Shown here in pieces: positions 1 to 64,000 of a stretch of 64,000 nt of DNA. The translations under genes and the position numbers were made by a program. Origin of the DNA: Methylacidiphilum infernorum V4. GTDB lineage: Bacteria > Verrucomicrobiota > Verrucomicrobiia > Methylacidiphilales > Methylacidiphilaceae. Each line of letters starts with the position of its first letter. Position 1 is the stretch's first letter. The DNA lies in NCBI RefSeq assembly GCF_000019665.1, contig NC_010794.1:372001-436000 (forward strand), given 5' to 3'. The notes below the pieces were generated by a model. That model saw only the letters and a list, made by a program, of their open reading frames with translations, searched no databases and was not told where the DNA came from.

Positions 1-492
1 AACACCGGTAAATCCTGAACCCGACTGCGAATTACCGATGTAAAAGCCATCAAATTCTGCGGCGGGCATCAAGTACCATCCTTTACCGGAAAGATTGTCT
101 CCAAGCTCCCATCCTTTCCACTGGTATCCTACTTTAACACCCCCAACCCACTGCCAATTTCCTCCTAACTGGCCGTTACCGAATAAACCGGAGCTGAAAT
201 TCGAATTGTAGTTATTCGTATCCATGTAGCCCGCACCCCCATAGAGACCGGCATAAAGACCTTCTTTTGGCCTAAAAGCTTCTTCCTTGGATACTTCCTT
301 TTGCTCCTTCATTTCTTTGCTGGCTTCCTTCATTTCCTTATCGCCGCCGGAGCTCGTAAGATCTGCAGAAGCATTCGATGGGGAAGCCGAATTATCTCCC
401 TCTTCGATTCCCGCTCGCAAGGGTTGTGTAATTGCAAAGGCACATACGCTCATTGCAGCTATCAAGTAACGGAGAGTTTTCCTCCTCTTCAT
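1..492 (-). CDS. Outer-membrane beta-barrel-like protein (5' part, cut by window edge)
   Basis: The frame is open from an ATG at 492 to the window edge, giving 164 codons with the C-terminus missing. It begins MKRRKTLRYLIAAMSVCAFA, a basic n-region followed by a hydrophobic core, and an ALRA/G-like cleavage region near residue 27, so I read it as a Sec signal peptide. A polar Glu/Lys-rich linker (about residues 50-75) follows, then GLYAGLYGGAGY, GGVKVGYQWKGWELG and AAEFDGFYIGN, which alternate aromatic and small residues as in outer-membrane beta-barrels. A strong GGAGG lies 7-8 bases before the ATG. The family cannot be named from this part. It lies downstream of ileS on the same strand but 221 bp away, so it probably has its own promoter. 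Confidence 0.7.
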   Translation of the reverse strand, partial: MKRRKTLRYLIAAMSVCAFAITQPLRAGIEEGDNSASPSNASADLTSSGGDKEMKEASKEMKEQKEVSKEEAFRPKEGLYAGLYGGAGYMDTNNYNSNFSSGLFGNGQLGGNWQWVGGVKVGYQWKGWELGDNLSGKGWYLMPAAEFDGFYIGNSQSGSGFTGV

Positions 493-713
493 AGTTTTTC
501 CTCCTTCTTTTTCATGATTTGAATAACACTTTTAGTCATGCTATCCTGTTCTGTAAGTTTTCTTTTTTTCAAAAAATCCGTTAATTGTCAAACAAATTTC
601 AAAAATATTTCACCAAATTTTTATTTTTTTTCACCCGTTGAAAGCAAATACTTACTTAGCTTATTTTTTATCCATTAATCAACACTTTTTTGTAAAAGTT
701 TCTTTTTTATTTT

Positions 714-3437
714 TTAATCGGAAACCAAGAAGGATTCAGGCAGTCCTTTAAGGACTTTTAAACACCTGGGACAAACATGGGGGTATTGGGGATCGCTGTT
801 GGATTGGGCAAAGAGGCTAAACTTCCAGCACCGGGGACATTTTTTTCCCAAGGCTTTTTCCACGAGGATTTCCGTTTTAGAAGACCTGATAATTTCAAGC
901 TGGGAAACCAAGAAAACTTCGGTTAAAAGGGCGGTGTCTTCCGCCTCAAAGTCATCCGTGAAGAGGATTAATTTTGCCTCGAGGTTTTTCCCGATCATTT
1001 TTTGCTTCCGGGCTTTTTCCAGTTCGCGATTGGCAAGGTCCCGGAGTTGTAATATTTTTTCCCAGCGCTTGAGCAGTTTTTCCTCCTCTTTGATTTCCCT
1101 CTCTTCTGGAAAGAGCTCCAAATGGATGGAGGAGGTTTTCCCTGAAGCCCGCCATGCTTCTTCGGTGGTAAAGGGAAGAATCGGCGCAAGAAGTTTGACG
1201 AGGCATTCAAAAGTTCTATACAAGACGGTCTGGGCGGATCTTCTCGAAAGCCAATTTTGTCCATCGCAGTAGAGCCTGTCCTTGAGAATATCGATGTAAA
1301 AACTGGATAATTCCACTGAACAAAAACGGGTTAAAGCTTGGTAAACTTGTGAAAATTCGTAGTTTTCATAAAAAGCTTTTGTTTTTTTGACGAGTTTATT
1401 GACGCAAAGTTCGAAATACCGATCGATTTCCCGAAGTCGGTCATCTGGAAGCGACTGCTCTTGAGGATTGAAATCATGAAGGTTCCCAAGAAGGATCCTT
1501 AAGGAGTTCCTGATCAACCGGTAAGAGTCAGACAACCGGCTAAATATTTCCTTTGAGAAGGGAACATCTTCGGCGTACTCTTCACTGGCAACCCAAAGTC
1601 TTAATAGATCGGCTCCGTAAGTTTGGATCTGTTCGGAAAGATCCCTTGCTCCCGAAGACTTGGAAAGTTTCTTCCCATCGAGATCAACGACAAAACCATG
1701 GGTAAGGACAGATTTATAAGGAGCTTTTCCCTTCGAGGCGACGCTTAAAAGAAGAGAAGATTGAAACCAGCCCCGATGTTGATCGCTTCCTTCCAGGTAG
1801 AGATCGGCGGGATCTTCTCCTCTCGGTTTTAGGACCGAGTAATGACTCGAACCGGAATCTATCCAGACATCGAGCGTATCCAAGCCTTTGACGAGATCTT
1901 CTGAGGGAGCAAGACCGAGAAGTTGGCAGAGTTCTTTACTCTCTAACCGGAACCATAGGTCAGTTCCCTCTTCTTCTACCTTATCGGCAAACCGTCTTAT
2001 GATGCTGGGATCCAGGATTGCTTCTCCGCTTTTTTTGTAAAAAGCGGGAATGGGAACCCCCCAGTATCTTTGTCTGGAGATGCACCAATCTTTCCTGCTT
2101 TCCACGGCTCCCTTTATCCGGTTCTCCCCTCGAGAGGGGATCCAGTTGACGCGCTCGATTTCCTTGAGCGCCAGGGACTTGAAAGCTTCGATTGCAATGA
2201 ACCACTGTGGAACAGATCGAAAGATGATGGGGGTTTTGGAACGCCAGCAAAAGGGATAATCATGAACGTAAGGATATTTTGCCCAGAGCAACCCTTTTTC
2301 TTTGAGCATGGCGCAAAGGATGCTGTTGGCTTCAAAAACGCTTAATCCCACGATCTTTTCTATTCCGCACTGCTTCGTAAACCTTCCCTGATCGTCTACG
2401 GGGGAATAAACCTCCAGTCCATGAACCATGCCGAGTTGATAATCCTCCATCCCGTGTCCCGGGGCGATATGGACTATTCCACTGCCCGTTTCTCCACTGA
2501 CGAAATCAGCCGTGTACACTACTCCTTCTCTAGGGAGGAGAGGATGGTTGTATTTGAGCCCTTCAAGATTTTGGCCGCTGGGGAAAGAGAGGAGAACAAC
2601 AGAATGAGAAAATCCGGGAATCGATTCGGCAAGCTTGCCGGCAACGATGAACTTTTTCCCTCCGACCTGCCTCAGTTCATAAGAGAGATCGGGGCTCACC
2701 GCCAAGGCTAAATTTGCCGGAAGTGTCCAGGGAGTGGTCGTCCATGCAAGGAAAGAAGTTCCTTGAGGCAGTCCCGCTTTTTTGAGCTCTTCTTCTCCCA
2801 CGGGGAATTCCACGTAAATGGCGATGTCTTCCTTTTTTTGATATTCAATTTCAGCTTCGGCTAGGGCTGTTCTACATCCTACACTCCAAAAAACAGGGCG
2901 TAGTCCCCGGTAAACCCATTTTTTTTCGACAAGCTCTGCAAAAAGCCTCAACTCGGCAGCTTCGTAGCCGGGATCCATGGTAATGTAGGGATTATCCCAT
3001 GAACCCAGGATCCCTAACCGCCTAAATTGTTCTTTTTGTATTTCTATCCAATAACGGGCATATTCCTTGCATTTATTTCGAATGGACAGGGGATCTGCGG
3101 CAAGGGCGGGATACTCGCTCATCACCTTGTGTTCAATGGGAAGTCCATGACAATCCCAACCTGGAATATAGGGACATTGGAAACCAAGCATGTTTCTAGA
3201 TTTTAGAACTATGTCCTTGAGTATCTTATTAAGCCCACTTCCCATATGAGCTTTACCGTTTGCAAAGGGAGGTCCGTCATGAAGGATAAACTGGGGACAA
3301 TTTTTCCTTTTTTCTAAAAGAGTGGAGTAGACCTTTTCTTTTTCCCAAACCTCAATCCAATGAGGCTCCCTTTGGGGAAGGTTGGCTTTCATGGGAAAGT
3401 CGGTTTTGGGTAATAACACGGTTAAGCTGTAATCCAT
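714..3437 (-). CDS. ileS: Isoleucine--tRNA ligase
   Basis: This class I aminoacyl-tRNA synthetase (907 aa, near the usual 900-940) charges tRNA-Ile in the cytoplasm. The ATP-binding HIGH motif appears as HMGS at residues 64-67 within DGPPFANGKAHMGS, and KMSKS as KLSKS near residue 590. The region between holds the CP1 editing domain (TTTPWTLPANLA). The C-terminal zinc knuckle is seen as CPRCWKF and CPRCLK in the last 40 residues, so this is the bacterial zinc-containing type. The ATG at 3437 has GGGAG 7 bases upstream. It follows pheS by 49 bp on the same strand, so the two synthetase genes are probably co-transcribed. Confidence 0.97.
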   Translation of the reverse strand: MDYSLTVLLPKTDFPMKANLPQREPHWIEVWEKEKVYSTLLEKRKNCPQFILHDGPPFANGKAHMGSGLNKILKDIVLKSRNMLGFQCPYIPGWDCHGLPIEHKVMSEYPALAADPLSIRNKCKEYARYWIEIQKEQFRRLGILGSWDNPYITMDPGYEAAELRLFAELVEKKWVYRGLRPVFWSVGCRTALAEAEIEYQKKEDIAIYVEFPVGEEELKKAGLPQGTSFLAWTTTPWTLPANLALAVSPDLSYELRQVGGKKFIVAGKLAESIPGFSHSVVLLSFPSGQNLEGLKYNHPLLPREGVVYTADFVSGETGSGIVHIAPGHGMEDYQLGMVHGLEVYSPVDDQGRFTKQCGIEKIVGLSVFEANSILCAMLKEKGLLWAKYPYVHDYPFCWRSKTPIIFRSVPQWFIAIEAFKSLALKEIERVNWIPSRGENRIKGAVESRKDWCISRQRYWGVPIPAFYKKSGEAILDPSIIRRFADKVEEEGTDLWFRLESKELCQLLGLAPSEDLVKGLDTLDVWIDSGSSHYSVLKPRGEDPADLYLEGSDQHRGWFQSSLLLSVASKGKAPYKSVLTHGFVVDLDGKKLSKSSGARDLSEQIQTYGADLLRLWVASEEYAEDVPFSKEIFSRLSDSYRLIRNSLRILLGNLHDFNPQEQSLPDDRLREIDRYFELCVNKLVKKTKAFYENYEFSQVYQALTRFCSVELSSFYIDILKDRLYCDGQNWLSRRSAQTVLYRTFECLVKLLAPILPFTTEEAWRASGKTSSIHLELFPEEREIKEEEKLLKRWEKILQLRDLANRELEKARKQKMIGKNLEAKLILFTDDFEAEDTALLTEVFLVSQLEIIRSSKTEILVEKALGKKCPRCWKFSLFAQSNSDPQYPHVCPRCLKVLKGLPESFLVSD

Positions 3438-3486
3438 GGAAAGACTCCCTTTGACTTGATTCAGTTTAATGTTTGAAATTTCCTCT

Positions 3487-4542
3487 TTAAAAAGAAGGAC
3501 TTAAATGTTTTAAAAACCGGATGTCGTTCTCGGTGAATAACCTGAGATCCGGCACCTTGTGGGCGACCATTAAGTATCTTTCTATGCCGAATCCAAAGGC
3601 GAATCCCGAGTATATTTCTGGATCTATACCTACGTTTAAAAATACCTTGGGATGGACCATGCCACAACCGCATAATTCCAACCACTTGACGGCCTTCCCT
3701 TCAAGGGAGTGGACAGCCCCATCCACCTCGAAGCTAGGCTCGGTAAAGGGAAAATAATGGGGTCGGAACCTAAACTGAAGCTGACTTCCTAAAAGCTCCC
3801 TAAAAAAATATTCTAAGGTTCCCTTGAGATCGGCAAGGCTGATGCCTTTATCGACGACTAATCCTTCGAGTTGATAGAAAACTATGGAATGGGTGGCATC
3901 AATTTCATCCCTGCGGTAACACCTTCCCGGGGCGATAATGCGAATGGGAGGTTTTTTGTTTTTCATGACCCTAACCTGGACAGGAGATGTTTGGGGACGA
4001 AGGAGCAATTTTCCCGGAGAGTTGTCTTTGAGGAGCACCTTTTCTTTAAGGTAAAAGGTATCTTGTTCGTTTCGTGCAGGGTGTCCCAAGGGAATATTCA
4101 GAGCGTCGAAATTGTTATATTCGCTTTCTATTTCCGGACCTTCTTCAAGGGTAAAACCGATCCTTTTAAAAATTTCAAAAATTTTTTTTAACGCGATAGA
4201 AATAGGATGGAGAGTGCCCGACTGGATAGGCCTACCCGGCAAGGTAGGATCAAAAAAAGAAAAGGAAGAAAAGCTGGAAGACAAGAAAGCCGAGGCTTCG
4301 GCAAGGATTTCTTTTTCCCTTTCTTGTAGAGCCTCAAGCAACCTTGATTTGAGTTCGTTGAGTTTTTTCCCCCATTCCGGTCTTTGTTCCCTGGGCATTT
4401 GACCGATCTTTTCCAGTAGCGAAGGAACAAGGCCTTTGCGTCCAAAGTACTTTATCCGTATAGCTTCAATCTCTTCTTTTTTGGAAACGGCCTTGATTTC
4501 TTCTAAAAAACTTTTTTCTAAAATTTCCAATTGTTGCTGCAT
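3487..4542 (-). CDS. pheS: Phenylalanine--tRNA ligase alpha subunit
   Basis: This is the catalytic alpha chain (351 aa) of the class II (alpha-beta)2 PheRS. The N-terminal about 85 residues form a charged helical coiled-coil arm (KKEEIEAIRIKYFGRKG). The catalytic core carries HPARNEQDTFYL, the motif 2 region RPQTSPVQVRVM, and the motif 3 region GFGFGIERYLM near residue 325. The beta-subunit gene pheT is not next to it; ileS follows instead, so pheT must lie elsewhere. No clear Shine-Dalgarno precedes the ATG. The gene is 39 bp downstream of the resB-like gene on the same strand. Confidence 0.97.
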   Translation of the reverse strand: MQQQLEILEKSFLEEIKAVSKKEEIEAIRIKYFGRKGLVPSLLEKIGQMPREQRPEWGKKLNELKSRLLEALQEREKEILAEASAFLSSSFSSFSFFDPTLPGRPIQSGTLHPISIALKKIFEIFKRIGFTLEEGPEIESEYNNFDALNIPLGHPARNEQDTFYLKEKVLLKDNSPGKLLLRPQTSPVQVRVMKNKKPPIRIIAPGRCYRRDEIDATHSIVFYQLEGLVVDKGISLADLKGTLEYFFRELLGSQLQFRFRPHYFPFTEPSFEVDGAVHSLEGKAVKWLELCGCGMVHPKVFLNVGIDPEIYSGFAFGFGIERYLMVAHKVPDLRLFTENDIRFLKHLSPSF

Positions 4543-4581
4543 GGTTGTTTTCGATTTCTGGTTTTCTGCTGGGAAAGGAAA

Positions 4582-6492
4582 TCAAGAAATAGAACGCGGA
4601 GTAGTGGGCTGACAAGAACTGTTTTCATCCTTGGGGATGGATTTTGTATCTTTATCCAGGACTACGGGAGGCTTGGGACTGATCAAAAACATCGTTAATA
4701 TGCCTAGGCAAATCATTAAAGAACCAACCCACTTCAGGGGCCATCCTGGATCGTAGAGAACTTGGAGCGTGCTCTCATTTAAATCTTGAGGATTCCAGGA
4801 AGATTGGGAGAACTTGTAGTTGAGTCCCAAAACTGATCTCCATAACCCCCCGGGGAAAGAAGCGGGATAATTCATGTGGGCTTTGCCTATGACCGTTTTC
4901 CCCGTTTGGGGATCTTCAAATCTAAGGGTGCTTATAAAATCCGATGGAGAATCGGATCCTTCATTGCGGGGCACTTCAAATTTCTCGAGGCTGACCCTGA
5001 AAGGCAAGGTTATTGTCTTAAAACCAAAACTAATTTGAAGAGGGATATTGTCGAGAACAAAGCTTTGGGGATATCCTGAGAGAATCCACAGGGGTTGGGT
5101 TTTCTCTTTTGTTTTTTTGTCTTCTATCCAGCAGTGGAGACCGGAAGGAAGAAGTTGGGCGACAGCGGATTCGGCCGGTTTTATCTTTTGAATCTCCCTC
5201 TTGATACTTGCCCGAGGTTCAAATTTAAGCAGCGTGGCCGACCAATCTCCCCATCCCAAGGAAAGGGGTTTATCCCGCTCGATTTGACCTTCTTGATAGA
5301 TTTTTCCCTTTCGCAGCAACTGGTAGTTGATTATTCCATCCGGCGAATCCCACAACCTAAAAATTAAATTTGCCCTTCGGTCATTTTGCCAATGAATGTG
5401 AACAAGAATAGCGGGATTGAGAGGTTCTCCGGAGAGGGAGGTGGGCTTGCCTTCTTTTAGAGAAAAATTAGGCCAGTACTCGGCCACTTCCATTTTTGCC
5501 TCTCCAGGTAGGTCCACCGTCTTATGGATGATTTCATTCAAGGGCCAAGTTCTTTTTTCTCCATCTTGGCCGATGAGGACCACAAAAAGAGACCGGTTGG
5601 CAACGGCGGGATTGTCCCACAAAAGAAAGTAACGGTAATTTGAACTTACCCCTTCATGGGCATGAATGACGGATTGATCAGGGGCATTGGCAAAAAGAAC
5701 GGCTGATTCATGAAAACTCATCTCCTCGGCTGGAGAAGGGTCTTTCATTTCTAGCCTGGCCATGCCAAAAAAGTCTTCAGCTCCCCTTGATGGATCATTT
5801 TTCAAAAGCACGTAACGGACAGCTTGGTTCGCCATCTTGCTTTTCAATTCGATGAGAACCCCCGAACTTTCCGAATTGGGTTCTTTGGTTATATCTTCAG
5901 AAAGGAAAAGTTCGCGGGCATAATCATCGGCGTAAAACTTTAACCCGGTCCCGGGGATGTTGAGCGCGCGAGGTGATTTTGGCGAGGGTTTCCATAGTTC
6001 GGCGGGGAATCGAAATTCCTCAATTTCATTGAGAATGGGATTCTTAACTAAAAGGACGGTGTCTTTAGTGGCGAGTCGATTACTAGGAGCATCCCCGGCT
6101 TCAAGGGTTATGAATCCTTCAAACCCTTTTTTTAGTCCAACGAGGGCACCCATCAAAAGGATAATAATACCGTAGTGGGTGACAATAAATCCAAGGTGTC
6201 GTTTCTTCCAGGGAATTCTTGTCAATGTAACCGCAAAGAGGTTCACGCAAAGCAAGATAAGCCAGCCGAAAAACCAGGGAGATTTGTAAATGTAAAATTG
6301 GGCCACCTGGGTGTCCAATCTGGATTCTAAAAAAGTGGCAATGGCACAACCGAAAGCTATTGACAAGAGAAGGAAGATAGCCAATCTCAGAGAACCTAAA
6401 AGATGGATGATTTTCCAAAAGGTCGAAGATTTTTTCCTTTCCTCTATCAGCTTCTTCCGTTCAACTTCGGATAAGGGGCTAAAAAGTCTCAC
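4582..6492 (-). CDS. resB: ResB-like cytochrome c biogenesis protein
   Basis: This 636-aa membrane protein fits the ResB/Ccs1 family of System II cytochrome c maturation, which with ResC/CcsA delivers haem to apocytochrome c outside the membrane. Three membrane segments lie in the first 130 residues (around LRLAIFLLLSIAFGCAIATF, FFGWLILLCVNLFAVTL and FIVTHYGIIILLMGALVG). A large extracytoplasmic domain follows, with one membrane helix near the C-terminus (VGSLMICLGILTMFLI). The conserved early sequence LGSLRLAI...LLSIAFGCAIATFLES is typical. The start is a GTG at 6492. No ResC/CcsA gene is adjacent; the downstream neighbours are pheS and ileS. Confidence 0.8.
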   Translation of the reverse strand: MRLFSPLSEVERKKLIEERKKSSTFWKIIHLLGSLRLAIFLLLSIAFGCAIATFLESRLDTQVAQFYIYKSPWFFGWLILLCVNLFAVTLTRIPWKKRHLGFIVTHYGIIILLMGALVGLKKGFEGFITLEAGDAPSNRLATKDTVLLVKNPILNEIEEFRFPAELWKPSPKSPRALNIPGTGLKFYADDYARELFLSEDITKEPNSESSGVLIELKSKMANQAVRYVLLKNDPSRGAEDFFGMARLEMKDPSPAEEMSFHESAVLFANAPDQSVIHAHEGVSSNYRYFLLWDNPAVANRSLFVVLIGQDGEKRTWPLNEIIHKTVDLPGEAKMEVAEYWPNFSLKEGKPTSLSGEPLNPAILVHIHWQNDRRANLIFRLWDSPDGIINYQLLRKGKIYQEGQIERDKPLSLGWGDWSATLLKFEPRASIKREIQKIKPAESAVAQLLPSGLHCWIEDKKTKEKTQPLWILSGYPQSFVLDNIPLQISFGFKTITLPFRVSLEKFEVPRNEGSDSPSDFISTLRFEDPQTGKTVIGKAHMNYPASFPGGLWRSVLGLNYKFSQSSWNPQDLNESTLQVLYDPGWPLKWVGSLMICLGILTMFLISPKPPVVLDKDTKSIPKDENSSCQPTTPRSIS

Positions 6493-6558
6493 GATTCTTA
6501 CACTCTTTTACATTAAATACAAAAAAATTTAATGGAATTTACATTTAAAAAAGAATTG

Positions 6559-6588
6559 TTGTAAAAGACAAATAGCTAATTTTATAAA
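6559..6588 (+). promoter_or_regulatory. Candidate sigma70-type promoter for fhs
   Basis: TTGTAA (6559-6564) and TATAAA (6583-6588) are 18 bp apart in the AT-rich divergent region between the resB-like gene and fhs. The predicted transcription start lies about 45 bp before the GTG start codon. Found by eye. Confidence 0.35.
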
Positions 6589-6637
6589 AAAAAAGGTTTT
6601 TTTCAACTAGGGCTGACGATTTAAGCGGCTAAAAAGA

Positions 6638-8326
6638 GTGAAAGAAAAAAATTTGTCTTCAGATTTAAAGATAGCGAGAGAAAAAAAACCTTTGGGTATT
6701 GAAGAGGTTGCCAAAAAATTATCGATCCCCCACGATGCCTTAGAACGTTACGGGGCATTTAAAGCAAAAATATCTTGGGAGTATCTAAAAGAGCTTTTTT
6801 GCCGCCCAAGACGGGGAAAGCTTGTTTTGGTCACCGCTACAACTCCTACTCCCGCAGGAGAGGGGAAAACGACTACGGCCATTGGCCTTACGGATGGGTT
6901 AAGCCGGTTAGGTCAAAAAGCTGCCCTATGCTTGAGGGAACCTTCAATGGGACCTGTATTTGGAGCCAAGGGTGCGGCTACAGGATCGGGACTGGCACAA
7001 CTTATCCCAAGGGAGGAGATTAACCTTCATTTTACCGGGGATTTTGCAGCCGTTGCTGCTGCCCACAATCTTTTGGCTGCTTTGATCGATAATCATCTTT
7101 ATCATGGAAATGATTTAGGCATTGATCCTAGAAAAATTTCATGGGGAAGGGTTGTAGATATCAATGATAGGGCGCTGCGAAAAATACTTGTTGGCCTAGA
7201 AAGTAAAAAATCTTTCCCGAGATTCTCTTTTTTCGATATCGTGGCCGCATCCGAGGTGATGGCGATTTTATGTCTTGCCCAATCTTACAAGGATTTAAGG
7301 CAAAGAATAGCCGACATCTGTATTGGTAGAGGGAGGGATGATAAAAATATTGACGCCGAGGAGCTTGGAGCTGCCGGGGCCATGTCCGTTCTCCTGGTTC
7401 ATGCATTTAAGCCTAATCTTGTTCAAACCTTGGAAAACAATCCCGCTTTTGTGCACGGCGGCCCTTTCGGCAATATCGCCCATGGATGTAGTTCAGTCGT
7501 CTCGTTGAATGCGGCATTGAGGCTGGCTGATTGGGTGGTCACGGAGGCCGGGTTTGGGAGCGATCTTGGAGGAGAAAAATTCGTCAATATCGTATGCAGG
7601 CAGAGTGGATTAAAGCCCGATTGCGCGGTGATTGTTACAACGGTCAGGGCTTTGAAGTTTCATGGAGGAATGACCTTGGATTGTTTAAACCAAAGAGATC
7701 TTTACTCCTTGGAAAAAGGATTCCCCAATCTTTTGAGGCACATTCAAATTGTGGAAGAAGTTTTGGGTATTCCTGCCGTGGTGGCATTAAACCGATTTTC
7801 AGCCGATAGCGGCGAGGAAATCGATTGGTTGGGCAAAAGGTTAGGTTCATTGGGTTATCCTTTTGCCGTCTGCAATCATTGGGCCCAGGGAGGAGAGGGA
7901 GCTGTTGAGCTGGCTCGGAGGGTTCTAGAGAGGAGCAGGCAGTTAAATTGCAAGTTGAATTTTACCTACGCTGACGGGGATCCCCTAATAAAGAAAATAG
8001 AAAAAATCGCCCTGAATGTTTATAAGGCAGGAAGCATTGCTTTGCACCCTCATGCGCAAGAGGAAATCAGAGTTATTGAACGGCAAGGACTGGATCAATT
8101 GCCTGTATGCATGGCGAAAACCCAATATTCCTTTTCTGTTGATCCCCGGTTGCGAGGTGCACCTGAAGGGCATGAGTTGTTCGTCAGGGAGCTTAGAGTT
8201 GCTGCCGGGGCAAAGTATATCCTTGTTTTATGTGGAGAAATCAATACCATGCCTGGATTGCCTAAGGTCCCTGCCTCTAGCTCCATGGATATTGATGAGG
8301 AGGGAAAGGTGATCGGAACGATCTGA
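6638..8326 (+). CDS. fhs: Formate--tetrahydrofolate ligase
   Basis: This 562-aa enzyme makes 10-formyl-tetrahydrofolate from formate, ATP and tetrahydrofolate, feeding C1 units into purine and serine metabolism. The N-terminus carries IAREKKPLGIEEVAKKL and the conserved YGAFKAKI. The P-loop PAGEGKTT is at residues 72-79, and REPSMGPVFGAKGAATG and NLHFTGDFAAVAAAHNLLAA follow as in the family. It ends with a conserved EINTMPGLPKVPA stretch. The start is GTG with no later Met before conserved sequence. In a methylotroph this enzyme could contribute to formate assimilation, but that is inference. It is a single gene, divergent from the resB-like gene. Confidence 0.96.
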   Translation: MKEKNLSSDLKIAREKKPLGIEEVAKKLSIPHDALERYGAFKAKISWEYLKELFCRPRRGKLVLVTATTPTPAGEGKTTTAIGLTDGLSRLGQKAALCLREPSMGPVFGAKGAATGSGLAQLIPREEINLHFTGDFAAVAAAHNLLAALIDNHLYHGNDLGIDPRKISWGRVVDINDRALRKILVGLESKKSFPRFSFFDIVAASEVMAILCLAQSYKDLRQRIADICIGRGRDDKNIDAEELGAAGAMSVLLVHAFKPNLVQTLENNPAFVHGGPFGNIAHGCSSVVSLNAALRLADWVVTEAGFGSDLGGEKFVNIVCRQSGLKPDCAVIVTTVRALKFHGGMTLDCLNQRDLYSLEKGFPNLLRHIQIVEEVLGIPAVVALNRFSADSGEEIDWLGKRLGSLGYPFAVCNHWAQGGEGAVELARRVLERSRQLNCKLNFTYADGDPLIKKIEKIALNVYKAGSIALHPHAQEEIRVIERQGLDQLPVCMAKTQYSFSVDPRLRGAPEGHELFVRELRVAAGAKYILVLCGEINTMPGLPKVPASSSMDIDEEGKVIGTI

Positions 8327-8355
8327 ATTTTGAAAATGACTTTTCTTGGGAAATA

Positions 8356-8366
8356 AGAGTTTTTCT
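8356..8366. repeat. Left copy of 11-bp direct repeat flanking the IS607 element
   Basis: AGAGTTTTTCT is identical to 10383-10393 on the other side of the element. IS607 recombinases are known for very short crossover cores rather than target duplications, so this could be a longer identity between element end and target, or a chance extension of the core. Confidence 0.6.
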
Positions 8367-8500
8367 GCTATCAAAAACGTGCGCAAAGGTGCGCACTGTT
8401 CTCTTCCTGCCCCGATTCCTCAACGGAATCGTCTCTGACAGGCGTAACTTTCCCGACTACGGCAGAGACCATCTCTGCCGCAGCGCCGCTGTTGCCAGAC
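8367..8500 (-). ncRNA. Candidate TnpB-associated omega/reRNA region at the element's right end
   Basis: In IS605/IS607 families the guide-RNA scaffold overlaps the 3' end of tnpB and runs to the transposon end, with the guide taken from the adjacent flank. Here the tnpB 3' end reaches within 5 bp of the element boundary and includes a terminal hairpin (8379-8396). On the minus strand the guide would begin at about 8366 and read AGAAAAACTCTTATTTCC. The 5' boundary given is nominal, and no transcript evidence exists. Confidence 0.25.
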
Positions 8501-9706
8501 AGACTCGCCACGGGTAGGGCAGTTGCGGTTGCCAGCCGTTTGAGGTTGAGCGCCGCGTTGAAGTCGCGGTCGTGGCGCGCGCCGCACTCGGGACACGTCC
8601 AGCTCCGATCCTTGAGCGTCAGCGCCTCGTTCTTCCACCCGCAAACCGAACACAGGCGACTGCTCGGATACCAGCGATCGGCGATGATGAGCCGCGTGCC
8701 GTAGCGCCTCGCCTTGTACTCGATCTGCTCGCGAAACATCCCCAAGCCCACGTCGCTGATGGCACGGGCCAGTCGGTCGTTTGCCAACATGCCTTTGACG
8801 CGCAAATCCTCGATCACCACCGCTTGGTTTTGACGGCAGAGCCGGGTCGTGAGCTTGTGGGTGAAATCCGCTCTGACATTGGCAACGCGGGCGTGCAGCC
8901 TTGCCAATGTCGCAGCAGACTTCCTGCGGTTGTTGGAGACGGGAAGTTTGGTGCCTTTGGGCAGACGAGCTTGAGGAGCAAATCCGGCGGCAACCTTGGC
9001 GGCTTCGATCTTGCGGCTTAAGCGTCGGCTACGGATTCTCAATCGGCGCAGAGCGGCTTTCAACGGTCTGGGAGCATCAATCGCTTCGCCACTTGAGAGG
9101 GTGGCTGCTGCTTTGACGCCAAAGTCAAGGCCCACAACACCATCGCCCGTGCGGCGGCGATGGAATATGCGGTCTGGCACTTCGACGACGGCTCGCCACA
9201 AACCAGCGATCCGCCGTGCGAGAGACGGTGGCGCCGAGAATCTTGCCCTCAAAGCGCAGCGCCTCGGCCATGGCGACTTCGCCCACTTTGGGCAGGCGAA
9301 TCGTCTTACCGCTGACCCGAAACTTGTCGTTGGCTCAGGCGAAGCTGTCGCGGCAGCGGCCTTTCTTCTTGAATTGCGGTTCAGACACCGGTTTGCCCGC
9401 TTTGCGGTCGGCAAAGTAGCGCTTCCAGGCTTTTCCCAGGTACGCAAAGGGCTGCGCGTGGGCGTCCCGATGGATGGTCTTGAACCACGGCTGCCCGTCC
9501 TCGTCGAGCCACTGCGGGTCGCGGTACTTGATGGCGCCCAACTGCTTTTTGAGCGCCATCGCGTTGGGTTTACACCCGGCGGCATACTGGCGCTTCCACT
9601 CGTCCAGCGCCCAGTTCCAGACGCGCCGCACGGTGCCGCAGGCGCGGGCAAAGTAGTCTGCCTGCTCGGGCGTCGGACGAAGGGCGATTTTGTGGGTCAG
9701 TTGCAC
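8371..9706 (-). pseudogene. tnpB: tnpB, RNA-guided nuclease of IS607 (in-frame stop plus frameshift)
   Basis: The N-terminal part starts at a GTG (9706) with MQLTHKIALRPTPEQADYFA, 4 bp after the tnpA stop. It reads in frame to a TGA at 9335-9337, after QFKKKGRCRDSFA. Beyond the stop the same frame continues recognisably (DKFRVSGKTIRLPKVGEVAM, then TVSRTADRWFVA), and near 9190 homology jumps frame to VVEVPDRIF. The C-terminal part keeps RuvC residues: Asp in VGLDFGVKAA, Glu in VVIEDLRVKGM, a CSVCGW/CPECGA zinc finger and Asp in DRDFNAALNLKR. Two separate lesions make a sequencing error less likely, but it cannot be excluded. As written it cannot give a full-length TnpB. Confidence 0.85.
8379..8396. 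repeat. Terminal hairpin at the right end of the IS607 element
   Basis: GTGCGC (8379-8384) and GCGCAC (8391-8396) form a perfect 6-bp stem with a 6-base loop. The sequence also matches, in inverted orientation, a motif near the other end (10355-10369). It may be a recombinase binding site and/or the 3' stem of the guide RNA. Confidence 0.6.
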
Positions 9707-9710
9707 GGCT

Positions 9711-10343
9711 TCACACCTGTGTCGCGTTGGTCGCGTCCAGCTTCAGCGCTTCGTTGAGCTTTTTTCGGTAGTTGCGCAAACCGTAGAGCCTGGACGAGAA
9801 GCAATTCACGATGGTCATCAGGTCCTGCACCATTTCCTGTTCGGGCGACAGCCGCTCCTGGTTGAGCACGAGAAGTTCGCACCCATTCCTACTGGCGAAA
9901 TGCTCGAACCACTCGAAGCCAAACCGGGTGAGCCGGTCGCGGTGGGCAAGGATCAGGGTTTTGACCTCTCGCCGTCCAATGGCGTCCATGAGTTCCAAAA
10001 AGCGCTTGCGCTTGAAGTTCAGTCCGCCACCGACCTCTTCGATGAACTCGACGTTCGCCAGTCCCTTTGCCACCACGAACTCTTCCAGCACCTTGCGCTG
10101 ATTAACAAGATCGGGCTTCTGTGCGGCGCTGGAGACGCGGCAGTACGCGATGAGCCGCGTCGGCTCGGACACCGCATGGCGCAGGCCGAGAAAATCACGA
10201 AGCTGTGATTCGGTGTAAAGCCTTCGGTTGCTGTCGGTCCGCGCCGCAGGAATTAGTCGGCCTTCACGCTCCCATCGCTGCAAGGTCTTGACCGAGACCC
10301 CCAGCAGCTTGGCCGCCCGGCCCGTGCTCATGGTGCTTTCCAT
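9711..10343 (-). CDS. tnpA: IS607-family serine recombinase TnpA
   Basis: This 210-aa transposase moves the element. Residues 1-55 form a MerR-type winged helix-turn-helix (STGRAAKLLGVSVKTLQRWE, then NRRLYTESQLRDFL). The small resolvase-type catalytic domain follows from LIAYCRVSS, whose Ser71 is the likely nucleophile, with conserved LILAHRDRLTRFGF further on. The N-terminal DNA-binding domain placed before the catalytic domain is the hallmark of IS607 TnpA and the reverse of typical resolvases. The frame is intact. tnpB starts 4 bp after its stop. Confidence 0.95.
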   Translation of the reverse strand: MESTMSTGRAAKLLGVSVKTLQRWEREGRLIPAARTDSNRRLYTESQLRDFLGLRHAVSEPTRLIAYCRVSSAAQKPDLVNQRKVLEEFVVAKGLANVEFIEEVGGGLNFKRKRFLELMDAIGRREVKTLILAHRDRLTRFGFEWFEHFASRNGCELLVLNQERLSPEQEMVQDLMTIVNCFSSRLYGLRNYRKKLNEALKLDATNATQV

Positions 10344-10354
10344 GCCCTACATAA

Positions 10355-10369
10355 TACACCATTACGCAC
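10355..10369 (-). repeat. Subterminal inverted motif at the left end of the IS607 element
   Basis: Reading inward on the minus strand this is GTGCGTAATGGTGTA, matching 11 of 15 positions of the motif starting at 8379 on the opposite strand. It lies 13 bp from the right-hand copy of the 11-bp flank. A plausible TnpA binding site upstream of tnpA. Confidence 0.5.
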
Positions 10370-10382
10370 TATTTGCAATACT

Positions 10383-10393
10383 AGAGTTTTTCT
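10383..10393. repeat. Right copy of 11-bp direct repeat flanking the IS607 element
   Basis: AGAGTTTTTCT, identical to 8356-8366. Removing the element with one copy would join fhs-side sequence ending in GGGAAATA to CCTTAACC across a single AGAGTTTTTCT. Confidence 0.6.
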
Positions 10394-10958
10394 CCTTAAC
10401 CTCTTTGGTGGGATAAGAAAGGATCGGTAAAAGACCTGGGTCTTCCCTTTGCGATAAGAGCTGAGAAGGCAAAACAAGGGAAAGAAAAAGGGCTAGCCCA
10501 TGAACCGGTCCAAAACTCATTTTTGTTCACTGGGACATTCTCAAAAGAAACGGGATGGCTGTACTGTAAAAGAGAGTAGCTTTTTTCCCCCGCTTTTTTT
10601 GAGGGAATAGCCCAAAAGAGTTTTTCCTTTTTCTTAGGAGTCCTCTGAAAGAGGCTCGCTTTTTAGCCCGGCTGTTTTCAAAAGTTTCAGGAGAAAGAAG
10701 GCCCTTTGCCGTTGGGATTTATCTCCGGGAAAAACTAGGGGATACAAGCTTTAACACAAAGAAGGTTGATCCTGGCTACCGGGAAAACAACAAGCTTCTT
10801 TTTGAAATCTACCTCGGTCTTTTCCGTTTTGCCCTTTTCGGGAGAAAGAAGCAGGGGCTTATACATCGAGCTTAAAAGAAATTATATTTAAAAAAAGGCA
10901 TTGATGACTTTATTCGTTATGGAGAAATAAAATAAAATTAAAAAACGGTAGCAACGTT
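10394..10958. other. Non-coding stretch next to the IS element
   Basis: About 565 bp without a convincing gene. One plus-strand frame (from about 10740) reads for roughly 50 codons without a stop but has no start signal and no family I recognise. A small CCTCT-GAA-AGAGG hairpin is present near 10650. It could be decayed sequence beside the insertion point; nothing else is seen. Confidence 0.5.
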
Positions 10959-11129
10959 ATGATCTTAGCAGCAAGCACTCTCTGTCTTGGGGCAGCAACA
11001 GCTTCGGCCCTGGCTATAGCTGGCCTTGGATTTGCCGTCTGGAGTTACTATCAGAAGAAAAAAAGGAGAGCTTTTATCGTTTTCTTTTTATCAGCCCTGC
11101 TATCCCTCATTGCAAACCTTTTCTGTTAA
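10959..11129 (+). CDS. Possible small two-helix membrane protein (56 aa)
   Basis: ATG at 10959 to TAA at 11127-11129. The protein has a first hydrophobic helix (AATASALAIAGLGFAVW), a short basic loop (YYQKKKRR) and a second helix (AFIVFFLSALLSLIANLF), a typical two-pass small membrane protein that would place the loop in the cytoplasm. No clear Shine-Dalgarno precedes it, and its last 4 bp overlap the convergent lepB stop. The compositional pattern supports coding, but no family is recognised and the start signal is weak, so this is a tentative call. Confidence 0.42.
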   Translation: MILAASTLCLGAATASALAIAGLGFAVWSYYQKKKRRAFIVFFLSALLSLIANLFC

Positions 11130-12265
11130 CGGATGATTCCCCATCTTTTGCTGAAGGGCCAGTAAACGATAAACCCCGTTCCGACTATATTTTGCATTGG
11201 AACGGGTCCCCAAAACCGACTGTCTAGGCTATCCGGACTGTTATCTCCCATTGCCCAAAGACTTAGAGGGGGGACGGTATAGGTTTCACTGGGATCGACC
11301 AAGTATTGTTGATTGGGTAAAATGACATAACCCTGGTAGCCCTCTTTTTGTGACTCGATTTTAGCCATCATCGGGTTGGGAGCTGTTATGGAACCATTGA
11401 TCGACAAGTAGGGAGGCCTGATTTGAAGGACGTCTCCGGCAATGCCCACGCATCTTTTAATATAGTACTGAGAACCTTCTATTCCTTGAAGCCGGAGATT
11501 GGATTCGATCCCTTCTATCCCCGTGGTCTTAAAGACTATGACTTCTCCCCTTTTTGGAAATCGAAAATGATAAATGAATTTGTTAACGAGGACTTGATCT
11601 CCCGTTTCTACCTCGAAGTTCAGAACATTCATTTTGGGTTCAAAGGTCATACCCGGGCGAATTCCGAGCTTGTACTCGAGCAGGTGAGGACTCGTCCAAA
11701 GAACAGCGCTTTCACCACTCTCAAAAGTCAGTTTTGAATATTCAAAAAAGAGGAATTTTTTACCTTCAATTTTTTCGAGAATTCCTCCTCGTTTTAAAGA
11801 AAGGTTGTGGTAGCTTTTTCCGAGGATGCAAAAGTCTAAAATTCTCCGCAGCAGATGGGGGGGCTGTTCATTCCTTGCGCTAACTTGGATCCCGTAGAGG
11901 GTGGGTTTCATGGAATCGGTAGGGATTTTAAAGGGCTGCAGAAAATAGGCCCTGATGGCAAGGGCTACGACCAAGGCTACAAACAGCACTTCTATATTTT
12001 CTTTAAATCCAGACCATTTCGATTCAGTAAAAATCGATCGGTATAACTTTTCACCATCGTTGAGAACGGCTTCCAGGTTTTGTTGTGGGCTGCGGATCGC
12101 CGATTCAAGTTTTTGAAGATAATCGAGGATTTTTTTGACCTTGGCTTCGTCAAGCAAATCCCTGCGATAATGCAGTTTTCTTCGAAAATCCTTCAAAAAC
12201 TGGAGGGCGATTTTTTTATTTTTTTTTCTATTAAGATCTCTGTTCTTGAGAAACAAAAAGCTCAT
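11126..12265 (-). CDS. lepB: Signal peptidase I
   Basis: This membrane serine protease removes Sec/Tat signal peptides at the outer face of the inner membrane. The catalytic Ser118 lies in IPTDSMKPTL, right after a membrane helix (LFVALVVALAIRAYFLQ). The general-base Lys270 is in YYIKRCVGIAGD, and the box GDNSPDSLDSRFWG is near residue 345. At 379 aa it is longer than the common 200-325 aa. About 90 charged, probably cytoplasmic residues precede the helix, and an insertion of roughly 90 residues lies between the Ser and the next conserved box. Its ATG overlaps the lepA stop by 4 bp (ATGA), indicating translational coupling. Confidence 0.93.
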   Translation of the reverse strand: MSFLFLKNRDLNRKKNKKIALQFLKDFRRKLHYRRDLLDEAKVKKILDYLQKLESAIRSPQQNLEAVLNDGEKLYRSIFTESKWSGFKENIEVLFVALVVALAIRAYFLQPFKIPTDSMKPTLYGIQVSARNEQPPHLLRRILDFCILGKSYHNLSLKRGGILEKIEGKKFLFFEYSKLTFESGESAVLWTSPHLLEYKLGIRPGMTFEPKMNVLNFEVETGDQVLVNKFIYHFRFPKRGEVIVFKTTGIEGIESNLRLQGIEGSQYYIKRCVGIAGDVLQIRPPYLSINGSITAPNPMMAKIESQKEGYQGYVILPNQQYLVDPSETYTVPPLSLWAMGDNSPDSLDSRFWGPVPMQNIVGTGFIVYWPFSKRWGIIR

Positions 12266-14082
12266 AGTTGTTTAGTATCCGTTTTAAGAATTTCCAGGAA
12301 GGCTTCTTGGGGAATATCCACTTTTCCAAATGTTTTCATCCTTTTTTTGCCCTCTTTTTGTTTTTCCAAAAGTTTCCTTTTTCTTGTAATATCCCCTCCA
12401 TAGCACTTTGCGGTGACATTTTTGCCAATAGCTCCTATGTCTTCTCTAGCTAAAATTTTGCTTCCTACGGCCGCTTGAAGGGCAATTTTAAACAAATGCC
12501 GGGGAATGCTTTCTTTCAACTTCTGGATGATCGACCTGCCTCGCGACTCTGCTTTTGAAGAATGGACTATACAGCTAAGGGCTTCTATGGGTTCTCCGTT
12601 CACAAGTATATCGAGTTTTACAAGGTCGCTTATCCGGTAGTCGGCGGGTTTGTAATCCATCGATCCGTACCCATGGGTGATCGATTTGAGCTTGTCGTTA
12701 AAATCCACAAGGATCTCGTTCAAAGGGAAAAGACAATGCATAATGACCTTGTTTTGATCCAGGGTTTCGGTCGTTTCACAACTCCCCCTTTTTTCTGAGA
12801 TCAGTTGCATAATTTCACCTATATTTTCAGAAGGAACGATGAGGTAGGCTTGGACATAGGGTTCAGCAATATGTTCGATGGTCGATGGATCGGGAAGCTT
12901 GGCAGGGTTATCCACTTCGATAATTTCACCGGAACGCAAAGTCACTTTATAAACGACACTGGGATAAGTCGTGAGGATGTCCACTCCATATTCTCTTCTC
13001 AGCCTTTCTTGGACGATTTCCATGTGGAGAAGGCCTAAAAAACCACAACGGAAACCCGATCCTAGGGCAACGGAACTTTCTTGGCTAATCGTGATGGCCG
13101 GATCGTTGATCTGTAGTTTTTGAATAGCATTCTTTAGTTTTTCAAATTCAGAAGAATTTAAGGGATAAATCCCGCTAAAAACCATAGGTGATATTTCTTG
13201 AAAGCCCGGGAGAGGAGAGGTTGTTCCTCCGACTTCCCAAGTTATCGTGTCGCCGATTTTAATTTCCGAAGGGTTTTTGATATTGGCGATAATGTATCCC
13301 GAATTACCTTCGTACAATACTTCTTCGGGAACCATTTTCGGGCAAAATATCCCCACTTCTTTAACCTCGTAGGTCTTGCTTGTAGATAAGAGGAGAATTT
13401 TATCCCCCTTTTTGATTTTCCCGGAAAAGAGCCGGACGTAGAGAATGACTCCTTTGTAAGGATCGTAGACGGAGTCGAAAATCAGTGCTCTTAAGGTTTC
13501 ATCCGGAAAAGAAGCCGGAGGAGGGATTTTTTGTATAATGGCTTTAAAGATCTTATCGATACCTATGCATTCTTTTGCACTTGCGGCTATCGCTTCATCT
13601 GCAGGAATAGCCAGTATCTCTTCGAGTTGTTTTTTTACCAGATCGACATTAGCCGTGGGAAGATCGATCTTGTTAATGATGGGGATAAGAACAAGGTTGT
13701 GTTTTTCGGCAAGAAACACGTTAGAGACGGTTTGTGCCTGAATTCCTTGCGTGGCATCGATGACCAAAAGCGCCCCTTCGCATGCGGAGAGGCTCCGGGA
13801 AACTTCGTAAGAAAAATCAACATGCCCAGGAGTATCGATCAAGTTAAGCTGGTAATGGGTTTTATCCTCAGGGAAAAAATAGATCATGCTTACGGGATGG
13901 GCTTTGATGGTAATACCCCTTTCCCTTTCAAGATCCATGGAATCCAGCAACTGTTCTTTCATCTTGTTTTCGGCGACCGTTCCCGTCATTTGCAGAAGCC
14001 TGTCCGAAAGAGTCGTTTTCCCATGATCAACATGGGCGATGATACAGAAGTTCCTGATTCTTTCTCTAGGGAATTTTTCCAT
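12262..14082 (-). CDS. lepA: Elongation factor 4 (LepA GTPase)
   Basis: This ribosome-associated translational GTPase is 606 aa, the usual length. The G1 loop AHVDHGKTTL begins near residue 17. RERGITIKAHPV (G2), DTPGHVDF (G3) and NKIDLP (G4) follow in order. The C-terminal LepA-specific domain ends with CYGGDITRKRKLLEKQKEGK, characteristic of EF4. AAGGGG lies 8 bases before the ATG. The pair lepA-lepB is a widespread operon order. Confidence 0.97.
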   Translation of the reverse strand: MEKFPRERIRNFCIIAHVDHGKTTLSDRLLQMTGTVAENKMKEQLLDSMDLERERGITIKAHPVSMIYFFPEDKTHYQLNLIDTPGHVDFSYEVSRSLSACEGALLVIDATQGIQAQTVSNVFLAEKHNLVLIPIINKIDLPTANVDLVKKQLEEILAIPADEAIAASAKECIGIDKIFKAIIQKIPPPASFPDETLRALIFDSVYDPYKGVILYVRLFSGKIKKGDKILLLSTSKTYEVKEVGIFCPKMVPEEVLYEGNSGYIIANIKNPSEIKIGDTITWEVGGTTSPLPGFQEISPMVFSGIYPLNSSEFEKLKNAIQKLQINDPAITISQESSVALGSGFRCGFLGLLHMEIVQERLRREYGVDILTTYPSVVYKVTLRSGEIIEVDNPAKLPDPSTIEHIAEPYVQAYLIVPSENIGEIMQLISEKRGSCETTETLDQNKVIMHCLFPLNEILVDFNDKLKSITHGYGSMDYKPADYRISDLVKLDILVNGEPIEALSCIVHSSKAESRGRSIIQKLKESIPRHLFKIALQAAVGSKILAREDIGAIGKNVTAKCYGGDITRKRKLLEKQKEGKKRMKTFGKVDIPQEAFLEILKTDTKQL

Positions 14083-14411
14083 TATTTAACCCCTTCCCAT
14101 TCTTTTTATCCAGTTGACAAGGCAGAAACCTAAAAGAAAGATACGTTCTTAACCAGGCATGAGATCGTTTTCCAGCAAAATCTTTTTTTCAACCACGAAG
14201 AGTAAGCAAACCGTATTAACCATAGCCTAACCTAGGAGCAGGACAAGAGCTATTTCATGCCTTGGCCTTTTCAAATCTCTTGTAGAGCCTTTCCCCCCCC
14301 GTTTTTGCCCGTTGCCCCATTCCGTGTTATTCTCAACTAAGATAGATTAAAAGAAGTCGTTCTATCCTAAAGCCCGGGTTAAAATTGGATAATATGAAGC
14401 TCCCTGGCGCC
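14083..14411. other. Intergenic region between lepA and the aldo/keto reductase
   Basis: About 330 bp with no supported gene. It should contain the lepA promoter on the minus strand; TTGTCA is visible about 30 bp before lepA but has no convincing -10. A poly-C run occurs near 14290. CCTTAA-TTTT-TTAAGG forms a small hairpin that overlaps the reductase stop codon. Confidence 0.5.
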
Positions 14412-15398
14412 TTAATTTTTTAAGGGAGCCATGAATTCGGGACCAATAGGTTGGGGAATAGTTTGGGTAAGGATGAGTTCTACCTGTTGAAGATCCTCTT
14501 GGCTTATCGTCCATCCCGTCGAACCTAAAGCTTCCTTGATTTGATTGGGATGGCGTGCCCCCCAGAGCACGATGGAAACCCCAGGTTGTCCAAGCGCCCA
14601 CCCTGCAGCAAACTGCGCTAAGGATTTTCCATAATGGGAAGCAATAGGCTTGAGTTTTTCTACAGCCTCCAGGTAGCGGCTAAAATTTGCTCCTTGGAAT
14701 TTAGGATCCAATCTCCTTAAGTCTCCTTCCGGAAAGGTCGTATTTTGATTGAATTTCCCCGTGAGAAGTCCCCGACAGAGAACCCCATAGCAGAGGGTAG
14801 CAATACCATGCTCTCTACAATAGGGAAGGACATCTTTTTCAGCTTCCCTTTCAAACAAGTTGTAAGGAGGTTGGTTGGTGTGGAGGGGTGCTCCTCTTTT
14901 AAAAAGTTCCATCTGCTTTGGAGAAAAATTGCTGACGCCGATTGCACGAATCTTGCCTTCTTCTCTTAATTTTAGAAGGGTATAAGCTGTTTCTTCAAAA
15001 GGGACTTTTTCATCAGGCCAATGGACTTGGTAAAGATCTATGGTAGACAGTTTTAGTCTTGATAGACTGGCTTCGATTTCCTGCCTGATTCGTGCCGGTG
15101 AACTATTACGTCTTATTTCTCCACGTTCATTCCATTCAAGACCAAACTTGGTAGCAATAACAAAAGGATGGGATTTTCCAAGAAGTTTGAGGGATTTGCC
15201 GACTATTTCTTCAGCCTTTCCAAATCCATAAATGGGGGCTGTATCGATGATGTTGATCCCCCACTCGACAGCTTTAACGATCGTTTCTATAGCCTCTTGT
15301 TCATCCGCTCCTCCCCACATCCATCCCCCCATGACCCATGTTCCAAGACCGATGCGGGAAACTTTTTTGTCTATTGCAGCTAACTGTATGTAATCCAT
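14412..15398 (-). CDS. Aldo/keto reductase
   Basis: This 328-aa NADPH-dependent oxidoreductase has the AKR TIM barrel. The catalytic tetrad is visible as Asp52 and Tyr57 in IDTAPIYGFGKAEE, Lys84 in ATKFGLEW, and His near residue 125 in YQVHWPD. The conserved IRAIGVSNFS follows. The tail QPGVSIVLWGARHPNQIKEA is the usual cofactor-phosphate-binding region. It most resembles the general AKR11/12-like bacterial reductases; the substrate is unknown. It stands alone between lepA and an acyltransferase gene. Confidence 0.92.
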   Translation of the reverse strand: MDYIQLAAIDKKVSRIGLGTWVMGGWMWGGADEQEAIETIVKAVEWGINIIDTAPIYGFGKAEEIVGKSLKLLGKSHPFVIATKFGLEWNERGEIRRNSSPARIRQEIEASLSRLKLSTIDLYQVHWPDEKVPFEETAYTLLKLREEGKIRAIGVSNFSPKQMELFKRGAPLHTNQPPYNLFEREAEKDVLPYCREHGIATLCYGVLCRGLLTGKFNQNTTFPEGDLRRLDPKFQGANFSRYLEAVEKLKPIASHYGKSLAQFAAGWALGQPGVSIVLWGARHPNQIKEALGSTGWTISQEDLQQVELILTQTIPQPIGPEFMAPLKN

Positions 15399-15492
15399 AG
15401 CCCTATTTTAATTGTGCCTACGAAGTTTAAAGTTAAATAAATTTTTTTTGATCAGCTTTTCCAAGAAAAAAACTCTACTCCCTACCCTTTTA

Positions 15493-16161
15493 TCACCGGG
15501 AAAGGGCGGCTGACAGTTCCTTTTTGAGAAAAGACATTTCGTTTTCAGATAGACTCTTAGGTACCGAAAACAAAGGACCAACAAAAATTCTACATCGACT
15601 AAAGGGAATAGGGATTTGAAACTTATCCCAACTTTTGAGTTCTATCTTGCTTTCCAGTTGATAGCTTACCGGAACAATCGGCAGTCCAGAAAGTCGGCTG
15701 AGATGAATGACCCCTTCTTGGAAAAAATAACAAGGGCCCCTGGGTCCGTCAGGAGTCACCGCTATATCATAGCCTTCTTTCTTTGCTGCTTGTATGGCAG
15801 CTTTAAAGGCTGAAGCTCCTTTTTTTGAAGATGATCCTTCGGCGGGAATGAGGTTGAATTGACCGAGAACACGACTGAGAAATTTGCCGTCGTTGCTCCT
15901 GCTCACAAGAGCAATCAGCTTTCTTTTTGGAAAATACTTTCTATACAAATAGGGCATAAGAAGAATACGGTTATGCCAAAAAGAGAAGATAAGGGGGGTT
16001 GCAGGAGGCGAATGGACGATTTTCCAGGGGTCGTGAAGTTCGTAAGAAAGCGTGTAGGCCCAGCCCCGAATGAACGCTGTTGCCACCGCCGGAGAAAAAC
16101 TTCCTCGCATCCATTTTCTTGCTTCAGTTATCATGGAAGAGGCTAAGGACATTGAAGGCAT
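15493..16161 (-). CDS. DUF374 / lysophospholipid acyltransferase-like protein
   Basis: This 222-aa protein carries the DUF374 signature: FWHNRILLMPYLY, then ALVSRSNDGKFLSRVLGQF, GSSSKKGASAFKAA, and VTPDGPRGPCYFFQEGVIHL. Here the acyltransferase HX4D-like box is replaced by the WHNR and DGPRGP pair that defines the family. Relatives are thought to acylate lipid A precursors or phospholipids at the inner membrane face, but function here is inferred only. It is 94 bp upstream of the reductase gene on the same strand. Confidence 0.82.
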   Translation of the reverse strand: MPSMSLASSMITEARKWMRGSFSPAVATAFIRGWAYTLSYELHDPWKIVHSPPATPLIFSFWHNRILLMPYLYRKYFPKRKLIALVSRSNDGKFLSRVLGQFNLIPAEGSSSKKGASAFKAAIQAAKKEGYDIAVTPDGPRGPCYFFQEGVIHLSRLSGLPIVPVSYQLESKIELKSWDKFQIPIPFSRCRIFVGPLFSVPKSLSENEMSFLKKELSAALSR

Positions 16162-16262
16162 AGGAAGAAACTAACAAAATATTATTTTTTGGATGGGAAA
16201 ACAATTTTTTAAATTTTTTTAGGCATAGGAAATAAAATATAGGCAAGGAACGATTACTATGG

Positions 16263-17618
16263 TTAGGGATGGCCTTCAAAGAAGATTTCCTCTTCGGCGG
16301 GCTTGTGTATCCTGATCAGCTTTACTCTTCTTATCTTTTGGGGGCTGACATCTTCGACAACGATTTGAAATCCGTCTATTGTGAAAAGTTCTGCTTTCTT
16401 GGGTTGCCTTTTTATCTTTTCGAAACACCACTCCGAAACGGTTTGTGTGGTGTCTGTAGGCAGAGGCCAGTTTGTCTCGTTGGCCAGGTCTCTCACAGGA
16501 AGATCTCCATCGACGATGGCGTAGTCCTTTGAAAGTTCATAAATAGGGCCTTTTTCGATGTCGAATTCGTCGCGAATATCGCCGACTAATTCTTCGAGTA
16601 CATCTTCAAAACTAACCACTCCGATCACCTTTTCATTTTTGTCCTTAACAATGGCCAGGTGCGTCCTGGCCTTGCGAAATTTTTCGAGCATTACAGGAAG
16701 AGGCGTGGAGGGAGTAAAAATAAGGGCGGGCCGGAGGAGAGCGGAAAGTTTTGTCTGGTCTCCTAAAGCTATATATTGCCATAGAAGTTCTTGAAGAAGA
16801 ACCATTCCAACAAGATTGTCGATCTCCCTGTCACAGACAGGGAAACGGCTATATCCCGATTTTTGGGCAATCTTGAGATTTTCTTGGATGGATTCGTTTA
16901 GCCAGAGAACGACAACCCTTTCTTTAGGGATCATCACTTGCTCAGCCGTTGTTTTTTTCAAACGTAAGGCTTTGATCATGATGCTGTTGATCAGCTCATC
17001 AAAGGGATGGGCATGGGAGGAATGCAGGATGATCTGCTGGAGTTCTTCCATTGAAACACCCTGGCCAAAGCGAGCTGAAGACTCGGGAAGTTCAAAACCG
17101 AGAAGTTTGAGGGCCAAGTTGGCAGAACCGTTGAGAATGGCTATTGCCGGGTAAAACAAGAGAAATATCAAGGAAAGAATGGGGCTTGAGAAAAGAATGA
17201 TCCTTCGGGCATATTGAAGGGCCAGGAATTTTGGAGCGAGTTCTCCTAGGGCTATGGAAAAGAAAGTGATTAAACAAAGAGCTAAAAAGTAGGAAAGGGA
17301 ATTGAGAGTGAGGGGGTGGGATAAGCCGATCTTTAAAAAGAGCACTTTGATCCATCCTGCAACGGTAGGTTCGGCAATCCATCCTAGACCCAAACTTGAA
17401 AGGGTAATGCCCAATTGGGTAGCGGATAGAAAAAGGGGAGGGTTTTGAACGATTTTCAAAGCGAGGGGAAGACGCCAATCTTTTGATTTTAAAAGGAGTT
17501 TGAGTTCGGTTATTCTTACTTTTACAATGGCGAATTCCGCAGCAACGAAAAACCCGTTAGCAAGAATGAGGAAAACGATGAGCAAGGGTTTCCAACTTAT
17601 TTCGAGCCAATCGTGCAT
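16263..17618 (-). CDS. CNNM/HlyC-CorC family membrane protein with CBS domains
   Basis: This 451-aa protein has the order DUF21 membrane domain (about residues 1-190, several hydrophobic helices including PLLIVFLILANGFFVAAEFA), a CBS pair (about 205-330, MIPKERVVVLWLNES to DVLEELVGDI) and a C-terminal CorC/HlyC transporter-associated domain (about 345-430). DVLEELVGDIRDEFD is the hallmark joint. The family has been called haemolysin-like but is linked to Mg2+/Co2+ efflux. No partner gene is nearby. Confidence 0.92.
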   Translation of the reverse strand: MHDWLEISWKPLLIVFLILANGFFVAAEFAIVKVRITELKLLLKSKDWRLPLALKIVQNPPLFLSATQLGITLSSLGLGWIAEPTVAGWIKVLFLKIGLSHPLTLNSLSYFLALCLITFFSIALGELAPKFLALQYARRIILFSSPILSLIFLLFYPAIAILNGSANLALKLLGFELPESSARFGQGVSMEELQQIILHSSHAHPFDELINSIMIKALRLKKTTAEQVMIPKERVVVLWLNESIQENLKIAQKSGYSRFPVCDREIDNLVGMVLLQELLWQYIALGDQTKLSALLRPALIFTPSTPLPVMLEKFRKARTHLAIVKDKNEKVIGVVSFEDVLEELVGDIRDEFDIEKGPIYELSKDYAIVDGDLPVRDLANETNWPLPTDTTQTVSEWCFEKIKRQPKKAELFTIDGFQIVVEDVSPQKIRRVKLIRIHKPAEEEIFFEGHP

Positions 17619-17909
17619 GAGTAGGATAAGAATTTTTTAATTAAGGATACGAAGCTTAAGGAGTTCTTTTTTTAAAAAGGGGTAAAAACGGCATGGATTT
17701 TCATTTTTTTTGCTCCTGGCTTGGATAAGGGATAAAAGAGGAGAAACTACCAGATGTAAAGGTTGCTTGGCTCTTTTATGGGGATTTATAGGATTTATGA
17801 GTTGTTTTTTACGAAAATATATCATCAACTCTGCTATCTTTTTTCCATGCATAGCCGTCGTTCATGTCCCAAAGACTAAATCTTCAATAGAGAAAAGAGG
17901 CTTTTGATA

Positions 17910-19235
17910 ATGAATGATTCTTTTGCTGAAGAGAACCTGTACCGCCAAGCTCTGAACTTTCTTGGACAAGCAAGAAAAGTAGGAATGAAACTGGGCTTGC
18001 AAAACGTTCAAAGGCTTGCCATGGAAATGGGCAATCCCCATGAAAACTTGAATTTTATTCATATCGCCGGGACAAACGGTAAAGGCTCCACAGCCGCTTT
18101 CATTGCGTCTGCATTACAAGCCAGCGGGCTAAAAACAGGTCTTTTTAGTTCTCCTCATCTCGTTACCATAAGGGAAAGAATACAGGTTAATGGAAAACCC
18201 ATCACCAAGATACAATTTAGTCGTTGGGTATTGGAAATTCAAGGAAAGATTCAAAAGATCAGGCAGCTTAAAGAGGATTTTACCTGTACATTTTTTGAGA
18301 TCATGGCCATAGCGGCTATTCTTGAATTTTCAAGAAGTAAAGTCGATTGGGTAGTTTGGGAAACAGGATTAGGAGGCCGGTTAGACGCTACCAATTTTGT
18401 CATTCCAAGGCTTTCGGTCATCACCAATATTGATTATGACCATACCCAGTTCCTGGGAGAAACCCTGGAAGAGATAGCTGCTGAAAAAGCCGGGATTATC
18501 AAGGAGGGTGTACCCGTAGTCGTTGGAAATTTAAGTCATGGAGCGTTGGAAGTGGTCAAAAAATGTGCGGCTAGGGTAGGGGCACCGGTGGTCGAAGTCT
18601 TTCGATCCGTTTCCCTGAAGTCCATAAAATTAGATTACAAGGAGCATTGGGTTGAAATTGCAGGTTTTCCCTTTTGTTTGGGTTTGACAGGCTATCACCA
18701 GCTTGAAAATGCCGCTTGTGCTTTTGTCTCCCTTAAGCTTCTGTTTTCCAAAGAAGACCCTTTAGATATAAAAAGCATTCAGCAGGGTTTCCGGGCGGTT
18801 GATTGGCCGGGTCGGTTTCAACTTCTTTGGGAAAAGCCTCTTTGTATTGTTGATGGTGCGCATAACGTCGGAGCTGTTGTTCAACTTGTAGCGAATTGGG
18901 AAAAAATTTTTGGAGATGAACCTTATCATTTAGTTTTCGGAGTATTGAAAGATAAAAACTTTGCCCTCATGGCTGACGTTCTCAAAAGAAAAGCCCAAGA
19001 GGTAACTTTGATCAAGCCGCCTACTGTAAGAGGTTTAGAACCCCAAAAGCTGTTTCCTTTTTTTGGCGACGTTAAACTCCGAGTATGTTCTTGTTGGAGT
19101 GATTTTAAGCTTTCCCTGGATAGGACTTCTCTCCCTATTCTGGTAACGGGTTCACTTTACTTGATTGGACACGTTTTGGTGGAAGAATGCGGAGGAAAAG
19201 AAGAATACAGGTGGAATGAACTCCTTGATGGATAG
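17910..19235 (+). CDS. folC: Folylpolyglutamate synthase / dihydrofolate synthase
   Basis: This 441-aa Mur-ligase-like enzyme adds glutamate to folates and may also make dihydrofolate. The P-loop HIAGTNGKGSTAAF is near residue 52, SSPHLVTIRERIQVNG follows, and WETGLGGRLDATN and TNIDYDHTQFLGETLEEIAAEKAGI are the conserved catalytic and metal segments. The C-terminal ligase domain has DGAHNVGAV. A TTG at 17904 could extend the protein by two residues, but AGAGG at 17896-17900 is spaced for the ATG at 17910. The next gene starts 5 bp after its stop. Confidence 0.95.
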   Translation: MNDSFAEENLYRQALNFLGQARKVGMKLGLQNVQRLAMEMGNPHENLNFIHIAGTNGKGSTAAFIASALQASGLKTGLFSSPHLVTIRERIQVNGKPITKIQFSRWVLEIQGKIQKIRQLKEDFTCTFFEIMAIAAILEFSRSKVDWVVWETGLGGRLDATNFVIPRLSVITNIDYDHTQFLGETLEEIAAEKAGIIKEGVPVVVGNLSHGALEVVKKCAARVGAPVVEVFRSVSLKSIKLDYKEHWVEIAGFPFCLGLTGYHQLENAACAFVSLKLLFSKEDPLDIKSIQQGFRAVDWPGRFQLLWEKPLCIVDGAHNVGAVVQLVANWEKIFGDEPYHLVFGVLKDKNFALMADVLKRKAQEVTLIKPPTVRGLEPQKLFPFFGDVKLRVCSCWSDFKLSLDRTSLPILVTGSLYLIGHVLVEECGGKEEYRWNELLDG

Positions 19236-19240
19236 CTTCT

Positions 19241-19948
19241 ATGAGCTTTTTCCTTAAACACAAAGCTAAAAAGAAAAGACCGGCCATATTTTTCGATCTG
19301 GTAGGCACACTCTTGGATGTGGCTCAACCTGTCGGTGAAGTCTATTGTGGAATTCTCAATGAATTTGGGATAGAAAGTGATCCTCGGGTGCTCCAAAAAC
19401 ACTTTAACGAAGTTTTTAATGCCACAAAAATTAGGCCCAAGGGGACAATCCCCAAGGACGGACAGGATAAAGATTTTTGGATGAAACTGGTCCGAACCGT
19501 CCTTGAGAAAAGTGGAATAAACACGGACAGCTTTTCTTTTGCTTCTTATTTTGAAAAACTTTATTCTTATTATGCTAGAAAAGAAGCGTGGCTTCCCTAT
19601 CCAGAGGTTTTCAATGCCCTTCAAAGAATCTCTGAGCTGCAATTTCCCCTCTTTGTAGCGTCCAACTGGGATAATCGTGCTAAAACAGTGCTTCGACAGT
19701 GGGGAATGGCCCACTTTTTTGCAGGCATCTATTTATCGGCTGAATTAGGGGTATCAAAGCCCATGGCCCTGTTTTATGAAAGCATACTTTTAAGAACAAA
19801 CAGCTATTGGGAATCTTTGTTTTTCGTGGAAGATGATCCCCAGATGCAACCTCCTTTTTATCCGGGGATTTATGTTTATCTTTTAAAAAGACCGGAAAAA
19901 AACCTTTTTGATTTCTTGTACCAATTACAGCGTTACGGGATCGATTAA
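19241..19948 (+). CDS. HAD-like hydrolase-fold protein
   Basis: This 235-aa protein has a HAD fold: FFDLVGTLLDV at residues 18-28, a helical cap, VASNWDNR (motif II Ser/Asn region), a Lys in GVSKPMALFYES, and FVEDDPQMQ (motif III/IV). In motif I the usual DxDGT is D19-L-V-G-T, so the nucleophile Asp is present but the second, acid/base Asp is Val. Such variants may lack ordinary phosphatase activity. It lies 5 bp after folC and is probably co-transcribed with it. Confidence 0.8.
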   Translation: MSFFLKHKAKKKRPAIFFDLVGTLLDVAQPVGEVYCGILNEFGIESDPRVLQKHFNEVFNATKIRPKGTIPKDGQDKDFWMKLVRTVLEKSGINTDSFSFASYFEKLYSYYARKEAWLPYPEVFNALQRISELQFPLFVASNWDNRAKTVLRQWGMAHFFAGIYLSAELGVSKPMALFYESILLRTNSYWESLFFVEDDPQMQPPFYPGIYVYLLKRPEKNLFDFLYQLQRYGID

Positions 19949-19968
19949 ATTTTTTTTAGACAAATTAA

Positions 19969-19996
19969 TTGATAAAAAAAATTATTTAATTATTAT
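19969..19996 (+). promoter_or_regulatory. Candidate promoter for the sdh operon with very short leader
   Basis: TTGATA (19969-19974) and TATTAT (19991-19996) are 16 bp apart; an overlapping TATAAA is at 19994-19999. The sdhC ATG is at 20008, so the transcript would start only a few bases before it. No Shine-Dalgarno is visible. Confidence 0.4.
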
Positions 19997-20007
19997 AAAA
20001 ATCGATT

Positions 20008-20700
20008 ATGCAATTACCGTCTCGATCTTATTCAACAATTGGATTGAAAATTGTCATGGGCCTGAGCGGTCTTATCTTATTTCTTTTTCTTGTTGTGCAC
20101 ATGCTCGGTAATTGGCAGGTGTTTCTTCCTCCTTACTACATGAACACTTATGCTTATTTTTTAAAATCGAAACCCCTCTTGCTGTGGACTATTCGGCTGT
20201 TTCTTCTTCTGACCCTGGTTGTTCATGTCTACACGGCGATAAGGCTGTGGAGAATCAACCGCAATGCTAGACCCTTTCCTTATGCTCTCATGCTCCCTAA
20301 TCAAGCGAGTTTTGAATCGCGAACCATGATCTTTTCCGGCTTTGTTATATTACTTTTTATCTTGTTTCATCTTTATCACTTTAGCTTTAAAGCTCCTCCA
20401 TTCGGGTATTTTAAAAATTTTCTCTATGTTTTTGAAAAATCCAAAGAATCGATCCCCGATGTTCGGGCGATGGTCATCGCCGGATTCCAAAATCCATGGG
20501 TGACTTTCTTTTATGTTTTCTCCTTAACCCTCTTGTTTTTACATCTCAGGCATGCCCTGGAGAGTTTTCTGAATTCATTAGGCTTTGTCAATAGTCGCTC
20601 TCTTCCGTGGGAAAAAATCGTTGCTCATGCCTTTGCTTTGGTCTTGTATGGGGGCTTTGTTGTTGTGCCTTTGGCTATATTTTTTAAGTTAGTTCATTGA
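20008..20700 (+). CDS. sdhC: Succinate dehydrogenase cytochrome b subunit (b558 type)
   Basis: This 230-aa integral membrane protein has five hydrophobic segments (around [79 protein letters not shown] and [20 protein letters not shown]). His residues near the membrane faces ([30 protein letters not shown]) are suited to haem binding, as in the single-anchor b558 family that carries two b haems. It anchors SdhA and SdhB to the inner membrane and passes electrons to quinone. It leads the sdhCAB operon, with 16 bp to sdhA. Confidence 0.95.
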
Positions 20701-20716
20701 AAAATTTTTAATACCA

Positions 20717-22663
20717 ATGTCTATAAAGCCTGATCATGATGAAAGGATTTCCCTACCCGATGCGAGAATTCCTTCTGGTCCTTTGAGTGGGAAATGGCAG
20801 AAACATAAAAATACCGTTGCGCTCGTTTCTCCCGGTAATAGGCAAAAATACAAGGTTATCGTCGTGGGGACAGGCCTGGCCGGAGCGGCTGCGGCAGCAA
20901 CTCTTGGAGAATTAGGATATCAGGTAGAATCATTCTGTATTCAAGATAGTCCAAGGCGAGCCCATAGTGTAGCCGCCCAAGGAGGGATCAACGCAGCCAA
21001 AAATTATCGAAACGATTGCGACAGCGTTTATAGGCTTTTTTACGAAACAATAAAGGGAGGAGATTTTAGGGCAAGAGAGGCTAATGTATACAGGCTTGCA
21101 GAAATCAGCACAAGCATCATCGATCATTGCGTGGCATTGGGTGTGCCCTTTGCCAGGGAATATGGGGGAATGCTCGCGAACCGGTCTTTTGGGGGAGTCC
21201 AGGTTTCAAGGACTTTTTATGCCCGGGGAGCCACGGGCCAACAGCTTCTTTTGGCGGCTTACAGTGCCCTCAACAGGCAACTAGCCTTGGGGACGGTTTC
21301 AATCCATCCCCGGACCGAAATATTGGATATCGTCATTATAGAAGGCCATGCCAAGGGGGTCATTGCAAGGGATCTTGCCAGTGGAGAAATTTCCTCTTAT
21401 AGTGCTGATGCCGTTGTCCTGGCAACGGGGGGCTATGGAAATATCTATTACTTGTCCACGAATGGTCGGGGTTCTAATGCAACAGCCATATGGAGGGCAT
21501 ATAAAAGAGGAGCCGCTTTTGCCAATCCCTGTTTTACTCAAATTCATCCCACTTGTATCCCCGTTTCTGGAGATTACCAATCTAAGCTGACGTTGATGTC
21601 GGAGTCCCTGCGCAATGACGGGCGGATCTGGGTTCCTTCAAAGAAAGGAGAGCAGAGATCTCCGTCCGGTATCCCGGAGGTTGATCGAGACTATTTTCTC
21701 GAAAGGCTTTACCCTGCTTATGGTAATCTTGTTCCCCGCGACATTGCTTCAAGAGCGATAAAAAGAATTTGTGATGAAGGTTATGGTGTAGGTCCTGGAG
21801 GGTTGGGGGTCTATCTTGATTTTTCTGATACGATTCGGAAAAAGGGCATCGACTATCTTAGAGAACGCTATGGGAATCTTTTTGACATCTATAAAGAGAT
21901 AACGGGAGAAAATGCTTACATTACTCCGATGAGAATCTATCCGGCGGTGCATTACGTGATGGGAGGGCTTTGGGTGGATTATCACTTGATGTCCACGATC
22001 CCGGGGTTGTTTGTTATTGGAGAGGCGAATTTTTCTGATCATGGAGCCAATAGGCTTGGGGCTAGCGCCCTGATGCAAGGGCTTGCCGATGGATTCTTTA
22101 TTTTGCCTAATACGATTTGTGACTATTTGGCTAAAGTTGGTCCTTGGAAAATATCTCCGGATCGAACCGAATTTAAGTCCCTGGAAAAAGAAGTCATGAA
22201 GAGGTGTAAGAATCTTTTGGAAAGAAAGGGGAAAAAAACGGCAAGTCATTTCCATAAGCAGTTAGGACAAATTCTTTGGGACAAGTGCGGGATGGTTAGA
22301 AATGGTCCTGGGCTTAGAGAGGCCCTTGCCCAAATTTTAGAATTAAAAGAGCAGTTCGACAAAGAGATTATTGTAGGGGGAGCCGAAGAGGGAATCAATC
22401 AATCCCTGGAATATGCTTTGAGGGTTGCCGATTATTTTGAACTGGCGGAGTTGATGTGCAGGGATGCTTTAGCCAGAGAGGAATCTTGCGGGTGTCATTT
22501 TAGAGAAGAATACCAGACCCCAGATGGAGAGGGAATACGTAACGATAAAGACTATGCCCACGTTGCCCTATGGTTTTACAGAGGGAAAACAAACAATCCT
22601 TTATTGGTTAAAGAACCTCTTGTATACGAAGAAATCCACTTTGCAGCTCGAAGTTATAAATGA
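20717..22663 (+). CDS. sdhA: Succinate dehydrogenase flavoprotein subunit
   Basis: This 648-aa subunit oxidises succinate to fumarate with covalent FAD. The nucleotide-binding motif [19 protein letters not shown] is near residue 52. [12 protein letters not shown] contains the His that links FAD, and [15 protein letters not shown] and [17 protein letters not shown] hold substrate-binding residues. The presence of a single five-helix anchor and this SdhA type match the epsilon/Bacteroidetes/Bacillus-like (type B) complexes. sdhB overlaps its stop by 4 bp. Confidence 0.97.
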
Positions 22664-23424
22664 AAGTACGACTCAAGATATGGCGTCAACCCCTTGGAAA
22701 TAACCTTCAAGGGGCCTTTGCTCATTATTCCCTTGAAGCGGTTAATCCCGACATGTCTTTTCTGGAAATGCTCGATCTATTGAACGATCAACTGGTCCTT
22801 AAGGGAGAAGAACCGGTAGCGTTTGATTCGGATTGTAGAGAGGGCATTTGCGGAAGTTGCTCGCTGATGATCAACGGCAAACCTCATGGACCGGGTTATG
22901 GAATTACGACCTGTCAACTTTACATGAGGCGCTTTAAAGATAATGAGGAAATTATTGTTGAACCTTTCAGAAGCCGGGCTTTCCCGGTCATCAAGGATCT
23001 TGTTGTGGATCGTTCCGCCTTTGACAGGATCATGCAGGCAGGGGGATATATTTCTGTTTCCGCCGGACAGGCTCCTGAAGCCAATTCGATCCCTATTCCT
23101 CATCCTATTGCAGAAAAGGCTTTTGATGCGGCTCATTGCATAGGATGTGGAGCCTGTGTTGCCGCATGTAAAAATGGCTCGGCTTCTCTATTCGTTGGGG
23201 CCAAAATAACCCATCTTTCCTTGTTGCCGCAAGGACAACCTGAAAGAAGGAGAAGGGTGCTTCAAATGGTGGAGCAGGCAGACAAGGAAGGATTTGGAGC
23301 TTGTAGTTTTACAAAAGCCTGCGAAGCGGTCTGCCCTAAAGCTATATCAGTAGAAGTCATCTCAAGAATGCACCGAGAATACTTGATCAGCGTCTTGCAA
23401 AGGAAACTCGGCTGGATTGATTAG
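22660..23424 (+). CDS. sdhB: Succinate dehydrogenase iron-sulfur subunit
   Basis: This 254-aa subunit carries electrons from FAD to the membrane anchor. The [2Fe-2S] site is CREGICGSC with a downstream Cys in GITTCQLY. The ferredoxin-like half has [15 protein letters not shown] and [15 protein letters not shown] for the [4Fe-4S] and [3Fe-4S] clusters. The ATG overlaps the sdhA stop (ATGA), so translation is probably coupled. Confidence 0.97.
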
Positions 23425-23488
23425 CATTTTTCCCCATTGGGGATGGAGGATGATTATTTTCAAAGGAGCAGCTACGGAGGAGGTCGGT

Positions 23489-24535
23489 TTAGTCCCTCAA
23501 TCTCTCTTTTTTTGTCCACAAAGAATAGAAAAAAGCGGCAAGGATTTGTTGAAAAAGGTTATAAAGAATAACGGGTAAAATTACGGCAGGTTGATTACCG
23601 TAAGCCATGTTTGCCAGGACCAACCCCATGCCGTTGTTGTTCATTCCCAGGCTGTAGGTCAAGGTGCGTTGTATAGGTTCTTCAAAACCGAAGAGTTTGC
23701 CTATCCACAAGCCCGAGACAAATCTCAAAAGGCATATAAGGAAAGTAACAAAAACGATAAGGAGAAAAAAATCGGCATCGGGCCTGCGGATAGCGTTAGG
23801 AAGAGATGTTGTGGCATTAGAATAAATTAAAATGAGCAAGTTGATTTCATTTAAGGGCTTGATCAGGGGAAGGGATTTCTTGTAAAGGGAGTCGCCAACA
23901 AGGAGCCTTGCCAACATGCCTAGGCTGGAGGGAATAACGATGTCCAGGAGGAGAGAGCGGCTGTCGATTTGCGAGCCAAGGCTGCCCAGCATCGAATCCA
24001 GGGATTCTCCGGAGATATACCTGCTCATGTGAAAAATCACCGGGGTAAGAACCGGACTGAAGAGGGTTGATAGAATAACCATCCCCAGGCATAGGGAGAG
24101 ATTGGCATTGGAGTTTTGCACCCAGGCTACCGTGGAGCCGGCGATGGGCATGGCTATAATAAGCACAATTCCGGCGTACAAGTTGGATCTTTCCAGGGGA
24201 TTGTGCCACGGGGAAGATAACCACCAATAAAGAGTGATCAAACTTAAAGGAAGAACAAGATTAAGGGCGATCCCTAAAATGAGGGGAAAAGGCTTTGAGA
24301 GCTGCTCTTTTAATTCGATAAATTTTACTCCGAATCCTCCGTTGAAGAGGAGAATAAAAAGCTGCAATAACGGGAAACTGACATGTTCTTTAATGCCTAA
24401 AAAATCGAGTTGGAAAAAAGAAATGCTTCTCAAAAAAAGCCCTATTTGAGGGAATAAAGCGGCTGACAAGTAGGAAAGAATAAGACAGAAAAAGAACCTT
24501 TTATGTATCCAGTCGAAGAAACCGCCTATACTCAT
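23489..24535 (-). CDS. BASS-family (bile acid:sodium symporter-like) transporter
   Basis: This 348-aa membrane protein has about nine to ten hydrophobic helices. LIIAMPIAGSTVAWVQNSNANLSLCLGM and TLTYSLGMNNNGMGLVLAN match the two broken-helix crossover regions of the BASS/SBF family, where Asn, Gly and Pro residues bind sodium. Family members carry organic anions such as keto acids; the substrate here is unknown. It is convergent with sdhB and downstream of pstB on the same strand, but 93 bp away. Confidence 0.78.
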   Translation of the reverse strand: MSIGGFFDWIHKRFFFCLILSYLSAALFPQIGLFLRSISFFQLDFLGIKEHVSFPLLQLFILLFNGGFGVKFIELKEQLSKPFPLILGIALNLVLPLSLITLYWWLSSPWHNPLERSNLYAGIVLIIAMPIAGSTVAWVQNSNANLSLCLGMVILSTLFSPVLTPVIFHMSRYISGESLDSMLGSLGSQIDSRSLLLDIVIPSSLGMLARLLVGDSLYKKSLPLIKPLNEINLLILIYSNATTSLPNAIRRPDADFFLLIVFVTFLICLLRFVSGLWIGKLFGFEEPIQRTLTYSLGMNNNGMGLVLANMAYGNQPAVILPVILYNLFQQILAAFFYSLWTKKERLRD

Positions 24536-24628
24536 CTCAATGGATTTTTTTTTGAAGTATAATCGAGGAAATAAAGAAAAGGTTTCTATTTATGGGTCTT
24601 TCCAAGGGTTCTTTCCTCAAAGGGATCC

Positions 24629-25450
24629 TTAGTTGAACCTTCCTGTGATATAATCTTCGGTAGACTTGTGACGGGGATTGGTAAACAGTTTTTTTGTAGA
24701 ATCCATCTCGATCAATTTCCCCTCCAAAAAAAAGGCCGTATAATCGGAAGTTCTCCCCGCTTCTTGGAGATTGTGGGTGACCAGGACAATGGTATAATTT
24801 TTTTTCAAGCTAATGATTAACTCTTCGATCTGTCCTGTAGCTATGGGATCAAGGGCAGAGCAGGGTTCATCCATGAGCAATACTTCGGGTTGAACGGCAA
24901 TAGCCCGTGCTATGCACAAGCGTTGTTGCTGTCCTCCTGACAAGCTTGTACCCGGAGCCTGGAGTCTATCTTTAACTTCATCCCATAACGCGGCCATTCT
25001 CAGTGATTGTTCAAGTCTTTCCTCTAAAAAGGACCTGTTGCGTATTCCAGCTAGTTTCAATCCGATCAAGACATTTTCCTCGATGGACATGGTGGGAAAG
25101 GGGGTTGATTTTTGAAAGACCATGCCTACTCTTCTTCTAATCAACGTGGGATCAACGTCGGGTGCGTAGATTTCTTTCCCCATGAGTTTAACCGAGCCCT
25201 CGACTTTTACCCCCGGGTTCAATTCATGCATGCGGTTTAAACAACGCAAAAAAGTGGATTTACCACAACCGCTGGGTCCAATGATGGCAAGGACCTGGTG
25301 CAGGGCAATCTTCATAGAGACATGAAAGAGGGATTGTTTTTTCCCAAACCAAACGTTCAAGTCGCGAATTTCAAAGGCGAACGGGCCGCCGGGATTAGGA
25401 TCGGGGTTTGAAAAAGAAAAAGGATAAGAATAGCTGCCCTTGACTGTCAT
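24629..25450 (-). CDS. pstB: Phosphate ABC transporter ATP-binding protein
   Basis: This 273-aa ATPase powers phosphate import. Walker A is GPSGCGKST, the signature is [16 protein letters not shown], and Walker B is [28 protein letters not shown] is the PstB-type Q-loop segment. A longer frame reaches 25534, but the ATG at 25450 ([11 protein letters not shown]) overlaps the pstA stop by 4 bp (ATGA), so I chose it. It is the last gene of the pstSCAB cluster, with no phoU following. Confidence 0.95.
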
Positions 25451-26289
25451 TGTTGAACTGTTTTCCTTAAGAGCATGCGGACGGTGAAATGAAGGACAAA
25501 GATTAATAAAAGGAGTATCAATGCACTGGCCCAAGCTGCCTTATGCCATTGTTCATAGGGCGAGATGGCATATTCAAAAATGAGTAGGGGAAGTGCCGAT
25601 ACCGGCTCGTTCAACCTATAAGTCCAATATTGGTTCCCGAAAGCCGTGAAAAGCAAGGGGGCTGTTTCTCCTGCGATTCGCGCAAGAGCTACGAGTACAC
25701 CCGATAAAATGCCCTGTTTTGCCGTTTCGATCATGACGTAGCAGATAACTTTCCATTTTCTTATCCCCAAGGCTAGGGCGGCATCGCGAAGTTCCTTAGG
25801 AACGAGGAGGAGTGATTCTTCCGTCGTCCTGCAGACCACGGGAACAAATATGAGACTTAAGGCCACCGCCGCTGCTATCGCTGAAAATCCATGCATGGGA
25901 ATAACTATCCAGCTATATACCAAAATACCAATAACGATCGAGGGGGTACTGTTTAAAATATCTGCGGAAAATCGGACAATTTTTTTCAGATTATTGTTGC
26001 CGTATTCGGAGAGGAATACACCTCCAAGGACTCCAATTGGAGTGCCAATAAGAAAAGTAAGTCCCATAAGGATCAGCGTGCCGACGATGGCATTGGCTAC
26101 TCCTCCCTCTTTTTCTCCTATGGGCTTGGGCAGTTGAGTGAAAAAATGAAGATCGAGGGATGAGGCTCCTGACTGGAAAAGAAAAAGAAGGATAATGAGA
26201 AAAGGCAGGATAACGCTTAATGCTGCACCCAGGCAGAGCAACTTGACGAGTTTATCCGCAAGTTTTCTCAATATATAAGAATAGGCCAT
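25447..26289 (-). CDS. pstA: Phosphate ABC transporter permease PstA
   Basis: This inner-membrane permease (280 aa from the ATG at 26289, [13 protein letters not shown]) has about six helices. The EAA-type cytoplasmic loop is [39 protein letters not shown] is highly typical of PstA. The frame can be extended upstream to a TTG at 26331 that lies inside pstC; the ATG, 7 bp after the pstC stop, seems more natural, although neither has a strong Shine-Dalgarno. Confidence 0.93.
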
Positions 26290-26296
26290 ATCGAGA

Positions 26297-27259
26297 CTAA
26301 GTTGAATTTTCTTTTGTCCTTTCTTTACCAAAGAGTTTAGTGAAATCCAACGGTTCTAATCCATGAATGAGAATTTGGGCCAAGATATTGACGACGATCG
26401 TTATTCCTCCGAGCAGGAGGGCAATTTCGTAGAGTGCACTCACATGAAGCTTGGATGTTGATTCGGCAAACTCGTTTGCAAGAACGCTGGATAAAGTATA
26501 AGCAGGAGAGAACAAGGAAAGGGAAATCTCCGGCTTGTTCCCTATAACCATGGTTACCGCCATGGCTTCACCGATCGCCCTGCCAAGGCCTAGTATGGCG
26601 GCTCCAAAAAGACCCTTTTTGATGAAGGGCAGAATACCGATCTTGACTGATTCCCATGGGGTTGATCCCAGGGCAAATACCGCTTCCTTGTATAACGAGG
26701 GAACCGACCTGATCATTTCGATTGCAATAGATATCATGATGGGCAGAATCATGATAGTGATAATGAGGCAACCAGAAAACATGCTCACTCCATAAAAATC
26801 TCCCTGGAAAAAAGGCAAAAACCCCAAATTTTGCTTAAGAAAGGGTACTACATATTTTTGCAACCAGGGAATAAGTTCGAACATCGCCCATAGCCCCCAC
26901 ACCACGCTCGGGACCGCGGACATGATCTGCAGCAGCATGATGAGCGGCTTTTGAATCCATTGAGGGGAAAATTCGGTGAGGAAAAGAGCTGTGCCAAGCC
27001 CCAAGAAAGAAGCAAGGACCAGCGAAATGCCCGATGACATGGCTGTGCCATACAAGAAGGGTAAAGCCCCGAAACGACCGGCAACGGGATTCCAATCACG
27101 ATTGAATATGAAATAAATACCAAATTGAGCGGCCGAGGGCAAGCAATTCTTCAATAATTCTAAAGCTGCAAAGACAAGGAGGAAGGGAAGAGAAAGGGCA
27201 CAGAGGTATGCCAGTAGGGTGAAGAGATGGTCATTGAATTTTTGGCTTAATTTTCCCAT
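26297..27259 (-). CDS. pstC: Phosphate ABC transporter permease PstC
   Basis: This 320-aa inner-membrane permease pairs with PstA. Helices include FLLVFAALELLKNCLP and GISLVLASFLGLGTALFL. The loop YKEAVFALGSTPWESVKIGILP is the EAA motif that docks on PstB, and GLGRAIGEAMAVTMVIGN is a PstC signature. GAGG lies upstream of the ATG. pstA starts 7 bp after its stop. Confidence 0.95.
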   Translation of the reverse strand: MGKLSQKFNDHLFTLLAYLCALSLPFLLVFAALELLKNCLPSAAQFGIYFIFNRDWNPVAGRFGALPFLYGTAMSSGISLVLASFLGLGTALFLTEFSPQWIQKPLIMLLQIMSAVPSVVWGLWAMFELIPWLQKYVVPFLKQNLGFLPFFQGDFYGVSMFSGCLIITIMILPIMISIAIEMIRSVPSLYKEAVFALGSTPWESVKIGILPFIKKGLFGAAILGLGRAIGEAMAVTMVIGNKPEISLSLFSPAYTLSSVLANEFAESTSKLHVSALYEIALLLGGITIVVNILAQILIHGLEPLDFTKLFGKERTKENST

Positions 27260-27324
27260 AGAATCCTCAATAGGGTTTTTTGGATTATTATGGCGGTAAA
27301 AAAAAAGGGATTCCTCTCCTTTCT

Positions 27325-28485
27325 TTATCTATTTTTAAAATAGTCGGCATATTGTAAATTCTTTTCATTCCCGCTTAGAAGACTAAAAAGTCTCCATTCC
27401 CAGGAATACATCGAAAGGGGATTTTTTCTTTTTAATGTCTCAAGAACGGTTAAGACTTTTTGCCTCAGAGCAAAGGGAAGAGGAGCATAATCCAAAGGGA
27501 GGGCAAAGGATTGGCCTTCTGTCAGTGCCCAAGAGAGGAATTGGCTAAGATATTCCATGGTCGTCCTGTTGGTCGTTTGAGTATTTAAGAGGATCCATGT
27601 TAATCCCGCGATGGGATAAGCTCCTGCTCGTGGAGAGTCGGTCAGGGAAATCCGAAAATCATCCCTGTTTAAATCCGTTGGGAATGATTGTGCAACGCTT
27701 TGGAGAGAAGGCAACACGTATTCTCCGGCTTGGTTCTTTACGGCGGCCATTGGGAATTTGTTTTGCAGGGCATAAGCCAGTTCAAGATATCCAATGGATC
27801 CCGGTATCGTTTTAAGGGTTGCGGCAACTCCCGCATTCCCTTTTGCTCCAATACCCCTCTGCCAGTAGACGGATGTTCCTTTCCCGGAAGTCCTTGCCCA
27901 ACTCGGGCTTATTTTGGATAGATACTCGGTAAAAATGTACGTTGTACCGCTGCCGTCTGACCGATGGATAACAACGATAGGGAGATTGGGCAGGGCTATA
28001 TTGGGATTTAAGGCGGCTATGCGGGGATCATTCCACCGGGAAATTTCTCCAAGAAAAATAGCCCCTAGGATATCCTTGTCTAAACAGAGAGTAGGGATGC
28101 GAGGTAAATTAAAGGCGATAACCACGGCACCGGCCACGGTGGGAATATGAATGATTTTCTTTTCTTTTCCTGAAATCAAGGTATCGGGCAGGGGACTATC
28201 CGATCCGGCAAAATCGATCGTTTGGCTAATAAGTTGTTGTATCCCTCCCCCCGAACCAATGGGTTGGTAATTAAAATGGACGGAGGGATCAATTTTTGTA
28301 TATTCAAAGAACCATTTTGAATAGAGGGGATAGGGGAAGCTGCCTCCGGCACCGTTCAGGACGATATTGTTTCGAAAGCTTAATAGTCCGGTCATCAACA
28401 GCATATAGGGAAGCATTAAAACCCCTAAAAAGAGAGAAAGTTTTTGAAAAAATGGCATCTTATTTATCCCCTTTGGGGATTTCAT
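27325..28485 (-). CDS. pstS: Phosphate-binding periplasmic protein PstS
   Basis: This 386-aa solute-binding protein captures phosphate outside the membrane. A signal-peptide-like segment (KLSLFLGVLMLPYMLLMTGL) precedes the mature domain. LNGAGGSFPYPLYSKWF, the phosphate loop PIGSGGGIQQLISQTIDFAGSD (conserved core SGGG...DFAGSD) and HRSDGSGTTYIFTEYLS are typical. The second Met (codon 10, at 28458) is preceded by GGGG and may be the true start. It leads the pst cluster, and the divergent region upstream has no Pho box that I could recognise. Confidence 0.95.
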   Translation of the reverse strand: MKSPKGINKMPFFQKLSLFLGVLMLPYMLLMTGLLSFRNNIVLNGAGGSFPYPLYSKWFFEYTKIDPSVHFNYQPIGSGGGIQQLISQTIDFAGSDSPLPDTLISGKEKKIIHIPTVAGAVVIAFNLPRIPTLCLDKDILGAIFLGEISRWNDPRIAALNPNIALPNLPIVVIHRSDGSGTTYIFTEYLSKISPSWARTSGKGTSVYWQRGIGAKGNAGVAATLKTIPGSIGYLELAYALQNKFPMAAVKNQAGEYVLPSLQSVAQSFPTDLNRDDFRISLTDSPRAGAYPIAGLTWILLNTQTTNRTTMEYLSQFLSWALTEGQSFALPLDYAPLPFALRQKVLTVLETLKRKNPLSMYSWEWRLFSLLSGNEKNLQYADYFKNR

Positions 28486-28664
28486 TTTGTTTTGTCTTAT
28501 CCCCTAGGAATAGCTTAAAGAAACATCGACAATGATGAACCGCTGTTATTATTGTCCTGTTTGGTTTGAAATCCAAATAAAAATTGGAATCGACTTTGAG
28601 CTTTTGGGCATAAAACCCAACTGCTCTCCCGGCAAAATTCTTTAGCCGAACCTATTCCATTTTA

Positions 28665-28684
28665 TTCCAATTTTTTTATTGGAA
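28665..28684. repeat. Perfect inverted repeat TTCCAAT-N6-ATTGGAA
   Basis: Two 7-bp arms (28665-28671 and 28678-28684) separated by six T's lie between divergent pstS and the DsrE-like gene, about 75 bp before the latter's ATG. It could be an operator or part of a transcript hairpin. Confidence 0.4.
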
Positions 28685-28757
28685 ATAAGCTTAGTTATTG
28701 TTTACGAGAAAATGGAGAAGAAAAGAATAAATCCTCAAATTGGGATAAAAGGAGTTC

Positions 28758-29084
28758 ATGACTGCACAAGATATAAAGGAGAAGCCGACCCCTGGAAAAA
28801 AAAGCGTACTTATTGTTGTTGAGGCTGATCCAGAGAGAAGTCCTCGTTTTGCCGAAGCTTTGAGGGTTGCAGCCGGGTTGAGCATGCATCCCTACCTTCG
28901 CGTGAGCCTTGTTTTGAAAGAACCCCTGTTAAGGTTCTTGGATGAGAAAGCATTCTCCAGGTGGGTCGATTCAGATATTATTGATGGAGCATGGTCGGAT
29001 TTAAAAGAAAATGGATGTCGAATCTTCTCTGCAAAGCCCCAAGAGGAACATTTTGACTGTCTAATTCAGTTTGATAGTGCATAA
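28758..29084 (+). CDS. Small DsrE/TusD-like protein of unknown function
   Basis: This 108-aa protein is soluble. VLIVVEADPERSPRFAEALRVAAG and VSLVLKEPLLRFL resemble the strand-helix-strand pattern of DsrE/TusD-type proteins (sulfur relay or tRNA modification), but no cysteine corresponding to an active site is obvious at the usual position; CRIFSA (about residue 87) is the only clear Cys region besides a late FDCLI. AAAAGGAG precedes the ATG with good spacing. It is 4 bp before ispA, which suggests co-transcription. Family assignment is tentative. Confidence 0.6.
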   Translation: MTAQDIKEKPTPGKKSVLIVVEADPERSPRFAEALRVAAGLSMHPYLRVSLVLKEPLLRFLDEKAFSRWVDSDIIDGAWSDLKENGCRIFSAKPQEEHFDCLIQFDSA

Positions 29085-29088
29085 GCCT

Positions 29089-29973
29089 ATGGAAATCGAA
29101 AATTACATCTTTGAACAACAGCAGGTTGTAGAATCAGCTCTTAGAAAGTTCGTCACGGGAAAGGCAAAAAAACCTCGGATTCTTCACGAAGCAATCGACT
29201 ATTGCCTATTTTCGGGGGGAAAGAGATTAAGACCGATTCTTTGCCTGGCCGGAGCCCATGCGGTCTGTCGGAACAGCGATTGCGCTCTTCCTATGGCCTG
29301 TGCTGTGGAGTGTATCCATACTTATTCGTTGGTTCATGATGATCTTCCAAGCATGGATAACGATGACTTCAGAAGAGGGAAACCATCCCTGCATAAAATA
29401 TATGGAGAGGCGCTGGCCATACTCACCGGCGATGCTTTGCTTGCCCTGGCCTTTGAAGTTGCCAGCTTGTGTTCACCATTAGGTAGAACTTACCCGGTGT
29501 CTCAAATGATTTGGGAGTTGGCAAGGACGGCGGGAAGCCGGGCCTTGGTTGCCGGACAAGTCGCTGACTTGGAAGCCGAAGGTAAAGAAATTGGATTAAC
29601 CCAGCTTCGTTATATTCATTGTCGAAAGACGGCGGCCTTGATCACGACCTCTTTGCGCTTGGGAGCGATGGCTGCAGATGCTGACAAGAAAACTTTAGAT
29701 CTCATTACTCGATATGGAAGAGCGCTGGGCCTGGCTTTCCAGATTATAGACGATATTCTTGATGTAACGCAAACGACCGAGATCTTGGGGAAAAGTGCGG
29801 GAAAGGATCAGAAGGCTAAGAAAGCGACCTATCCAAGAATCATGGGGCTGGAATATTCTAAAGAAGCTGCAGCATACTATACTCAAAAAGCTCTTCGTTA
29901 TGCTTCTAAGCTTGGAGAAAAAGGAAGACTGCTCTCCGATCTGGCCAATTTTTTGCTGACAAGGGAAAAATAG
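29089..29973 (+). CDS. ispA: Polyprenyl (farnesyl/geranylgeranyl) diphosphate synthase
   Basis: This 294-aa cytosolic enzyme condenses isopentenyl diphosphate with allylic diphosphates. The first Asp-rich motif is HDDLPSMDNDDFRRGKP near residue 82, the wider DDx4D form of bacterial FPP/GGPP synthases. The second is IIDDILDVT. GGKRLRPILCL holds diphosphate-binding residues. I chose the ATG at 29089, 4 bp after the preceding stop, rather than in-frame TTG/GTG codons inside that gene. Its product would feed squalene and hopanoid synthesis, consistent with shc nearby. Confidence 0.93.
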   Translation: MEIENYIFEQQQVVESALRKFVTGKAKKPRILHEAIDYCLFSGGKRLRPILCLAGAHAVCRNSDCALPMACAVECIHTYSLVHDDLPSMDNDDFRRGKPSLHKIYGEALAILTGDALLALAFEVASLCSPLGRTYPVSQMIWELARTAGSRALVAGQVADLEAEGKEIGLTQLRYIHCRKTAALITTSLRLGAMAADADKKTLDLITRYGRALGLAFQIIDDILDVTQTTEILGKSAGKDQKAKKATYPRIMGLEYSKEAAAYYTQKALRYASKLGEKGRLLSDLANFLLTREK

Positions 29974-30066
29974 GCTGTTGTTTAAGGTTATGAAAGGGAC
30001 GGGGGATTGATTGGCCAAGCGGAAAACAAACTTGAATGCTTTTTCCAAAGAGAGTTAGAATGAGAC

Positions 30067-30552
30067 ATGAATTCTACACATCTCATCTTCTTTCGAAAAA
30101 GGTTTTGTCCGGTGTGGCTTCTGTTGGCCTTTTTTTCCCTTTTAGTTGCAGGGATTCAAGCCCAGGATGATTTTTTTTCCGCACAACCCTTTAAGGAGAC
30201 GGATAGCGAAAAAATAGTGACCACGCCTTCAGGACTGAAATATATCGATTATGTGGTGGGATCAGGAAGCGCGGTTTCTCCAGGCAAAAGAATTACCCTC
30301 AATTACGTGGGCAAATTGGAAGATGGGAAGATTTTTGATAGTTCTCTTGCCCGAGGGAAACCCTTTAGTTTTGTCCTGGGTGTAAGCCGAATGATTAAAG
30401 GATGGGAAGAAGGGGTTTCTTCAATGAAAGAGGGAGGGAAAAGAAGACTGATTATTCCACCCAGTTTAGGATATGGCACTGAAGGAGTGGAAGATGTGAT
30501 CCCTCCGAATGCTACTTTAATCTTTGATATAGAAGTACTGAAAGTAGAATAA
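30067..30552 (+). CDS. FKBP-type peptidyl-prolyl isomerase, secreted
   Basis: This 161-aa protein has an N-terminal signal peptide (RRFCPVWLLLAFFSLLVAG-like region, cleavage probably after GIQAQ near residue 33) and one FKBP domain. The domain shows GSAVSPGKRITLNYVGKLEDG, FDSSLARGKPFSFVLG, VSRMIKGWEEGVSSMKEG and PSLGYG...IPPNATLIFDIEVL, all standard active-site pieces. It should assist folding of exported proteins. It sits between ispA and shc, with about 100 bp on either side, so co-regulation with the hopanoid genes is uncertain. Confidence 0.92.
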   Translation: MNSTHLIFFRKRFCPVWLLLAFFSLLVAGIQAQDDFFSAQPFKETDSEKIVTTPSGLKYIDYVVGSGSAVSPGKRITLNYVGKLEDGKIFDSSLARGKPFSFVLGVSRMIKGWEEGVSSMKEGGKRRLIIPPSLGYGTEGVEDVIPPNATLIFDIEVLKVE

Positions 30553-30625
30553 AACTTTTAGAGTCTTTCTTCCCTGCCATGAGCGAGAAGCAGTCGATTT
30601 TATCCCCGAGTTTTAATTTTTCGTA

Positions 30626-30654
30626 TTGACCTAAACCAAAAGAATCGCTATCCA
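30626..30654 (+). promoter_or_regulatory. Candidate promoter just upstream of shc
   Basis: TTGACC (30626-30631) and TATCCA (30649-30654) are 17 bp apart. The predicted start of transcription coincides with the ATG at 30662, which would make that ATG leaderless, or would give a 20-bp leader to a TTG at 30683. Confidence 0.35.
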
Positions 30655-30661
30655 CAATCCC

Positions 30662-32737
30662 ATGCATTCAGGAAGGGTTTTTTTGGAAAAGGAAAATCGA
30701 GAAGAAAATAGAGCTACTTTTCATTCTTCGCCTCTGATTTTGGTTGAAGAGAGTTTAAATCTTCCCAAAAAAGTTGAAGAGACGATAAAAAAAGCCCAAA
30801 GGTATCTCCTTTCAATACAAAAAGAAGACGGTCATTGGGTTGGGGAATTGTTTGTCGATGTTACCCTGGCTTGCGATTGTATTCACCTCATGCATTGGAG
30901 GGGGAAGATAGATTATAAAAAACAGCTTAGGTTGGTCAAGCACATAGTGGATAGACAACTCCCAGATGGGGGATGGAATATTTATCCTGGTGGTCCCAGC
31001 GAAGTCAACGCGACGGTTAAAGCTTATTTTGCTCTGAAATTGGCTGGTTTTTCCCCCGATGATCCCTTGATGGCCAAGGCCCGGTCGACCATTCTCAGAC
31101 TAGGAGGAATTCCCAAATGCATGACCTATACAAAGCTGGGGTTAGCCCTTCTAGGAGTTTATCCTTGGGATCGTTTACCTGTGATCCCCCCCGAGATCAT
31201 TCTCTTTCCGAATTGGTTCCCTTTCAATATCTATGAAATTTCGGCATGGAGCCGAGCAATGCTTGTGCCTCTTTCGGTTATCCATCACTTTAAACCGACA
31301 AGGAATCTCCCCGAAAAATACCAGCTTCACGAGCTCTTTCCCTATGGCACCGAACATGGAAAATTTTCCTGGTTGAAAAAGGGAGCAAGGTATTTATCTA
31401 AGCAAGGGCTTTTCCTGGCTTGCGACAAGTTTTTGCAATATTGGGATAAAACCTCTCTGAAACCATTTAGAAAAATGGCGTTAAAGAAAGCCGAAAAATG
31501 GCTTTTAGAAAGAATATCTGCAGGCTCAGATGGGCTTGGAGCCATATTTCCTGCAATGCATTATGCGATCATGGCCTTGATCGCCATGGGATATACCGAG
31601 GACAATCCCATTCTCAAAAAAGCGATTGCTGATTTTGAAGGCTTGGAAGTCGACGACAAAAAGAATGACGATTTGAGAATACAACCCTGTTTATCCCCTG
31701 TATGGGATACCGCAGTGGGTCTTGTCGCACTGGCGGAATCCGGGGTGGCGAGAAATGCAAAGGAATTAAAAAGAGCTGCCTACTGGCTTTTGGATCGAGA
31801 AATAAAAATCAAAGGAGATTGGCATGTAAGAAATCCCCATCCTGAACCGAGTGGATGGGCGTTTGAATACAATAATGTTTATTATCCGGACGTGGATGAC
31901 ACCCTCATGGTCCTCTTGGCTCTTCGATTGATCGATATTGAAGATAAAATAAGGAAGGAAGAAGTTATGCAGAGGGCATTAAGATGGGTTATTAGTTTTC
32001 AGTGTAAAAACGGGGGATGGGCGGCTTTTGACAAAGATGTCTATAAAAAATGGCTCGAAGATATTCCCTTTGCCGACCATAACGCTATTCTTGATCCTCC
32101 ATGCTCAGATATTACGGCTAGAGCCCTCGAACTCTTTGGAAAGATGGGAATCAAAAAAACAGAGAGGTTTGTCCAAAAGGCTATCGCTTATCTCAAAGAA
32201 ACCCAGGAAAATGACGGATCATGGATGGGCAGATGGGGAGTGAATTATATCTATGGGACATGGCAAGCATTGCGGGGGTTGCAGGCTATTGGAGAAAACA
32301 TGAACCAGGAATGGATCCTGAGAGCGAGGGACTGGCTTGAATCTTGCCAGAATGAAGATGGAGGGTGGGGGGAAACTCCTGCTTCATACGACAACCCCCA
32401 ACTTAAAGGCAAAGGACCGAGTACTGCTTCTCAAACGGCATGGGCTGTAAGCGGTATCATGGCCTGTGGAGATATATTCCGTCCCAGCGTTAGCCGAGGA
32501 ATCAAGTACTTGTGTGATAGGCAGCTTTCCGATGGGTCCTGGGCTGAGGAATTTTTGACAGGCACAGGATTCCCGGGCGTATTTTACTTAAAATACGATA
32601 TGTATAGAAATGCTTGGCCGCTTTTGGTGATCGGCGAGTACCATAGACAATACTTGAAAGCAAAGGAACAGGTATCCTACTGGGTTGACGGGACCATTGG
32701 GCGTAAGGTAAAGAAGGAAAGGCTCCCTGAGATATGA
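30662..32737 (+). CDS. shc: Squalene--hopene cyclase
   Basis: This 691-aa membrane-associated enzyme cyclises squalene to hopene/hopanol. The catalytic DXDD is DVDDT in YYPDVDDTLMV near residue 415. QW repeats are clear: SIQKEDGHWVGEL, RQLPDGGWNIYPGG, SFQCKNGGWAAFD, ETQENDGSWMGRWG, SCQNEDGGWGETP and RQLSDGSWAEEF. The ATG at 30662 has no Shine-Dalgarno, whereas a TTG at 30683 (codon 8) lies 5 bases after AGGAAGGG, so the true protein may begin at LEKENREE. hpnG-like overlaps its stop by 4 bp. Confidence 0.97.
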   Translation: MHSGRVFLEKENREENRATFHSSPLILVEESLNLPKKVEETIKKAQRYLLSIQKEDGHWVGELFVDVTLACDCIHLMHWRGKIDYKKQLRLVKHIVDRQLPDGGWNIYPGGPSEVNATVKAYFALKLAGFSPDDPLMAKARSTILRLGGIPKCMTYTKLGLALLGVYPWDRLPVIPPEIILFPNWFPFNIYEISAWSRAMLVPLSVIHHFKPTRNLPEKYQLHELFPYGTEHGKFSWLKKGARYLSKQGLFLACDKFLQYWDKTSLKPFRKMALKKAEKWLLERISAGSDGLGAIFPAMHYAIMALIAMGYTEDNPILKKAIADFEGLEVDDKKNDDLRIQPCLSPVWDTAVGLVALAESGVARNAKELKRAAYWLLDREIKIKGDWHVRNPHPEPSGWAFEYNNVYYPDVDDTLMVLLALRLIDIEDKIRKEEVMQRALRWVISFQCKNGGWAAFDKDVYKKWLEDIPFADHNAILDPPCSDITARALELFGKMGIKKTERFVQKAIAYLKETQENDGSWMGRWGVNYIYGTWQALRGLQAIGENMNQEWILRARDWLESCQNEDGGWGETPASYDNPQLKGKGPSTASQTAWAVSGIMACGDIFRPSVSRGIKYLCDRQLSDGSWAEEFLTGTGFPGVFYLKYDMYRNAWPLLVIGEYHRQYLKAKEQVSYWVDGTIGRKVKKERLPEI

Positions 32738-33429
32738 TAGCTCTTGGATTTGCTATCGAACACGAAGGCAAAGAGCTATTAGGTCGTGTTCTTAGGGAGA
32801 AAAAAGAGATTGAAGGACAATGTTGTTATCTGGGGCAATACGCTCGCAAAGAGATTTGTGCCGCCGTACTGGGGATGGGGAAAACAAGGTCTGCAAGGAG
32901 CGCAGAAATCCTGGTTAGAAATTTTTCACCTTCCCTTTTTATTCTTGCAGGTTATTCCGGTGCCTTAATTCCGGGAATTCGCAAGGGAGAAGTCTGCGGA
33001 GTAGAAAATTTTCTTTCAGAACAGTTGCGTCCCATTCTTATTGGGCAAGGCTTGCCTCTTTACAAAACGGTCTGTTCCGATGTCATCGTTGCCGATCCGG
33101 AAAATAGAACGAAATTAGCTCACGTTAGTTCTGCTCAAATTGTGGACATGGAAACCGAGGCCGTTTACAATACAGTCAAAGCCCATCAAATCCCCTTTTG
33201 CTCTATTCGCGTTATTAGTGATGAATTCGGAGAGAAGCTGCCTGTGGGGGCAATGCTTTCTTCATGGGATTCCGAAAGAGGGAAATCAAGGCCTTTTGCC
33301 CTTCTCCGCTACCTTCTTGTCCATCCGGAGGAAGCCGTCCCCTTTTTTCGTTTTGTTCAAGCATTGCCCCAAGTACGGAGAAGGTTGACCAAGACCATTC
33401 TTATGCTTATTTATGACTTAGAGATTTAA
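32734..33429 (+). CDS. hpnG: Hopanoid-associated nucleoside phosphorylase (HpnG-like)
   Basis: This 231-aa protein is in the purine nucleoside phosphorylase / MTA-SAH nucleosidase superfamily. LAGYSGALIPGIRKGEV corresponds to the glycine-rich phosphate region, and VDMETEAVYNTVKAHQIPFCSIRVISDE is the typical substrate-binding stretch with the Glu-Met/Glu motif and catalytic Asp. HpnG removes adenine from adenosylhopane in bacteriohopanepolyol synthesis. The call rests on this family plus its 4-bp (ATGA) overlap with shc. HpnH (adenosylhopane synthase) is not in this window. Confidence 0.82.
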   Translation: MIALGFAIEHEGKELLGRVLREKKEIEGQCCYLGQYARKEICAAVLGMGKTRSARSAEILVRNFSPSLFILAGYSGALIPGIRKGEVCGVENFLSEQLRPILIGQGLPLYKTVCSDVIVADPENRTKLAHVSSAQIVDMETEAVYNTVKAHQIPFCSIRVISDEFGEKLPVGAMLSSWDSERGKSRPFALLRYLLVHPEEAVPFFRFVQALPQVRRRLTKTILMLIYDLEI

Positions 33430-33440
33430 GGAATTTCCTT

Positions 33441-33782
33441 ATGAGCGATAGAAAAGATGCCAATTTGCATGTCCAACTCAGTCCCCAGGCCATTGTAAAG
33501 GTTAGGCAGTTAACCTGTTCTCGTCCTGGTCATGTTTTGAGGCTATCGGTTAGTCGAGGAGGATGTGCCGGTTATGAATACCAGTTGGAAATCACCTTGC
33601 CTAAAAAAGAAGATATCCTGATCCAAGTTGAAGATGTGAGGATTGCTGTTGATCCGGCCAGCTCTCCCCTTTTATCGGGAACGACTCTCGATTACAAGGA
33701 TAGTTTAACACAAGGAGGTTTTAGAGTCATAAATCCTCAAGCTAAATCGACGTGCGGCTGTGGCTCTTCATTCCAGCCGTGA
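33441..33782 (+). CDS. IscA/HesB-type iron-sulfur carrier (A-type)
   Basis: This 113-aa protein has the A-type carrier cysteines: Cys in SRGGCAGYEYQLE and the C-terminal STCGCGSSF pair. LSPQAIVKVRQL begins the domain as in IscA/ErpA/SufA. It would accept and pass on Fe-S clusters, useful for SdhB, Nth and RimO, although that is inference. AGGA lies 9 bases before the ATG. It starts 11 bp after the hpnG-like stop. Confidence 0.93.
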   Translation: MSDRKDANLHVQLSPQAIVKVRQLTCSRPGHVLRLSVSRGGCAGYEYQLEITLPKKEDILIQVEDVRIAVDPASSPLLSGTTLDYKDSLTQGGFRVINPQAKSTCGCGSSFQP

Positions 33783-33836
33783 GGGCCGCGATCTTTTTTA
33801 TCTGCAATTAAATAGATTTGATCTATTCTTTTTTTT

Positions 33837-36314
<2,478 letters not shown>

Positions 36315-36343
36315 GTTGGATGGTAGACGATTGATCGGGCTTT

Positions 36344-37687
36344 TTAGACGGCTTCTGAGAGAGAGGAAAAATTAAAGTCTTTGACTAACAGGGGAGGGAC
36401 AAGGGCGGGTATTTCGTCTATTTCGCTTCCTACCGCCGAAAGAGGCTTGCCCATAGCGATAACATTTTGGAGCATTTTTACAGGACTTTGGTTGAATCGA
36501 AAATTGTTTACCGCCCTACTGATTTTCCCTTTTTCGATTAAAAACGTTCCGTCTCGAGTAAGACCTGTGAAAATAAGGGATTGAGGGTCAGCCTCTCTGA
36601 TGTACCAAAGCCTTGTAATCAAAACGGCTTTATCTATATCCCGGATCATTTCTTCAAGGGAAGCCGAGCTTCCCCCCATGATGATGTTGGAAGGTTCAGC
36701 AAGGGGTTGTTTGTTTTTCTTTTTTGCCCAAAACCTGGAGTAAATGAGATTGGTAAGAACCCCGTTCTGCACCCATGGAGTATTGAAACAGGGAACACCT
36801 TCTGAAGAAAATATTGCTCCCGGGACCCTTGGATCAGAAGGATTAGAAATGAGGGTTACATTTCGAGAAAATAAAAGTTCGCCGATGCGATTTCCTCCAC
36901 CCGGCTTGGAAAAAACACTCCTTCCCTCATCCGCTGCACGGCCGTCCATAGAGAACAACATGAGACCGACAAGATCGGCGACTGCCGAAGGTTCAAGGAG
37001 AACGGTATACGGGGCCGGACTGAGGGTAGCTTTTTCCCTGCTCAAAATGGCCTTATTTAGGGCAGACTCGAGGAGTTGCTCAGGATGGATATCCGAAAGC
37101 TGGAAGCCAATTGCTCCCGCCCACCCCGAACCTTGACCATCATCGGTTCTTGCCGTAAGGGTGAGTTGAAGATTGGCTACTTTTTGATAGCCAAAAAGAC
37201 CGTTGGAATCGGCAATAGCTGTAAAATATTTTTGCCATTTTGCATAACAGCTTATGTCTATACGGGAGGATTTTTCTTGGGAAAGGACATCGAAAGTGCG
37301 GGAAAGAATCCTGCCCAGGTCTTCCAGGGAGAGATTCCCCATGGCTTCAGAGTAAGAACAGCTCTGAAGATAGGTTTGTGGTCCAAGAGGGGGAAGGAAT
37401 TCAGGATCAGGAGGAGCAACTTTTGCAAGCATTTCGCAATGCCTTAACCCTTGCTCGATCTCCTTTTGCCCAAGTTGATTTAATGTATAGCTGGCGGTTC
37501 TGTTCCCAAATGCCGAGTTTAGCGTTAATTTCAAAGATTTTTCCGTCCCATTGGTGTTTAGGCAATTTTTGCTTATGCGGATATTTGTGGCCTCTGCACC
37601 CCTTATTTCCACAAACAAGCTTTCCGCTTTCGATAGAGAAAGGATCGCACCTAAAAGATCTTTTGATTCGGGCTCGGAAAGAATCAT
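36344..37687 (-). CDS. pmbA: TldE/PmbA-family protease subunit
   Basis: This 447-aa protein is the TldE/PmbA partner that, with TldD, forms a heterodimeric metalloprotease; TldE itself lacks the zinc motif. TDDGQGSGWAGAI, NPSDPRVPGAIFSSEGVPC, GVLTNLIYSRFWAKK and the C-terminal GTFLIEKGKISRAVNNFRFN are family features. Its start overlaps the tldD stop by 4 bp (ATGA). Confidence 0.92.
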   Translation of the reverse strand: MILSEPESKDLLGAILSLSKAESLFVEIRGAEATNIRISKNCLNTNGTEKSLKLTLNSAFGNRTASYTLNQLGQKEIEQGLRHCEMLAKVAPPDPEFLPPLGPQTYLQSCSYSEAMGNLSLEDLGRILSRTFDVLSQEKSSRIDISCYAKWQKYFTAIADSNGLFGYQKVANLQLTLTARTDDGQGSGWAGAIGFQLSDIHPEQLLESALNKAILSREKATLSPAPYTVLLEPSAVADLVGLMLFSMDGRAADEGRSVFSKPGGGNRIGELLFSRNVTLISNPSDPRVPGAIFSSEGVPCFNTPWVQNGVLTNLIYSRFWAKKKNKQPLAEPSNIIMGGSSASLEEMIRDIDKAVLITRLWYIREADPQSLIFTGLTRDGTFLIEKGKISRAVNNFRFNQSPVKMLQNVIAMGKPLSAVGSEIDEIPALVPPLLVKDFNFSSLSEAV

Positions 37688-39267
37688 GAAAGCAAATGAA
37701 TATTCAGGACATTGATATTTCTAAACCTGGCAGGGACAGCACCATGCGAAACCGGGGCTGATTGGGAAGGTTCTCCTTTGCCGCAAAAAAGGGTTCCGCA
37801 AAGCCTATATTCGTCCTTGCCGCAAAGGCCATCGCAGGATTTCCAAAAAGAAAGGGTATTTCCTTGATACACCACGTCTCGAAGCATTTGCCCAATTTTA
37901 CCTTTTTTTATCTCGTAAAAAAGTTGTCCTCCAAATTGGAAATTGTATCTTTGCTGGTCAATGCTCCAGCTCCCATCCCCGATAATATAGATACCCTCCT
38001 CCACACCAGAGATAAGATCTTCCAACCGCTCATTGCTATCGCTTGGAACAAGAGAAATATTGGGCATGCGTTGGATGGGGAAATAATTATAGCTTTGAGC
38101 ATAACTACACCCATTGGATCTCTCTTTTCCAATCCAATGAGCTTGTCCTATGGACATCTGGAAGTTTTTAAGTATCCCCTTTTCGATGATAAAGAAATCC
38201 GCCCAGCTTGATGGTAGGCCGTCATCGTCGTATCCAACGGTCGCCAATCCTCCGGGTTGAGAGCGGTCGGCTCTTATCGAAACAATGGGGCTTGCGAAAT
38301 CAAACTTATCCAATTGATCAGGTTTTAGAAACGAGGTTCCGGCGTAGTTGGCTTCAAGTCCCATAATTCTATCCAGCTCTGTGGAATGGCCTATGGTTTC
38401 ATGAATGGTCAACCAAAGGTTGGTTGGGTGGATAACAAGATCTTTTTTACCGGGACTGACGGGTTTAGCCAGCAGTTTTTCTTTTGCTTGACTTGTGGCT
38501 TCCTCAACCTCTGTTAAAAAAGCTTTTTTATCGATGACTTCCATGCCCCCGGATTTCGGAGCTTCCAAACTTGCCCGGGATTCGAATCTCCCTTCTTTTT
38601 TATCCACCACCGTAACGATAAACTTCGGATAGGTTCTTAAAAATGTTTGTTCTATCCAGGAACCCAAGGAGGAAGCATAAATTTTTAATTCTTTATGAAA
38701 CAACAGGTAAGATCGGCAGAAATGAGCACCCGCTTTTAATGCTTGATCATTGATTTCAAGTAAAAGAGAGGATTTTTCTTCAACAGGTAACTGGAATGGA
38801 TCAACAAGGACTTTTTGATGCCAAGATCCTTGTATCGAGGGAATATTTTCCAGCTCTACCCTCCTGGGATTGAACTTAAGGCAATGTTTGGCTAATTCAA
38901 TGGCTTGTCTTGTTTTTTCGGCAGCCTCCTTGGGATCAAGAACATTTGAAGAAGCAAAGCCCCATGTTCCATTGAAAAGGACCCTTATGCCCATGCCGGA
39001 TTCAAAGCTCCCGGCTAATTCCTCGATCCTATGTTCCCTGGCCAAGATCCTTTCCTTTTGAACCCAGTTTATCCGGATATCGCAGAATTGACAGCCATAG
39101 AGCCTAGCCGTATGCAGCGCATTTTCGGCAATAACCGCGGCCAACCTTTTACTCTGCTCTCTTTCCCAGAACTCGGGTAAAAGGGGAGCAGGGAATACAG
39201 AGGACATTTTTAAAGTAAATAAACTCCCTACAAGTCTTTTAATAAAATTTCTTCGATCGCAGTTCAA
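37684..39267 (-). CDS. tldD: TldD-family metalloprotease with possible Tat signal
   Basis: This 527-aa protein carries the TldD zinc motif HETIGHSTELD (HExxxH) near residue 290, and the C-terminal GGLATVGYDDDGLPS and EKGILKNFQMSI segments typical of the family. With PmbA it degrades small peptides. The frame opens with a TTG and begins MNCDRRNFIKRLVGSLF, resembling a twin-arginine motif (RRNFIK) with a hydrophobic run, which would export it; the start is uncertain, because an ATG at codon 21 (39207) would remove the signal. E. coli TldD is cytoplasmic. Confidence 0.9.
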   Translation of the reverse strand: MNCDRRNFIKRLVGSLFTLKMSSVFPAPLLPEFWEREQSKRLAAVIAENALHTARLYGCQFCDIRINWVQKERILAREHRIEELAGSFESGMGIRVLFNGTWGFASSNVLDPKEAAEKTRQAIELAKHCLKFNPRRVELENIPSIQGSWHQKVLVDPFQLPVEEKSSLLLEINDQALKAGAHFCRSYLLFHKELKIYASSLGSWIEQTFLRTYPKFIVTVVDKKEGRFESRASLEAPKSGGMEVIDKKAFLTEVEEATSQAKEKLLAKPVSPGKKDLVIHPTNLWLTIHETIGHSTELDRIMGLEANYAGTSFLKPDQLDKFDFASPIVSIRADRSQPGGLATVGYDDDGLPSSWADFFIIEKGILKNFQMSIGQAHWIGKERSNGCSYAQSYNYFPIQRMPNISLVPSDSNERLEDLISGVEEGIYIIGDGSWSIDQQRYNFQFGGQLFYEIKKGKIGQMLRDVVYQGNTLSFWKSCDGLCGKDEYRLCGTLFCGKGEPSQSAPVSHGAVPARFRNINVLNIHLLS

Positions 39268-39340
39268 TTGAGCTTTAGCCTATAAAAGCACAATTAAAGA
39301 GGATTTTCAAATGAAAATTGGTTACGGGCAAAGATCTTGC

Positions 39341-39369
39341 TTGTTTGCATCCCATGAGCAATCTATAAT
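39341..39369 (+). promoter_or_regulatory. Candidate promoter for the M20 peptidase gene with near-leaderless start
   Basis: TTGTTT (39341-39346) and a perfect TATAAT (39364-39369) are 17 bp apart. The ATG at 39379 is only 9 bp after the -10 box, so the transcript should begin about 3 bases before it. No Shine-Dalgarno is present. Confidence 0.55.
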
Positions 39370-39378
39370 TTAATTTTT

Positions 39379-40620
39379 ATGCCCAAGGGTTCTACTGAAT
39401 GGATTTCAAAAAACCGGGAAAAGTTGTTTTCCCTTCTCGAAAGTCTTGTTCGTATTCCGACCATCAACCCTCCCGGAGAAAAATATTTAGAGATAGTGGA
39501 GTTTTTGGATGCGGAGTTCCGGCGCTTGGGATTGGAAACGCAGATTATCCAAGTACCCGAGGAGACGGTCAAAAAGCAGTTGGGATCGGCTTCTTATCCC
39601 CGGTATAATTTTATTGCCCGGTGGAACCTTCGAGCTGAAAAAACTGTTTTGTTTAATTCTCATTTTGATGTAGTGCCCGTATCCGGAAAATGGAAGCATG
39701 ATCCCTTCGGAGGGCAACGAGATGAAAAGTGGATATACGGTAGAGGCTCTGTGGATATGAAAGGCCCCCTGGCAGCCAGCATTTTTGCCTTGCAAGCCAT
39801 CAAAGAATTAAAAATCGATCCCGTTTTTAACGTGGAATATGCCCTTGTTGCGGATGAAGAAATCGGAGGGGAGTTGGGTTCGGGTTATATCGTTAAAAAT
39901 AAGCTTGTTAACCCAGATTTCGTTATCGTTTGTGAGGGAGGCTTAGGGAAAAAGATAGGCGTAGGGCATAATGGAATAATCCAGCTGAATGTCACCGTTA
40001 TAGGCCGAGCGTCTCACACGGCTTACCAGGATAAAGCCTTAAACTCTTTTCTAGAAGCGGTCAACCTGGTTAGCTTTCTGGAGGGATTTTTTAAAAAGAC
40101 GATGGGAGAAGCAAAAAGGGTATTTGTTTCTCCATCCAGGGAAAAACTCAAACCCATCGTCAATATCGGGGGAGTGGTTTCCTCTGGCCCTGGAGCGAAA
40201 ATCAACATTGTTTCCTCGGAAACTTCTTTTACCATCGACAGGAGACTGACTCCCTCGGAGAATCTGCAGGAAGTGGAGGAAGAGATCAGGGAAGCGATTG
40301 AAAAATGGTCGAAAAAGAGAAGAACAAAGGTGAGGATAGAAGTTATTCACAGGACAGAACCCTGTGCCATTGGTTGCGATTCTGACTTTACAAGGGCTTT
40401 CAAACAAGCCGTAGAAAAAATAAAGGGGAAAAAGGCGGTCTTTACCATAAGCAGAGGGGCCACGGATATGCATTTTTTCGTCAAGGGGCAAAAATGCCAA
40501 GCCGTTGGGTATGGCGTGGATGGCGAAGATATCCATGCCATTGAAGAAAGGGTTTCTATAGATGATCTTGTGAAAACTGCCCAGGTTTATGCAGAGTTCC
40601 TTTGCTCGCCCCGTCCTTGA
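39379..40620 (+). CDS. M20 family metallopeptidase (ArgE/DapE-like)
   Basis: This 413-aa two-domain enzyme has the metal site: SHFDVVPV (His), GRGSVDMKGP (Asp), ADEEIGGELGSGY (Glu-Glu), a Glu in VCEGGLGKK and a late His in GEDIHAIEER. The dimerisation lid lies between (GRASHTAYQDKALNSFLEA). It cleaves amide bonds such as N-acyl amino acids or succinyl-diaminopimelate; I cannot tell which. It is divergent from tldD. Confidence 0.93.
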   Translation: MPKGSTEWISKNREKLFSLLESLVRIPTINPPGEKYLEIVEFLDAEFRRLGLETQIIQVPEETVKKQLGSASYPRYNFIARWNLRAEKTVLFNSHFDVVPVSGKWKHDPFGGQRDEKWIYGRGSVDMKGPLAASIFALQAIKELKIDPVFNVEYALVADEEIGGELGSGYIVKNKLVNPDFVIVCEGGLGKKIGVGHNGIIQLNVTVIGRASHTAYQDKALNSFLEAVNLVSFLEGFFKKTMGEAKRVFVSPSREKLKPIVNIGGVVSSGPGAKINIVSSETSFTIDRRLTPSENLQEVEEEIREAIEKWSKKRRTKVRIEVIHRTEPCAIGCDSDFTRAFKQAVEKIKGKKAVFTISRGATDMHFFVKGQKCQAVGYGVDGEDIHAIEERVSIDDLVKTAQVYAEFLCSPRP

Positions 40621-40668
40621 GTCGCTACTTGGGATCATCGACAGGGGGGGATGGCGGTATTCAGACCA

Positions 40669-40742
40669 TGCATCCGTTGGGACTTGAACCCAAAACCTTC
40701 GGCTCCGGAGGCCGACGCTCTGTCCAGTTGAGCTACGGATGC
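40669..40742 (-). tRNA. tRNA-Arg (anticodon CCG)
   Basis: The minus strand folds into a full cloverleaf: acceptor GCATCCG (40742-40736) pairs with CGGATGC (40676-40670), the anticodon stem TCGGC/GCCGA holds loop CTCCGGA, and the T arm has GGTTCAAGTCC. The anticodon CCG (40708-40706) reads CGG, arginine. The discriminator is A and CCA is not encoded in the DNA. It lies between the peptidase and ferritin genes. Confidence 0.93.
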
Positions 40743-40795
40743 AGTTTTAGATGGGATTGAAGCAATGAGGACGAGATAAAAAAAGCAAAAAGGGA

Positions 40796-41344
40796 TCAGT
40801 CACTGCTTTCACCCATGGAAAGCTCTTTGGGAAATTCTTTGTTTTTGGAAAGGCCTTTTCGGGCCAAGTAATCTTCTACAAGCATAATCTGCTCTTTTCC
40901 TGCACGTTGGACCATTTTTAAAAGCTGGTCCATGAGTGTAACCTCTTCAAGTTGTTCCTTGACAAACCATTGCAAAAAGTTATCGGAGGTAAAATCCCTT
41001 TCTTCTTTTGCCAGCCTGACTAGATCATGAATTTCCTTGGTTACATTGATTTCTCTTTCGAGAGACAACTTGATGGCCGACTCAGGGTCTTTGAAAGAAG
41101 AATCGGCTGGAGGAATGGGGGGAATACTCACCGCTACATCGTTATCAACCAAAAAACGGATGAATTTCAGGCCGTGTTGTCTTTCTTCATCGGCTTGGTT
41201 GAAAAAAAAGGCGGCAAGTTCTGGCAGAGCTTCTATTTCGAAATAAGAACCGATGGCCAGGTACAATACAAAGGCTTGAAATTCACTGCCGATCTGTTTG
41301 TATAAAAAGGGAACGATTTTTTGACTTATGATCATAGTTAACAT
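40796..41344 (-). CDS. ftnA: Ferritin (non-haem)
   Basis: This 182-aa protein is a four-helix iron-storage subunit. FVLYLAIGSYFEIEALPELAAFFF and QADEERQHGLKFIRFLVDN hold the ferroxidase Glu and Exx-His ligands, LEREINVTKEIHDL gives the middle Glu and NFLQWFVKEQLEEVTLMD gives the Gln/Glu of helix D. It stores iron oxidised with O2 or H2O2. The start may be the first ATG (41344) or the second at 41335; neither has a Shine-Dalgarno. Confidence 0.93.
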   Translation of the reverse strand: MLTMIISQKIVPFLYKQIGSEFQAFVLYLAIGSYFEIEALPELAAFFFNQADEERQHGLKFIRFLVDNDVAVSIPPIPPADSSFKDPESAIKLSLEREINVTKEIHDLVRLAKEERDFTSDNFLQWFVKEQLEEVTLMDQLLKMVQRAGKEQIMLVEDYLARKGLSKNKEFPKELSMGESSD

Positions 41345-41685
41345 GTAATGAAATTAAGATAAAACAAAAGAAAAATCCTTTTTCTTTTATCATTTACCTG
41401 CTCAACAGCAAAGTGGATTACCCTCTTTTTGGGCAGCAAGAAAGGACGGCGGCAGCGCGGAAAGAAGAGCTCTTTTGTTTTCCCTTCTTGGGGAAGCTTG
41501 TGGGTTTCTAAAGCCGGGACCGAAAGTGGCCGGTTGGCATGAGCTTACCTTTGAGCTGAATTGAACTCTAGCCACGGTACAGTTCGGCCTTCCGAAAGGC
41601 TTCCTTGGAGTGCCGTTTAGTATTGAAGAGGAAAACGGCAACACCCAGCGAACTTCAAAAAAACTCCGCTTGGAGGATAGAAACA
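41345..41685. pseudogene. Gap between ferritin and parA with possible coding remnant (plus strand)
   Basis: No intact gene is supported. On the plus strand, 41401-41511 reads LNSKVDYPLFGQQERTAAAR and onward to a TAA; another frame reads GFLKPGPKVAGWHELTFELN to a TGA at 41562-41564, then continues TLATVQFGLPKGFLGVPFSI and SIEEENGNTQRTSKKLRLED to 41717. Protein-like composition in two frames with internal stops suggests a decayed gene. A 95-codon minus-strand frame starting with ATGA at the parA stop is also open, but its composition looks like a shadow. TTCGG-CCTT-CCGAA near 41583 is a small hairpin. Confidence 0.35.
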
Positions 41686-42450
41686 TCATTTTAGCTTTTC
41701 GAGGAATTCCAATGTAAATTTTCTATAACTGACACACCCCGTGCTGGAGGGATCGTAAAGGGTAATGGGCTTACCGTAGCTTGGTGCCTCTGCCAACCGC
41801 ACCGTTCTTGGAATAATGGTATTGAAAACAAGATCGGGAATATGCTTGCGGACGTCTTCGACTACCTGTTGGCATAAGTTCGTCCGGCTATCATACATAG
41901 TCAAAAGAATGCCTAGGATGCTTGGGGGAAAAGGGACGAATTTTTTAAGATTCTCTAGGAGCCTAAACATCTTGGCCAGTCCTTCCAAGGCATAATACTC
42001 GCATTGGATTGGAATAATGAGCCAATCCGCCGCAACCATCGAATTGACCATGAGCAAACCAAGAGCGGGAGGACAATCAAGAATGACATACTGATAGGAA
42101 GTGTTCGCCAGGGAGTGTCTGAAGAGTTTTCTAAAAAGGGAGAACGAATCCGGCCCTTCTGAAGTTTCATTTTCCCAATTCGCAAGTTCCAAATTCGACG
42201 GAATCAGTTCCAAGTTCATGTAGGGAGTAGAGATAATTTGCTCTTGTAGCTTTTTTTCTCCTGTTAAAACAGGATAAAGGCTCTTACCTGAATCGATTGA
42301 AAAGCCAACGCCACTGGTCGCATTGGATTGTGGATCTACATCAACGAGGAGAGTTGAAAATCCTTTTTCAGCAAGACAGGCGGAAAGATTGATCGCCGTT
42401 GTGGTTTTCCCCACTCCGCCCTTCTGGTTTGCAATCGAAATAAATTTCAT
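41686..42450 (-). CDS. parA: ParA/Soj-family chromosome partition ATPase
   Basis: This 254-aa deviant-Walker ATPase has QKGGVGKTTTAINL (residues 9-22), VDVDPQSNATSGVG, VILDCPPALGLL and the chromosomal-type tail RLAEAPSYGKPITLYD. The start region lacks the N-terminal HTH of plasmid type I ParA, so it fits chromosomal Soj-type proteins that work with ParB. No parB follows and none is elsewhere in the window. It is divergent from gldA. Confidence 0.94.
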   Translation of the reverse strand: MKFISIANQKGGVGKTTTAINLSACLAEKGFSTLLVDVDPQSNATSGVGFSIDSGKSLYPVLTGEKKLQEQIISTPYMNLELIPSNLELANWENETSEGPDSFSLFRKLFRHSLANTSYQYVILDCPPALGLLMVNSMVAADWLIIPIQCEYYALEGLAKMFRLLENLKKFVPFPPSILGILLTMYDSRTNLCQQVVEDVRKHIPDLVFNTIIPRTVRLAEAPSYGKPITLYDPSSTGCVSYRKFTLEFLEKLK

Positions 42451-42583
42451 GGGTAAGGGGTATTTGACCCTAAATAAAGAAAACTAAATTAACATTTTGA
42501 TCATTTTGAGTTAAAATAAAAGTCCAATATTTTCGCTCTCCCCTTTCCTGCTGTTGAGGATTAAAGTAGAACCGTGGAGAGAC

Positions 42584-42613
42584 TTGACATTTTTTGTAAT
42601 GTTTTAATATTAA
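42584..42613 (+). promoter_or_regulatory. Candidate promoter for the gldA cassette with short leader
   Basis: A perfect TTGACA (42584-42589) is followed after 18 bp by TATTAA (42608-42613); TAATAT at 42605 overlaps. The ATG at 42626 is 12 bp after the -10, with no Shine-Dalgarno, so the leader would be only a few bases. Confidence 0.5.
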
Positions 42614-42625
42614 AATCTCTTTTTC

Positions 42626-43564
42626 ATGATAAAGGTAGATAATCTTGTTAAAACTTATTCGGGTTATACAGCCCTCAATGGGATAAGTTTTGAAGTTAAA
42701 AAAGGGGAAATCGTGGGATTCCTGGGCCCTAATGGGGCTGGGAAAACGACGACGATGCGTATCCTGTCCTGTTATCTCCCTCCCACAAGTGGAAAAGTTG
42801 AAGTTGCCGGTTTCGATGTTCTTCAAAAACCAATTGAAATCAAAAAAAGGGTGGGATATATGCCCGAAAACGTCCCCCTTTACACGGATTTAAGGGTCAG
42901 CGAATATTTAAAATACAGGGCTAAACTTAAAGGAATAAGAGGAGGGCAGGTTAAAGAAAGAGTTCAATCGGTCCTCAAGCTTTGTCATATTGAAGAGGTC
43001 TCTTCAAGCATCATAGGAAATTTGTCCAAAGGGTATCGGCAGAGAGTAGGGCTAGCCGATGCCCTGATCCATGATCCCGATCTTTTAATTTTAGATGAAC
43101 CCACGATAGGCCTAGACCCTAACCAGATTCGCTCTGTTAGAGAATTGATTCGCAATTTAGGCCAACGCCACACGATTATTCTTTCATCCCATATTTTAAG
43201 CGAGGTTGAAGCCGTATGCAGCCGTGTTTTAATTATAAACAAAGGGAAGATCGAGGCGGCGGATACTCCAGAAAACCTTTCTAAACTTGTTCGAGGCGGC
43301 AGCGTTGGAGCGATACGCTTGGAGCTCTCCTGTAAGCCTTCAATAGCTAAAGAAGCATTTGAACTTATTGAGGAAGTGGAGGAAGCGGAAGTTTTAGAAG
43401 AATACCCGGGTGGCTGGACGGTCATTCAGATTTGGCCAAAACCGGGTAACGATATCCGGGATAGGATTTTCGATGTGGTACAGAAAAAGGGATGGCGACT
43501 CAGAGAGATGTCGAGAGTAAAGGCAACCTTGGAAGATATCTTTGTGGAGTTGACACAGGATTAA
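42626..43564 (+). CDS. gldA: ABC-2 transporter ATPase (GldA-like)
   Basis: This 312-aa ATPase has Walker A GPNGAGKTTTM, the signature LSKGYRQRVGLADALIHDP, Walker B LLILDEPTIGLDP and switch His in ILSSHILSEVEA. YMPENVPLYTDLRVSEYLKY is typical of GldA/NosF-like export ATPases. It is followed by two membrane-associated genes of the Gld type and a DUF4340 gene in one direction. The name follows the cassette, and no gliding motility is implied. Confidence 0.9.
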   Translation: MIKVDNLVKTYSGYTALNGISFEVKKGEIVGFLGPNGAGKTTTMRILSCYLPPTSGKVEVAGFDVLQKPIEIKKRVGYMPENVPLYTDLRVSEYLKYRAKLKGIRGGQVKERVQSVLKLCHIEEVSSSIIGNLSKGYRQRVGLADALIHDPDLLILDEPTIGLDPNQIRSVRELIRNLGQRHTIILSSHILSEVEAVCSRVLIINKGKIEAADTPENLSKLVRGGSVGAIRLELSCKPSIAKEAFELIEEVEEAEVLEEYPGGWTVIQIWPKPGNDIRDRIFDVVQKKGWRLREMSRVKATLEDIFVELTQD

Positions 43565-43637
43565 AAATTTTCTGTTCTTTACTATTAGATATTTTGTTTA
43601 AAATAACTTTTTTGAAGATCTAGTTTATGATTGAGGA

Positions 43638-44393
43638 ATGGCTATGGCTTTTATGACTTTGTTTCAAAGGGAAATTAAAAGTTTTTTTGTATCACCTATA
43701 GCCTATATTCTTCTCTTTTCTTGTTCTTTGATTAATGGAGCCAGCTTTGTATTCTGGCTCAATTATATAACCATCAATAATATCAAGGAATTTACCCTCT
43801 TGCAGGCTTGTTTGAATGCCTTTTTTTTCTGGTTTTTGCTCCTAGTTCAGGTTCCCGTTTTAACGATGAGGTCTTTTTCAGAAGAATACAAGTTAGGAAC
43901 TATCGAGATGATCCTGACGGCTCCGGTAAGAGAGTGGGAATTGGTGTTGTCGAAGTTTTTTGGATCGTTCTGTTTTTTTGCCGTTCTTTGGTTACCGATG
44001 ATTTTATACCTGGGAGTTCTCCGTATAGTTTACGGGCATTCCTTGGGAATGAGTGTAGGTATGATCGTCATGCCCTTTTTAATGTTATTTCTTATCGGAA
44101 TGTTTTTTATATCTATTGGTATTTTTATCTCTTCGCTTACAAAAAACCAGATTGTTGCGGCCATTCTTTCCTTTGCTTTGATTTTTCTTATTTTTTCGTT
44201 AAGTTTCTTAATCTATCTTGGAGTTGGAGGGCAAACACGGGAGATGATCTCATACCTCTCTTTTTTAGACCAAATGGATACCTTTTCCCGTGGTATTTTC
44301 GACTCCAGACCCGTGGTATTGTTGCTTTCAGCCACATTCTTATTCTTGTTTCTAACCGAGAGGATCTTGGAATGGAGACGGTTGAGAGAGTAA
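43638..44393 (+). CDS. gldF: ABC-2 transporter permease (GldF-like)
   Basis: This 251-aa membrane protein has about six helices, starting with FFVSPIAYILLFSCSLINGASFVFW and including ILSFALIFLIFSLSFLIYLG. FSEEYKLGTIEMILTAPVREWELVLSKFFGSF is the loop typical of ABC-2 permeases of this type. ATGs at 43638 and 43644 are both possible; GAGG just upstream is better spaced for 43644. It lies 74 bp after gldA. Confidence 0.87.
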   Translation: MAMAFMTLFQREIKSFFVSPIAYILLFSCSLINGASFVFWLNYITINNIKEFTLLQACLNAFFFWFLLLVQVPVLTMRSFSEEYKLGTIEMILTAPVREWELVLSKFFGSFCFFAVLWLPMILYLGVLRIVYGHSLGMSVGMIVMPFLMLFLIGMFFISIGIFISSLTKNQIVAAILSFALIFLIFSLSFLIYLGVGGQTREMISYLSFLDQMDTFSRGIFDSRPVVLLLSATFLFLFLTERILEWRRLRE

Positions 44394-44433
44394 TTCAAAG
44401 AAAGGAACGGCTCGTGGACATGAGAAGGCGCCT

Positions 44434-45912
44434 ATGAAGGGAGTAAGAGTTTCTCATCCTTTAAGATTTCAACTTAGAATCAATAATATACTTACTATCC
44501 TATTAATGTTTGCGATTGTATGGATGGTGAATTACTTGGGATACAAGTATTACTATCGCAAAGATTTTTCAAAGGGAGGATTGTATACTCTTTCATCCAA
44601 AACAATTAATGTTTTGAAGTCTCTTCCGGAACCTGTAAAAATAATCGTAAGTTTAACCAATTCAAAACTACAATCAGATATCGATACCCTACTGAAAGAA
44701 TATAAATACTATGGAGGCAATAAAATAATTATAGAACACATAGATCCTGCATTAAACCTTGAGAAAGCGGAGGCCTTGGCCAAGAGGTTAAAATTTGATC
44801 TTCAAGAAAATGTGGTGATTTTTGAATACAAGAATTTTCATAAGTTTGTCAGTGATAGTCAACTTGTAGAATATGATAATTCGGTGGCTATGTTAGGGCA
44901 ATCTCCTCCAATTAAGGCTTTTAAAGGAGAACAACAGTTTACTGCAGCCATATTGTCCGTAGTGGAGGGCAAACCTGCAAAGGTCTATTTTCTTACTGGT
45001 CATGGTGAGCGAAGCATCGATAACTATACTCAGCCTGGGGGTTATGGAATTATCGCAAACCAGATTAGAAAGGAAAACATGGAGCCTCTCAACCTCAACA
45101 TACTTGAGAGTGGTTCTATACCTGATGATGCTTCGGTTCTTGTTATTGCGGGTCCCAAAAATCCCCTTTCTTCTCCTGAAATTCAAGCTATAAACCGGTT
45201 CTTGGACGCCAAGGGGAAACTGATTGTTCTTGAAGGAGCTAATTCAAATTCGGGATTGGAGTCCGTTCTTTCGAATTATGGCATAGTTTTTCAAAATGAT
45301 AAAGTCGTTGCCATCGGCAGACTCATCGGAGGAATCGGAGGAGAAATGATCATCGATAAAGCTGCGGGGACGCATTTTGCCGATCACCCCGCGGTAAAAG
45401 CGATGATCGGATATACTTTGCAACTCCCCGATTGCCGCTCAATCAGTTTGGCAAGCGAAGCATCCAACCCTAATGTTAAAAAAGTTACGGCTCTTGTGAA
45501 GACCCCGGAAGGGTTTTGGGGAGAAACAAATTGGAAGCAGGAAGAAAAACCTAAATACGATCCCGGAGTAGACATTGCAGGGCCTTTAATCCTTGCGGCT
45601 GTATATGATGGCGGTGAGGTGCCCGGAAAGGAGGGGATTCATGTTTATGGTACAAGGATTGCCGCGGTGGGTTCCTCGGCATTCCTGGCCAATCAATATA
45701 TCAAGCCAGACGGCGTTGACTTTTTCATCAACTTGCTCAATTGGATGCTTCAAAAAGAGATGGCATTGGGCATTGCACCGAAATCGATTCAAGATTTCGG
45801 ATTGAGTGTCCCTGCCTCACAAAGACAAACAGTTGCCATGATCTGTCTGGTTACAGTTCCCTTTGCTTTTTTAATACTTGGTGTTGGAATGTATTTTTCA
45901 AGGAGAAGATGA
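44434..45912 (+). CDS. gldG: GldG-like ABC-type auxiliary protein
   Basis: This 492-aa protein has an N-terminal helix (LTILLMFAIVWMVNYLGYKY) and a large extracytoplasmic GldG/DUF7088-type domain: KDFSKGGLYTLSSKTINVLKSL, VYFLTGHGERSIDNY, VLVIAGPKNPLSSPEIQAI. A C-terminal helix (MICLVTVPFAFLILGVGMYF) ends the protein. Its partner is the gldF-like permease. Function is unknown outside gliding bacteria. Confidence 0.85.
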   Translation: MKGVRVSHPLRFQLRINNILTILLMFAIVWMVNYLGYKYYYRKDFSKGGLYTLSSKTINVLKSLPEPVKIIVSLTNSKLQSDIDTLLKEYKYYGGNKIIIEHIDPALNLEKAEALAKRLKFDLQENVVIFEYKNFHKFVSDSQLVEYDNSVAMLGQSPPIKAFKGEQQFTAAILSVVEGKPAKVYFLTGHGERSIDNYTQPGGYGIIANQIRKENMEPLNLNILESGSIPDDASVLVIAGPKNPLSSPEIQAINRFLDAKGKLIVLEGANSNSGLESVLSNYGIVFQNDKVVAIGRLIGGIGGEMIIDKAAGTHFADHPAVKAMIGYTLQLPDCRSISLASEASNPNVKKVTALVKTPEGFWGETNWKQEEKPKYDPGVDIAGPLILAAVYDGGEVPGKEGIHVYGTRIAAVGSSAFLANQYIKPDGVDFFINLLNWMLQKEMALGIAPKSIQDFGLSVPASQRQTVAMICLVTVPFAFLILGVGMYFSRRR

Positions 45913-45930
45913 TCCAAACCTCTAGAAAAA

Positions 45931-47724
45931 ATGAAAAATTTTCGCTCTACCCTGGTTCTTTTTATTATTGCCGCTTTGCTTATCGGCTATATCTCCTTGT
46001 TTGATAAGAAAATAAAGTCAACGGAGGAAAGACAGAGAACCGAGAATGAACTTTTTCACGTGGAAGCAAGCGACATCAATTGGCTGCAAATCAAGTCGCA
46101 ATCGGAAACGGTGGTACTGGAGAAAAAGGATAACCAGTGGAAAATTACCTCTCCGATACACGTGGATGCCGATGAACGAACAATTGATCGCTATTTAGTT
46201 GATCTTCAGTACCTGGAAATACGGAGAGAAATTCCTCAAACGGAGCTTCCCAAGGAGGATATTCTAAAACAATGGGGGTTCTCTAATCCCTCCCTTGAGA
46301 TCAGTTTTAAGACTTCCAAGGGAAAATATGATTTAATCGTTGGGAGAAAGACCGCCGTTAGCGAGTTGGTTTATGCTAGGACTTCTCTCGGATCGAATGC
46401 ACCGGTTTATTTGATCAGTTCTAGTATTGCGGATTCTTTAAAGAAGGGATTGGATGATTTACGGAGCCGTGTGGTTTTTCATTTCAATCCGTTTTCTGTA
46501 GAAAAGTGTGGAATCAGGCAGATGAGCGGTCCATCCTTTTCGGATTATGCCGTGTTGAAGAAAGGCAAACAGTGGGAGATTCAAAAACCGGTTTTGGCCA
46601 GGGCGGATAGCACAAAATTAGAACAGTGGTTCAACGACCTTCTTTCTTTGCGCATCGATAAGTTTGTTTCGGATGACGGATCGAATCTTAATCAATACGG
46701 CTTAGACAGTCCAAGGTACCAGATATGGGTGGGGCAGTCGGGGAAAAAAGATGAAGATAAACTTTTAGTTGGAAATAGCCTTTCTTCGAATTCAAAACAG
46801 GTCTATGCAAAAATGGCGGCAAACAATTCTGTTTTCATCCTTGAAACGGATATGATCAATCGGCTTGTCCAAAATTTTTTAGATATAAGGGATAGGCACG
46901 TATTCCCTGCGTTTAGTGAAGAGCAGGTTGATAAAATAGGGTTCCAGGGTAAGAACTTGAAATTGTTTTATATTAAAAAAGGCGGCGATTGGCAGAGCGA
47001 GGAAACAGAAAAGGGATTGGCTAACAAAACTAAGATTAAAGATTTTATAGAAACATTGCGCAACCTGGAATCTCAAGAAATCAAGCAAGAGCAGATGGAG
47101 ATCAAAGTCTATGGATTAGACAATCCTGAAGAGAAAATAGAAATCGAGTTCAATCCCGGGATAACCATGGATAAGGGGCAAAAAGTTGAGCTTTACCTGG
47201 GAAAAGTTGAAAATGGGCTCATTTATGCCAAGAATTCCATCGAACCCTTCGTCTATACTCTTAAAGAAGAATTTACGAAAAGTCTCCCGAAGACGCCTTG
47301 GGATTGGAAAGATTTATCGGTTATGCAATTAGATCCCCAAGAAATTACTCAATGGGATGTCTCCTCAGCCTTGCAATCCTTTTCCGTCAAAAGAAAAGAG
47401 GGCAAATTGATAGCTACGGGGATGGCCGATACGGACGAAGAAAAGCTAAAAGACGGTCTTGAATACCTGTCCCATCTCAAAGCGGTAAGATGGATCGGTC
47501 CCCAGGGAACGGAGTTATCAAAACCCCAGGTAAAAATAACCGTTCATGCCAAGAAAAATTATATTCTTCTTATTGGACCTTCTTTGCCTTCGGGAGGAAG
47601 AATGGCCTTGATAGAGGGAAATCCTTTAGCCTTTGAGTTGGAGGAGTCCATTTTTAGAGTCCTTACCTCGCCGCAAAAAAATCCGAGCACTTTACAGGAA
47701 GCAAAGCCTCAAGCCTTGAGATAA
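45931..47724 (+). CDS. DUF4340 domain protein
   Basis: This 597-aa protein has one N-terminal membrane helix (STLVLFIIAALLIGYISLF) and a long extracytoplasmic region with repeated DUF4340-like units: WLQIKSQSETVVLEKKDNQW, KWKITSPIHVDADERTIDRY-like and DLIVGRKT, then again EKLLVGNSL-type and VELYLGKVENG elements. DUF4340 proteins commonly follow GldF/GldG-like genes and are thought to act with them. It is 18 bp after gldG, so the four genes form one operon. Confidence 0.82.
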   Translation: MKNFRSTLVLFIIAALLIGYISLFDKKIKSTEERQRTENELFHVEASDINWLQIKSQSETVVLEKKDNQWKITSPIHVDADERTIDRYLVDLQYLEIRREIPQTELPKEDILKQWGFSNPSLEISFKTSKGKYDLIVGRKTAVSELVYARTSLGSNAPVYLISSSIADSLKKGLDDLRSRVVFHFNPFSVEKCGIRQMSGPSFSDYAVLKKGKQWEIQKPVLARADSTKLEQWFNDLLSLRIDKFVSDDGSNLNQYGLDSPRYQIWVGQSGKKDEDKLLVGNSLSSNSKQVYAKMAANNSVFILETDMINRLVQNFLDIRDRHVFPAFSEEQVDKIGFQGKNLKLFYIKKGGDWQSEETEKGLANKTKIKDFIETLRNLESQEIKQEQMEIKVYGLDNPEEKIEIEFNPGITMDKGQKVELYLGKVENGLIYAKNSIEPFVYTLKEEFTKSLPKTPWDWKDLSVMQLDPQEITQWDVSSALQSFSVKRKEGKLIATGMADTDEEKLKDGLEYLSHLKAVRWIGPQGTELSKPQVKITVHAKKNYILLIGPSLPSGGRMALIEGNPLAFELEESIFRVLTSPQKNPSTLQEAKPQALR

Positions 47725-47726
47725 CT

Positions 47727-48302
47727 TCAAGATTTTGAGTTTGTTGGCGTTAGATCCTGGTTGAGTTCTTCTTCAATTTTCTGTTTGTCTTGGTATTTTT
47801 TTATGCTTTTAAAGATTACGAAATAGGAGACCAATGCAGCAGGCAACCCGATCACCAAAGAGCCGATGAACATCGGCCATCCTATATGATAGAGTTCTTG
47901 CCAACTTATTAATTGTCTTAGTTCAAGATGTTGAAGTTTGGGTAAAATCTTTTTGAACTGGTGGGCATCTGTTCCAAGGAGTATTAAACCGATTTTATAC
48001 TCCAGCCACATGAGACCCGGAACAAAAGGTAAAATGATGTCGTGAGCGGCAACCCCTATGGCTGCAGCTACTTTGCTGACACGTGTGAGCCAAGCTGATA
48101 AGATGGCCAAGATAGTTTTAAATCCCCAAAAGGGGGTAAATCCATAAAAGACGCCTATCGCAAAACCCAAAGCAATGGAATGGGCCGAAACGGGCAATTT
48201 TCGAAGAGCCCTATGGCTTTTCTCGAAATGATGGGTAACGAAGGAAAAAAAATTCTTTTTTTTAATTTGTTGCTCTGGAATAGTCTGAGAAGATTTTTCC
48301 AT
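47727..48302 (-). CDS. DUF2062 membrane protein
   Basis: This 191-aa protein (from the ATG at 48302, MEKSSQTIPEQQ) has the DUF2062 pattern: ALGFAIGVFYGFTPFWGFKTILAI and AAIGVAAHDIILPFVPGLMWLEYKIG, then a helix pair (WPMFIGSLVIGLPAALVSYFVI). It should lie in the inner membrane. The frame reaches farther upstream to 48374, but MEKSS fits the family start. Convergent to the DUF4340 gene, 2 bp apart. Confidence 0.77.
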   Translation of the reverse strand: MEKSSQTIPEQQIKKKNFFSFVTHHFEKSHRALRKLPVSAHSIALGFAIGVFYGFTPFWGFKTILAILSAWLTRVSKVAAAIGVAAHDIILPFVPGLMWLEYKIGLILLGTDAHQFKKILPKLQHLELRQLISWQELYHIGWPMFIGSLVIGLPAALVSYFVIFKSIKKYQDKQKIEEELNQDLTPTNSKS

Positions 48303-48378
48303 ATTAAATAGCTTATAGCAACCAGGGTGGGTAGGGAAGAGACAAAGGTTAACCCTATAGAGAAAAAAAAGCAATATT

Positions 48379-48993
48379 TTAATTTTCCCCTTGGACTACA
48401 CCGTTAAGAAATATTTCAATGAAATTATCAATGACCGCGGTTTCGTCGACCTGGCGGTCATCCAATTCGAAAAGGGTGTTGGTGACGAGGTAATGCGAAA
48501 TTATTCCAATGAAAGCAATGGAGATGAGGTAAGGATTTAATCTCTTGAAAATATTTCTTTCGATCAACTGGGAGACGTAACCCTCGAGTTTCTTGCGAAT
48601 TTCCAAGACAAAGCAGTCGCAGAACATTTTCGATAATTCGTGATGTTCGAGAGCACTGTAGTAAAGGAGTCGAAGAAAATCGGGGTCGTTTTTAACAGAG
48701 CTGAAAAGCTGTAGGGCGATATTTTTTAAAAATTGAGGGATACTTTCGGGATCGTGCTCGGGATTAGCCAGATTTTCAGTCAAGGAACTTAACTCTTCTA
48801 TTTTTAATCTTATGATCTCTAAGTAGAGATCTTTTTTTGTTGGATAATACCGGTAGATTAACGCCTCATTAACGTGGGCGTATTGGGCTATCATTCGGGT
48901 GGTCGTTCCCTCAAAACCATTCTGGGCAAAAAGCTTTTTTGCAGCCGTTAATATCTTTTGTTTTCCTATGGGGAATTCTCGAACGTTATCCAT
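48379..48993 (-). CDS. TetR-family transcriptional regulator
   Basis: This 204-aa protein has an N-terminal TetR HTH: KILTAAKKLFAQNGFEGTTTRMIAQYAHVNEALIYRYYPTKKDLYLE, residues about 10-58 (core TTRMIAQYAHVNEALIYRYY). The C-terminal ligand-binding part is helical and not assignable. An in-frame TTG at 48999 is a weaker start. It is divergent from the EmrA-like gene, 95 bp apart, so it probably represses that gene. Confidence 0.9.
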   Translation of the reverse strand: MDNVREFPIGKQKILTAAKKLFAQNGFEGTTTRMIAQYAHVNEALIYRYYPTKKDLYLEIIRLKIEELSSLTENLANPEHDPESIPQFLKNIALQLFSSVKNDPDFLRLLYYSALEHHELSKMFCDCFVLEIRKKLEGYVSQLIERNIFKRLNPYLISIAFIGIISHYLVTNTLFELDDRQVDETAVIDNFIEIFLNGVVQGEN

Positions 48994-49088
48994 TGACAAG
49001 TTTATTCAGATAAGTAAGTAATCACATACTGATTTCGGTCAAACATTTATTTAAAATAATTTAAAAAGCTCGATTCGAAAAGAAAATA

Positions 49089-50132
49089 ATGGACTATAGA
49101 CTCTTAAACAGGTTGAAAAGCCCAGCCTATAAAGGCCTCACCGCTACCCTGACCGAGGAACAGGAAAAGAAAGAGGGCGAAAGAATCGAATCGGTTCATG
49201 CCAAGACAGGGGGATCGCAAACCGGCTTGGGGATGCTATCTTCGTTTTTGTTTGGCTTGATTGGGGCGTTAATTTTTTTCCTGCTTTATTTTGTTTATAC
49301 TTACTTTTCCTCCTACGAAACCACCGATGATGCTTTTATTGCCGGACACATCATTCGGATTTCTCCCAAGGTTGCCGGGCATGTCGTAGGTTATTACATC
49401 GATGACAACATGGACGTGAAGAAGGGTCAGCTTTTAATTGAGATTGACCCCAGGGATTATCAATCCCGGGTTGCTCTAGCCCAAGCCAATAGGGACTTGG
49501 CTGAAACGGAATGGAAAAGAATGAAAGAAATCCTTAGGTCTTCAGCCGTTTCCCAGCTTCAGGTTGATGCGGCCTGGGCTATCAAGTTGTCCACCGAAGC
49601 TTATCTGCGGCTAAACGAGCTCCAGTTGGGATATACCCGGATTTATGCTCCAGAAGATGGAAGAATAACAATGAGAACCGTTGAAAAGGGGCAGTATGTT
49701 GAAGTAGGTCAAACCCTTTTTGATATTGTTCCGCCCGAACTCTGGGTTGTTGCCAATTATAAAGAAACCCAGATCACGTATATGAGGCCGGGTCAACCCG
49801 TAACAATTCGCATAGATGCCTATCCTCACCGCCGATACAAGGGTCATATTGACAGCATACAGAGGGGAAGTGGGGCGCAATTTAGTCTTTTGCCTCCAGA
49901 AAATGCAACGGGTAATTATGTAAAAGTCGTCCAAAGAGTCCCCGTTAAGATCTTGTTTGATGAGCCTCTCAATAAAGAGGAAATCGTGGGTCCGGGTTTT
50001 TCAGTGGTACCCACGGTCGAAGTAAGAAAGTTTCGCTTGGATGTTTTCTGGTCTTTGGCCCTATTGCTTATCGGTTTTGGAGCAGGGCTGCTTGTTGGCT
50101 TGATCCGTAAGCTCAAAAAGAAAGAGCAGTAG
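49089..50132 (+). CDS. EmrA/HlyD-family membrane fusion protein
   Basis: This 347-aa periplasmic adaptor has an N-terminal helix (LFGLIGALIFFLLYFVYTYF), then the EmrA-like segment YETTDDAFIAGHIIRISPKVAGHVV, a short alpha-hairpin (ALAQANRDLAETEWKRMKEI), and LWVVANYKETQITYMRPGQPV. Unusually, it ends with a second hydrophobic helix (FWSLALLLIGFGAGLLVGLI) followed by a basic tail, whereas EmrA normally has only the N-terminal one. No EmrB or TolC gene is adjacent. It lies opposite the TetR gene. Confidence 0.88.
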   Translation: MDYRLLNRLKSPAYKGLTATLTEEQEKKEGERIESVHAKTGGSQTGLGMLSSFLFGLIGALIFFLLYFVYTYFSSYETTDDAFIAGHIIRISPKVAGHVVGYYIDDNMDVKKGQLLIEIDPRDYQSRVALAQANRDLAETEWKRMKEILRSSAVSQLQVDAAWAIKLSTEAYLRLNELQLGYTRIYAPEDGRITMRTVEKGQYVEVGQTLFDIVPPELWVVANYKETQITYMRPGQPVTIRIDAYPHRRYKGHIDSIQRGSGAQFSLLPPENATGNYVKVVQRVPVKILFDEPLNKEEIVGPGFSVVPTVEVRKFRLDVFWSLALLLIGFGAGLLVGLIRKLKKKEQ

Positions 50133-50462
50133 ATAAGGAAGCCGAGTCTTTTTCTCTTAAGCGTGGTCATTTCTCTTGAATTCTCTTTCCCATAAACTTA
50201 GAAAGGATGCATAGCCGGTTCTAAAAAATCAAAAAAAGGGAGGAATGCTTGCGATTATTCTCTTTAAAGCAAAGGGAGAAACCCTGGTTTTGCTTTCTTG
50301 CCGGTCGAGGGATTTTTATTCTTTAGACGGAGCAAATGAGTATTGCAATTCTTTATGAAATTTTTCATTGTATTGAGCCGTTCCTACAATGACATAATCG
50401 AAATTTAGATTTGGGGTGAAAGACAGGATAAGGGGTGCTGTTTAAAATGGAGCAAAAAGATA
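50133..50462. other. Leader/intergenic region before the GT39 gene
   Basis: About 330 bp with no supported gene. A hairpin lies at 50266-50296. A 38-codon frame begins ATG at 50244 right after GGGAGG, but the spacing is only 1 base, so I do not call it. A promoter could not be assigned. Confidence 0.5.
50266..50296 (+). other. Hairpin in the leader of the GT39 gene
   Basis: AAAGCAAA (50266-50273) pairs perfectly with TTTGCTTT (50289-50296), and GGG/CCC can extend the stem inside with a small bulge. It lies about 170 bp before the ATG and is followed by TCGAGGGATTTTTATT. It may be an attenuator, a terminator for the upstream gene, or chance. Confidence 0.35.
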
Positions 50463-52271
50463 ATGTGGTTTTTTCGGTTTAATAAGGTCAACGAAGAAGA
50501 AATAGAACAAAGTTCTTTATCCCTTTTAAAATTATCCGCTTTTCCTTCATTTCCTTTAGCCTCTCTCTTTTTCCTATTGGTTCTTACTTTTTTTTATATT
50601 GAAGAAAGCCGTGGCCCGGTCATTTTCGATGACAACGAAGGATTATATGCGGGCGCGGCTAGAGAAATGCTGCAGAAAAATGATTGGATTTTGCCCACTG
50701 TAAACGGAATTCCTCGTCTCCAAAAACCCCCTTTGGTTTATTGGTGCATTCTTATATCCTACAAGATCTTCGGCATTAACGAATTTGCAGCCCGGCTTCC
50801 CGAAGCCCTGGCCACGGTTCTCTGGATAATGGGTGTCTATTTTCTTGGATGCGCGATGGGAGGGGAAAAGATCGGTCTTTTAGCCAGCTTGATGCTGGGA
50901 ACGGCATTTGGTTTTTATATTTTTACCCACATTTTAATGCCTGAACCCTTCTTTTCCGCTGCTGTAACCTACGCCCTTCTTTTTATCTATTTAGGATTAA
51001 GGGAGGATAAGAGGAGCTATTTTCTTTTAGCTTGGCTCGTGATGGCCTTAGGGTCCCTGGCTAAGGGGCTCCACGCTACTTTATATCCTCTTTTAAGTAG
51101 CGGATTGGCCGTTTTGTTTTTCCCAAGGACGAGGAAAAGATGGATAAAGTTGTTTTGGTGGCCTGGAATTATTCTTTTTTTACTGGTTTTGATTCCCTGG
51201 TATGTGATTATCGAGTGGCGGCTTCCCGGTTTTCTTCACGAACATTTTTTGAATGAACAATGGGGCCATGCTCTTAACCACAGGAATCCGCCGGATGCGG
51301 GAACTGTCCCTATAGCGCAGTTTTATTTTGAGCATCTCATTTTTCTGCTTCCTTGGACCTTGTTCCTTGGAACCCTATGGGAGCTGAAAGATAAAGCCTC
51401 GCTGAATTGGCAAAATGCATTGCTTTTCAGTTGGATCATCACCACTTTTTTGTCTGTAACCTTTTCTTCCCTTCAAGACTACTATGCGATGAGTTGCTGG
51501 GGGGCGATTGCCTTGATTCTTGCAATGCCCTTTTGTATCGAGGACAAAGGGAAAAGAACACCTCTTTATTTTACCCTTCCCTCTGTTGTTATTGTTTTTC
51601 TAGGCTTAAGCGGCATTTTGATTGCTCTACTCATTGATCACAGCGCGGAATTTCACCCCATTTGGGCAAAACCCTTAGAGAAGAGAGATACCTTTTTGTC
51701 TGCCATTTTCGGGTTTTCTTTTAGTACTTGGAAAAATTTTGTTCCTTTGTTGTATCGGGCCTCTTTGAGTTTTTTCGTCGGTGGGATTGTAGCCTACCTA
51801 TTTTTTTCAAGAAAAGAGAGGTTCCTGGCCGGGGTCTTCTTAGCCCTTACCATGATCTATCCGCTGCACCAGGCCGGACAAGGGTTTAGCCTCTTAAGCG
51901 ATTATTTTTCTTCAATGAAGTTAGCTCAAAAGATCAATGGCTTCGTGGCAAAGGATGACATCGTGATTTCCGACAGCGAGCCTAATTTTGCTTCGGGATT
52001 ATTTTTTTATTTAAACCATTCTCCTATTCTTTGGGTTCATGCAAACTCCAAGGCTGAATTCGCCCAAAGAATTCTCAACCAGGGAAAGGAATATTATATA
52101 ACCGAGAGCGATGTTGAAAATTACTGGAAAAGTAGCAAAAAGGTTTTCTTGATTACCGAAGAGGTGTCCTTGTCTTATTGGGCTCGCCTTTTTAAAATGG
52201 ATCCCTCTACCCTCGTTCCCATTGAAAAAAGTGGAACTCGAGTGTTGCTCGTGAACCAAAGGGTCCGTTAA
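50463..52271 (+). CDS. GT39-family glycosyltransferase (ArnT-like)
   Basis: This 602-aa polytopic inner-membrane enzyme has about ten or more hydrophobic segments, starting with FPLASLFFLLVLTFFYI. The first periplasmic loop FDDNEGLYAGAAREMLQKND contains the acidic pair typical of ArnT/PMT catalytic sites, followed by PRLQKPPLVYWCI. It probably transfers a sugar from an isoprenoid-phosphate donor to lipid A or another acceptor. GGAG lies 10 bases before the ATG. Confidence 0.88.
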   Translation: MWFFRFNKVNEEEIEQSSLSLLKLSAFPSFPLASLFFLLVLTFFYIEESRGPVIFDDNEGLYAGAAREMLQKNDWILPTVNGIPRLQKPPLVYWCILISYKIFGINEFAARLPEALATVLWIMGVYFLGCAMGGEKIGLLASLMLGTAFGFYIFTHILMPEPFFSAAVTYALLFIYLGLREDKRSYFLLAWLVMALGSLAKGLHATLYPLLSSGLAVLFFPRTRKRWIKLFWWPGIILFLLVLIPWYVIIEWRLPGFLHEHFLNEQWGHALNHRNPPDAGTVPIAQFYFEHLIFLLPWTLFLGTLWELKDKASLNWQNALLFSWIITTFLSVTFSSLQDYYAMSCWGAIALILAMPFCIEDKGKRTPLYFTLPSVVIVFLGLSGILIALLIDHSAEFHPIWAKPLEKRDTFLSAIFGFSFSTWKNFVPLLYRASLSFFVGGIVAYLFFSRKERFLAGVFLALTMIYPLHQAGQGFSLLSDYFSSMKLAQKINGFVAKDDIVISDSEPNFASGLFFYLNHSPILWVHANSKAEFAQRILNQGKEYYITESDVENYWKSSKKVFLITEEVSLSYWARLFKMDPSTLVPIEKSGTRVLLVNQRVR

Positions 52272-52280
52272 ATTATACCC

Positions 52281-52463
52281 ATGATTTCCCAAGAAGAGTT
52301 TAATAGAGCCCTGGAATTGTTTGAAGAGGAAGATCAGCAATGGAAAGAGCTTTACGAGAAGATGTCCTATTCTCAAAAAGTACAATTTAGCTTGGCCGTC
52401 GAAGACAAATGGACTAACAGGGTTCCCGGGGAAGAAAGGCTGGAGGATGATCCTGAAGATTAA
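52281..52463 (+). CDS. Small acidic hypothetical protein (60 aa)
   Basis: ATG at 52281, 9 bp after the GT39 stop. The predicted protein is helical and strongly acidic, with FNRALELFEEEDQQWKELYE and a tail GEERLEDDPED. I recognise no family. Its close coupling to the upstream gene supports it, but there is no Shine-Dalgarno. Confidence 0.55.
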   Translation: MISQEEFNRALELFEEEDQQWKELYEKMSYSQKVQFSLAVEDKWTNRVPGEERLEDDPED

Positions 52464-52487
52464 CCTTTCCGTGGTTTTGCCTTCCTT

Positions 52488-52934
52488 TTAACCCTTTTTG
52501 TATTTCTCTCTGTCCAATGAGGGGGAGATCAACGAATGGGCCCATTCGAGTATAGGGATGAGATGAGGAGGGAGCAGTTTTTTGGCTTCTTCGTAATTTG
52601 CCCAGCGCCATTCGTGATGTTCAGGTTTTCCCAATTCAGGGCTTGGGAGAAGGGTAGGCTCTCCTTCTTTTAATTGGGCGATGAAAAATTTGCCTATTTT
52701 CCCTTTCGAATAGATCTCTGTTTCTTTTGAGATAGGGCCGAAAGGAAATTCAACTTTTTGCAAATTCGTTTCTTCCCTAGTTTCTCGAAGTGCGGTCTCT
52801 AAGTCGGTCTCCCCGTTTTGGACCGTACCCTTGGGAAAATCCCAATTTCTGTAAGCTCTTAGAATAAGGTAGAAGGGCTGGTTGTTTATTTCCTTATAAA
52901 TGATCAATCCAGCCGATCGGGTGATTTTTTTCAT
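52488..52934 (-). CDS. NUDIX hydrolase (diadenosine polyphosphate hydrolase-like)
   Basis: This 148-aa protein contains the Nudix box GTVQNGETDLETALRETREET (GX5EX7REUXEEX), but the final conserved Gly is Asn (NL). WDFPKGTVQNGE and the N-terminal RSAGLIIYKEI match bis(5'-nucleosyl)-tetraphosphatase relatives. It probably hydrolyses Ap4A-like nucleotides. Convergent with the small acidic gene. Confidence 0.9.
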   Translation of the reverse strand: MKKITRSAGLIIYKEINNQPFYLILRAYRNWDFPKGTVQNGETDLETALRETREETNLQKVEFPFGPISKETEIYSKGKIGKFFIAQLKEGEPTLLPSPELGKPEHHEWRWANYEEAKKLLPPHLIPILEWAHSLISPSLDREKYKKG

Positions 52935-53777
52935 CTTCTCTTGCCCGTGGGAGGTTCAATCCTTCAAATCTATCATGCCTTATCTTTTCTATTTATGAAA
53001 CCGAAAGATGGGATAAAAAACCTGGCTAAAAGAACAATGTGCTTGGACAGCTTCAAATAAAGATTTCTTGCCAAAAGGTTAGGGGCTTAAAAAAACCGTT
53101 GTCATGTTCTTCCATCACCCCCGCGAGCAAATCAACCCTTCTTTGCGATTCCGGTGCATCTTTCTCTTGCTTGCAGCTTCCATCTTGACCTACCCGGAGA
53201 CGGCCGCTGCGCTTGCAAAATAGCTTACGCTCGGTGAAAAACCAGGGGAATTGTACAACAAAAGCCATTGATAACTTTGAAAGGGATTGAAATGGGCCCA
53301 TTTTTACGGGAGGAGAGCTAACTTCTAAAGTTGCCTGCCTGGCCGGAGCTGTTGTTGAAAGGAATGTTGCAAGGATGCTCGACTCGATTCGCCTTGCCTC
53401 GGCCCTTGGCCTAAAGGAGCATTTCGGTATACAGGTTTTCTTCGTTTCCGTCGACAACCGCCTTAACAAGGCCGCTTTTTCGGAAGGAAAAGGAAGTCGT
53501 AGGCACATCCCTTCTCTAAAGGATCACAGGAGAAAGGCCATGGCTATTTTGTAAAACACTCTTTTTGTTGTCTTCCATAGAAAATGCTCTTCTTCCCTGG
53601 GGCATTTCCGGCAACTTTCCCGATTCTACCAAGAGGATTGTCAAAGCCATCGTTTTCTTGGTAAATAATCCGGATAGGTTGGTTATTTTCTTTTGTTGGA
53701 AAGTAGAGATATCCTCAATGCTAAAATCGATAAATTCAGAAAGAAAAATAGGATAGGTTATCGGTTAGTTGTGAGTT
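52935..53777. other. Long gap between NUDIX and a hypothetical gene
   Basis: About 840 bp. The middle (53291-53554) holds a coding-like plus-strand frame described separately. A 151-codon minus-strand frame (53053-53508) opposes it; its composition (Arg, Ser, Pro-rich) reads like a shadow. 53555-53777 is AT-rich and probably carries the promoter of the downstream gene. No RNA gene is seen. Confidence 0.5.
53291..53554 (+). pseudogene. Coding-like remnant without a start (87 codons)
   Basis: The frame runs from a TGA at 53288 to TAA at 53552-53554 and reads NGPIFTGGELTSKVACLAGA, then VVERNVARMLDSIRLASALG, LKEHFGIQVFFVSVDNRLNK and on to AMAIL. The amino-acid pattern, with regular hydrophobic spacing and a plausible helix then strand (IQVFFVSVDN), looks like a real protein fragment. 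There is no start codon early in the frame and upstream frames contain stops. I do not recognise the family. It is probably the 3' part of a decayed gene. Confidence 0.4.
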
Positions 53778-54359
53778 ATGACTGCACAACCAAAAACAAC
53801 GTTGTTTTTCGCCTCCAGAAAAAAGAACGTAAACCTAAAAAGCAAGAACTTTCTATTTTCTTTTTTACTAAAAGCCCATGGGAGGTATTTGCTTCCCACT
53901 GTTGTTGTGCTTTCCCCGATTGTTCTGTTCTCTCAAACTGCACCTATTCCTCAAGTAAAAGATTTGCCTCCTTTTCACCTGTCCAGGGAATCTCCCCCGG
54001 CTCAACCTATACCTGAACTGAAGGTTCCGATAGAAAAATTTTTTAATCAAATGCTCCAAGGGGATATCCAGAGAGCATTCCAGGAACTTTTGGTTAATAG
54101 CCGGCTGGCTTCCCGCCACGAAAACATCAACATGCTCATCGATAAAACAAGCCAGGCGATGTCTTACTATGGGAAAGCGGATTCTTTTGAAATCTACGAT
54201 TCAAAATCCTATGGGAGCCGTCTTTACGTGATTACTTATTTGTTAAATCTTGAATTGCAACCGCTGCGCTGGAGATTTGTCTATTATAAACCCGATAAGG
54301 TATGGAAACTCATTGATATCAGGGTGGATGATTCTCTCGAGGACTTAATCAGTAAATAG
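53778..54359 (+). CDS. Hypothetical exported protein (193 aa)
   Basis: A long N-terminal basic stretch (SRKKNVNLKSKNF) is followed by a hydrophobic segment (YLLPTVVVLSPIVLF) near residues 37-52 and a Pro-rich linker, so a signal anchor or long signal peptide is likely. The C-terminal half (IEKFFNQMLQGDIQRAFQEL and YKPDKVWKLIDIRVDDSLED) resembles small NTF2-like or DUF4019-type secreted domains, but I cannot name it firmly. It is convergent with coaD, 5 bp apart. Confidence 0.72.
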   Translation: MTAQPKTTLFFASRKKNVNLKSKNFLFSFLLKAHGRYLLPTVVVLSPIVLFSQTAPIPQVKDLPPFHLSRESPPAQPIPELKVPIEKFFNQMLQGDIQRAFQELLVNSRLASRHENINMLIDKTSQAMSYYGKADSFEIYDSKSYGSRLYVITYLLNLELQPLRWRFVYYKPDKVWKLIDIRVDDSLEDLISK

Positions 54360-54364
54360 GCTTG

Positions 54365-54886
54365 TTATCGCGGCCTGGAAATGGCAACGGGATTAGAATT
54401 TCTTTTGCCGATTTTTTGCTTTAGGGCCTCCATGACCACTGTAGGAACGAAGGCGGATATTTCTCCTCCCAATCGACTTATTTCTTTGACCAGAGAGGAA
54501 CTCAGGTAAATATGGTTGTCTTCGGGCATGAGAAAAAGCGTCTCGATTTCAGGTTTCAGTCTCCTGTTCATTAAGGCGAGCTGAAATTCAGTCTCGAAGT
54601 CCGATACGGCGCGTAAACCTCGAATAATAGCGCAGCAGTTCAGCTCCTTTGCAAAATCAACCGTAAGGCCGGTATAGGGAAGGGCGATGGCATTAGAAAA
54701 GGAGAAGTGTTTTAATGTTCTTTCTACCAGCTCCATTCTTTCTTCCAGCTCAAACAAGGTTTCTTTTGGGGTTTGAGCGGCTACCCCGACGACGACTTCG
54801 TCAAAGAGGCGTGCCGCCTTAGAAATGACATCTACATGTCCCAGAGTAATTGGGTCGAAGGTTCCCGGATAAAGAACTCTTTTCAT
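54365..54886 (-). CDS. coaD: Phosphopantetheine adenylyltransferase
   Basis: This 173-aa enzyme (usual length) makes dephospho-CoA from phosphopantetheine and ATP, the penultimate CoA step. The nucleotidyltransferase motif is TFDPITLGH (residues 9-17), followed by RGLRAVSDFETEFQLALMNR and YLSSSLVKEIS. Its ATG overlaps the murA stop (ATGA), coupling it to the operon end. Confidence 0.97.
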   Translation of the reverse strand: MKRVLYPGTFDPITLGHVDVISKAARLFDEVVVGVAAQTPKETLFELEERMELVERTLKHFSFSNAIALPYTGLTVDFAKELNCCAIIRGLRAVSDFETEFQLALMNRRLKPEIETLFLMPEDNHIYLSSSLVKEISRLGGEISAFVPTVVMEALKQKIGKRNSNPVAISRPR

Positions 54887-56148
54887 ATTTTTGAATAAAC
54901 CCTGGTAATGTTGGCTCCTACAGAGGACAATTTTTCATCAATTTTTTCGTATCCCCTGTCTATATGATAGACGCGATGAACTTCTGTGGTGTTTTCAGCT
55001 ACCAGGCCTGCAAGGACGAGTGCCGCAGAAGCTCTAAGATCAGAGGCCATAACGGGGGCCCCACTTAACCGTTCTGTTCCGTGTATGAGGGCTTGGTTTT
55101 GTGAAAGCTCGATCATTGCTCCCAACCGCTTCAGTTCACTGATATGCATGAATCTGTTAGGAAATATATTTTCGACGATTTTGCTTGTTCCTTCGGCGAC
55201 AGTGGCCATGGCACAAAATTGAGCCTGCATGTCGGTTGGGAAACCCGGGTAAGCCGCTGTTACAATTTCAAAAGCCCTCAGGGGACCGGATCGGGACACC
55301 CTTATGCCCTGGCTTTCTATTTCGATGCTTGCTCCGCAGTCTTTAAGCTTTTCGAGCACGCTTCCCATGTGCTCAACAGGGGCATGTTCAAGCAATAAAT
55401 TGCCCTTTGTCATCGCCGCCGCAACGGCAAATGTTCCCGCCTCTATTCTATCGGTAATAATCGTATATTCACAACCATGAAGTTCTTTTACCCCTTCGAT
55501 AATTAATTGTTGGGTGCCCATTCCGCTGATTTTAGCCCCCATTGAAGAGAGAAAATGAGCTAAATCTTCTACCTCGGGTTCGCAAGCAGCTCCTTCAATT
55601 ATTGTCGTGCCTTCTGCCTGGCAGGCCGCCATCATGACATTATCCGTTCCAAGAACGGTCGAACCATATTTGCCTTTCAAATTGATCGAAGTTCCCCGGA
55701 GAATCCCCCCATGGGCCACGACATCTCCCTTGATAATTTCTATGTCGGCGCCAAGCTTTTGAAGCCCGGTGATATGCAGATCAATGGGCCTGTCTCCGAT
55801 CACACATCCTCCGGGTAAAGAGACCCTGGCTTGCCCGCAACGAGCGATCAGCGGACCAAGAATGCAGATGGAAGCCCTCATTTTCCGAACCAAGTCATAA
55901 GGGGCGGTTGAGTGAACAATCTTGCTTTTTATCCTTACCGTCCCTTTTTCATAATGAACTTGAGCTCCAAGAAACTTGAGAATTTCAAGCATGTAGCGAA
56001 TGTCGCTGAGATTGGGAACGCGATGAATTACGCATTCTTCGGGCGTCAACAAGGTTGCAGCCAGGATAGGCAAGGCTGAATTTTTTGAGCCGCTAATGGT
56101 AATCTTTCCTTCTAAAGGATTGCCCCCTTTAATAATGAATTTTTCCAC
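54883..56148 (-). CDS. murA: UDP-N-acetylglucosamine 1-carboxyvinyltransferase
   Basis: This 421-aa enzyme transfers enolpyruvate to UDP-GlcNAc in the first committed step of peptidoglycan synthesis. The active-site Cys115 is present in LPGGCVIGDR, so it should be fosfomycin-sensitive in principle. KNSALPILAATLL and the tail DIRASAALVLAGL-like (SDLRASAALVLAGLVA) are typical. The start is a GTG at 56148 with AGGAAG upstream. It overlaps the prmC end by 20 bp. Confidence 0.97.
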   Translation of the reverse strand: MEKFIIKGGNPLEGKITISGSKNSALPILAATLLTPEECVIHRVPNLSDIRYMLEILKFLGAQVHYEKGTVRIKSKIVHSTAPYDLVRKMRASICILGPLIARCGQARVSLPGGCVIGDRPIDLHITGLQKLGADIEIIKGDVVAHGGILRGTSINLKGKYGSTVLGTDNVMMAACQAEGTTIIEGAACEPEVEDLAHFLSSMGAKISGMGTQQLIIEGVKELHGCEYTIITDRIEAGTFAVAAAMTKGNLLLEHAPVEHMGSVLEKLKDCGASIEIESQGIRVSRSGPLRAFEIVTAAYPGFPTDMQAQFCAMATVAEGTSKIVENIFPNRFMHISELKRLGAMIELSQNQALIHGTERLSGAPVMASDLRASAALVLAGLVAENTTEVHRVYHIDRGYEKIDEKLSSVGANITRVYSKI

Positions 56149-56968
56149 AGTTTCTTCCTACTATAACTCTCTCCATTTGGGAAAGATCTTTTTTTACTTC
56201 GATGATCGAAAAGCCCTGTTCATGCAAAAATTGACTCACTTTTGAAAACTGCCCGTCTCCAATTTCAAGGATGCAGTAACGACATCGGTTCTTTGCCTGT
56301 CCTATGAATTTTTTAATGAGCTCTAATCCTTCTTTCCCGCCGTCCAAAGCTATAGCCGGTTCAAATTGTATTTCAGCAGAGAGTCGAGGGAGAGTTTCAG
56401 AGGGGATGTAAGGAAGATTAGCCACAATGAGTTCAAAAAAATCTAAAGGAGGATCGTTTAACAAATCATCCTTATAAAAGTAAAGATTGGCTAAATCTTT
56501 CCCGTTTTTCCTCGCCACTTCAAGGGCTTCCTCACTGATGTCAGATCCATAAAAGGACCGATCGGGAAACAATTTTGCCAGCGTAACGACTATGGCTCCA
56601 CTTCCAGTCCCTACATCGAGAATTGGACCTGGGATTCTAGAAAGTAAATTTATAGCCGCTTCAACGACGTATTCCGTTTCCGGCCTGGGAATAAGGACTG
56701 CCGGGCTGACCAGGATTTTTCCCCCATAAAAGGGGCTAAAGCCAAGGATATAATCGAGAGGCTCTCCTGTAGCCCTTCTTTCAATCCTTTTCCATAGGAG
56801 ATCGGCAACCTCTGCCTCGATCAAAAGGGAAGGCAGGATATATAAAGAAAGCCTGTCCACATTGAGGGTCGCTGAAAAGATCAGTTCACAAGAGCTCCTG
56901 GGAGATTCAATATTTTTCTCTTGCAGGTATTTTAAAGCTTTTTTAAACAATAAGCGGCTTTCCACCAT
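56129..56968 (-). CDS. prmC: Release factor glutamine methyltransferase
   Basis: This 279-aa SAM-dependent methyltransferase modifies the Gln of the GGQ loop in RF1/RF2. The SAM motif [14 protein letters not shown] is near residue 118. The catalytic motif is NLPYIP ([11 protein letters not shown]) rather than the usual NPPY. N-terminal helices and [13 protein letters not shown] match PrmC. It overlaps prfA's stop by 26 bp and murA's start by 20 bp, consistent with its role beside prfA. Confidence 0.94.
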
Positions 56969-58076
56969 CTTTCACCGGCTTGAGCTGGCAATCTTCCTCG
57001 GCAAGCTCGCGTGCTATCCGCAATTCCATTTCCTTCTGCATAAGCTGATCGACGATGGGATCGATGTCCCCATCCATAAAAGACTGCAAGTTATAGAGAG
57101 TAATCGGTATTCTATGATCGGTAACCCGTCCCTGGGGAAAGTTGTAGGTCCTAATTTTTTCCGTTCGTTCTCCACTCCCGATCATGCTCTTTCTTTCTTG
57201 AGCCCGTTTTTGAGCTTCTTCTTCCTGTTTCCTGGCAAGGAGCCTCGCCTTAAGGATTTTGAGGGCCTTTTCTTTGTTTTTTATTTGTGATCTTTCATCT
57301 TGACATCTTACCATGATTCCAGAGGGGATATGGAAAACCTGAACGGCGGAATCGGTAGTATTGACTCCTTGACCGCCTGGTCCACTGGCCCGGCATACTT
57401 CTATCCTTAAGTCTTCGGCTTTAATATCCAGTTCCACTTCTTCTGTCTCCAGGAGAACGGCCACCGTTGCCGTCGAAGTATGGATTCTTCCTTGGGATTC
57501 CGTGGCTGGAACCCTTTGTACCCTATGAACCCCACTTTCAAATTTCATTTTTCTGAAAGCCTCCTTGCCTTGAACGGTAAAGATCACTTCTTTTAATCCT
57601 CCCAGCTCACTCGGATTGAAATGAAGCAATTCCTGTTTCCATCCCTTTTTTTCGGCATACTTACTATACATCCTATATAAATCCGCCGCAAAAAGAGCGG
57701 CTTCTTCTCCCCCAGTCCCTGCCCGTATTTCGATGATTACGTTTTTTGAACTTTTGTTTTCTTCGGGAGGGAAAAGTGACCCTAGAATGGCCATGGTCAG
57801 TTCTTGTATTTTATTGCTGAGCCTGGTTATTTCTTGCTGGGCGAGCTCTTGGATCTCGGGGTCCACTGTCTCCTTTGCTAAGCTTTCTACGGAGGACTTG
57901 GCATTCTCGATTTGTTTCAATTCCCCATAGAGATCAAGGGTTTCCTTGAGCCGGGTATGCTCTTTGGCTATTTCGATGGTTTTGGACGGATCGGTATAAA
58001 GCTCTTCTTTAGAAAGTTCGGTTTGAAGCTTGTCGAACTTCTTTTGGATTTTCTCAATATACCGGTCTAATTGCAT
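56943..58076 (-). CDS. prfA: Peptide chain release factor 1
   Basis: This 377-aa factor reads UAA and UAG and releases the peptide. GGQ is in [18 protein letters not shown] (about residue 243), and the codon-recognition tripeptide PAT is in [37 protein letters not shown] is the usual C-terminal motif. prmC, which methylates its GGQ glutamine, follows with overlap. Confidence 0.97.
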
Positions 58077-58140
58077 GAATCTAAGTTGGAAAGAAAATCA
58101 ATCGAGGAAGAGACAAAAAGAAAAGAACTAAAAGAAGAAT

Positions 58141-58383
58141 TTACTTTGTCTTCTTCTTTTTATTGGACGATTCTCCGATGAAAGAAATCTTACCGAAGCG
58201 TCGAGCAAATTTCTCGACCCTACCCGCCGTATCGACGAATTTTTGCTGTCCCGTAAACAAAGGATGGCAGGAAGCGCATATGCCAATTCGAATGGATGGC
58301 TTTGTTGATTTTGTCGTATAAACGGCACCACAAGCACAACTGATTGTTGTTTCTTGATAATTGGGATGAATATCCTTTTTCAT
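58141..58383 (-). CDS. rpmE: 50S ribosomal protein L31
   Basis: This 80-aa protein is the zinc-binding (C+) type: Cys16, Cys18 (CACG), Cys36 and Cys39 ([11 protein letters not shown]) form the knuckle. KKDIHPNYQ is the conserved start and [22 protein letters not shown] the conserved core. The tail is Lys-rich and slightly extended. It has no Shine-Dalgarno, and a promoter candidate sits just upstream. Confidence 0.95.
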
Positions 58384-58395
58384 TATGGGTTAGAC

Positions 58396-58424
58396 AATAT
58401 AGCTATATTTTCTGATCATTCAAA
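58396..58424 (-). promoter_or_regulatory. Candidate internal promoter for rpmE
   Basis: On the minus strand TTTGAA (58424-58419) and TATATT (58401-58396) are 17 bp apart. The rpmE ATG is at 58383, 12 bp after the -10, so a very short leader is predicted. The -35 overlaps the fabF stop codon area. Confidence 0.4.
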
Positions 58425-59660
58425 TCTTTTTATAATTATACAGGCATTATGCCCTCCAAAACCAAAGGAATTGTTCATGGCTATCTTGACTTTTTGTTCA
58501 CGAGCTACATTAGGAACATAATCGAGATCACACTGCGGATCGGGTTCTTCCAAGTTGATCGTTGGAGGAATGATTCCTTCTTCTATGGTTTTTATACAGG
58601 CTATCAGTTCCACCGCCCCCGCCGCCCCCAAAAGATGACCGGTCATCGACTTTGTTGAACTTATCGGTATGCGATAGGCATGTTTACCCAGCGCTTGCTT
58701 AATGGCCATGGTTTCGCATACATCTCCTGGAATAGTGCTCGTGGCGTGGGCATTAATATAGTTAATTTCTTCGGGATTAATTTGGGCTTTTTTTATGGCC
58801 ATGACCATTGCGCGGGTTGCACCTTCTCCGGAAGGATCCGGAGCGGTAATATGATGAGCATCGGCCGAAAGGCCATATCCGATTATTTCCGCATGGATTG
58901 GTCCATTTCTCTTTTTAGCATGCTCCAGCTCTTCCAGGACAACGATCCCGGCCCCTTCACTCAAGACAAAACCGTCACGATTCTTGTCAAAAGGGCGAGA
59001 AGCTCTTTGAGGATCATTATTCCTGAGACTTAAAGCTTTCATGTTGGAAAATCCGGCAAGTCCTAAAGGAACAATGGATGCTTCAGAGCCGCCGGCGATG
59101 ATGACGTCGGCATCCCCATCTTGAATCATGCGGTAGGCTTCACCAATAGAATGGGCTGCAGAAGCGCAAGCGGTGACGATCGCAAAATTAGGCCCTTTTA
59201 AATTATACTCAATGGCGATCATCCCAGATGCCATGTTGGAAATCATCATGGGAATCATGAGAGGGCTGCACCGAGAGGGCCCTTTGGTCAGAAGAATGGT
59301 ATGTTGATCCTCCAAGGTCTTTAAACCGCCGATTCCTGAACTGACAATTACCCCCAGCCTAGAGCTATCTTCTCTATCGAAATCTAAACCGCTGCTTTCA
59401 ATAGCCTCTTTACTGGCAGCCATGGCGAATTGAACAAAGCGGTCTGCCCTGCGGGCATCCTTGGGATTTTTGAAGTATTTCGCCGGATTGAAATTTCGAA
59501 CCTCCCCTCCAAACTTGCAGTCGAAGTCACGTGTATCAAAAGCGGTAATTTCTCCAATCCCACTTTCCCCGTTGACGAGACTGTTCCAAAATTGCTGGAC
59601 ATTATTCCCGTTGGGACTCACTAACCCCATCCCACTGATGACCACTCGCCTTTTGCTCAT
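58416..59660 (-). CDS. fabF: 3-oxoacyl-[ACP] synthase II
   Basis: This 414-aa condensing enzyme extends acyl-ACP chains. The active site is Cys (VTACASAAHSIG, about residue 163), with the two His in NAHATSTIPGD and MTGHLLGAAG. RRVVISGMGLVSPNG and FGFGGHNA are standard termini. It lies 38 bp downstream of acpP in a fabD-fabG-acpP-fabF order typical of bacterial FAS II. Confidence 0.97.
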   Translation of the reverse strand: MSKRRVVISGMGLVSPNGNNVQQFWNSLVNGESGIGEITAFDTRDFDCKFGGEVRNFNPAKYFKNPKDARRADRFVQFAMAASKEAIESSGLDFDREDSSRLGVIVSSGIGGLKTLEDQHTILLTKGPSRCSPLMIPMMISNMASGMIAIEYNLKGPNFAIVTACASAAHSIGEAYRMIQDGDADVIIAGGSEASIVPLGLAGFSNMKALSLRNNDPQRASRPFDKNRDGFVLSEGAGIVVLEELEHAKKRNGPIHAEIIGYGLSADAHHITAPDPSGEGATRAMVMAIKKAQINPEEINYINAHATSTIPGDVCETMAIKQALGKHAYRIPISSTKSMTGHLLGAAGAVELIACIKTIEEGIIPPTINLEEPDPQCDLDYVPNVAREQKVKIAMNNSFGFGGHNACIIIKRFE

Positions 59661-59698
59661 AAACTCATCGACCGCTTTGTTGGCTTATGCCCAATCCC

Positions 59699-59953
59699 TT
59701 AACTTTCTTCTTCGAGGTTTTCTTCAATATATCGAATCACATCCCCAACGGTTTGCAACTTTTCTGCTTCTTCGTCCGGGACCTCGACGTTAAATTCTTC
59801 TTCAAAAGCCATGACGAGTTCTACGGTATCGAGAGAATCAGCGCCTAAATCCTCAATAAACCGTGCTTTTGGAGTAACCTGTTCAGGATTTACCCCTAAC
59901 TGCTCAACAATAATGTTTTTTACTCTTTCTTCGATCGATTTTTTTTCTGCCAT
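59699..59953 (-). CDS. acpP: Acyl carrier protein
   Basis: This 84-aa acidic protein carries the growing acyl chain on phosphopantetheine at Ser40 in [18 protein letters not shown]. The tail ends [12 protein letters not shown] at 59965 would extend it by four residues, but it lies inside the GGAGG used by the ATG at 59953. It is between fabG and fabF. Confidence 0.97.
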
Positions 59954-59985
59954 ATTTTCCTCCAATATGAAGATTTTCCTCCAAT
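59954..59985 (-). promoter_or_regulatory. Tandem 13-bp repeat containing the acpP Shine-Dalgarno
   Basis: ATTGGAGGAAAAT occurs twice on the minus strand, at 59966-59954 and 59985-59973. The copy next to the ATG gives the ribosome-binding GGAGG; the other is 19 bp upstream. A second ribosome standby site is one reading, but the duplication could be recent and neutral. Confidence 0.55.
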
Positions 59986-60043
59986 TTATGAGATATTCTT
60001 CTTAGCAATGTAAAAATTTTTTTTTCAAAATTTATCAGTAAAA

Positions 60044-60784
60044 TCAGGCTAGCAACCCTCCATCGATGACAAAAATTTGTCCCGTTATATAGTCCCCTCC
60101 TGGGCCTAATAAAAAAACAGCGAGCTTGGCTACTTCTTCGGCTTTCCCAAATCTTCCTAAAGGAATTTCTTTAAGAATCTTTTCTTTTCTTTCGAGAGGA
60201 ATATTATGAGTCATATCGGTCTCTATAAAACCTGGACAAAGAGCGTTGCAGGTTATGCCCTTGGGGCCAAGTTCCTTTGCTACTGTTCGAGTCAAGCCGA
60301 TGAGTCCTGCCTTCGATGCGGAATAATTGGCTTGTCCAGGAATGCCTATCAAAGCTGAAATAGAACTGATGTTTAAGATTCTTCCAAATCCTCTAGAAAG
60401 AAAATGCTTTCCAACCCATTTAATCAAGAAAAAGGAAGCCTTCAAGTTGGTATTTAACACGCTATCCCAGTCCGCTTCACTCATACGCAAGAGTAATCTA
60501 TCTTCAGTCTTGCCCGCATTATTAACCAAGAAATCTATTTGTCCAAATTCTTTCAAGACTTCATCAATAGTTTTTTTCAACTGGGAAATTTCGGAAATGT
60601 CAAGGGCATAACCCTTGGCCCGGATCCCTAAACCTTTTAATGTTCGTTCTGTTTCCTCTACCTTTGCAGGATTTTTGCTTATGAAAGCAATGGATGTGCC
60701 CAGCATGGCCAGTTCCATGGCTATGGCTCTCCCAATTCCCCGGCTGGCCCCGGTAATTAAAGCGACTTTATCTTTAAAGCTCAT
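60044..60784 (-). CDS. fabG: 3-oxoacyl-[ACP] reductase
   Basis: This 246-aa short-chain dehydrogenase reduces beta-ketoacyl-ACP with NADPH. LITGASRGIGRAIA is the cofactor motif at residues 10-23, NNAGKTEDRLLL and ILNISSISALIG follow, and the catalytic YSASKAG has Tyr and Lys. ITGQIFVIDGGL is the typical end. Its ATG overlaps the fabD stop by 11 bp. Confidence 0.97.
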   Translation of the reverse strand: MSFKDKVALITGASRGIGRAIAMELAMLGTSIAFISKNPAKVEETERTLKGLGIRAKGYALDISEISQLKKTIDEVLKEFGQIDFLVNNAGKTEDRLLLRMSEADWDSVLNTNLKASFFLIKWVGKHFLSRGFGRILNISSISALIGIPGQANYSASKAGLIGLTRTVAKELGPKGITCNALCPGFIETDMTHNIPLERKEKILKEIPLGRFGKAEEVAKLAVFLLGPGGDYITGQIFVIDGGLLA

Positions 60785-61694
60785 TTTTTAATGCATTGAT
60801 AGATTCTACATTCGATAGTGTTAAACAACGAATATGAGGAGCTATTTTTTTTAAAAAATTTCCAAAAATTTTCCTTGGAGAAACTTCAATAAACAGTTCT
60901 ATGCCCCAATCAAGCATAAAATGCAAACTCTCTTCCCAAAGGACAGCCTTGCAAATCTGTTTGCTCAAAGTATAACGGATTTCATCAACATCTCGAGCTG
61001 GCGATGCCCTGAGATTAGTCACAACGGGCACAGAGGGCATTTTAAGGTCTACTTCCTTGAGAAGATCATAAAAGCTCCTTGACGGCTCTTCCATAAAGGA
61101 ACTGTGGAAGGGACCGGAAACTTCAAGGGGGATTACCTTTTTAATGCCTTCTGCATGGGCAAGTTTAACGGCCTTTGTAATGGAGGCGGCTGAACCGCTC
61201 AGAACCTGTTGATCGGGGGAGTTGTAATTAGCCACCTCGCAACTCGACCGGGCAGCAATGGATTCAGCTTGTTTTCTCGAAGAACCGATTAAGGCGACCA
61301 TTTTACCGGGATTCTTTTCCGAAGCTTCGTGAATGAGTCGGGCTCTTTGCTTGACAAGTTCAAGTCCGGTAAAGAAATCAAAGCTGCCGGCCGCCGCATA
61401 AGCGGTGAGTTCACCAAGGGACAATCCTCCCATCCCCAAGATATCTATTCCTTTTATTTCTTGGTGTAAAATCCTAAACACCGTGTATCCAAATACGAAG
61501 AGGGAAGGCTGGCAGTTTAGAGTTTGAGCTAACTCATCTTGTGGACCATGAAAAGATAATTGGCTTAAGGGTGAATGGAGATGTTTATCCGCTTCCAAGT
61601 AAAGATCCTTGGCTAAAGGGTAATGTTCGAAAAAATCTTTACCCATCCCTATCTTTTGTGCTCCTTGTCCGCAAAACAATAATCCGATCCGCAT
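60774..61694 (-). CDS. fabD: Malonyl-CoA:ACP transacylase
   Basis: This 306-aa enzyme loads malonyl groups onto ACP. The start MRIGLLFCGQGAQ (ATG at 61694) matches the family; an upstream extension to 61778 would add 28 non-homologous residues that overlap nth. The nucleophile motif is GLSLGE (Ser92); the usual GHSxGE His is Leu here. His in VSGPFHSSFM serves as general base. FabD length is usually about 310. Confidence 0.94.
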   Translation of the reverse strand: MRIGLLFCGQGAQKIGMGKDFFEHYPLAKDLYLEADKHLHSPLSQLSFHGPQDELAQTLNCQPSLFVFGYTVFRILHQEIKGIDILGMGGLSLGELTAYAAAGSFDFFTGLELVKQRARLIHEASEKNPGKMVALIGSSRKQAESIAARSSCEVANYNSPDQQVLSGSAASITKAVKLAHAEGIKKVIPLEVSGPFHSSFMEEPSRSFYDLLKEVDLKMPSVPVVTNLRASPARDVDEIRYTLSKQICKAVLWEESLHFMLDWGIELFIEVSPRKIFGNFLKKIAPHIRCLTLSNVESINALKNEL

Positions 61695-61750
61695 GATAGA
61701 TGAAAAAAATAGACGACAGAATTTTTTGGTCAAATCTAATCGAAAAGAAA

Positions 61751-62449
61751 TTAATTGTTGACTCCTATCTTGGGGCAAAGGAGGTTGAGTTCACAGTGGA
61801 GGCAGTCGGGATTTCTAGCTTTACACCTTTTTCTTCCATGCCAGATCAGCAGGTTGCTAAATGTTGTCCATGATTCTTGAGGAATGCATCGCATCAAATC
61901 AAGCTCTATTTTTTCGGGTTGTTTTTCTTTAGTCAATCCAAGCCTATAAGCCACTCGGCTGACATGGGTATCTACGACGATTCCTTCGTTTATGCCATAG
62001 GCATTTCCTAAAACGACATTGGCTGTTTTACGCCCCACTCCGGGTAATTCGACCAGTTTATCCATTTGGGGAGGAACCTGCCCGTTAAATTTTGTAGCAA
62101 TCAGCCTGCAGGTATTCTTTATATTCCTGGCTTTTGTTTTATAAAAGCCAAGACTATGAATCATGCGTTCTAGTTCTTCTATGGAAGCCGAAGCATAATC
62201 CTCCGCAGTTTTATATTTTTCAAACAGCTTCGCGGTAACCAAGTTTACCTGCTCGTCGGTACATCGTGCAGAGAGAATGGTAGCGATGAGTAATTCCAAG
62301 GGATTCCTGAAAAAAAGGGCGGGCTTTGAATTGGGGTAAGTTTTTTCAAGGATGGCCAGGATCTTTGCTATTCTTTCCTTTTCATCCAAGCTTGCCGGAC
62401 CGTGAGCCGGAGAGGACGCTTCGATTGCAGTTTTCTGCTTTTTTTTCAC
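61751..62449 (-). CDS. nth: Endonuclease III
   Basis: This 232-aa DNA glycosylase/AP lyase removes oxidised pyrimidines. The helix-hairpin-helix is LVELPGVGRKTANVVLG with the catalytic Lys, VDTHVSRVAYRLG gives the catalytic Asp, and CKARNPDCLHCELNLLC matches the C-X6-C-X2-C-X5-C iron-sulfur loop. The start is GTG at 62449. It lies between rimO and fabD in the operon. Confidence 0.97.
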   Translation of the reverse strand: MKKKQKTAIEASSPAHGPASLDEKERIAKILAILEKTYPNSKPALFFRNPLELLIATILSARCTDEQVNLVTAKLFEKYKTAEDYASASIEELERMIHSLGFYKTKARNIKNTCRLIATKFNGQVPPQMDKLVELPGVGRKTANVVLGNAYGINEGIVVDTHVSRVAYRLGLTKEKQPEKIELDLMRCIPQESWTTFSNLLIWHGRKRCKARNPDCLHCELNLLCPKIGVNN

Positions 62450-62461
62450 CGTTCCTGGCCT

Positions 62462-63799
62462 TTATCGGGCGATCAAATCGTATTCTTTGAAATCTACAAT
62501 TTTAACTTCTGTGAAATGACCGGGGGGAAGATGATAGGGAACATGAACAAGAGCATCGACATCCGGGCAGTCCCATTCGGTTCGGGCTACACCGGGATAA
62601 TCCACGAGAACTTTTAGAGTTTTTCCCACCAGCTCCTTGTTTTTTTCCTTCGCTATCTCTTTTTGGAGTTCCATGATTTTTTTTGCCCGTCTCTTTTTAA
62701 CGATTTCAGGAACTTGGCCGTTCATTTTTTCAGCTTTTGTTCCTTCTTCAGCAGAGTAAGGGAATACACCAAGCCTGTCAAACTTGAATGAACTTACAAA
62801 TGAACAGAGTTTCTGAAAATCTTCTTCCGATTCTCCAGGGAATCCCACGATGAGCGTCGTTCGGATAGCCGCGTTTTTAATTTTTGTTCTCATTTCCGCA
62901 AGAAGCTCTCTAATGTAGGATTCTTCAGTTTTTCTCTGCATTCTCTCAAGAACAGGATTGGAAATATGTTGGATGGGAATATCGATATACTTGGCGATTT
63001 TTTTTGAAGTGCTGAATTTCTCAATCAAGGATGCATTCCAATGGGCGGGATGGGTATAAAGGAGCCGGATCCAGAAATCTCCTTCCAGGGTTTCCAAGCT
63101 ATCCAATAGGTCTACGAGCAAGGAAGATTGCCCGTTGGAGAGATCACGGCCGTAGAAGGTAGTATCTTGAGAAACAAGGATGATTTCTTTTGTTCCCCGT
63201 CGTATCATCGCTTCTGCTTCGGCGACCACATTCTGTATGGTGCGGCTTCGATACCTGCCCCTTATCCTGGGAATAATGCAAAAGGTGCAAGGATGATTGC
63301 ATCCTTCGGCGATCTTTAAGTAGCCAAAGTGGGAAGGAGTGAGTTTGAGTCTTGGATGCTCAAAATCAGGAATAAACCTTGGAGAAAAATTCAATGCAGG
63401 CATCTCTTTGGAAGAGGGAGGGGTATCAATTAGCTGTTTTACGTAGAGATCGATCTTGGGAATGTCATCAAGGCCTAGAAATAGGTCGACTTCAGGAAGT
63501 AAAGCCGAAAGCTCCTTGCCGTAACGTTGATAGAGGCAACCGCTCACCACTATTTTTTGCTTTTTAGAGGTCGTTGTTCTCCTGTGGATGGCGGCAAGAA
63601 TGGTATCGATAGATTCCTTTTTTGCAGGGAGTATAAAACCACAAGTATTGATTAACAGGATGTCAGCCTGGTGAGGGGAGGCGGTTAAAACCGCACCCGC
63701 TTCGAGCAGTTTCCCAAGCATGATTTCAGAATCAACGAGATTTTTAGAGCACCCCAAGGAAATCATGCCTACGCGAATGCCTGAAAGAGAAGTTTCCAT
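62462..63799 (-). CDS. rimO: Ribosomal protein S12 methylthiotransferase
   Basis: This 445-aa radical-SAM enzyme methylthiolates an Asp of S12. The N-terminal UPF0004 domain has [18 protein letters not shown] and INTCGFI cysteines, the radical SAM site is [12 protein letters not shown] (CxxxCxxC), and the TRAM-like C-terminus ends [26 protein letters not shown] is family-typical. It starts 12 bp upstream of nth and follows the rodZ-like gene. Confidence 0.97.
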
Positions 63800-63825
63800 A
63801 AAAACACCTATCTTATTCTTAAACG

Positions 63826-63854
63826 ATTAAAACGGAGGGCCAAAATGTTAACAA
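63826..63854 (-). promoter_or_regulatory. Candidate promoter for rimO and the downstream housekeeping run
   Basis: On the minus strand TTGTTA (63854-63849) and TTTAAT (63831-63826) are 17 bp apart, just after the rodZ-like stop. The predicted start lies about 20 bp before the rimO ATG at 63799. Confidence 0.4.
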
Positions 63855-63865
63855 AAGTTTATACC

Positions 63866-64000
63866 TCATGGAGTTGCCGGCAAAATAATATCCTGTGGCG
63901 ATTCCCCCGCTGAAGCTACAGAAATGCTTTTGCCATCTAAAATGAATTCCACTTGCGAAACATTGGAAGCGCGGATTTGGAATCGGGGACCGATAAATTC
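63866..64000 (-). CDS. C-terminal end of RodZ-like DUF4115 protein (partial)
   Basis: The frame is open from the window edge to a TGA at 63868-63866, giving 44 codons. FQIRASNVSQVEFILDGKSI fits the DUF4115 beta-domain of RodZ, where a 'R/GNA..V.V.LDGK' pattern is usual. rodZ next to rimO is a known gene order in many bacteria. The rest lies outside the window. Confidence 0.5.
   Translation of the reverse strand, partial: EFIGPRFQIRASNVSQVEFILDGKSISVASAGESPQDIILPATP

Follow-up and report, generated by a model that had tools for sequence, protein, structure and literature searches.

The window analysed here is a stretch of 64,000 bases (bases 372001–436000) of a single-contig genome of 2,287,145 bases, labelled G000, whose host genus, tested by comparison with relatives, is Methylacidiphilum (Verrucomicrobiota, Methylacidiphilae). 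Four genomes of the same genus, G002, G003, G004 and that of Methylacidiphilum sp. Yel (G001), match at 71–83% and are, together with G000, the five genus genomes compared below; a sister genus is referred to as g3. Four genes in the window, those for an M20 family peptidase, a subunit of succinate dehydrogenase (sdhC), an ABC transporter ATPase (named gldA in the preliminary description and hence called gldA-like here) and ribosomal protein L31 (rpmE), had been described as having a −10 box shortly before the ATG. All four layouts are indeed present, with the boxes 8–12 bp away from the start codon. The features, with the boxes as read from the sequence, are the following (the gap is the number of bases between −10 box and start codon):

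19969..19974, plus strand: −35-like TTGATA of sdhC
19991..19999, plus strand: −10-like TATTATAAA before sdhC, readable as TATTAT or TATAAA
20008..20700, plus strand: sdhC (succinate dehydrogenase cytochrome b subunit) coding sequence, Pfam PF01127, E 4.9e-5
39341..39346, plus strand: −35-like TTGTTT of the M20 peptidase gene
39364..39369, plus strand: −10 TATAAT of the M20 peptidase gene, spacer 17, gap 9 to the ATG at 39379
39379..40620, plus strand: M20 family peptidase coding sequence, Pfam PF01546, E 1.4e-36
42584..42589, plus strand: perfect −35 TTGACA of the gldA-like gene
42602..42615, plus strand: 14-bp perfect palindrome TTTTAATATTAAAA, which holds the candidate −10 boxes of the gldA-like gene
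42626..43564, plus strand: gldA-like ABC transporter ATPase coding sequence, Pfam PF00005, E 6.7e-30
58141..58383, minus strand: rpmE (ribosomal protein L31) coding sequence, Pfam PF01197, E 6.2e-31
58396..58401, minus strand: −10-like TATATT of rpmE, spacer 16, gap 12 to the ATG at 58383
58418..58423, minus strand: −35-like TTGAAT of rpmE, reaching into the last bases of the upstream gene (58416–59660)

The boxes of sdhC, the gldA-like gene and rpmE are weaker than those of the M20 gene. For sdhC, the −10 box is either TATTAT (19991–19996; spacer 16, gap 11) or TATAAA (19994–19999; gap 8), the ATG being at 20008. The −10 box of the gldA-like gene is ambiguous: the best compromise is TATTAA (42608–42613; spacer 18, gap 12), and the other candidates are TAAAAT, with a gap of 9 but a spacer of 21, and TAATAT, with a gap and a spacer of 15 each.

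The start codons of all four genes are well supported. An in-frame stop codon begins 9–24 bases upstream (in the M20 gene TGA at 39355–39357), no ATG, GTG or TTG lies between this stop and the ATG, and the N-termini align with those of the relatives. For example, an IGLK segment downstream of the sdhC ATG also occurs in G002, G006 and G008, as read from the DNA alignment (the PF01127 score of sdhC, 23.9 bits, is below the cut-off of 25.8 bits). The M20 protein is 71% identical to its counterpart in Methylacidiphilum sp. Yel.

That the four genes have no Shine-Dalgarno (SD) sequence was also borne out, the duplex energies with the anti-SD tail of the 16S rRNA being −0.5 to +2.8, as compared with −9.3 for the GGAGG gene at 59953. 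Transcription usually starts about 7 nt, and up to about 10 nt, past the −10 box. Where the −10 box ends 9–12 bp before the ATG, the predicted leaders would therefore be roughly 0–6 nt long, which is near-leaderless.

Genes with a strong GGAGG, said to occur alongside, turned out to be rare: there is 1 among the 52 genes called in the window, and any of five SD 5-mers is found in 3 of the 52. The only GGAGG-led gene is the small and highly conserved one starting at 59953 (or 59965) on the minus strand, in the region 59699–59990. Upstream of it ATTGGAGGAAAAT occurs twice in tandem, at a distance of 19 nt; the second copy directly precedes the ATG, and the first is nearly kept in G002.

Conservation of the boxes in related genomes

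The −35 and −10 boxes of the M20 gene are conserved in 5 of 5 Methylacidiphilum genomes. The −35 hexamer aligns with TTGTTT in G002 and with TTGACT in G003, G004 and Yel, and the gap of 9 is kept throughout, the −10 box being TATAAT in G002, TAGGAT in G003 and Yel, and TAGAAT in G004. In the M20 orthologues of the sister genus g3, the ATG or GTG is preceded by a purine-rich leader at the place where Methylacidiphilum has the −10 box; for example, GGGAGAGAGGGGAGAGAAAAA precedes the ATG in locus L017. These leaders were read in five loci (L014 and L016–L019; L012, L013 and L015 were left out) with assumed start codons. Judged from these alignments, the initiation mode of the M20 gene has apparently changed between the genera.

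In the case of the gldA-like gene, the block from CTTGACATTTTTT to ATGAT is near-identical in all five genomes, with the TTGACA identical in each, whereas the DNA upstream of it diverges. The palindrome TTTTAATATTAAAA is a single copy within the 1,038 kb examined; its first 13 bases, TTTTAATATTAAA, are identical in the four relatives, and its last base is A in G003 and G004 and T in G002 and Yel. The palindrome may be an operator. For sdhC, TATTATAAA is kept in G002, where the ATG sits 3 nt nearer; a clear −35 box was not seen by eye in the G002 alignment.

The weakest of the four cases is rpmE because its neighbour, which is on the same strand, ends 32 bp before it and because the −35-like hexamer overlaps the end of this neighbour. 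Conservation of the hexamer may be due to coding. It is an almost even possibility that rpmE is read from the transcript of the upstream gene and that its boxes are incidental, and the same may hold for other genes that closely follow a neighbour. The gap of its −10 box also moves, from 12 bp to 7 bp in G003 and G004, where the box is TATTTT. Against this, G002 has retained TATATT with a gap of 12 bp in spite of differing surrounding bases.

A further promoter-like layout near an ATG was found elsewhere in the window:

61706..61733, minus strand: TTGACC-16-TATTTT, gap 11 to the ATG at 61694

The start at 61694 was set by comparison with G002, in which TTGACC and TATTTT also precede the orthologue, with a gap of 10; the coding-score caller had picked 61646. 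In another stretch (L106), two divergent genes with caller starts at 8246 (minus) and 8306 (plus), about 60 bp apart, each have TAAAAT close before the ATG (gap 5), and the two promoters would overlap.

Shine-Dalgarno use and promoter scan across the genome

In G000, an SD 5-mer (any of five) precedes 127 of 744 genes (17%), with 7% in control windows; in Escherichia coli the numbers are 50 of 128 genes (39%) and 1%. The 3′ end of the 16S rRNA (L007), GGATCACCTCCTTTCT, nevertheless keeps CCUCC. A published table gives 15% SD genes for the class Methylacidiphilae (PMC10783764). The share in G000 is low, but higher than the 0.1 to 8% of the SD-scarce groups exemplified in that paper, with which G000 has the retention of CCTCC in the 16S rRNA gene in common. 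In the parts of the paper available, the Methylacidiphilae do not figure in the SD-scarce tables and nothing was found on promoters of Methylacidiphilum. Since the SD sequence is missing from most genes of G000, its absence from the four genes is ordinary and constitutes weak evidence. It does mean that short leaders are permissible, which fits promoters at all distances from the start, the shortest being about 5 bp.

The frequency of such promoters was determined in the window and 49 further stretches (1,038 kb in all), in which the 744 genes had been called. The caller employs a coding score without upstream signal; for genes with an available G002 orthologue, comparison decided the start. 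Orthologues in G002 were found for 104 of 455 genes; one of these hits was dropped, and in five of the remaining 103 a shared start was lacking. Because collinearity with G002 is short beyond the window, starts outside the window mostly rest on the coding-score caller, which agrees with the comparative starts in 77 of 98 cases and with the E. coli annotation in 99 of 125. A promoter was defined as TAnnnT (at least 4 of 6) plus a −35 box at a spacing of 15–19, the two together scoring 8 or more out of 12 or, for stringency, 9 or more. The tested set consists of the 464 genes separated by 40 nt or more from their upstream neighbour ("far"); the near group has 235 genes, 45 of the 744 genes are without a called upstream neighbour and in neither group, and genes starting within 120 bases of the end of a stretch in their own reading direction were skipped. 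It should be noted that distance bins and score cut-offs were chosen after a first look and that the 464-gene sample includes an earlier one. In that first sample (332 genes), counts of TANNNT or a strong −10 box without a −35 box had given a weak excess (for strong boxes 7 versus 4.8 at a gap of 7–9 and 8 versus 5.0 at a gap of 10–12) and were given up.

At a gap of 5–13 bp, 32 of the 464 genes of G000 have such a promoter, as compared with 16.3 in 30 dinucleotide shuffles (sd 3.5, maximum 22), and 11 versus 3.9 (shuffle maximum 8) at a score of at least 9. The excess is modest and goes in the same direction in three genomes: G002 has 15/152 versus 9.1 (the shuffle maximum, 15, being equal to the observed number) and, at the stricter score, 8 versus 2.3 (maximum 5), and G003 has 13/130 versus 5.8 (maximum 10) and 5 versus 1.9 (maximum 6, which is above the observed number). 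G004 has 4/43 versus 2.5 (maximum 7), and the GC-rich g3 genomes have 1/138 versus 0.4 and 1/35 versus 0.1. When the stretches matching the window are taken out, G002 still has 11/108 versus 6.1 (reached by 10 of 200 shuffles) and G003 10/88 versus 4.5 (3 of 200). Wrong starts, about a fifth of the total, should dilute the excess.

The window alone contributes 7 of 33 genes versus 1.4, a number that none of 100 shuffles reaches. Because the window suggested the idea, its genes were set aside. Outside the window, 25 of 431 genes remain versus 15.0 (2 of 100 shuffles reach it), an excess of about 10 genes (2.3%); at a score of at least 9 there are 6 versus 3.7 (19 of 100), and in the 20 stretches fetched last 10/187 versus 7.2 (16 of 100). 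Split by the kind of start, it is 3/38 versus 1.5 for comparative starts (44 of 200) and 22/393 versus 14.0 for caller starts (4 of 200). A leaderless or near-leaderless mode recurring in this genome had been suggested from the four genes. What stands of this suggestion are the promoters of the M20 and gldA-like genes, conserved at a fixed distance from the ATG; genome-wide the support is only modest. Of the four genes, the automatic scan passes only those for the M20 peptidase and sdhC; the gldA-like gene is in the scanned set but gives no match, and rpmE was not called with its start.

Shuffles alone give about 16 of the 464 genes, half of the number observed, and 15 against an observed 25 outside the window, so that any single unconserved case stands at about an even chance of being fortuitous. 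That the four cases are all accidental matches in the extensive A/T-rich intergenic sequence is nevertheless quite improbable, given the conservation of the M20 and gldA-like boxes in all five genomes and the count within the window.

Recurrence in orthologues points the same way. Where a gene has TAnnnT at a gap of 5–13, its orthologue has it at an equal gap, give or take 1, in 9 of 18 cases in G002 versus 2.3 when permuted, in 4 of 9 versus 1.2 in G003 and in 4 of 8 versus 0.6 in G004. Recurrence is above permutation at other distances, too, for example 7 of 18 versus 1.7 at 32–40 bp in G002. Indeed, outside the window the bins of 14–22, 23–31, 32–40 and 41–49 bp hold 24, 21, 16 and 27 genes versus about 15 each. 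With neighbouring bins similarly enriched, the bin near the ATG does not stand out, and in the full sample it is above the mean of 14–49 bp at a Poisson p of 0.07 only. Near-leaderless promoters thus probably recur in the genome, modestly, at the near end of a range of short leader lengths rather than as a separate class.

As a control, the scan was applied to 150 kb of the E. coli K-12 genome. With annotated starts, a gap of 5–13 was found in 1 of 86 genes versus 2.5 and a gap of 14–22 in 1 versus 2.5, whereas the bins from 23 to 49 bp sum up to 20 versus 7.3; the starts of the caller gave 2 of 83 versus 2.2 at a gap of 5–13 and 12 versus 7.2 at 23 to 49 bp. As the scan recovers E. coli promoters at 23–49 bp in no more than about 13 of 86 genes in excess of expectation, the true share in G000 might, by extrapolation, be several-fold higher than the excess counted. 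In a bare TAnnnT count, plasmid sequence of Deinococcus gave the known sharp peak, 7 of 46 genes having TAnnnT at a gap of 6 with a background of 0.28 per position. In G000, bare TAnnnT is about 1.5-fold enriched at 4–20 bp with no single dominant distance, and at a gap of 9–13 its ratio (63 versus 42.8) is the same as in E. coli (10 versus 6.8). In G002 the enrichment is 1.1–1.4-fold; G003 has a deficit at a gap of 6–8 (5 versus 9.5), and the pair of g3 genomes has 5 versus 2.0 at a gap of 6–8.

A de novo search for hexamers at a gap of 5–13 gave no TATAAT-like word among the 14 listed; the top words were the SD words AAGGAG, AGGAGG and AAAGGA. Genes with a near promoter and other genes showed no significant difference in the share of ATG (p 0.41), in pyrimidine at −1 (p 0.20) or in SD pairing (p 0.06). 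A further explanation is that the real transcription starts lie further upstream and that the A/T-rich stretches before the start codons are ordinary non-SD initiation regions, weakly structured and possibly bound by ribosomal protein S1, with −10 look-alikes arising from A/T richness. With so few SD genes over background, most mRNAs must use something else; S1 domains are present in the genome; TA-like boxes are broadly enriched without a TATAAT peak; and one survey advises against simply attributing an A/T-rich bias at −20 to −10 to leaderless promoters, as S1 binding may be behind it (PMC5397173). We consider this explanation doubtful all the same, since the −35 and −10 regions of the M20 and gldA-like genes are conserved at a fixed distance in five of five genomes, and there is a modest excess over dinucleotide shuffles when a −35 box is paired with the −10 box.

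In the S1 gene of G000 (G000:C1:1005311-1006798, L133), the sixth S1 domain is split over two reading frames, an open frame of 468 amino acids being followed by short frames. In 4 of 4 other Methylacidiphilum genomes and in G006, S1 is encoded by a single open frame of 562–586 amino acids. The split is either real or an assembly error.

Proposed near-leaderless transcription and its relation to known systems

The explanation that we favour, with a confidence somewhat above even, is near-leaderless transcription of the M20 gene, the gldA-like gene and probably sdhC, recurring at a low rate. These genes would have ordinary housekeeping-sigma promoters with the −10 box 8–12 bp before the start codon, from which RNA polymerase is predicted to start on the AUG or within about six bases before it. 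The mRNA would leave no room for an SD sequence, and the ribosome, as 70S or as 30S with IF2 and initiator tRNA, would recognise the 5′-terminal AUG directly as in leaderless mRNAs. In an SD-poor genus, near-leaderless genes would form one extreme of a continuous series of very short leaders, accounting for a few per cent of the first-in-unit genes. A bolder version, which we regard as unlikely, is that, with SD signals mostly lost, promoters slide freely to the start codon and leader length is little constrained. Near-leaderless genes would then be perhaps at least a tenth of the first-in-unit genes, the switch would have occurred within one family, of which the sister genus keeps the purine-rich M20 leaders, and the gldA-like block with its −10 palindrome would be a regulated leaderless promoter.

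An abutting −10 box in front of leaderless genes is amply documented (PMC3160421; PMC12340547), and leaderless genes were found in 207 of 953 genomes (PMC3160421). What unites the so-called TA-led genes is a TAtaaT-like box at a distance of about 10 bp from the start and the lack of an SD sequence (Zheng et al., 2011, PMC3160421). A TA-like −10 box at about this distance is also what the four genes have (M20 9 bp, sdhC 8 or 11 bp, rpmE 12 bp, the gldA-like gene ambiguous and at best 12 bp). However, the de novo search for words near the starts did not recover the box as a leading motif here, so that G000 cannot on this basis be called a TA-led genome. The Verrucomicrobia are not among the groups with leaderless genes in that survey, the word being missing from its main text, and among the matches listed in the open-access literature no report was found of leaderless genes or mapped starts in Methylacidiphilum.

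A similar layout is the −10 motif adjacent to the open reading frame in Deinococcus-Thermus, where the −10 box abuts the start codon as it does here (PMC12340547). In D. radiodurans this motif lies about 6–7 bp upstream in nearly a third of the genes (PMC12340547), whereas in Methylacidiphilum the gaps are spread over 5–13 bp and the excess amounts to about 10 of the 431 genes that lie outside the window. In Akkermansia muciniphila, also a member of the Verrucomicrobiota, leaderless transcripts account for 10% of the transcription starts mapped by Cappable-seq, as compared with 0.4% in E. coli (PMC4782308). The Akkermansia starts were mapped experimentally, whereas those of Methylacidiphilum are predicted from sequence. 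Seen against these systems, the finding is sound but modest and a plausible extension of known biology. If confirmed by the mapping of 5′ ends, it would help to annotate gene starts and to design expression constructs for Methylacidiphilum, and it would extend leaderless expression to the acidophilic methanotroph branch of the Verrucomicrobiota, where comparison within one family of the purine-rich leader and the promoter-abutting start of the M20 gene would illustrate how initiation modes shift as SD use declines.
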